Assembly: GCA_913041025.1 (NCBI GenBank)
Contig: CAJWGQ010000015.1
Span: 1-25,641, forward strand
From: an uncultured Gammaproteobacteria bacterium
GTDB taxonomy: Bacteria > Pseudomonadota > Gammaproteobacteria > Pseudomonadales > Azotimanducaceae_A
Reading direction: 5' to 3'
Length of the DNA: 25,641 bases
The notes beneath the pieces are model-generated. The model saw only the letters and a program-made list of their open reading frames with translations. It had not been told where the DNA came from and made no database searches. Positions 1 through 25,641 of this stretch are shown piece by piece. The first letter of the stretch is position 1, and each line of letters begins with the position of its first letter. The position numbers and the translations under genes were made by a program.

Positions 1-633
1 TCAGAAGCCAGGGCCTTGGCCAATGAGGTCTTGGATCTCAGGTTTAGAGGTATTTATGTCGATGCTAATGCGATTGCTCCGCAAACAGCCTCTGAGATAT
101 TAAATGATTTTGGTTCTAATTATGTTGATGGCGGTTTAATTGGGCCTCCAGCGCGAGAAAAAGGTAGCACACGACTTTATTTGTCGGGAAAGTTTGCTAG
201 AGAAGTTGGTTCGTGGTTTGACACCAGTTTGCTAGAGGCAAAGGTGATAGCTACTGAAATGGGAGTTCAAGCTTCGTCTCTCAAGATGGCGTATGCCGGC
301 TATACCAAGGGTTCGAGCGCGCTGTTGATTTTAATCAACGCGTTTGCAGAACTTGCGGGTGTCCGAGAGAGTCTGGTCAAAGAATGGGAGATGTCTCAGC
401 CTGCTCTTATAAAACGGAGCGAACACGCGGCAAAAGGAACGGCAGCTAAGGCTTGGCGTTTCGTTGGTGAAATGGAAGAAATAGCTAAAACCATGAAATC
501 ATCGGATTTACCTGAGGGGTTTCATAATGGATCCGCGGAACTTTACTCTTTGATGGCTCGGTTCAAAGACGCTAAGTCTCCTGATTTGAACGAGGTACTG
601 GAGGAAATAATCAGTCTAAGGAATCGGCGGTAG
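1..633 (+). CDS. NAD(P)-dependent dehydrogenase, 6PGDH-like with DUF1932 C-terminal domain (5' partial)
   Basis: The reading frame is open from base 1, so the true start lies upstream; the TTG at 16 is only the first start-like codon inside the window. The visible N-terminal part carries the end of a Rossmann NAD-binding domain of the 6-phosphogluconate/3-hydroxyisobutyrate dehydrogenase type, with the typical strings YVDANAIAPQTA and VDGGLIGPPA. The second half matches what I know of the DUF1932 domain: KMAYAGYTKGSSALL followed by KAWRFVGEMEEIA and a helical end at LRNRR. Members are presumed cytosolic oxidoreductases whose substrate is usually unknown. The gene ends convergently with a small leftward gene 23 bases away. 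The family call is from motif recognition; the substrate cannot be named. Confidence 0.8.
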   Translation, partial: SEARALANEVLDLRFRGIYVDANAIAPQTASEILNDFGSNYVDGGLIGPPAREKGSTRLYLSGKFAREVGSWFDTSLLEAKVIATEMGVQASSLKMAYAGYTKGSSALLILINAFAELAGVRESLVKEWEMSQPALIKRSEHAAKGTAAKAWRFVGEMEEIAKTMKSSDLPEGFHNGSAELYSLMARFKDAKSPDLNEVLEEIISLRNRR

Positions 634-670
634 ACCCCATCCTCTTAGTTTTTGGCTTACTGGGGGTCTA
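631..670. terminator. Inverted repeat between convergent genes, possible bidirectional terminator
   Basis: TAGACCCC at 631-638 pairs perfectly with GGGGTCTA at 663-670 across a 24-base loop. The arms contain the stop codon of the rightward dehydrogenase gene and the last codons of the leftward small gene. There is no clean T tract after either arm, only TTTTT inside the loop, so intrinsic termination is plausible but weakly supported. Confidence 0.3.
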
Positions 671-950
671 GGGCGCCAGACTCAGATTTGCAAACCCAAC
701 CCTGTGTCTCAAATGTTTCAATGAACTCTTTAGCTTTTTGCTCGCAGTAACCAGGTTGGTTTTGGGCTCTCCAAAGTATCTTTATCTCAGGCGATTCATT
801 TTTTTTGTAGGTTACTTCGCACGGCAATTTGTAACCTGGCTCACTATAGACAATATCGATTTCTCTAATCGATGTTGCCTTTTTGCAGGTTGTGTTGGCG
901 TTGAGGAGGCCTGTGTAAAAAACTAATAGGCCTATTAGTAAGATTCTCAA
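657..950 (-). CDS. Small exported protein of unknown function
   Basis: This is a 97-residue protein. It begins with a basic residue, then a hydrophobic stretch (ILLIGLLVFYTGLL) ending in NAN, which looks like a Sec signal peptide cleaved after about residue 19, so the mature protein is probably periplasmic. The mature part has four cysteines (C22, C44, C69, C87), consistent with disulfides. It also has the run LWRAQNQPGYCEQKAKEF followed by GWVC, which I associate with small uncharacterised proteins of gammaproteobacteria. The start is TTG at 950 with AGGA placed five bases upstream. That SD lies directly after the stop of the carboxyltransferase gene (12-base gap), so it is the last gene of a three-gene operon. 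Function is unknown. Confidence 0.7.
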   Translation of the reverse strand: MRILLIGLLVFYTGLLNANTTCKKATSIREIDIVYSEPGYKLPCEVTYKKNESPEIKILWRAQNQPGYCEQKAKEFIETFETQGWVCKSESGALDPQ

Positions 951-962
951 AGAATTCCTACT

Positions 963-2516
963 TCAAGGCCGATAGAAAAATTGTGGTGGTTCCGCTCTAG
1001 AGGCGACCCTAGCGAGTTTAGCCCAGTGGCATAAATAAGATCTTGTCTTGCTTGGGTCGATGATTTCCTCGATTTCAAAAAACTCGGCTGAACGATAAGG
1101 CGATCTGAGCCGATTAAGTCGATCCTTGATCTTGGCCAAATGAGCATCGTAGTCCTTTGACTCTTCTAGTTCTGCTTTATAAGCGACTTCGATGCCTCCT
1201 TCGATCGGAAGTGAACCCCAATCCCCCGAGGGCCAAGAAGCCCTTAAGTGATTCGAGCCGGGTTTGTGGTTGGCTCCGCCTGCTACTCCGAAAGCCTTAC
1301 GAATAATGATGCAGCAAAAGGGTACATTGGATTGACCAAGTGCAGCTAGAGCTGCTGAACCGCATCTTATCGTGCCCTCTTCTTCGGATTTTTTGCCAAT
1401 CAAAAAGCCTGGACAGTCTTCTAAGTGGACGATGGGTAAATGAAATGTGGAGGCTAAATCAATAAGACGAATGACCTTTCTTGATGCGTCCGCGGTCCAT
1501 GCCCCACCATACACACGAGGATTTTCTGCAAACACGGCGACAGGGATACCGTTTAACCTAGCAAGCCCTGTAATAATCGATTTACCCCAACGTTTGCCTA
1601 TTTCAAAAAAAGAGTCTGAGTCAAAGACGGATTCTAATATCGTATGCATTTTGTACACACTTCTTGGATCCTTTGGCACGATATTAAGGAGCGAGGGGTC
1701 TTCGCGGTCTGGGTCATCATTTACTGTTTCTAGGATTGGTGGCAATTCATCTACTGAGCTGGGTAAATACGACAGAAACTTTCTAGCCATCTCAAACGCA
1801 GCTTCCTCTGAGGGTGCCTCATCATCGATGGCTCCGTTCCCCGTATGTATTTTGGAAGATCCCAGCTCCTCTTTGCTCACATCTCCAAGGCTAGCCCAAT
1901 CAACGAGAGCAGGTCCAGCAATCATCATTTGAGCGCTATCTTTGACAATGACTGAATAATGGGATGTAGCCACTCTCGCGGCACCAATTCCAGCAACAGA
2001 ACCGAGAGCCAACGATACAGAGGGTGCAGTACACAACTGCTGCACCACGACTTCCCATCCTCGAAGTTCAGGAATGTAAGTGCGACCTGCCATCTCGATC
2101 GTTTTTACAGATCCACCGCCACCCATCCCATCAACCAGTCGAATGTGGGGTAATCGCAATTCGACAGCCAGTCCCTCAGCCCTCGCTCTTTTACCGGGTA
2201 TTGAAGCATCTGCTGAACCGCCTCTTACAGTGAAGTCATCGCCTGAGACTACGACTGGTCTTCCATCAATTTCTGCTGTACCAAATAAAAAATTAGATGG
2301 GGTAAATTTCTCTAGGTTGCCATTTTCATCATAGTCCCCCACGCCGGCTAGCTTGCCGATTTCGTGGAAAGAACCTTTGTCACTGATAAAATCTATTCTT
2401 TCTCGAATAGTGAATTTATTGAACTCGTGCTGACGGGCGACTTTTTCGGGGCCGCCCATCTCTGATGCCAGACTTTCTCTATTCCGCATCTCTCCAATTT
2501 CTTCATCCCAGGACAT
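963..2516 (-). CDS. Acyl-CoA carboxylase, carboxyltransferase (beta) subunit
   Basis: This 517-residue protein has the two crotonase-like halves of the carboxyltransferase family (propionyl-, methylcrotonyl- or geranyl-CoA carboxylase beta type). The family moves CO2 from carboxybiotin to an acyl-CoA in the cytosol. The N-terminal half carries the glycine-rich oxyanion region LGSVAGIGAARVA (about residues 171-183) and the acyl-CoA-site segment KEELGSSKIHTGNGAIDDEA. The C-terminal half carries FLIGKKSEEEGTIRCGSA and AFGVAGGANHKPG. Length is typical of the family. It starts three bases after the stop of the upstream 99-codon gene and has only a weak own SD, so translational coupling is likely. 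No biotin carboxylase or biotin carrier gene is visible in the window, so the alpha subunit must be elsewhere. The acyl-CoA substrate cannot be decided from sequence. Confidence 0.88.
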   Translation of the reverse strand: MSWDEEIGEMRNRESLASEMGGPEKVARQHEFNKFTIRERIDFISDKGSFHEIGKLAGVGDYDENGNLEKFTPSNFLFGTAEIDGRPVVVSGDDFTVRGGSADASIPGKRARAEGLAVELRLPHIRLVDGMGGGGSVKTIEMAGRTYIPELRGWEVVVQQLCTAPSVSLALGSVAGIGAARVATSHYSVIVKDSAQMMIAGPALVDWASLGDVSKEELGSSKIHTGNGAIDDEAPSEEAAFEMARKFLSYLPSSVDELPPILETVNDDPDREDPSLLNIVPKDPRSVYKMHTILESVFDSDSFFEIGKRWGKSIITGLARLNGIPVAVFAENPRVYGGAWTADASRKVIRLIDLASTFHLPIVHLEDCPGFLIGKKSEEEGTIRCGSAALAALGQSNVPFCCIIIRKAFGVAGGANHKPGSNHLRASWPSGDWGSLPIEGGIEVAYKAELEESKDYDAHLAKIKDRLNRLRSPYRSAEFFEIEEIIDPSKTRSYLCHWAKLARVASRAEPPQFFYRP

Positions 2517-2519
2517 TGT

Positions 2520-2819
2520 TTATGCACGATTCCCAGTGATTTTTGCGTTTCCAAAAGCCCCTAGTTTGGCTGACCCGGAGATACTGTCGCCGTCCACTGT
2601 CGCGGTTACCTCGACCTCAATAGCCATCGGAGAAGTAATCTTAAACTTGTAGCTGATGTCGTTTCCGTCGACTTTGCCATCCTCAATTTCGAGTTCTCCG
2701 CCCGGCCCTCCTGTTAATTTTCCAGATAGAGAATCTCCGTCTGATGTAATCGTCAAAGTTGCCTTTTGAGCGCCCATAGGAGAGTCTATAGTTAGTTCCC
2801 AAGTACCGTCTACACTCAT
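2520..2819 (-). CDS. Small beta-rich protein with internal duplication, first gene of the carboxyltransferase operon
   Basis: This acidic protein of 99 residues has no signal peptide or membrane segment. It is built almost entirely of short beta-strand-like segments. Two copies of a unit are visible with a period of about 50 residues: IDSPM (11-15) followed by SDGDSLSG (26-33), and ITSPM (61-65) followed by VDGDSISG (75-82). The pattern suggests a small beta-barrel or sandwich, perhaps lipocalin-like, but I cannot assign it to a named family with certainty. The start at 2819 has AGGA six bases upstream. It is separated by only three bases from the carboxyltransferase gene, so the two are co-translated. 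A role as a partner or acyl-CoA/lipid binding protein is inference from position only. Confidence 0.75.
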   Translation of the reverse strand: MSVDGTWELTIDSPMGAQKATLTITSDGDSLSGKLTGGPGGELEIEDGKVDGNDISYKFKITSPMAIEVEVTATVDGDSISGSAKLGAFGNAKITGNRA

Positions 2820-2937
2820 GATTTTGTCCTAAATTTTTTGTTTTCGGCCGAAGAGTATCTCACAGGAACTGTCGGTCACACTAGTGGATTTCAAGTTCGC
2901 TCTATTTCGCTAATCTTCGACGTGGTAGCCTTTTAAA

Positions 2938-3618
2938 GTGGGTATTGGAACATTAAACGAAGGCCCTTTGCATGCTGCCCTAAAGCAGCATTATCTTTGT
3001 CTTGGAGGGCGAGAAGAGGTACCTATTGGGGATTTCGTTGCGGATGTGGTCTGCGAGGACAAGATTTTCGAAATCCAAACAGGCTCTTTTAGTGGTCTGA
3101 ACAGAAAGTTAGAGACCTTGTGTCAGACCAATGAAGTCAGATTGGTCCATCCGGTCGCTCAAATAAAAACAATCGTTAAACTTGGTTCTGATGCTAAGAC
3201 AATTATTTCCAAAAGGCGATCCCCAAAAAGAGGTCATATCTGGGATATCTTGTCTGAGCTGGTATATATCCCGACTATGCTGGGGCAAAGGAATTTTTCC
3301 GTAGACGTGCTGTTGATCGAAGAAAATGAATATCGGGTGCACGACCCTAAAAAAGTCAGGAGAAAAGGGGGTTGGCGCGTGATAGAACGAGAACTAGTCT
3401 CGATTAATGATTCACTGACGATTCGTTCAGCGAAAGATCTGTATGAATTTTTTGAAGAGCCTCTGGGCGAGCCCTTCACTTCGAAGGAAATTGAGTTGTC
3501 CATGAAGTGTCAACCCAAAATCGCTCGGCAGATGGCCTATGTACTAAGGCAACTTGACTTAATTGAGGTGATTGGCAAGGCTGGAAGGTTCTTGAATTAC
3601 CGCTTTAAAAGGCGCTAG
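2938..3618 (+). CDS. Uncharacterised protein, putative PD-(D/E)XK nuclease-like domain plus winged helix
   Basis: This is a 226-residue protein. The N-terminal part (about 7-100) has the order E8, then GDFVADVV with D36, then FEIQTG with E45-x-Q47, followed by a helix and RLVHP. This is the layout of a PD-(D/E)XK nuclease-like fold in which the usual lysine is replaced by glutamine, as in CoiA-like proteins. SKRRSPKRG (about 90-98) gives a basic patch. The C-terminal third (about 170-226) looks like a winged helix: FTSKEIE, then ARQMAYVLRQLDLIEVIGKAGRFLNYRF. I recall similar proteins as a domain of unknown function (DUF8091-like). The start is GTG; an in-frame TAG lies four codons upstream and no ATG is available near it. 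It stands alone, divergent from the carboxyltransferase operon. A DNA-related role is inference. Confidence 0.7.
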   Translation: MGIGTLNEGPLHAALKQHYLCLGGREEVPIGDFVADVVCEDKIFEIQTGSFSGLNRKLETLCQTNEVRLVHPVAQIKTIVKLGSDAKTIISKRRSPKRGHIWDILSELVYIPTMLGQRNFSVDVLLIEENEYRVHDPKKVRRKGGWRVIERELVSINDSLTIRSAKDLYEFFEEPLGEPFTSKEIELSMKCQPKIARQMAYVLRQLDLIEVIGKAGRFLNYRFKRR

Positions 3619-3674
3619 GTTTATTTGTTAACTTTAAAGCGTTTTGACGCATATTCGGGAGGCTGGAGGTAGAC

Positions 3675-5489
3675 ATGAATGATCAAATCACAGGGCCTTC
3701 ATGGGATCTGACCCCTGTTTATAAAAATTTAAAGGATCCGCAGATAGAGCAAGACCTCAATGCGCTAGAAACTCTGCTCTCTGAAATCGATAATTTAAAT
3801 ATTGGGCTCGATAACGAGAAGTCCGAGCTTGCGAAGACAATATTTGCGAAAATTGAAGAAGCAACTGAGTTATTCTCGAACTTATCGACCTACTCTAGCT
3901 GTTTGCTGTCCGTTGATAGTGGCGATGAGGCAGCGCAGACCCTTTCAGGCAGGCTGCAGCGCTACCGACAGCAACTTGGCACTTATTCAAAACCCTTACA
4001 CCAATTTGAAATGTTAGCAGATGAGTCAGAACTAGAAGCATACCTTAGTGGCGAGAAGGTCGAACATGCGCGTTTTTCGATTCTTCACAGACGTCAATTA
4101 TCGTCCCAGATCTTAAGTCGACCTGAAGAAGAACTCATTGAGGGTCTATCACAAAACGGACTACACGCATGGGGCAATCTCTATGATCAGCTCTCAGGAA
4201 CTATCGAGTGCGATGTGTTGGTCGGCAATCAAAATGAGAAAATGGGATTAGCTCAAGCAGCGACGTTAATGATGGATCAAGACGACCTGCAGAGAAAAAA
4301 TTCTTGGCAAGCGATTAATCATTCCTGGTCCGTTCACGAAGAGGCTTGCGCGGCCAGTATCAATGCCATTAGCGGCTGGCGATTGGACGTGTGTAACAAG
4401 CGCAGTCATAAGGAGTCGGTAGGATATCTAGATTCAGCCGTTCATCTGAACAAAATCTCAATGGAGACGTTAACAGCTTTAATGGCTTCAGCTCAAAAGC
4501 ACAATGGTCTAGCGCAGCGAGCTGCAAGACTTCAGGCCCGGGCAATGGGCAAAGAGCGGTTGAGTCCATGGGATTCAAGGGCGCCAGCGCCTTGTCTCCA
4601 AGCTGGTGTCCAGGAGCAAGTGATGACGTTTGAAGAAGCCGTTGAATTAATCGAGGACGCTTTTTCGGGAATTGACAAAGGTATGGGTGAATTTGTTCAA
4701 AAAATGGCCAAAGACGGTTGGATAGAAGGAACAATAAGCTCAAAAAAACGCCCTGGTGCGTACTGTACTAGTTTCAGTAAGTCTAGAACGCCCCGCGTTT
4801 ATATGACTTATTCTGGCTCTACGAGCGATGTAATCACATTAGCGCACGAGCTTGGACATGCGCTTCATTTTTGGGTCATGCGAGATTTACCCGAGTGCCA
4901 GCGCAGATATGGGATGTCCTTGGCTGAAACTGCTAGCACGTTGGGAGAGACCGCGGTTAGAAATGCCTTGTTAGAGAAATCTGTCGGTAACGCTGAGAAA
5001 TTGAATATCATGTGGGAAGAGCTTTCAGCATTTACTACGTTTATGCTGAATATCCCGACTCGATTTGAGTTTGAAAAAAGACTGTATGAGTTGAGAGCTG
5101 AAAAACCTCTCAGACCTGATGAGCTTAGGCAGATCATGAGTGATTCCTGGTTAGAATGGTACGGAGACTCGATTTCTGAACCCGATCCGATGTTCTGGGC
5201 GAGCAAGCTCCATTTCTATATAAGCGGTTTAAGTTTTTATAATTTTCCCTATCTCTTTGGTTATCTGTTTAGCTTGGGAGTCTATAGAAAAAGACACGAG
5301 CTAGGTGATGAGTTTTACTCAAAGTATTGCGATTTATTACGCGATACGGGACGCATGACCGCGGAGAATCTGGCAACCCACCATTTAGGCTGTGACATCA
5401 GAGACCAAGCATTCTGGGACGAGGTGATCGACTCAATAAGCCCTCGTGTTGACGCCTACGAGAAGCTACTGAGCCTGGTGAAACCTTAG
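3675..5489 (+). CDS. pepF: Oligoendopeptidase F, M3 family zinc metallopeptidase
   Basis: This 604-residue cytosolic peptidase cleaves short peptides released by protein turnover. The zinc site is plain: HELGHALH gives H391, E392 (catalytic) and H395, and the third ligand is E418 in AETASTLGE, as expected for M3 enzymes. The first 190 residues are the helical oligopeptidase F N-terminal region. The C-terminal half closes the substrate channel, with a tyrosine-rich segment near HFYISGLSFYNFPYLFGY. Length is normal for the family (about 600). The start ATG is preceded by GGAGG at a five to six base distance. No signal peptide is present. The gene is monocistronic and converges on the acyl-CoA dehydrogenase pair. 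Confidence 0.93.
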   Translation: MNDQITGPSWDLTPVYKNLKDPQIEQDLNALETLLSEIDNLNIGLDNEKSELAKTIFAKIEEATELFSNLSTYSSCLLSVDSGDEAAQTLSGRLQRYRQQLGTYSKPLHQFEMLADESELEAYLSGEKVEHARFSILHRRQLSSQILSRPEEELIEGLSQNGLHAWGNLYDQLSGTIECDVLVGNQNEKMGLAQAATLMMDQDDLQRKNSWQAINHSWSVHEEACAASINAISGWRLDVCNKRSHKESVGYLDSAVHLNKISMETLTALMASAQKHNGLAQRAARLQARAMGKERLSPWDSRAPAPCLQAGVQEQVMTFEEAVELIEDAFSGIDKGMGEFVQKMAKDGWIEGTISSKKRPGAYCTSFSKSRTPRVYMTYSGSTSDVITLAHELGHALHFWVMRDLPECQRRYGMSLAETASTLGETAVRNALLEKSVGNAEKLNIMWEELSAFTTFMLNIPTRFEFEKRLYELRAEKPLRPDELRQIMSDSWLEWYGDSISEPDPMFWASKLHFYISGLSFYNFPYLFGYLFSLGVYRKRHELGDEFYSKYCDLLRDTGRMTAENLATHHLGCDIRDQAFWDEVIDSISPRVDAYEKLLSLVKP

Positions 5490-5550
5490 AGAGTGAAAGC
5501 TAACTTCGAGTTTAACTCCCACCCTGCGAACTCAGACTTTAACTTACTGA

Positions 5551-6618
5551 CTAAGCGACTAGTCCTTCCAGTTGAGCTGCTTCTTCTCGAACTAGCTCTG
5601 GTGCTCCAAGCCACTGTCTGTTTGCGCCTATTCGTTTAAACCAGTAGTGCAAGCCCAATAAGTCTGTAAACCCCATTCCTCCGTGTACTTCAGTCGCTGT
5701 TTTTGAAACGGACTTTCCAACTTCTGAAAGATGCGCCTTAGTATGGCAAGCAGTCACGCGTGATTCGTCGGGCAGTTCTGCTAAAGCATGACTGGCAAAC
5801 CAAATCAATGACCGGCATGGCTCAAGGTCAGCGGCCATCTGAGCGCACATGTGTTTCACTGCTTGGAAGCTCGCAATGACCCGATTGAATTGTTCTCTTT
5901 GCATAGCGTAGGCTACTGATTGGTCAATCATGTTTTGTGCAGCACCCAAGGTATCCGCAGCCAACATGACTCTGCCAACGTCTAAGGTAGCATTGTAAAC
6001 GGTGGAGTTTGAGCTCACGAGCTCTGCGTTTACTCCTTGGTATACCAGCTCAACGGTTTTTCGTGTCTTATCCACAGTGGCCAGTTCTTTTTTTGTCAGG
6101 CCGTCTGCATCTGCATTGACAAGATATAAATTCTTAGTTTTGTCGGCGACCAAATAGTGATTTGCTTCTAAGTCAAAGGCGAAAATTGATTTACCGTTTA
6201 TCTTCCCATTATCGAAGGAAACACTAGCATCGTTTCGATTACCGACAGCTTCGCCATACGCGATTCCAATTCGGGTTTTCCCTTCAATAATTTGTCCTAA
6301 CAACTCTGAATAGTCGTTATCACTTTGGCTAAGAGCGACTGGCGCCATAATTGCCGAACCTAAAAACGGGCTTGGCACGACGTGATAACCGAGTGACTCT
6401 GCAACGATTGCCGCGTCCATGGGCGTCATACCCAGACCGCCTTGCTCTTCAGGAATTAATAATGCCGGAATCCCCAGTTCGGTTAAGCCTTGCCAGATGT
6501 CAGCGTCAGATCCATCTTCTGAATATTTTCTGACTCTTTCTAGAGGCACATTATCGGTTAAGAATCTTTTGACGTTGTCTTGTAAGAGTACTTGCTCTTC
6601 TGATAATCCAAATTGCAT
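5551..6618 (-). CDS. Acyl-CoA dehydrogenase family protein, small subunit of a likely heteromeric enzyme
   Basis: This 355-residue protein has the acyl-CoA dehydrogenase fold: N-terminal helical domain (FGLSEEQ, IPEEQGGLGM), a shortened middle beta domain, and a C-terminal helical domain with the FAD-binding QREQFNRVIASFQAVKH (R241) and EVHGGMGFTDLLGLHYWFKR. It lacks the usual C-terminal YEGT-type segment with the catalytic glutamate and shows no glutamate in the alternative helix position, so it is probably not an independent dehydrogenase. It follows the larger subunit gene after nine bases. Its SD (AGGAGAAG) overlaps the TAG stop of that gene. The arrangement resembles alpha2beta2 enzymes such as the ChsE1-ChsE2 and ChsE4-ChsE5 pairs of steroid side-chain degradation. 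The heteromer is inferred from family and gene order; the substrate is unknown. Confidence 0.88.
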   Translation of the reverse strand: MQFGLSEEQVLLQDNVKRFLTDNVPLERVRKYSEDGSDADIWQGLTELGIPALLIPEEQGGLGMTPMDAAIVAESLGYHVVPSPFLGSAIMAPVALSQSDNDYSELLGQIIEGKTRIGIAYGEAVGNRNDASVSFDNGKINGKSIFAFDLEANHYLVADKTKNLYLVNADADGLTKKELATVDKTRKTVELVYQGVNAELVSSNSTVYNATLDVGRVMLAADTLGAAQNMIDQSVAYAMQREQFNRVIASFQAVKHMCAQMAADLEPCRSLIWFASHALAELPDESRVTACHTKAHLSEVGKSVSKTATEVHGGMGFTDLLGLHYWFKRIGANRQWLGAPELVREEAAQLEGLVA

Positions 6619-6627
6619 GTTCTTCTC

Positions 6628-7833
6628 CTATTTCGACTTTTCAAATTTTGGTTCTTTGGGCATCCCTAAGCCGCGCTCACTTATAATGTTCTTCTGGATT
6701 TGATTTGTGCCTCCTCCAATTATCAGACCCAGGTAGTACATATATTGACTTTGCCAGCTTCCACCACCTCTCAAATAGGGATTGTCTTCATAGGAAAGTC
6801 CGATTTCGCCAAGGATATCAATGGCCATACCCTCAACTTCATGTCTCAGTTCAGTCCCTTGGAGTTTGGTGATCATTCTGGCTAGAGTGGCGTCTTGGCC
6901 CTCGTTTAATCTCGAAGAGAGAATTCGCATCTCGTTAAACCTCATGGCCATCTCGCGACCTTGAAGTTGCATTAAGCGATCTCTGTACGCTGGATTGTCG
7001 ATAAGTCGTTCACCTGATACGGTTTCTTCTTTCATCATATCCTTAACCGCATTGAGCCGGGAGAGCGTCATGCTGGAAGTGGCGAGAGTTTCTCTCTCGT
7101 GACCAAGAATAGTATTAGCGACTTGCCAACCCTGTCCTCGAGCACCAACTATCTGATCTTTGGGGACCCTTACATCGGTGAAGAAGGTTTCATTGAAATT
7201 TGCGACTCCTGTCATGTCTACGAGCGGTCGGACCTCGATACCTGGAGTATCCATTCTAAACAAAAGGAAAGAGATTCCTTGGTGTTTTGGTGCTTCGGGC
7301 TCGGTCCTTACCAGGCAAAATATCCAATCTGCGATATGAGCACTACTGGTCCAGATTTTTTGGCCATTGACCACCCATTCGTCGCCATCGAGTACCGCAG
7401 AGGTCGTTAAGCTTGCCAAGTCACTTCCGGCTCCGGGTTCTGAATATCCCTGGCACCAACTCATTTCCCCGTAGATTGTTGGTCTGATAAATTGTTGTCT
7501 TTGATCTTCTGTCCCCATCTCTAGCAAAGTTGGGGTAAGCATTGAGATGCCTTGTCCGCCCAAGCCCTGACTAACCTTCGCAGAAGCGAACTCCTCCGCA
7601 ATAATGCGAGACTCGATGATATTGGGTTCTGCTCCATAGCCACCATATTCTTTAGGAATTGTCCTGCAGGTATAGCCGTTTTCGATTAAGAGCTTTTGCC
7701 AATCTAGAGATTGCTGGGCTGCTTCAGACTCTCCGATAACCCGGCCTTTGGGAGCCTTGTCGTGATTGTTCTTTAGAAACGCTTTGACTTCTTCTCGAAA
7801 TCCATCGTATTCCGAACCAAATGATAGATCCAT
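6628..7833 (-). CDS. Acyl-CoA dehydrogenase family protein, large subunit of a likely heteromeric enzyme
   Basis: This 401-residue FAD enzyme would oxidise an acyl-CoA to the 2-enoyl-CoA. Visible motifs are WCQGYSEPGAGSDLASL (middle domain, about 126-142), NGQKIWTSSAHIADW (156-170) and the C-terminal IIGGGTNQIQKNIISERGLG (371-390). At the position where MCAD-type enzymes carry the catalytic glutamate (EGT) there is G374-G375-T376. A glutamate in the alternative isovaleryl-CoA-dehydrogenase-like position is available in GHERETLA (E246 or E248), which is my candidate catalytic base. The start ATG at 7833 is preceded by AGGAGG with a seven-base gap. An out-of-frame ATG at 7840 sits directly after that SD. 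It is the first gene of the two-gene operon. Confidence 0.92.
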   Translation of the reverse strand: MDLSFGSEYDGFREEVKAFLKNNHDKAPKGRVIGESEAAQQSLDWQKLLIENGYTCRTIPKEYGGYGAEPNIIESRIIAEEFASAKVSQGLGGQGISMLTPTLLEMGTEDQRQQFIRPTIYGEMSWCQGYSEPGAGSDLASLTTSAVLDGDEWVVNGQKIWTSSAHIADWIFCLVRTEPEAPKHQGISFLLFRMDTPGIEVRPLVDMTGVANFNETFFTDVRVPKDQIVGARGQGWQVANTILGHERETLATSSMTLSRLNAVKDMMKEETVSGERLIDNPAYRDRLMQLQGREMAMRFNEMRILSSRLNEGQDATLARMITKLQGTELRHEVEGMAIDILGEIGLSYEDNPYLRGGGSWQSQYMYYLGLIIGGGTNQIQKNIISERGLGMPKEPKFEKSK

Positions 7834-8027
7834 CTATCATCCTCCTTTCTGATAATAGAATTACGTCATGTTTAGTTAGAATCTACCTCGTGCTAAACGA
7901 CTCGGCAAGTGCTGGAAGATCACAAGATTGCATTATGGCATAGAAAGGAAGAATCCTTGGGTTTTGATCTGGTAGAGTTCTGTATCACGAAATTTGGTTG
8001 AAAGGACTCTAGATTAGCGAGGTGTTT

Positions 8028-8660
8028 ATGCAATCCGACGACGCGACTTCGATGTTAATGACGATGGCTTCACTGCAAGAAGAGCACAATGTGCAGGTGC
8101 ATGCCGAGTGGAAAGAACAAGGTTACGATTATTATCGTGCGATATGGGTTGAGTGCGCCGAAATGCTCGATCATTTTGGATGGAAGTGGTGGAAAAAGCA
8201 GGAGTCCGATATTGACCAGGTTAAGTTAGAGCTGGTTGATATTTGGCACTTTGCTTTGAGCGAGCTAATAAGATCTGATCAGCTAAATGCGAGTCTCGGA
8301 GAGGAGCTGGCAAAGGTTGAGCCCATTGATTCCACACCTGAAACGTTTCGTAAAGCCATAGAGGCTTTAGCAGCTTCTTCGCTTCAAAGTCGCTCTTTTC
8401 GAATGAGTGACTTCACCAACGCGATGCGAACTTTGCCGATGGATCTAAAGGAGCTTTTTGCTTTGTATGTGGGTAAGAATGTATTAAACCGGTTTCGACA
8501 AGATCACGGTTACAAAGAGGGCAGTTATCGAAAGTTGTGGGCGGGTCGTGAAGATAATGAGCACTTAATTGAAATACTTGGGTCTGTTTCCGTAGAACCG
8601 GAGCAGATGTTTGACATGCTCTACCAGCAGCTTGAGCTGCGCTATTCGCAAGAGACTTAA
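8028..8660 (+). CDS. Dimeric all-alpha dUTP diphosphatase (dUTPase_2 family)
   Basis: The product hydrolyses dUTP (and often dUDP) to dUMP, limiting uracil incorporation into DNA and feeding dTMP synthesis. The all-alpha MazG-like fold is recognised from IWVECAEMLDHFGWKWWKK and ELVDIWHFAL, which hold the metal-binding acidic residues. The C-terminal block YVGKNVLNRFRQDHGYKEGSYRKLW is followed by EDNEHL. I take the ATG at 8028 (210 residues) because GAGG lies five bases upstream; a GTG at 8022 overlaps that SD. The stop codon overlaps the stop of the convergent macrodomain gene (TTAA at 8657-8660). It is transcribed divergently from the acyl-CoA dehydrogenase pair across about 190 bases in which I see no certain promoter. 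Confidence 0.9.
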   Translation: MQSDDATSMLMTMASLQEEHNVQVHAEWKEQGYDYYRAIWVECAEMLDHFGWKWWKKQESDIDQVKLELVDIWHFALSELIRSDQLNASLGEELAKVEPIDSTPETFRKAIEALAASSLQSRSFRMSDFTNAMRTLPMDLKELFALYVGKNVLNRFRQDHGYKEGSYRKLWAGREDNEHLIEILGSVSVEPEQMFDMLYQQLELRYSQET

Positions 8661-9172
8661 TTACTTTGGAGCATCTCCTCGTAGATGTTCAAGGTCTCGT
8701 TATCGAAGCAACAGAAAATCACTTTCTTGGGGTAGGTCGATTGCCAGGCAGATATTGATTCGACAGCGATCTTTGTGGCCATCGTTAAAGGATAGCCATA
8801 GGCCCCCGTGCTGATGGCTGGAAAGGCTAAGGTATTAAGTTGGTGTTTGCATGCCAGCGAAAGCGAGGAGGTGTAACAAGAGTTCAGTAAAGAGGCTTCG
8901 TTTTTTTTTCCTCCTGTCCAAACAGGTCCAACGGTATGGATGACGAATCTTGAGGGAAGCTTAAAAGCCCGCGTTATTTTGGCTTGTCCGGTGTTGCAAC
9001 CATTAAGGTCTTTGCAAGCGGTGAGTAATTCTGGGCCGGCTGCTCTATGAATGCTGCCATCTACTCCGCCACCTCCTAAGAGGCTTTTATTTGCGGCGTT
9101 GACGATGGCATCGACTACGAGAGTCGTGATGTCGCTTTTCTCTGCAGAGACAATGATAGGGGACCGGCTCAT
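8657..9172 (-). CDS. ymdB: Macrodomain O-acetyl-ADP-ribose deacetylase (YmdB-like)
   Basis: This 171-residue macrodomain protein is of the YmdB/MacroD type, which removes the acetyl group from O-acetyl-ADP-ribose and can reverse mono-ADP-ribosylation. The signature VDAIVNAANKSLLGGGGVDG contains N28 and D38. These align by eye with the catalytic N25 and D35 of Escherichia coli YmdB (constant offset of three). The second ribose/phosphate loop is PAISTGAYGYP (118-128), and HTVGPVW is also conserved. Its end overlaps the dUTPase stop by three bases. The start ATG has no strong SD, only a weak upstream context. It is divergent from the Nudix gene across 71 bases. Annotation is by close motif match. 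Confidence 0.92.
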   Translation of the reverse strand: MSRSPIIVSAEKSDITTLVVDAIVNAANKSLLGGGGVDGSIHRAAGPELLTACKDLNGCNTGQAKITRAFKLPSRFVIHTVGPVWTGGKKNEASLLNSCYTSSLSLACKHQLNTLAFPAISTGAYGYPLTMATKIAVESISAWQSTYPKKVIFCCFDNETLNIYEEMLQSN

Positions 9173-9190
9173 TACAAGATTATGAAGCTA

Positions 9191-9219
9191 TTGGTAACTG
9201 TTTCTAGGCTAATTAAAAT
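9191..9219 (+). promoter_or_regulatory. Probable sigma70-type promoter of the Nudix/LLM operon
   Basis: TTGGTA (9191-9196) is followed after 17 bases by TAAAAT (9214-9219). That is four of six and five of six matches to the consensus, about 25 bases before the Nudix start codon, which would leave a leader of roughly 18 bases containing AAGGA. It is a prediction by pattern only. Confidence 0.5.
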
Positions 9220-9243
9220 TGTAGTGGTTATAAAGGACGTTTT

Positions 9244-9792
9244 ATGCGCATGCGAGAGATTAAACTACCAACTCCTTGGGTTGAGGATTGGAGGCCAGAT
9301 TTTGTTGGGACCTTAGTATTCGTTATTGATGGCGCAAAGGTCCTGTTGATTCGTAAAAAGACAGGACACGGAGCTGGGAAAATCAATGGTCCAGGAGGCA
9401 AATTAGAGGAAACCGAGACGGTTAGCGAGTGCGCGGTAAGAGAGGTTAGAGAGGAAACGGGTCTGATTGTTGATGAACTTGTGTGTAAAGCAGAGCTCAG
9501 ATTTGTTGAAAAAAGCGGACCTCAATGGTTGGGGTTTGCCTTTGTTACAAACCATTGGAACGGAGAGCTTCTCGAAACCGAGGAAGCCAGGCCATTTTGG
9601 TGCAATATCGATTCAATCCCTTACGAGCAAATGTGGCCAGATGATGCGATCTGGTTACCGAGGATCATTTCATCTGGTCATCTGTCAGGCGCGTTTGTGT
9701 ATAATTTTTTACTGCAAAATGATCTGCTGATCGATCATCAACTAGAGGAAGAAGGGCGACTCTCGCTCTCTGTTGGTTGGCACCAAAGGTGA
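9244..9792 (+). CDS. Nudix hydrolase, MutT/MTH1-like (8-oxo-dGTP diphosphatase type)
   Basis: This is a 182-residue pyrophosphohydrolase. The Nudix box is complete: G52, E58, then R66-E67-V68-R69-E70-E71-T72-G73-L74, with metal-binding E67, E70 and E71. The preceding INGPGGKLEE is the arrangement seen in MTH1/MutT enzymes that clean oxidised purine nucleotides. A segment WNGELLETEEARPFWC and IPYEQMWPDD also fits MTH1-like proteins. It is about 25 residues longer than MTH1 at the C-terminus (ending LSVGWHQR). The start ATG at 9244 has AAGGA seven bases upstream; a second ATG two codons later is possible. It is followed after 21 bases by the monooxygenase gene, so both are likely cotranscribed. 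The exact nucleotide substrate is not proven by sequence. Confidence 0.88.
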   Translation: MRMREIKLPTPWVEDWRPDFVGTLVFVIDGAKVLLIRKKTGHGAGKINGPGGKLEETETVSECAVREVREETGLIVDELVCKAELRFVEKSGPQWLGFAFVTNHWNGELLETEEARPFWCNIDSIPYEQMWPDDAIWLPRIISSGHLSGAFVYNFLLQNDLLIDHQLEEEGRLSLSVGWHQR

Positions 9793-9813
9793 ATAAAAAT
9801 TGGGGGAAGAATT

Positions 9814-10722
9814 ATGCGCATAGGAATTTCGGTTTGTTCGGCGTATCCGAATGGAGATCCCAAAACTAGCGTGCGCCATATGATTGAGAGGGTTCGGGCC
9901 GCGCGAAGGGCAGATTTAGACAGCTTATTTGTCGGAGATCACCATGTGACTTCGCGCCCCTATTTCCAAAATTCTCCGGTACTTGGACGGTTACTCGCCG
10001 AATGGAACAACAAGCCGGCAGGCGCGCTTTATCTTTTGCCATTGTGGAACCCTGTGTTATTGGCGGAGCAGATTGGGACGTTGGCTTCCATTATGCAGGG
10101 AAGATTTATCCTTCAATGTTCTCTAGGTGGCGAAAAACGTCAAAGTGAAGGAATGGGAGTCGAATTTTCCAAGAGAGTAGGCATGTTTGAAGAGTCTCTG
10201 AGATTAATCAAGGCTCTGCTGGTGGGGGAGCAGGTTTCGAGCCGAGATTATTGGGCTATTAATGATGCAAAAATCTCCCCGGTGCCTGACTTAGAAGTGG
10301 AGATTTGGATAGGAAGCCAAGCTAATGTAGCGATAAACCGCGCGGCTCGGTTGGCCGATGGTTGGCTCGCGACACCAAGCATAGAGATTGAGGAGGCGGC
10401 AAAGCAGCTCAATGTCTACAAACAAAGTTGCGCTGAATACAATCGTCAACCAACCGCGATATCGATCAGACGGGATATTTACATTGGATCGACATCGCAA
10501 GAGGCAGAATCGCTTAAACAAAAGTATCTAGATAAAGGTTATCGAGGCTTCGCTCCAGACGCTTTGCTGACCGGTTCCGTAAATCAAGTCGCGGAAGAAT
10601 TTGCCAAATTTGAAGCGCTGGGGTTCACGGATATCATTGTGCGAAATATTTCCTCTGAACAATCGGAGGCAGTTTCCACTATCGAACGGCTAGCGGAGGT
10701 AAAAAGTCAGCTAGGGGATTGA
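9814..10722 (+). CDS. Luciferase-like (LLM class) flavin-dependent oxidoreductase
   Basis: This 302-residue TIM-barrel protein is of the bacterial luciferase family, which uses reduced FMN or F420 for monooxygenation or reduction. Visible family features are an early barrel strand MRIGISV, LFVGDHHVTSRP after the first helix pair, the LPLWNPVLLAEQIGTLASI block that forms the flavin site, and GRFILQCSLGGE. The later IWIGSQANVAINRAARLADGW and the C-terminal TGSVNQVAEEFAKFEALGFTDI are typical of this family. GGGGGAAG lies a few bases before the ATG. It is the second gene after the Nudix hydrolase and converges on the next gene with a ten-base gap. No substrate can be named. Confidence 0.87.
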   Translation: MRIGISVCSAYPNGDPKTSVRHMIERVRAARRADLDSLFVGDHHVTSRPYFQNSPVLGRLLAEWNNKPAGALYLLPLWNPVLLAEQIGTLASIMQGRFILQCSLGGEKRQSEGMGVEFSKRVGMFEESLRLIKALLVGEQVSSRDYWAINDAKISPVPDLEVEIWIGSQANVAINRAARLADGWLATPSIEIEEAAKQLNVYKQSCAEYNRQPTAISIRRDIYIGSTSQEAESLKQKYLDKGYRGFAPDALLTGSVNQVAEEFAKFEALGFTDIIVRNISSEQSEAVSTIERLAEVKSQLGD

Positions 10723-10732
10723 TCGGGTTTGT

Positions 10733-11932
10733 TCATTCCTCGATTGTAAAGTTGACCCCTGCGTTCAGCGGGAGGCGCTTTAAAAGGGCGTCTCCCATGG
10801 CGCTTGCGGGTGTCCAGAATCCGCCCTCCACGGGTAGCTCATCCTGAGCCAAGGCTAAGGCAGACTCTGCCAGCATCTTTGCTGTGGAACCATAACCTGG
10901 ATCCTGATCTCCTGTGACAATGGCTTTAAGATTTTTTTCCGATTCGTAAGGGTGCTTTGCGATCAGCTCGATAGTAAAAAAGCCTGTTTGAATGGTTTCC
11001 TCACTGGGTCCTTCGCCAGGTTTGGGCAGAAACTTCTGAAGAAGTTGTCGCGTTGGCTTAAAGCCAGACAAACCATTGGAAGCTTTCATACCGATTGCCG
11101 CTATATTTGCTCCGATAAAACCACCAGAGCCTTTGCTAATTAACATGCCCTCATCATATCGAAAATCCTTCCCATACTTGAACTCGAGTAGTTCATTGGT
11201 ACGCCTAACGACTCGAGTATTGATCTGAGCCATGATGAAGGGTGCTATCCAGGCATCGAAATCCTCATCGAAAAAGGCGGTATCGACATCATTCGAATCT
11301 GGTCCTCTACCTACAAAATTGAGCGCGTAGGGATCTTTGCCAATCTCTAAAACCTGGGGGTCATTTTCCGCATTTTCCATCATCGCGATCATGCTGTCTG
11401 CTGTTCCCCCGCTAAAGCCGCCTTTGAATGCGACAGAGCGGTATTTGACGTGGTTTGCTGGTACACCAAAACGTTCCATCATGGATTTTTGAAGAAAGTA
11501 GGTGCCCAAATCTGAAGGGATGCTATCGAACCCGCAGGTATGAACTATTTTAGCTCCGCTGTTTTTAGCTACAGTTTCATACTCTTCAATCATTTTCCGC
11601 ATCCAGTAAACTTCCCCGGTAAGGTCGCAGTAATGGGTGCCGTATTTAGCACAAGCCTGAACCAAACCGCTGCCGTATCGAGCATAAGGTCCCACTGCTG
11701 TCAGTATGACTCTTCCTTTCTGTACGAGCTGATCAATAGAGTCCTGGTCGTCGCTATTAGCGATGAGGATATTCTCTTCGGACAGGCCCAGAGAGTTTAG
11801 TTTGGACTTGTTTCGTCCAGCTACCGCCCATTTGAGGTTGCCCTGAGAGTAATTAGTTTCCATATAACGAGTGACAAGCTTTCCCGTGAATCCTGTCGCG
11901 CCCCATACAATAATATCGTAATCGCGTTGCAT
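10733..11932 (-). CDS. Saccharopine dehydrogenase-like NAD(P) oxidoreductase (trans-acting enoyl reductase family)
   Basis: This is a 399-residue protein with an N-terminal Rossmann motif, WGATGFTGKLVTRYM (residues 10-24), and the family-typical AVGPYARYGSGLVQACAKYGTHYCDLTGE, HTCGFDSIPSDLG and FKGGFSGGT. These place it with the saccharopine dehydrogenase NADP-binding family that includes the mycobacterial trans-acting enoyl reductase and eukaryotic SCCPDH, rather than with true lysine-pathway enzymes. The likely role is reduction of a lipid or acyl substrate in the cytosol or at a membrane, but the substrate is unknown. The start is well defined: AAGGAG six bases before the ATG. It is divergent from the APH-type kinase across 212 bases in which I see no clear regulatory element. 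Confidence 0.86.
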   Translation of the reverse strand: MQRDYDIIVWGATGFTGKLVTRYMETNYSQGNLKWAVAGRNKSKLNSLGLSEENILIANSDDQDSIDQLVQKGRVILTAVGPYARYGSGLVQACAKYGTHYCDLTGEVYWMRKMIEEYETVAKNSGAKIVHTCGFDSIPSDLGTYFLQKSMMERFGVPANHVKYRSVAFKGGFSGGTADSMIAMMENAENDPQVLEIGKDPYALNFVGRGPDSNDVDTAFFDEDFDAWIAPFIMAQINTRVVRRTNELLEFKYGKDFRYDEGMLISKGSGGFIGANIAAIGMKASNGLSGFKPTRQLLQKFLPKPGEGPSEETIQTGFFTIELIAKHPYESEKNLKAIVTGDQDPGYGSTAKMLAESALALAQDELPVEGGFWTPASAMGDALLKRLPLNAGVNFTIEE

Positions 11933-12144
11933 GGCTGACTCCTTGATGTGTTGGGTCGATGCTGCAATTGCCTTTTAGGCGGAGCCAGTCTAAACGGCAA
12001 GTCAGGGGATTGCGATGTTTGATTGATTAAAAGGACATTGGAGTGCTGTCTAGCTCAGTAATTTGTCAGTCGGGCCGGGCTATGGGTATTGGGGTTATGA
12101 GGATGTTAGGATATCGATAGTTATGGCAATGGGGTGAGTGGATA

Positions 12145-13152
12145 ATGATACAAGGGATAAAAGAGCCAAACGTCGAACGCTGGCTTAAAGAAAATGTTGA
12201 AGGGGTTTCAGCGCCATTTAGCTATGAGTTGATTGCTGGCGGCCACTCAAACCTGACTTACGGCGTAACAGATTCCGAAGGAAAAAAGGTGGTGTTAAGG
12301 CGTCCTCCCTTAGGGCATGTTTTGGAAAGTGCTCATGATATGGCCAGGGAGCATAAAATTATTTCTGCGTTATATGGAAAAGGCGTTCCCGTTGCTGAAA
12401 CGCTTGGCTTGTGCTCCGACCCAGAAGTGAATGACGCGCCTTTCTATATCATGGGGTTTGTCGAAGGTCCTGTACTGCACGACGCTCAAGCAGCTAACGA
12501 GATTAATTCCGCGGACCGAGAAAAAGTGAGTGAGCACGTGGTGGACGTTCTGGCTAATTTACACCTATTGAACTGCGATGAGGTAGGTTTGGGCGATTTG
12601 GGTCGAAAGGAGGCCTATCTTGAACGCCAGCTCAAGCGTTGGACTAAGCAGTGGGAAGCTTCCAAGACCCATGACGTGCCTGCCATGGAGGAGAGCACAC
12701 GTCTTTTATCGTTGAATATGCCTGAACAAATTGGTGCTTCGGTGGTTCACGGGGATTATCGACTTGGAAATATGATTATCAGCTCGGGTCAGGTCGCGGC
12801 GGTTTTGGATTGGGAATTGTGTACCCTGGGTGACCCTTTAGCCGATGTTGGTTACCTGCTTAACTCCTGGACTCAGCCAGGAGAGCATGAGGAGGATCTG
12901 ATTCCTACCTCCATCGGAGGGTTTTATACTCGAGAAGAGTTGTGCCAAAGGTACATCGAGAAAACCAAGAGAGATCTGAGTGAGATCAACTACTACAGAG
13001 CGTTTTCGCATTGGCGGCTAGCGGCTATAGGTCAGGGCGTTTACAAACGATATCTGATGGGTGCAATGGGTGAAGGTCGAGACATGAACCTGGATATGCA
13101 AAAGAACAGCGTTTCGCTTCGAGCTGAAGCCGCTCTTGAGCTTTTAACCTGA
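12145..13152 (+). CDS. APH/ACAD10-type phosphotransferase (acyl-CoA-linked kinase family)
   Basis: This 335-residue protein kinase-like phosphotransferase has the catalytic loop HGDYRLGN (H202 to N209, catalytic D204) and the metal-binding DWE (D222), followed by LCTLGDPLADVGYLL. ATP-lobe residues are visible in GGHSNLTYGV and VVLRRPP. This form of the APH fold, with DWELCTLGDPLAD, is the one found in the kinase domain of ACAD10/ACAD11 and in LvaA-like proteins, which phosphorylate the hydroxyl of 4-hydroxyacyl-CoAs. Antibiotic resistance is unlikely. Clustering with an acyl-CoA ligase and acyl-CoA enzymes supports a role in hydroxy-acid catabolism, but that is inference. The ATG at 12145 follows a moderate GA-rich SD. 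It is followed by the convergent small RNA candidate. Confidence 0.85.
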   Translation: MIQGIKEPNVERWLKENVEGVSAPFSYELIAGGHSNLTYGVTDSEGKKVVLRRPPLGHVLESAHDMAREHKIISALYGKGVPVAETLGLCSDPEVNDAPFYIMGFVEGPVLHDAQAANEINSADREKVSEHVVDVLANLHLLNCDEVGLGDLGRKEAYLERQLKRWTKQWEASKTHDVPAMEESTRLLSLNMPEQIGASVVHGDYRLGNMIISSGQVAAVLDWELCTLGDPLADVGYLLNSWTQPGEHEEDLIPTSIGGFYTREELCQRYIEKTKRDLSEINYYRAFSHWRLAAIGQGVYKRYLMGAMGEGRDMNLDMQKNSVSLRAEAALELLT

Positions 13153-13159
13153 GGGAATT

Positions 13160-13264
13160 AAAAAAGGCGTGTCAGAGTAAACTCTGAGGGCAACTTAGCT
13201 TCTTGGGGGAAGGACACTTGAAAGGGAGGACTCTCAAAGTTGCTTTCACGCCTAAGCCTTTAAT
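13160..13264 (-). ncRNA. Candidate small RNA, three-way junction with two C-rich loops and U-tract end
   Basis: On the minus strand the predicted transcript starts near 13264 and ends in the T run complementary to 13160-13165. Three perfect 7-bp helices nest without conflict. P1 joins 13247-13253 to 13165-13171 (AGGCGTG/CACGCCT). P3 joins 13237-13243 to 13190-13196 (GCAACTT/AAGTTGC). P2 is a hairpin at 13172-13187 (TCAGAGT/ACTCTGA). Together they form a three-way junction whose closing helix runs straight into the U tract, as in an intrinsic terminator. Inside P3, one small hairpin presents UCCUCCCUU in its loop (13222-13230) and another, CUUC/GAAG, presents CCCCAA. Exposed CCUCC-like loops are typical of sRNAs that pair with Shine-Dalgarno sequences. 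It lies between the 3' ends of the kinase and merR genes and resembles no RNA family I can name. Confidence 0.6.
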
Positions 13265-13285
13265 GTACAGATTATGTACTGTACA
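13264..13285. promoter_or_regulatory. Palindromic operator-like site over the sRNA promoter
   Basis: TGTACAG (13264-13270) and CTGTACA (13279-13285) form a perfect 7-base inverted repeat with an 8-base spacer. The dyad covers the -10 element and the predicted start site of the small RNA, where a bound protein would control initiation. The inner GTACA box recurs at the merR promoter. The binding protein is not known; the adjacent MerR-type regulator is the obvious candidate. Confidence 0.5.
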
Positions 13286-13300
13286 AATGATAGGTGTCAA
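13271..13300 (-). promoter_or_regulatory. Sigma70-type promoter of the candidate small RNA
   Basis: Read on the minus strand, TTGACA (13300-13295) is a perfect -35 element. After an 18-base spacer comes CATAAT (13276-13271), matching five of six bases of the -10 consensus. It begins six bases after the merR stop codon and points away from merR, with only the sRNA candidate downstream on that strand. Predicted +1 is the A at about 13264. Confidence 0.65.
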
Positions 13301-13306
13301 CCACTT

Positions 13307-14275
13307 TTAAGTCGATTTATGACTTTTTTTCGCTTTTTGAGGAGATTTGGGAGAAATTAAGCGCTCTAAGGCAAATTCTAATTCCGCCCGCGCGTGGGTA
13401 GTGCTTATATTGACAGCCTCAAGAGATGAGGCGTGTTCAAATTCCTTACTACACTGGCTGCTGTAAGCTGATAACGCATTCAGTTGATGTATAGACTCGA
13501 CAAGATATTCTGGGCAACCTGAGGGGTCGCCGGATGACGTCGCAATCGCAATCAGCTCTTCGTCGCTATATTTTCTGGGAGAGGGGTGCCTGCTACTTCT
13601 AAGAACTTGGTGGCCATTCAGGCACATGTGTTCTATTTCGCTCCAGGATATTGGCCATTTTATGGTCGGTATTTTCATTTCCTGAATTTCGCTAATGGTA
13701 TCGGCAGTAGTAAACTGATAGAGCACCATTATTTCGGCATTCGGGAAATAATTTTTAACTATTTCAATGGGTTGAGTGTTGAGAACGGGCAATTGAACAA
13801 CGATGACATCGAGTTCTTCAGTTTGATATTGTTCGTTTTCGAAGGCTTCGATGTTCGCCCACCTGGCGTTAATTTCGAGAAGCATATCTGATTTATTTAT
13901 CCGCGCCGCTATGGCTTTCTGCTCCAAAAGTAAAAGGTTTGGACCTATCAAGCCCACCGACGGTTGGTGGTGAATCGGCGATTGCCAGTTTTCTCGGCCC
14001 ATATCATTCTGGTGCTCAATTCGCGCTTCGAGTTGATCAATTTCGAGCTCTACAAGACTGGATATAGGATGTCCCAGGTCGATTAATCGTTTGATGAGTT
14101 TAAAACGATCTAATTGTGTTTTGTTGTAAAAACGAGTGCGACCGGATTTGTGGGCAGGACTTAGGTTATAACGCCTCTCCCAGGCTCGCAGTCTCTCCAC
14201 AGAAAGGCCAGTCAGAGAGGCGACAGTGCCTATTCTATATAGCTGGTCTCCATTTGTGGTCGTTTCGTAATTCAT
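13307..14275 (-). CDS. MerR-type transcriptional regulator with degenerate Rossmann-like sensor domain
   Basis: This protein has 322 residues from the ATG at 14275; a TTG seven codons upstream lacks an SD and lies in a predicted 5' UTR hairpin. Residues 11-75 are a MerR DNA-binding domain (YRIGTVASLTGLSVERLRAWERRY). Residues 105-218 alternate strands and helices (VGLIG, MLLEINARW, DVIVVQLPV, AEIMVLYQF, IPTIKWPI) like the cobalamin-binding domain of CarH/LitR regulators. However, the helical bundle and the ExHxxG motif of those proteins are missing, so B12 or light sensing cannot be assumed. The C-terminal part is helical with C254-P255 and C275 (GCPEYL, YSSQC), then a basic tail rich in K and S. 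It is transcribed divergently from the acyl-CoA synthetase gene. The signal it senses is unknown. Confidence 0.85.
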   Translation of the reverse strand: MNYETTTNGDQLYRIGTVASLTGLSVERLRAWERRYNLSPAHKSGRTRFYNKTQLDRFKLIKRLIDLGHPISSLVELEIDQLEARIEHQNDMGRENWQSPIHHQPSVGLIGPNLLLLEQKAIAARINKSDMLLEINARWANIEAFENEQYQTEELDVIVVQLPVLNTQPIEIVKNYFPNAEIMVLYQFTTADTISEIQEMKIPTIKWPISWSEIEHMCLNGHQVLRSSRHPSPRKYSDEELIAIATSSGDPSGCPEYLVESIHQLNALSAYSSQCSKEFEHASSLEAVNISTTHARAELEFALERLISPKSPQKAKKSHKST

Positions 14276-14281
14276 GTTCCG

Positions 14282-14299
14282 TTTTTGTATCAACAAAAA
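14282..14299 (-). repeat. AT-rich hairpin in the merR 5' leader
   Basis: TTTTTGT (14282-14288) and ACAAAAA (14293-14299) are perfect inverted repeats with a four-base loop. The element lies six bases upstream of the merR ATG, between it and the predicted promoter, and could affect translation of the regulator. It is weak in energy because it is mostly A-U pairs. Confidence 0.4.
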
Positions 14300-14301
14300 G
14301 T

Positions 14302-14335
14302 GTACGAATCATACGGATTTGGCGAAAGATGTCTA
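14302..14335 (-). promoter_or_regulatory. Predicted merR promoter with overlapping near-palindrome
   Basis: On the minus strand, TAGACA (14335-14330) and TATGAT (14313-14308), separated by 16 bases, each match five of six consensus bases. The -10 is embedded in a 13-base near-palindrome at 14302-14314 (GTACGAATCATAC on the plus strand, one mismatch). Two bases after the -10 comes GTACAC. This is the same spacing as GTACAT at the small RNA promoter, so autoregulation by the encoded MerR protein is plausible. Confidence 0.5.
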
Positions 14336-14348
14336 GGATTTGTATAGT
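14319..14348 (+). promoter_or_regulatory. Possible promoter for the acyl-CoA synthetase leader
   Basis: TTGGCG (14319-14324), an 18-base spacer and TATAGT (14343-14348) match four and five of six consensus bases. It overlaps the divergent merR promoter region, so one bound regulator could influence both. Use of this promoter would give a leader of about 300 bases before the synthetase. A weaker alternative is TATGAT at 14612-14617, which has no good -35 element. Confidence 0.35.
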
Positions 14349-14406
14349 CTATATTAAGAGCTGGGGCTTTGGTTTCATACGGTTGATCGTAGGAGGACTT
14401 TTTATA

Positions 14407-14476
14407 GTTAGGCGCTCCACGGCACATCAAGGGAGGAGGGGAGAGGTAACCGTGCAGCGCCCTTATCTTTCCTAAC
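14407..14476 (+). promoter_or_regulatory. Long hairpin with purine-rich loop in the synthetase leader
   Basis: GGCGCT (14411-14416) pairs with AGCGCC (14456-14461). After a single C-C mismatch, CACGG (14418-14422) pairs with CCGTG (14450-14454). The outer GTTA (14407-14410) can pair with TAAC (14473-14476). The 27-base loop (14423-14449) contains an almost uninterrupted purine stretch with several GGA and GAGG units. This is the only strong structure in the 382 bases between merR and the synthetase gene. It has no T tract after it on either strand, so it is not an ordinary intrinsic terminator. Transcription through it is not proven. Confidence 0.5.
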
Positions 14477-14588
14477 GCCCTAAATAATAGGGTATGACGG
14501 GAAAGAAGCGGGCATTGTATTCTCACTGACATAGAGTTCAAGAGTTATTTTCTGGATCTGCGTTTTTTTTAAAAAAACTTCTTAACAG

Positions 14589-14654
14589 GTCCAAAAACGA
14601 CGGTATTTCGATATGATTCTCTCCCCTTGAGATGTTTGGACACGACTGAGGAAG
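14589..14654 (+). promoter_or_regulatory. Leader inverted repeat and ribosome binding site of the synthetase gene
   Basis: GTCCAAA (14589-14595) and TTTGGAC (14635-14641) are perfect 7-base inverted repeats just before the SD GAGGAAG (14648-14654), which sits a short distance from the ATG at 14658. The intervening loop holds CTCTCCCCT (14619-14627), the exact complement of AGGGGAGAG in the upstream hairpin loop (14437-14445). A minimal reading frame ATG...TGA (14632-14649, five codons) ends inside the SD. Confidence 0.4.
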
Positions 14655-14657
14655 CTA

Positions 14658-16205
14658 ATGAAGAATAATCTAGGACTGATCTTAGCAAAACGCGCGCTAC
14701 TCTCACCGGAAGCTGAGGCTTATGTGGAAGGCGCCGACACGACAAAGCGATATACTTACGGAGAGCTTAATCAAAGATGCAATCAAATTGCTAATGCATA
14801 CCTGGATGCGGGTATTCGCAAAGGAGATCGAGTAGCTTTTCTTTTAATGAATTCGATCGAATTCATGGAGTCCTATTTTGCATTGGCCAAGATAGGGGCG
14901 GTGGTTGTTCCTCTGAATTGGCGCTTGGTACCCGACGAGCTTGAGTTCATTCTAAAGGATAGTGGAGCAACAAGGCTGATTTTTGATGAGGATTTCATAG
15001 ACACAGTGGTAGAGCTGCACGGCCGTGGTGATAAAACTGATGTGACTCATTGGCTGCAAGTTGAGAACCAGGCAGAAGTTTGCTTTTTTGCCGAGGGATA
15101 TCAGACTTTTCAATCCAGAGCCAGTTCACAAGAGCCTGAAATCGCTGCTGAAGATTCTGACATGCTCTACATTATGTATACCTCCGGTACTACAGGGCTA
15201 CCAAAGGGTGTGGTCCATACCCATGATTCCTCGATTTGGGCATTGGTGACTTTTATGGCCACTGGTGATCTTCAGATGGTTGATCGTTACTTGGCTTGTT
15301 TGCCGATGTTCCATGTCGGCGCATTAATGCCTTTAGCGCTTAATGTTTATCGAGGGACCTGCTCGATCGTTATGCGAAGCTTTGATCCGGTCCGAGCCTG
15401 GGAATTGATTGAGCAAGAGAAAATTTCAACAGGATTATGTGTGCCTGCGATGCTAAATTTTATGGTTCAAGTGCCCAACTTTGAAAGGTTTGATTATTCA
15501 ACACTACGCTGGGTTATGACAGGAGCAGCTCCCGTGCCGGTTTCACTAACACAACAATACCTCAGCTTAGGAATAGGCATTTTGCAGGTGTATGGCTTGA
15601 CCGAAACATGTGGTCCTGCGTCTTTAATGGATGGCGAATTTACTGTGGACCGGCCCAGTTCTGCTGGAAAGGCTTTTTTTCACACTGACTTAAAGGTTGC
15701 CAAGGAAGATGGAAAGGAATGTGAACCGAATGAAGCCGGCGAGGTATGGGTTCGTGGAAAGCATGTAATGCTTGAGTATTGGAACCGTCCTGAGGCTACG
15801 GCCGAGACTCTGGTGGATGGTTGGCTCAGGACCGGTGACGTGGCGATGATGGATGAGGAGGGATTCATTTTCATTCAAGATCGGATTAAAGACATGATTA
15901 TTTCGGGAGGTGAGAATATTTATCCTGCTGAAATAGAAGGAGTCCTTGCATCACATCCTGGAGTTAAAGAGGCAGCTGTCATAGGACAGGAAAGTGAAAA
16001 GTGGGGCGAGTCACCTTTGGCTATCATCGTAAGATCCGATGAGTCGTTGACAGTTAAAGAAATACTGGATTTTTGCGAGGGTAAGCTGGCTCGCTTTAAA
16101 CAGCCACAGGGAGTTGAGTTCGTTGACGAAATACCAAGAAACCCTAGCGGTAAAATCCTAAAGAGATTGCTTCGAGAGGACTTTCCTGGCCCTGCTCCGG
16201 TCTAA
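14658..16205 (+). CDS. AMP-forming acyl-CoA synthetase (fatty acid-CoA ligase family)
   Basis: This 515-residue adenylate-forming enzyme activates a carboxylic acid to its CoA thioester using ATP. All core motifs are present: the phosphate-binding loop TSGTTGLPKG (175-184), YGLTETCG (312-319), the hinge segment TGDVAMMDEEGFIFIQDR, ISGGENIYPAEIE, and the catalytic C-terminal lysine K499 in NPSGKILKR. Length and motif spacing fit medium/long-chain or other fatty acid ligases; the substrate is not readable. It is divergent from merR with a long structured leader and converges on the CDF transporter gene three bases later. The SD GAGGAAG is well placed. Regulation by the neighbouring MerR protein is likely but inferred. 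Confidence 0.92.
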   Translation: MKNNLGLILAKRALLSPEAEAYVEGADTTKRYTYGELNQRCNQIANAYLDAGIRKGDRVAFLLMNSIEFMESYFALAKIGAVVVPLNWRLVPDELEFILKDSGATRLIFDEDFIDTVVELHGRGDKTDVTHWLQVENQAEVCFFAEGYQTFQSRASSQEPEIAAEDSDMLYIMYTSGTTGLPKGVVHTHDSSIWALVTFMATGDLQMVDRYLACLPMFHVGALMPLALNVYRGTCSIVMRSFDPVRAWELIEQEKISTGLCVPAMLNFMVQVPNFERFDYSTLRWVMTGAAPVPVSLTQQYLSLGIGILQVYGLTETCGPASLMDGEFTVDRPSSAGKAFFHTDLKVAKEDGKECEPNEAGEVWVRGKHVMLEYWNRPEATAETLVDGWLRTGDVAMMDEEGFIFIQDRIKDMIISGGENIYPAEIEGVLASHPGVKEAAVIGQESEKWGESPLAIIVRSDESLTVKEILDFCEGKLARFKQPQGVEFVDEIPRNPSGKILKRLLREDFPGPAPV

Positions 16206-16208
16206 AAA

Positions 16209-17162
16209 CTAATGTCTGTGACTGCCCTGATCATCGGGGCAGTCTTCGAGTTCGATCTGAATGGTAGAGTGGTCGATTTCAAATTTCTCTTTCAATATCG
16301 TCTTAATAGAGGCGATGGTGGCAGTTGACTGTTCACTATCAGTGATTTGAGCATGAAGGGTCACCATTGGGCGGTCCGGCGTTATGCTCCAGGCATGAAC
16401 ATGGTGGACGTCAATCACAGATAGGCATTGGTCTTTAAGAGTTTGCTTAATCTCGTGTATATCAAACCCTGGAGGAACGCCTTCCAGTAGTATCATGACC
16501 GAGTCTTTTAATACCCTTGATGCTCCGCGAAATAAGATGAAAGCGATGAGTAAAGTCAGCACTGGATCAACGTAAAGCCATCCTAAGAATAAGACAGCTA
16601 GACTCGCTGCTATGGCAGCGAAAGATCCCAAGAGATCTCCGAGCACATGCAGAGCTGCACTTTTTACGTTTAGATTGCCCGAAGAATTATGTAGCCAGCG
16701 GTACACAATCAAGTTGATGATTAGACCAGCCATTCCAATTGCCAAGGTTGGTAACGGCAATATTGATTCGGGGAAGGCGAGGCGCGTTAAAGATTCCCAG
16801 GTTATCCAGATCGCTAATACGAATAACGATAGTCCGTTAACGAATGCAGCCAATACCTGCATCCGATGATATCCATAAGACAGTTTTTCATCGTCACCCT
16901 TTTGGGATAGAACCGCTGACCACCAGGCTAGTCCCAATGCTGCGGCATCCAGGAACATATGCCCTGCATCTGCGATCAACACCAATGCATTGGTGAGAAT
17001 GCCTGCTACAAGTTCGATCACCATAAACCCGGTGATCAGAAAAAACGATTTTTTTAAGAGGCCAACATCACTAACTTCATGAGAATGTTGGTCATTGGTA
17101 TTTTTGGTAATGGGAGTCCCCGCATCGAGCCTATGAATAAACCTTACTCTCGTTTTGATCAA
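16209..17162 (-). CDS. Cation diffusion facilitator (CDF) family metal exporter, ZitB/CzcD-like
   Basis: This is a 317-residue inner-membrane protein with six predicted transmembrane segments, followed by a cytoplasmic ferredoxin-like domain from about residue 220. The transport-site pairs H68-x3-D72 (DAGHMFLD) and H172-x3-D176 (LHVLGD) are the HD-HD signature of zinc-preferring CDF proteins, which export Zn2+ (sometimes Cd2+ or Co2+) in exchange for protons. Histidines near both termini (DQHSH, HVHAW, GSHRH) fit metal binding. The only in-frame start near the expected position is TTG at 17162, with no strong SD, so the start is uncertain. It converges on the synthetase gene and is divergent from the hydratase gene. 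No metal-responsive regulator is seen next to it. Confidence 0.9.
   Translation of the reverse strand: MIKTRVRFIHRLDAGTPITKNTNDQHSHEVSDVGLLKKSFFLITGFMVIELVAGILTNALVLIADAGHMFLDAAALGLAWWSAVLSQKGDDEKLSYGYHRMQVLAAFVNGLSLFVLAIWITWESLTRLAFPESILPLPTLAIGMAGLIINLIVYRWLHNSSGNLNVKSAALHVLGDLLGSFAAIAASLAVLFLGWLYVDPVLTLLIAFILFRGASRVLKDSVMILLEGVPPGFDIHEIKQTLKDQCLSVIDVHHVHAWSITPDRPMVTLHAQITDSEQSTATIASIKTILKEKFEIDHSTIQIELEDCPDDQGSHRH
16220..16244. terminator. Hairpin between synthetase and CDF gene ends, weak terminator candidate
   Basis: GACTGCCC (16220-16227) and GGGCAGTC (16237-16244) form an 8-bp stem with a nine-base loop. It lies inside the last codons of the CDF gene, just past the synthetase stop. 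No T run follows on the plus strand, and on the minus strand TTTTT comes about 11 bases later, so termination is possible but unproven. Confidence 0.3.
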
Positions 17163-17254
17163 AAGCCCATTTAGCTATGACCTCTACAGCAACGACTTGG
17201 TTGAGGCGCAGGCTTAAGTTAATCTGATAAACAAATGATCAAGTGGAATTCGTA

Positions 17255-18037
17255 ATGTCGAGAATGAAATTGGACTTTGAAGATGGGGTGGCCTTGCTGA
17301 AGTTTAACCATCCAGAAGTGATGAATGCGGTGGGTTCGGAAATGTTGGCTGACTTTCGGGAGGCCGTTGAGGAGATAAAACTAAACGCTGGGAACGTACG
17401 CTGCGTTTTATTGACTGGCGAGGGTCGTGGTTTTTGCGCTGGAGCAAATTTGCAAGACGATTCGAGCAGTAATAAACCCAAGGAGGCCGGAAGTAGCCTG
17501 AGAGCTGGTTACCATCCGCTTTTGTTCGAGCTGCGAGGCCTGGAGATGCCGATAGTAACCGCGGTTAATGGAGCGGCAGCGGGAGTAGGAATGAGCTTTG
17601 CTTTGATGGGGGATCTGGTATGCGCGTCCAAGCAAGCGTTTTTTTTGCAGGCCTTTGCGCGTATTGGTCTTGTGCCTGATGGCGGTTCAACTTTTATGCT
17701 TCCGAGGCTGATTGGCTGGGGTCGAGCTGTAGAGTTATCGATGTTAGCCGAGCGTCTCCCAGCTGAAAAAGCGATGGAGTGGGGTTTGATCAACCGCTTA
17801 TATGATGACAACGAAGCGTTGATGGTCGGCGCGAAGGAGATTGCACAGAAGTTGGCGAAAGGACCGAAATCGCTCTCTTTAATCAGAAAGGCCTACTGGA
17901 ATACTTGGCAGAATTCCTACGAACAACAACTCGATTTAGAGGCTCAGCTTCAAAATGAGGCAGGCCGAACCTCTGATTTTAAGGAAGGGGTTGGTGCTTT
18001 TCTAGAAAAGCGGGATGCAGAATTCACCGGACAGTAA
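17255..18037 (+). CDS. Enoyl-CoA hydratase/isomerase family protein, PaaG-like
   Basis: The crotonase-fold protein has 260 residues from the ATG at 17255, which has TGGA about seven bases upstream; a GTG at 17243 is also possible. It shows the family's GRGFCAGANLQ oxyanion strand, VTAVNGAAAGVGMSFALMGDL and FARIGLVPDGGSTFMLPRLIG. At the positions of the two catalytic glutamates of ordinary enoyl-CoA hydratase there are other residues. The aspartate D142 in LVPDGG and the C-terminal GRTSDFKEGVGAFLEKR are instead as in PaaG, which isomerises double bonds or epoxides of ring-1,2-epoxyphenylacetyl-CoA. A delta-isomerase or PaaG-like activity is therefore more likely than simple hydration. It is followed after 18 bases by the SDR gene, forming an operon. 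Confidence 0.88.
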   Translation: MSRMKLDFEDGVALLKFNHPEVMNAVGSEMLADFREAVEEIKLNAGNVRCVLLTGEGRGFCAGANLQDDSSSNKPKEAGSSLRAGYHPLLFELRGLEMPIVTAVNGAAAGVGMSFALMGDLVCASKQAFFLQAFARIGLVPDGGSTFMLPRLIGWGRAVELSMLAERLPAEKAMEWGLINRLYDDNEALMVGAKEIAQKLAKGPKSLSLIRKAYWNTWQNSYEQQLDLEAQLQNEAGRTSDFKEGVGAFLEKRDAEFTGQ

Positions 18038-18055
18038 CATTGCAGGAGGCGGGAA

Positions 18056-18826
18056 ATGTCTTTAGAAGGATCTGTTGCTTTAGTAACGGGAGGTGGTCGA
18101 GGCGTCGGAAGAGCTATTGCCCTTGGACTGGCGGAAGATGGCGCGACAGTTGCGGTAAATTATCGTCGTGATGATGGAGCTGCTAAGGAAACGGTAAGCC
18201 TAATCGAGGCCGCAGGCGGGCGAGCGAAGGCTTACCAGGCAAGTGTTGATGATCTGGAGGAAGATGAGTTAATGGTCAACCAAATCCTGGAGGATCTTGG
18301 TCCCGTTAGTATTCTGGTAAATAACGCGGGTATAGCTAGCCGCGGCAGAATGGTGGCTGATACAGATGCCGCAGAATTACAGCGCGTCGTGGCAACGCAT
18401 GCTTTCGCCCCGCATTACTTATCTCGATTGATTCTCCCGGGAATGAGGTCTTTAGAGCGGGGCGATATTATCATGATTTCCAGTGTCGCAACTCGTTCTT
18501 TGGGGAGTCATGGAGCGCCTTACAACATGGGTAAAACGGCGATGGAAGCGCTTGCGTATACGCTAGCTAAAGAAGAGAAAATCAACGGCGTTAGAGTCAA
18601 CATAGTAGCTCCAGGTTTAGTTGATACTGAAATGGGTCAACGATTGGTTAAGGCTACTCAAGGAGTTGAAGACATACGGTCTCTAGATGAAGGGATGCCC
18701 TTTGGTAGGGTCTGTAAGCCTGAAGACGTGGCAAATGTGGTTAGGTTTCTGGTCTCAGATCAGAATTCTTACCTAACAGGAGAGCGTCTCTACTGTGATG
18801 GAGGAGGTCCGAGTCCGACTCGATGA
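18056..18826 (+). CDS. Short-chain dehydrogenase/reductase, FabG-like
   Basis: This 256-residue classical SDR probably oxidises or reduces a hydroxy/keto group on an acyl-CoA or acyl-ACP. Cofactor motif TGGGRGVG (11-18), NNAG (89-92), and the catalytic residues S142 or S143, Y156 and K160 (YNMGK) are complete. NYRR after the second strand suggests NADP(H). The C-terminus ends in TGERLYCDGGGPSP, as in FabG-like enzymes. GGAGG stands six bases before the ATG. Its place directly after the PaaG-like hydratase/isomerase gene suggests a 3-hydroxyacyl-CoA step in the same degradation pathway, which is inference. Confidence 0.9.
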   Translation: MSLEGSVALVTGGGRGVGRAIALGLAEDGATVAVNYRRDDGAAKETVSLIEAAGGRAKAYQASVDDLEEDELMVNQILEDLGPVSILVNNAGIASRGRMVADTDAAELQRVVATHAFAPHYLSRLILPGMRSLERGDIIMISSVATRSLGSHGAPYNMGKTAMEALAYTLAKEEKINGVRVNIVAPGLVDTEMGQRLVKATQGVEDIRSLDEGMPFGRVCKPEDVANVVRFLVSDQNSYLTGERLYCDGGGPSPTR

Positions 18827-18839
18827 GATTGGTCGATGT

Positions 18840-19754
18840 TTACTGACATAGGGCCTCGATATGGCATTGGGCGCTTTCACAAAGGGCTTCTAGATGATAG
18901 CCGCCCTCCAAGGCGGACACGACGCGACCTTCGCAATGTTTATTGGCAAGATGAACTATTTCATTAGTAATCCAGGTGAAATCGTCCTTCGACAAATTGA
19001 TTTGAGCGAGAGGATCTAGTTCGTGCGCGTCAAATCCTGCCGAGATGAATATTAAATCAGGCTGGTGATGTTCAATCGCCGGTAGCCAGGAATCGGATAT
19101 TGCTGAACGGAATTGTTGACTTCTGGTGCCCTCAACAAGTGGTGTATTGACGATATTGGGTTTTACCAGATCAAAGTAACGATTGGGGTAGAGGGGATCC
19201 TGGTAGCTGGAACAGACTAGCACTCTGGGGTCATCTTTGAATATATCCACGGTCCCATTGCCATGATGAACATCGAAGTCGAGTATGGCGACCTGCTTTA
19301 TGTCATGGTATTCGAGTGATGAAGCGGCAGCAATTGCGATGCTATTAAGCAAGCAAAACCCCATCATGCCTGCTTTCTCAGCGTGATGGCCTGGAGGCCT
19401 GACCGCGCAAAATGCCCGATTATCCTCTCCTCGAATGATTGAGTTTGTCGCGTCCAAAACCGCTCCAGCGGCGAGCTCCGCTGCGATTTGACTTTGGGGG
19501 CTCACCCAGGTGTCCGGATCAGCTGGAACTAATCCCTCTTCCGGAACCAACCTATCGAGTTCTTCCATATGTTTAGATTTATGGACTAGTAACGCTTGCT
19601 CCCTTTGTATAGGGGTCGCCTCAAAGTAAGGCAGCTCTCTGGCAATACCTGTTTGCTCTAGATGCGCCAGCAGATGAGTGAGTCTATCTGGCCGTTCCGA
19701 ATGTCCCTCTGGAACGAGGTGTTCTATGCATTTTGAGTGGGTATAAATTCTCAT
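18840..19754 (-). CDS. Histone deacetylase-family protein (class II HDAC-like amidohydrolase)
   Basis: The protein has 304 residues from the ATG at 19754. A TTG at 19778 gives eight extra residues and has AGG at a better distance, so the start is open. The zinc and catalytic residues are all present: H123-H124 in PPGHHAE, D161 and H163 in LDFDVHHGNGT, D242 in SAGFDAHELDP, and Y286 in EGGYH. Bacterial members deacetylate polyamines, acetylated proteins or small amides, and the group is also labelled acetoin utilisation-like. It is cytosolic with no signal peptide. It converges on the SDR gene with 13 bases between stops and is divergent from the small membrane protein gene. The substrate is not deducible. 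Confidence 0.92.
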   Translation of the reverse strand: MRIYTHSKCIEHLVPEGHSERPDRLTHLLAHLEQTGIARELPYFEATPIQREQALLVHKSKHMEELDRLVPEEGLVPADPDTWVSPQSQIAAELAAGAVLDATNSIIRGEDNRAFCAVRPPGHHAEKAGMMGFCLLNSIAIAAASSLEYHDIKQVAILDFDVHHGNGTVDIFKDDPRVLVCSSYQDPLYPNRYFDLVKPNIVNTPLVEGTRSQQFRSAISDSWLPAIEHHQPDLIFISAGFDAHELDPLAQINLSKDDFTWITNEIVHLANKHCEGRVVSALEGGYHLEALCESAQCHIEALCQ

Positions 19755-19841
19755 GGCGTTTTTAGCTTTCGATGACAATAGTGCCTAATTTTGCTCTCTT
19801 AGGAAACGCGATATGATTGAGCATTTCCTTGGGGGAAAGCG

Positions 19842-20198
19842 TTGACCGTTCTTCTGATTTTGAGATCAATTATTTCGATGAGCTCTGCCGTGTTCATCTG
19901 GCTTTGTGTGATTGCAATGATTGGATCACCGAATTCGTTGTTTGATGTTCTTCTCCCAGCGATTATTGGCGGGTTTGTGGGAGGTGTTATTTGCTCCATT
20001 TTTTCTCTTAGATTGGGCCTTTATATGGCATTCGGCAGTGGCATGATTCTGGCGATTGCATTCATTATCTTTCGTCAAGGCTATCTGGCGATACCAGTTG
20101 GCGACGATGCGATGCGATCGCTATGGCCGCTTTGGTTTCCTCCAAGCTTCTACTTCGGTGCATATGCCTACCTACGTTTTAGATTGAATTCGGTTTGA
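19842..20198 (+). CDS. Small integral membrane protein of unknown function
   Basis: This is a 118-residue hydrophobic protein with three to four predicted transmembrane segments (about 2-27, 32-55, 59-78 and 95-110) and short basic ends (RFRLNSV). I recognise no family motif. The start is TTG at 19842 with GGGGG six bases upstream; an ATG at 19878 would cut the first membrane segment. A tiny frame ATG...TGA (19813-19845, ten codons) with AGGAA upstream overlaps the TTG (TTGA) and could couple its translation. The CoA-transferase ATG follows its stop after only three bases, so the two genes are translated together. A role linked to the CoA-transferase is inferred only from this. Confidence 0.65.
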   Translation: MTVLLILRSIISMSSAVFIWLCVIAMIGSPNSLFDVLLPAIIGGFVGGVICSIFSLRLGLYMAFGSGMILAIAFIIFRQGYLAIPVGDDAMRSLWPLWFPPSFYFGAYAYLRFRLNSV

Positions 20199-20201
20199 TG
20201 T

Positions 20202-21407
20202 ATGAAAGATTTATTTAAATCAAATCAGCGTATCTTCGTCGCGGGTAGCAGTAACGAGCCAACAGCTCTGCTGGCCGAATTGCAATCCATGGAATTACCT
20301 GCGCACCTTGAATTTGTTCAATTTCCCTTGGCTGGGTTCAATGCGATTGATTTTACCGAGTTCAATAAAACATCAAAGCTAACTACATTCTTCATGACCC
20401 CTTCGCTGAGGCAAGCAGATCCGTCTCGATTACACTTTTTGCCCATGCAGATGCGATCTGTCTATGACTATCTAAAGCAAGGAATCGACGTGGTTTTGTT
20501 TCAGGTGGCTTATGATCAGCATGGGAATTTGAGACTAGGACCGAATGTCGATTTTATCGAGGCAGCTTTGCAATCAGCGTCGGTCTGGATAGCTGAGCTA
20601 AATCGTTCTTTCGTCGCGCCGTTTGGATCTATGCCTATTGATAAAGGAAGGATTGACTATTTGTTTGATTCTGACAGACCGCTTCATCAGATGCCTCTGC
20701 CTAACCTTGATCCTGCAGCTATTCGAATTGGCGAATTCGTTTCAGAATTGATAGCCGATGGGAGCTGCATTCAAACAGGCATCGGGGCAATTCCAGCTGC
20801 GATCTTAAGTCAGCTGTCTAGTAAGAATGACTTGGGAATGCATGGCGGTCTGATTGATGATGCTGGAAGACAGCTGGTCGATCTGGGTGTCCTTTCTGGT
20901 AAATCGAAGACGATAGATAAAGGAAAGCATGTGACCGGGATGGCTCTGGGTACCGACAAACTTTATGAATGGTTGGCCTTCCAGAAAGACGTTGTATTTA
21001 AAGGTGCCAACTATACACATGAAGTCAGCGTGATTAGTCAAATTGACGATTTCGTCTCGATTAATTCTGCGGTTGAGATTGATTTATACGGTCAAATCAA
21101 TTCGGAATTTGCTGGAGGCAGACAGATTTCCGGAACAGGAGGATCGGTGGACTTTATGCGTGCGGCGAAGTCCAGCAAAAGAGGGAAGTCAATAGTTGCC
21201 ATGAATGCCACAGCCAAAGGTGGTGAGGTGTCGCGCATCGTGCAGAAGGTGGAGTTGGTCACTGCTCTGCGCACCGACGTTGATATCGTTGTTACTGAAT
21301 TTGGTGTAGCGAACTTAAAGGATCTTCCTGTGAATCAGCGAGCTGACGCGCTTGTGGAAATTGCGGCTCCAGCCTTCAGGGAGGAACTTCGGTCCTCGAT
21401 TCGGTGA
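20202..21407 (+). CDS. Acetyl-CoA hydrolase/transferase family CoA-transferase
   Basis: This is a 401-residue protein of the family that includes 4-hydroxybutyrate and butyryl:acetate CoA-transferases and acetyl-CoA hydrolase (Ach1/Cat1). The active-site glutamate is E292 in SINSAVEIDLYGQINSE, where a glutamyl-CoA intermediate forms. The glycine loops are TGIGAIPAAIL (CoA site) and SGTGGSVDFMRAA. Other typical strings are LGMHGGLIDD and VTEFGVANLKDL. Length is at the short end of the family (400-450), with a compact N-terminal half. Donor and acceptor acids are unknown; CoA transfer for a carboxylic acid fits the acyl-CoA enzymes around it. It is coupled to the small membrane protein gene upstream. 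Confidence 0.88.
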   Translation: MKDLFKSNQRIFVAGSSNEPTALLAELQSMELPAHLEFVQFPLAGFNAIDFTEFNKTSKLTTFFMTPSLRQADPSRLHFLPMQMRSVYDYLKQGIDVVLFQVAYDQHGNLRLGPNVDFIEAALQSASVWIAELNRSFVAPFGSMPIDKGRIDYLFDSDRPLHQMPLPNLDPAAIRIGEFVSELIADGSCIQTGIGAIPAAILSQLSSKNDLGMHGGLIDDAGRQLVDLGVLSGKSKTIDKGKHVTGMALGTDKLYEWLAFQKDVVFKGANYTHEVSVISQIDDFVSINSAVEIDLYGQINSEFAGGRQISGTGGSVDFMRAAKSSKRGKSIVAMNATAKGGEVSRIVQKVELVTALRTDVDIVVTEFGVANLKDLPVNQRADALVEIAAPAFREELRSSIR

Positions 21408-21426
21408 AGAACCGCAGCAATAGCCA

Positions 21427-21456
21427 AGCAGACGCTAATCTCTTTAGAGCGTTGCT
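21427..21456. terminator. Stem-loop between CoA-transferase and serine hydrolase ends
   Basis: AGCA-g-ACGCT (21427-21436, with one bulged G) pairs with AGCGTTGCT (21448-21456) around an 11-base loop. A TTTTT run appears about 14 bases later on the plus strand. The element sits between two convergent genes and probably stops transcription, though the spacing to the T run is not ideal. Confidence 0.4.
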
Positions 21457-21479
21457 GACGTCATCACTTTTTAGTTGAA

Positions 21480-22685
21480 TTAGGTAATCGATTCGTGAAC
21501 CGCTTTGATCAAGCTGAGTGTCCGAGGATCATCTCCACCAGCGACAACGTGCATCTGGTTCATCACATAAGCAAATGCAAAGTCTAAAGTTGGATCTGCA
21601 AATCCCAGTGAACCGCCGGCCCCGGAATGACCGAACGCGCCTTCGTTGCCTAATGAACCGCTCAAGCTTGAAAACTCAGAAAAACCAGGGGGGATTGTAT
21701 TGTTGAGTGTAAAGCCCAGACCGAAACGCGTTGGCACGGCGACCCCCTTATCGATACCCGAAGCAAGCTCTCTGGTAGCCATTCGTACTGTTTCTTCATT
21801 CAATAGGCGTATACCGTCAACACCGTTTCCGATCATGGAAGCGTACATCCTTGCGAGCGAGCGGGCGTCGGTTATACCGTTTCCAGCAGGCTGTTCGTGT
21901 GCGTGAAAGGCATAGCTGTTTGGGTCAGTTTCGACAGGCATTACAGACATCGACAGGCTCAGTAGTGACTGTGGGTCTAGCGAGGCCGCGATCAGCTGGC
22001 GCTGGGCCTCAGTCATTGTGTCTGGGTCTCCTTGCGGATCGAATCGAGGATCGATTGCCTCCACGGTTGTCATGCGGTGTTCTTCGCTTTCCGGAAGGCC
22101 GATCCAGAAGTCTAATCCTAATGGCTTGGAGACCTCGTCTGCCATAAAGGCGCCGGGAGTTTTCCCTGAAATTCGCCGGATCACCTCGCCGATCAGCCAG
22201 CCATAGGTCCCAGGGTGGTAGCCGTGGGTTGTTCCGGGTTCCCATGCGGGTTCCTGTTTCTCCAACGAGTTGATAGGAGCCTCCCAAGAGAAACTTTCAG
22301 CAAGCGTCAGGGGGGGGATATGTGGGAGACCGCCTTGGTGCGACATGATCATAGCGACGGTGATCGTCTCCTTGCCTGCCTGAGCAAACTCTGGCCAGTA
22401 CTCTGCTACGGGAGCGTTAAAATCTAGCTGTCCTCTCTGTCCCAAGATCAGCGCGCAAAGTGCGGCCGCCCCTTTGGTAGAAGAAAAGATCAGCTGTAGG
22501 CTGTCTTCTGCCCAGGGTCTAGACGTTTCTTTATCGGCCAACCCGCCCCACAGGTCGACAACCTTTTCTCCTTTGTAATAGAGACTGAACGCTGCACCGA
22601 GGTCGGCTCGATCGGTAAAGTTTTTCGCAAATTCCTCTCTGACCTTTTCAAAACCGGGAGCAACCTCGCCATCAATATTACTCAT
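21480..22685 (-). CDS. Serine hydrolase, beta-lactamase family (class C-like esterase)
   Basis: This 401-residue protein has the penicillin-binding/beta-lactamase fold used by EstB-type esterases and related amidases. The nucleophile motif is S68-S-T-K71 (FSSTKG), the general base tyrosine is likely Y156 in GYHPGTYGWL, and the third motif region is GHSGAGGSLGFADP near the C-terminus. MSHQGGLPHI after the first motif is typical of the group. No signal peptide is visible, so a cytosolic esterase or lactonase is more likely than an antibiotic-degrading enzyme. GGAG precedes the ATG by nine bases. It is divergent from the TonB-dependent receptor gene, and the pair may handle the same imported substrate, which is inference. 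Confidence 0.88.
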   Translation of the reverse strand: MSNIDGEVAPGFEKVREEFAKNFTDRADLGAAFSLYYKGEKVVDLWGGLADKETSRPWAEDSLQLIFSSTKGAAALCALILGQRGQLDFNAPVAEYWPEFAQAGKETITVAMIMSHQGGLPHIPPLTLAESFSWEAPINSLEKQEPAWEPGTTHGYHPGTYGWLIGEVIRRISGKTPGAFMADEVSKPLGLDFWIGLPESEEHRMTTVEAIDPRFDPQGDPDTMTEAQRQLIAASLDPQSLLSLSMSVMPVETDPNSYAFHAHEQPAGNGITDARSLARMYASMIGNGVDGIRLLNEETVRMATRELASGIDKGVAVPTRFGLGFTLNNTIPPGFSEFSSLSGSLGNEGAFGHSGAGGSLGFADPTLDFAFAYVMNQMHVVAGGDDPRTLSLIKAVHESIT

Positions 22686-22786
22686 TTTTTATCACTCCAA
22701 TGTATTTTAACTCTTTCTTTCGGACTGAGTTGAACAGCACTACTCAAACATTACGCGCGGAGACGCTGCGAATCGAATTGTATGTT

Positions 22787-22803
22787 AATTACTACTCGTA
22801 ATT
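22787..22803. promoter_or_regulatory. Inverted repeat in the divergent promoter region of hydrolase and receptor
   Basis: AATTAC (22787-22792) and GTAATT (22798-22803) form a perfect 6-base inverted repeat with a five-base spacer. It sits near the middle of the 230 bases between the divergent hydrolase and receptor genes. It could be an operator serving both. No regulator gene lies next to it, and convincing -35/-10 pairs were not found. Confidence 0.3.
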
Positions 22804-22915
22804 GGTTTAAGTATCAACTTGCTGAGTCAGACCTTTGTTCTAGGCTTGGAAGACTGAATTTGACTTTCGTTAGGATGACGTTGAAGATTCCGGTTCATTT
22901 TACTGGGAGAGAGGC

Positions 22916-25201
22916 ATGTTTAAAAAGATCGTGTTTGTGATTTTTGGTGTTGTGACGTTTTTTGCCCCTAAAATTCAAGCTGAAGCAGCGGGGAGCGAGG
23001 GTATCGTAGAAGAGATCATCGTGACCGCTACCTATCGAGAAACGAGCCTAATGGATACGCCGCTATCCATCAGCGCAATCAGTGATAGCGTGATTGAAGA
23101 TACCGGTGCTCAAAGCATGGAAGAAGTTTATACCTTAGTTCCTGCTTTAAGCATGGTCGGTGGCACGCAAGGAGAAGCGCGTTACACAATACGTGGGGTG
23201 AGCTCGCAAAGCGGAAATATTGGTTACGCGCCGGCAGGAGCCACTGTTGGGATTTACTTAGATGGTACTCCAGTAACCGCGGCTTTGGGGCCTGACAATC
23301 AGATAAGCGGTGCGCTGTTCGATGTGGATCGCATCGAGGTACTTAAAGGTCCACAGGGGACGCTTTTTGGTGAAGGGTCGCAAGGTGGCACGATCAGAAT
23401 TCTCTACAATCAGCCCGATTCCACTGAATTTGACATGGGCTTTAATATGAACACCGCGAAGATGGCGGAGTCAGACGATATGTCTGACCGCTTTGACGGA
23501 ATGGTTAATATTCCGTTAGGCGACAATACAGCGGTTAGAATAACTGGATGGCGTTCTAATACAGCAGGCTATATTGATAATGAGGTGCCTGATGAGCCCG
23601 ACTTTAATGGGGCTACCTCAACCGGAGGGCGGGCCGCGATAAGATTCGATGGTGATACCTATAATATCACCGGATCTATTTACCATAGCGAACAAAAGAC
23701 AAATGGAGGAGTGGGTACCTACGCGGCCTATAAATCCAATTTCAGGAGGCTTACGGGATTACCGCCCACGGCGGAAGACGAGTTGGATATCTATAGCTTA
23801 AGTATGGAATTCGATTTTGGTTGGGCGACTTTGCAATCTCAGACCTCTTATCAGGATCGAGAGATCACAGGGGTATTTGAAGCTACCTCAGCCAACGCAT
23901 CGCTTCTGGATATTTATTATTTAGGTGGTACAGGCGCAGATCCTTCATCAGAGGGTTGTGTTGCGGCTGCCGCCTTCGGGTTTGATTGTCCCACCTGGCC
24001 GGGTTTTTATGGGGCCGCCGGGATCCCTACGACTCCTGATGGCAAGAACATGGAAGCGATTAGCGGGATGGTCGATAACTGGAGCGAGCGCTGGAGCCAG
24101 GAAATCCGATTGATTTCTCCTGCTGACCAGCGCATTCGTTGGACGCTGGGTGCATTTTGGAAAGACAGCGAAGACCACACAGGCGCCACCCAAAAAGCGG
24201 GGTACTACCCTGGACGCGCATACGCGGCGGCGTTAATGGATCCGCTATTCGATGTGCCAGCTAACGTTCACACCGATTTTGTTGAAGAGGTCGCTATATT
24301 TGGTGAGATCAGTTACGACATTCTAGATAGTCTAGAGGTAACGGTAGGCGCGAGGGTCTCGGATCTTAAGCAGACCTTCACCAACACACCGCAAGGAACC
24401 GATGACACTCCTGTCTCACCCAAATTAGTTCTTTCCTGGCGTCCGTCCGATGAAACTATGGTTTATGCAAGTTACACGACCGGCTTCAGGCCTGGTAATG
24501 TCAATAACAACATGGAGTTTTATGCGCTTCAGTATGAGAGCCTTGGTTTAGAAGATCCGGGTTTCCGGAATGACTTGTTTTTCGACGGAGACCAGGTCAA
24601 CAGCTATGAATTGGGCATGAAGTCCTCATTCCTCGACGATCGAATTTCGTTGTCGTACGCGGGTTACTTTATCGATTGGGACGATATGTTGGTCTACGAG
24701 ATTCACCCGATTTCTCCAGATTCCTATAATAACAACAGCGGAGGTGCAGAGATTCAGGGTGTTGAATTGGAACTAAGCGCCTTTGTAACTGAGAATTTTG
24801 TGATCCGAGTAGCTGGCGATTTGACTTCCTCTGAGGTGACCTCAGCGACTGATATTTCCGCAAGTGCGGTAGGCAAGGAGTTGAGATTTGCTCCCGAAAA
24901 CAGCGTGTCCTTGTCACTGGATTACAGCATGCCAATGGACAACGGGTGGACGATGGATTTTCATCTTGATAATGCGTGGGTGTCGAAGCAATACGTGGAC
25001 GCAGCGAACACGATTACAATTCCTAGCTACGACAAGATGAACGGTCGTATTACCATGCGAAGCGATGATCAAACCTGGAGGGTCGCTCTTTTTGCGACAA
25101 ACTTAAATAATGATCAGATCGAGCGTGGGCGAGATACGATCGGCACGATTTTCTGGCATTCACCCCGGCAAGTCGGCCTAGAGATAGGCTACGATCTTTA
25201 A
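22916..25201 (+). CDS. TonB-dependent outer-membrane receptor
   Basis: This 761-residue receptor imports a large or scarce substrate across the outer membrane using TonB energy. A signal peptide covers residues 1-22 (cleavage after IQA). The TonB box region EEIIVTATYR is at 32-41. The plug domain follows, with YTIRGVSS, GIYLDGTPV and the signature IEVLKGPQGTLFGEGSQGG. The remainder is the 22-strand barrel with many aromatic-alternating strands and YASYTTGFRPGNVNNN. A long extracellular loop contains C348 and C358, likely a disulfide. The chain ends in LEIGYDL, without a terminal phenylalanine. This subtype with VTATYR and VLKGPQGTLFG is common in marine gammaproteobacteria and sphingomonads for non-siderophore substrates. 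GAGAGG precedes the ATG. No sigma/anti-sigma signalling domain is present. Confidence 0.93.
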   Translation: MFKKIVFVIFGVVTFFAPKIQAEAAGSEGIVEEIIVTATYRETSLMDTPLSISAISDSVIEDTGAQSMEEVYTLVPALSMVGGTQGEARYTIRGVSSQSGNIGYAPAGATVGIYLDGTPVTAALGPDNQISGALFDVDRIEVLKGPQGTLFGEGSQGGTIRILYNQPDSTEFDMGFNMNTAKMAESDDMSDRFDGMVNIPLGDNTAVRITGWRSNTAGYIDNEVPDEPDFNGATSTGGRAAIRFDGDTYNITGSIYHSEQKTNGGVGTYAAYKSNFRRLTGLPPTAEDELDIYSLSMEFDFGWATLQSQTSYQDREITGVFEATSANASLLDIYYLGGTGADPSSEGCVAAAAFGFDCPTWPGFYGAAGIPTTPDGKNMEAISGMVDNWSERWSQEIRLISPADQRIRWTLGAFWKDSEDHTGATQKAGYYPGRAYAAALMDPLFDVPANVHTDFVEEVAIFGEISYDILDSLEVTVGARVSDLKQTFTNTPQGTDDTPVSPKLVLSWRPSDETMVYASYTTGFRPGNVNNNMEFYALQYESLGLEDPGFRNDLFFDGDQVNSYELGMKSSFLDDRISLSYAGYFIDWDDMLVYEIHPISPDSYNNNSGGAEIQGVELELSAFVTENFVIRVAGDLTSSEVTSATDISASAVGKELRFAPENSVSLSLDYSMPMDNGWTMDFHLDNAWVSKQYVDAANTITIPSYDKMNGRITMRSDDQTWRVALFATNLNNDQIERGRDTIGTIFWHSPRQVGLEIGYDL

Positions 25202-25242
25202 GGTCATCTTGATCGTTAGATAAGCTGGTCATAGATTTAAAG

Positions 25243-25282
25243 AAACCTCTCGGTGAGACTTTCTTGGCGAGAGGTTTTTTTT
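25243..25282 (+). terminator. Intrinsic terminator of the TonB-dependent receptor gene
   Basis: AAACCTCTCG (25243-25252) and CGAGAGGTTT (25268-25277) form a perfect 10-bp stem with a 15-base loop, running into eight T residues (25275-25282). It lies about 40 bases after the receptor stop and before the next rightward gene. This is the clearest rho-independent terminator in the window. Confidence 0.88.
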
Positions 25283-25336
25283 GTCAACTTAAAGGTGTTA
25301 TCTTTTTCAAAATCGCCGTATTAAGGAGCGACGGTC

Positions 25337-25641
25337 ATGGATATCGCTAGTAAAGGAACTCAGCCTTTTTTGGATCCTTTAATCCAAGAGATCAAACGAC
25401 TCGACCTTTCGGAACACGTGATGGAGCTCGAGGCGTACGGCCTGACCGTCATACCTCCATCGAAGTCCGGTATCACGCCTGAATGGAACGGACGTCTGCG
25501 GGATGCGATATTGCGTACCGTCGAGCGTCGTGGTGGCATTGATTTATCAGATTGGGAGACTCGCACCGAGGAGGTGCCGGTTGAGGCGATGACCGAGACC
25601 TGGCAGCTGATGCCCGAAGACGATATGTTTGCCGAGGCCGC
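25337..25641 (+). CDS. Start of a gene, possibly phytanoyl-CoA dioxygenase family (3' partial)
   Basis: An open frame starts at ATG 25337, with AAGGAG eight bases upstream, and continues past the window end (101 codons visible). The N-terminal part has LDPLIQEIKRLDLSEHV followed by ELEAYGLTVIPP and LRDAILRTVERRGG. This is similar to the start of bacterial PhyH-type Fe(II)/2-oxoglutarate dioxygenases as I remember them, where a lid region precedes the jelly-roll core. The iron-binding HxD...H motif would lie beyond the window, so the call is tentative. It stands after the receptor terminator and therefore has its own promoter, which I could not identify. Confidence 0.6.
   Translation, partial: MDIASKGTQPFLDPLIQEIKRLDLSEHVMELEAYGLTVIPPSKSGITPEWNGRLRDAILRTVERRGGIDLSDWETRTEEVPVEAMTETWQLMPEDDMFAEA

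Follow-up and report, generated by a model that had tools for sequence, protein, structure and literature searches.

In the 25,641-nt stretch of DNA analysed here (the window), the element at 13160-13300 looks like a real small RNA gene that was previously uncatalogued. We consider it fairly likely that its product, B-RNA, acts in trans as an anti-Shine-Dalgarno (anti-SD) small RNA that would pair with the gltA (citrate synthase) mRNA and repress it, under a LitR-like MerR protein encoded next to it. Our computations give B-RNA a conserved structure, a promoter with an operator, an exclusive linkage to this MerR protein, and complementarity between its loop and gltA.

Structure and distribution of B-RNA

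The features of the RNA, based on the fold, covariation and homologous loci, are the following; the letters of the helices and of the U tract were re-read.

13160..13264, minus strand: B-RNA, predicted small RNA of about 105 nt with a three-way junction (5' end approximate)
13247-13253/13165-13171, minus strand: AGGCGTG/CACGCCT, with helix P1 (pairs 13247-13252/13166-13171)
13237-13243/13190-13196, minus strand: helix P2, GCAACTT/AAGTTGC
13187-13172, minus strand: helix P3, hairpin TCAGAGTTTACTCTGA (pairs 13181-13187/13172-13178)
13160-13165, minus strand: U tract, TTTTTT
13224..13231, minus strand: predicted anti-SD site 1, GUCCUCCC, present in 44 of 65 B-RNAs
13203..13215, minus strand: predicted anti-SD site 2, GUCCUUCCCCCAA, containing the conserved GUCCUUCCCC

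Folding of the minus strand from 13155 to 13264 gave a minimum free energy of -30.9 kcal/mol (z = -3.86), with none of 200 shuffles as stable, and agreed with the three helices and terminal U tract of the first-pass annotation, the coordinates of which were confirmed. The helices are also conserved in the homolog alignment and covariation check that had been proposed for them. In alignment A2, comprising 34 B-RNAs aligned by sequence only, they are paired in 96.7% of cells, and 12 of the 20 pairs are compensated by changes on both sides (56 cells), a covariation score matched by none of 500 shuffles. Slid-partner controls brought the pairing down to 32-48%, and RNAalifold recovered the same three helices unaided.

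The two C-rich inner loops described initially belong to a single internal segment of 30-35 nt, GUCCUCCC...GUGUCCUUCCCCCAAG, enclosed by P2. Their exposure stands, as each C-rich core occupies a small hairpin loop in the window fold (UCCUCC unpaired at 1.0, CCCCAA at 0.92-1.0), but the inner hairpins are missing from the consensus structure. Within the P2-enclosed segment, every row of A2 (34 of 34) has GUCCUUCCCC, as do 60 of the 65 B-RNAs.

As read from the sequence, with the U tract judged by eye, B-RNA carries its own promoter and an intrinsic terminator. The latter is absent from the list produced by a terminator scan of the window, because the P1 stem before the U tract encloses the other helices and is not the simple hairpin that such a scan seeks. 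With promoter and U tract present and the RNA conserved through compensatory changes, the proposal of an RNA gene with its own promoter holds. So does its lack of a known RNA family: the Rfam 15 scan of the window gave no match at the gathering score, seven relatives searched at E<=10 gave three implausible matches, none of them at the B locus, and six further loci gave no match at E<=1.

When 33 aligned MerR proteins (A1) were used to search species genomes, 72 related loci were obtained, all from records titled as metagenome-assembled genomes and assigned in these titles to Gammaproteobacteria, Pseudomonadales, Proteobacteria, or clades such as K189A, OM182 and HTCC2089. In 65 of them B-RNA lies 3' of merR and is read in the same direction. 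A covariance model built from the window and 33 of the 65 loci finds 64 at E <= 5e-10 and L045 weakly (E 0.067); the other 31 strong matches are not there by construction, because they lie outside the model-building set. The B-RNA core (13161-13252) is identical in the window and in L001, where MerR is 93% identical. Four of the seven loci without B-RNA are cut by contig ends (L019, L062, L066, L070), and the other three (L065, L068, L069), with MerR proteins only 29-32% identical, have no B-RNA 3' of merR. At these three loci a different conserved segment with the end stem GGCGGAAATAG/CTATTTCCGTC stands in its place, with an excess of GGA motifs in L068 only and no Rfam match.

Among 100 genomes of one family, 45 carry B-RNA, each in a single copy (E <= 0.01), and these 45 are precisely the genomes with close MerR relatives (at least 225 bits); weaker relatives (at most 181 bits) are also present in genomes without B-RNA. 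In every one of these 45 genomes the RNA shares its strand with the MerR gene and follows the MerR domain at a distance of 86-262 nt. A MerR relative adjoins the RNA in all 13 B places fetched from them, at least 9 of which lie outside the 72 loci. Seven of 20 distant MerR loci (L152, L153, L154, L155, L157, L158, L167) show, by eye, a diverged C-rich RNA downstream with a GGCGUG/CACGCC-like closing stem; the arrangement of a MerR gene with a C-rich RNA therefore seems wider than model R1 detects. At L160 (G432:C7), a long hairpin, GGTCGGCGGGACAG/CTGTCCCGCCGACC in the opposite-strand reading, with a C-rich loop, lies just 3' of a MerR paralogue.

Complementarity to the gltA ribosome-binding site

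In the first target search, AGGGAGGAC-N2-9-ATG in 17 genomes with B-RNA matched, in one genome each, the ribosome-binding sites (RBS) of citrate synthase (L192), methylcitrate synthase (L200), aconitase B (L175) and others; the protein identities of these three were confirmed. The C-rich loop motifs taken as gltA pairing sites are GUCCUCCC and GUCCUUCC. From genomes with B-RNA (B+), 38 gltA regions were fetched and 37 scored, leaving out G393, which has no usable start. Each score is the contiguous complementarity between the genome's own loop and the gltA region from -30 to +3, with start codons picked by script.

Complementarity of at least 8 nt is reached by gltA in 17 of 37 B+ genomes, which are related to one another, compared to 10 of 367 other genes, drawn from the vicinity of merR rather than genome-wide (Fisher 2e-13). 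Counted by sequence cluster, 13 of 26 clusters reach this length. Shuffled loops do so in a mean of 0.85 of the 37 genomes, at most 3 in 100 shuffles, and loops shuffled in 2-mers in a mean of 1.03, at most 4. The pattern match in G009 first pointed to gltA, so that neither G009 nor its near-twin G464 counts as independent; the count without them is 15 of 35. The sites of the remaining 20 of the 37 genomes fall under 8 contiguous pairs.

For genomes lacking B-RNA (B-), scored against a consensus loop, none of 20 gltA regions reaches 8 nt and four reach 7 nt, including that of G404 (site GGGAGGATTC), a genome with a citrate synthase close to the B+ enzymes. The gltA regions of two further B- genomes outside the scored set, G394 and G470, contain no GGGAGGAC. 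Some B- genomes are not pure negatives, because G399, G420, G462 and G476 hold diverged C-rich RNAs beside a more distant MerR gene.

The gltA site is exactly GGGAGGAC in 11 of the 37 B+ genomes. The closest relative of the window comes from genome G001, where the gltA site reads TTGGGGGAA and matches UUCCCCCAA of the window loop perfectly. Loop and site have changed together in G418 and G441 (loop AAUCCUCCC, gltA site GGGAGGATT), and in G014 the loop keeps only site 2 (GUCCUUCCCC) and the gltA site is GGGAAGGAC; G403 is a counter-case, with the loop AAUCCUCCC but the gltA site GGGAGGAC. The earlier suggestion that the loops bind Shine-Dalgarno sequences is thus borne out at the level of complementarity, specifically and recurrently for gltA. 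Since the loops complement the gltA RBS, B-RNA probably lowers the entry step of the citric acid cycle, and repression of gltA is its likely function.

It is conceivable, though we consider it rather unlikely, that B-RNA is an anti-SD RNA with a broad set of G-rich RBS targets, of which gltA is not the main selected one. The pairing sites are generic SD complements, and AGGGAGGAC-N2-9-ATG also occurs before an enoyl-CoA hydratase-like gene and two SnoaL-like genes (G005, G009), as well as acnB and prpC. At least 8 pairs are found in 5 of 20 prpC regions from 19 genomes, 4 of the 5 (G020, G440, G469, G417) from genomes with near-identical B-RNAs. Such breadth is, however, at odds with the 10 of 367 other genes, all near merR, that reach 8 pairs compared to 17 of 37 for gltA, and with the sdhC genes of B+ genomes, where none of 26 has 8 pairs or more. 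As to individual candidates, acnB was rejected, its pattern match not being conserved across genomes. The scored gltA sites of G417, G020 and G440 are weak, and in this group, to which four of the five prpC matches belong, the complement seems to have shifted from gltA to prpC.

We also regard it as improbable that the C-rich segment binds a protein, as a sponge or by titrating a chaperone, instead of mRNA. The long conserved C-rich stretch with repeats and the related C-rich RNA upstream of merR (see below) would suit this role, but the complementarity between loop and gltA exceeds all controls.

Promoter, operator and the neighboring MerR gene

The B-RNA gene occupies the minus strand between the stops of a kinase gene (12145-13152, plus strand) and the MerR gene (13307-14275, minus strand). 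The promoter letters below were re-read.

13295..13300, minus strand: -35 element TTGACA of the B-RNA promoter
13271..13276, minus strand: -10 element CATAAT of the B-RNA promoter, with an 18-bp spacer to the -35 element
13275..13285, minus strand: conserved palindromic operator TGTACAGTACA with LitR-type TGTACA half-sites, between -35 and -10
13307..14275, minus strand: MerR-type regulator, predicted controller of B-RNA from its domains and co-occurrence

The minus-strand TTGACA, 18-base spacer and CATAAT reported in the first-pass annotation were found again, letters and coordinates alike. This promoter agrees with the consensus at 11 of 12 positions and scores highest among the 8 promoter-like sites of 13000-14800, where shuffles contain a mean of 2.7. 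Across the set of 65 B promoters (64 loci and the window), TTGACA is exact at 43, and the palindrome TGTACWGTACA (at most 2 mismatches) lies between -35 and -10 and overlaps the -10 element in all 65, being exact in 55. In the window an additional TGTACA is present at 13264-13269 (minus strand).

A search of 18 genomes with the 12-bp form of the operator, TTGTACWGTACA, found nothing in G006 and a total of 18 distinct sites in the other 17. B promoters account for 17 of these sites, the remaining one lying elsewhere in G002; the reversed pattern gave 2 sites in the same genomes. As TTGTACWGTACA is nearly exclusive to B promoters, and B-RNA and MerR co-occur, this MerR probably controls B-RNA and little else. 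The position of the operator within a strong promoter suggests that it acts there as a repressor.

The same evidence bears on the reading of B-RNA as a terminator or 3' UTR element of the merR mRNA, cis-acting or 3'-UTR-derived, with no gene of its own. Its constant position in the 45 genomes, on the strand of merR and at the distance from the MerR domain given above, and its U-tract end, fit this reading, which we judge improbable nevertheless: a promoter-like site and an operator directly precede the RNA at 65 of 65 loci, and termination does not require a conserved internal C-rich segment. It is very improbable that B-RNA is an antisense RNA to the convergent aminoglycoside-phosphotransferase-like kinase gene (12145-13152), since, even though the U tract ends 7 nt past the kinase stop in the window, the coding region is not overlapped and the sequence after B-RNA differs, by eye, among loci.

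The MerR protein consists of a helix-turn-helix (HTH) domain, a receiver-like alpha/beta domain and C-terminal helices. Pfam MerR_1 is matched in all 33 family members, in none of which the B12-binding domains PF02607 and PF02310 were found at E<=0.01. The best PDB sequence matches, 3whp and CarH (5c8d), cover the HTH only, and the NCBIfam scores for MlrA (36.5 bits) and CarH (36.1 bits) are far under the cut-offs. The LitR/CarH trait found at B promoters is the TGTACA-type operator, with a spacing that differs from the published consensus. After the receiver-like domain, the consensus DPTxCPEYLVE contains Cys254, invariant in the 33 aligned proteins; the motif is a possible sensing site. A MerR gene followed by a photolyase gene is the arrangement of LitR-type light regulators. 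At L163 and L168, a MerR paralogue is directly followed by a DNA photolyase gene (PF00875), which suggests that the present MerR derives from light-response regulators.

A-RNA, a related C-rich RNA, is found upstream of merR, in the same orientation, in the window and in 29 of the 72 loci; three loci have too little upstream sequence to judge.

14411..14461, minus strand: A-RNA core, hairpin GGCGCU.CACGG[..CCUCUCCCCUCCUCCCUU..]CCGUG.AGCGCC, upstream of merR
14541-14514, minus strand: A-RNA promoter-like TTGAAC-16-TACAAT, window copy

The region 14385-14520 (minus strand) of the window folds with z -3.25, 1 of 200 shuffles being as stable. In alignments that exclude the near-duplicates L008 and L019, the hairpin form has 3 of 11 pairs compensated in 10 sequences and the three-way-junction form 8 of 20 pairs in 17 distinct sequences. 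By eye, the promoter-like TTGC/TAGAAT elements of A-RNAs contain no TGTACA palindrome. Because T-rich tracts end some copies and not others, including that of the window, which has no U tract, A-RNA may be either a small RNA of its own or a merR leader. The B model finds 7 A-RNAs weakly (E 0.008-0.27), which hints at a common descent of the two RNAs.

In the circuit that we propose from these elements, the LitR-like MerR would occupy the palindromic operator in the B promoter, which is strong and of sigma-70 type, and would most likely keep this promoter repressed until its signal arrives. Once MerR leaves the operator, B-RNA would be made and, probably assisted by Hfq, which is encoded in all 27 B+ genomes searched, would pair by either anti-SD site with the gltA RBS; in one group of genomes the target is apparently prpC (methylcitrate synthase) instead. 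Pairing with gltA would block translation and lower the flux into the citric acid cycle. The operator, the tie to the neighboring MerR, A-RNA and a named target all go beyond the first-pass annotation. More tentatively, and with somewhat less than an even chance in our estimate, the whole may form a signal-gated switch of one regulator, one RNA and one enzyme, from MerR through the small RNA to citrate synthase, with A-RNA tuning the same step.

If the proposal is true, a signal, possibly of light or redox type, acts as the gate to the citric acid cycle across many uncultured Gammaproteobacteria, and a small RNA promoter is practically the sole strong genomic target of a LitR-like MerR with a receiver-like domain. 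B-RNA is a structured small RNA family new to Rfam 15, with a dedicated predicted regulator and a candidate target, and the lineages that carry it are represented here by metagenome-assembled genomes alone. We know of no earlier small RNA on citrate synthase under a LitR-like MerR. As the operator is near-unique, the circuit is simple enough to be tested in parts in E. coli.

Comparison with known systems

The closest functional parallels are NmsRA/NmsRB of Neisseria meningitidis and NgncR_162/163 of N. gonorrhoeae, which share with B-RNA the UC-rich anti-SD stretches, the terminal U residues and the presence of two related RNAs at one locus (PMC5362039, PMC9973317). The two anti-SD stretches of the NmsRs serve the repression of gltA, prpC and others (PMC5362039). 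Direct targets of NmsR/NgncR include gltA and prpC, whereas for B-RNA the likeness is one of complementarity only, in 17 of 37 and 5 of 20 regions, respectively (PMC5362039, PMC9973317). Unlike B-RNA, the NmsRs are tandem RNAs of three stem-loops under RelA/stringent control (PMC5362039). B-RNA differs further in its three-way junction enclosing the C-rich segment, in the two RNAs flanking a MerR gene and in the LitR-type operator; sdhC, an NmsR target, lacks complementarity to it (0 of 26). The bacteria belong to different classes, and the likeness drawn here is one of function, by description.

RoxS/RsaE of the Firmicutes, regulated by ResDE and Rex, differs from B-RNA in phylum, structure and regulation. 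Like B-RNA, it is described as presenting several single-stranded C-rich regions to G-rich SDs of central-metabolism genes, and RoxS overexpression lowers the citrate synthase CitZ (PMC10433868). B-RNA would join NmsR and, through the CitZ effect, RoxS among the small RNAs that use anti-SD pairing to act on citrate synthase.

The genomic arrangement recalls VtlR-AbcR1 of Alphaproteobacteria, where small RNA genes, one of them controlled, lie directly 3' of the gene for the controlling transcription factor (PMC7486931); VtlR is a LysR-type activator with many other targets, and AbcR1 targets are mostly ABC-transporter genes. With the class II LitR proteins PplR1 and PmlR2 of Pseudomonas, the MerR protein shares the MerR HTH, TGTACA half-sites at a sigma-70-type promoter and the absence of a complete B12-binding module (PMC9758184). 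These class II LitR proteins bind T(G/A)TACA-N12-TGTA(C/T)A at genes for light-inducible proteins, and PmlR2 acts as a repressor (PMC9758184). The MerR of the window is set apart from them by its compact TGTACWGTACA palindrome at a small RNA promoter, its lack of PF02607 and its receiver-like second domain.
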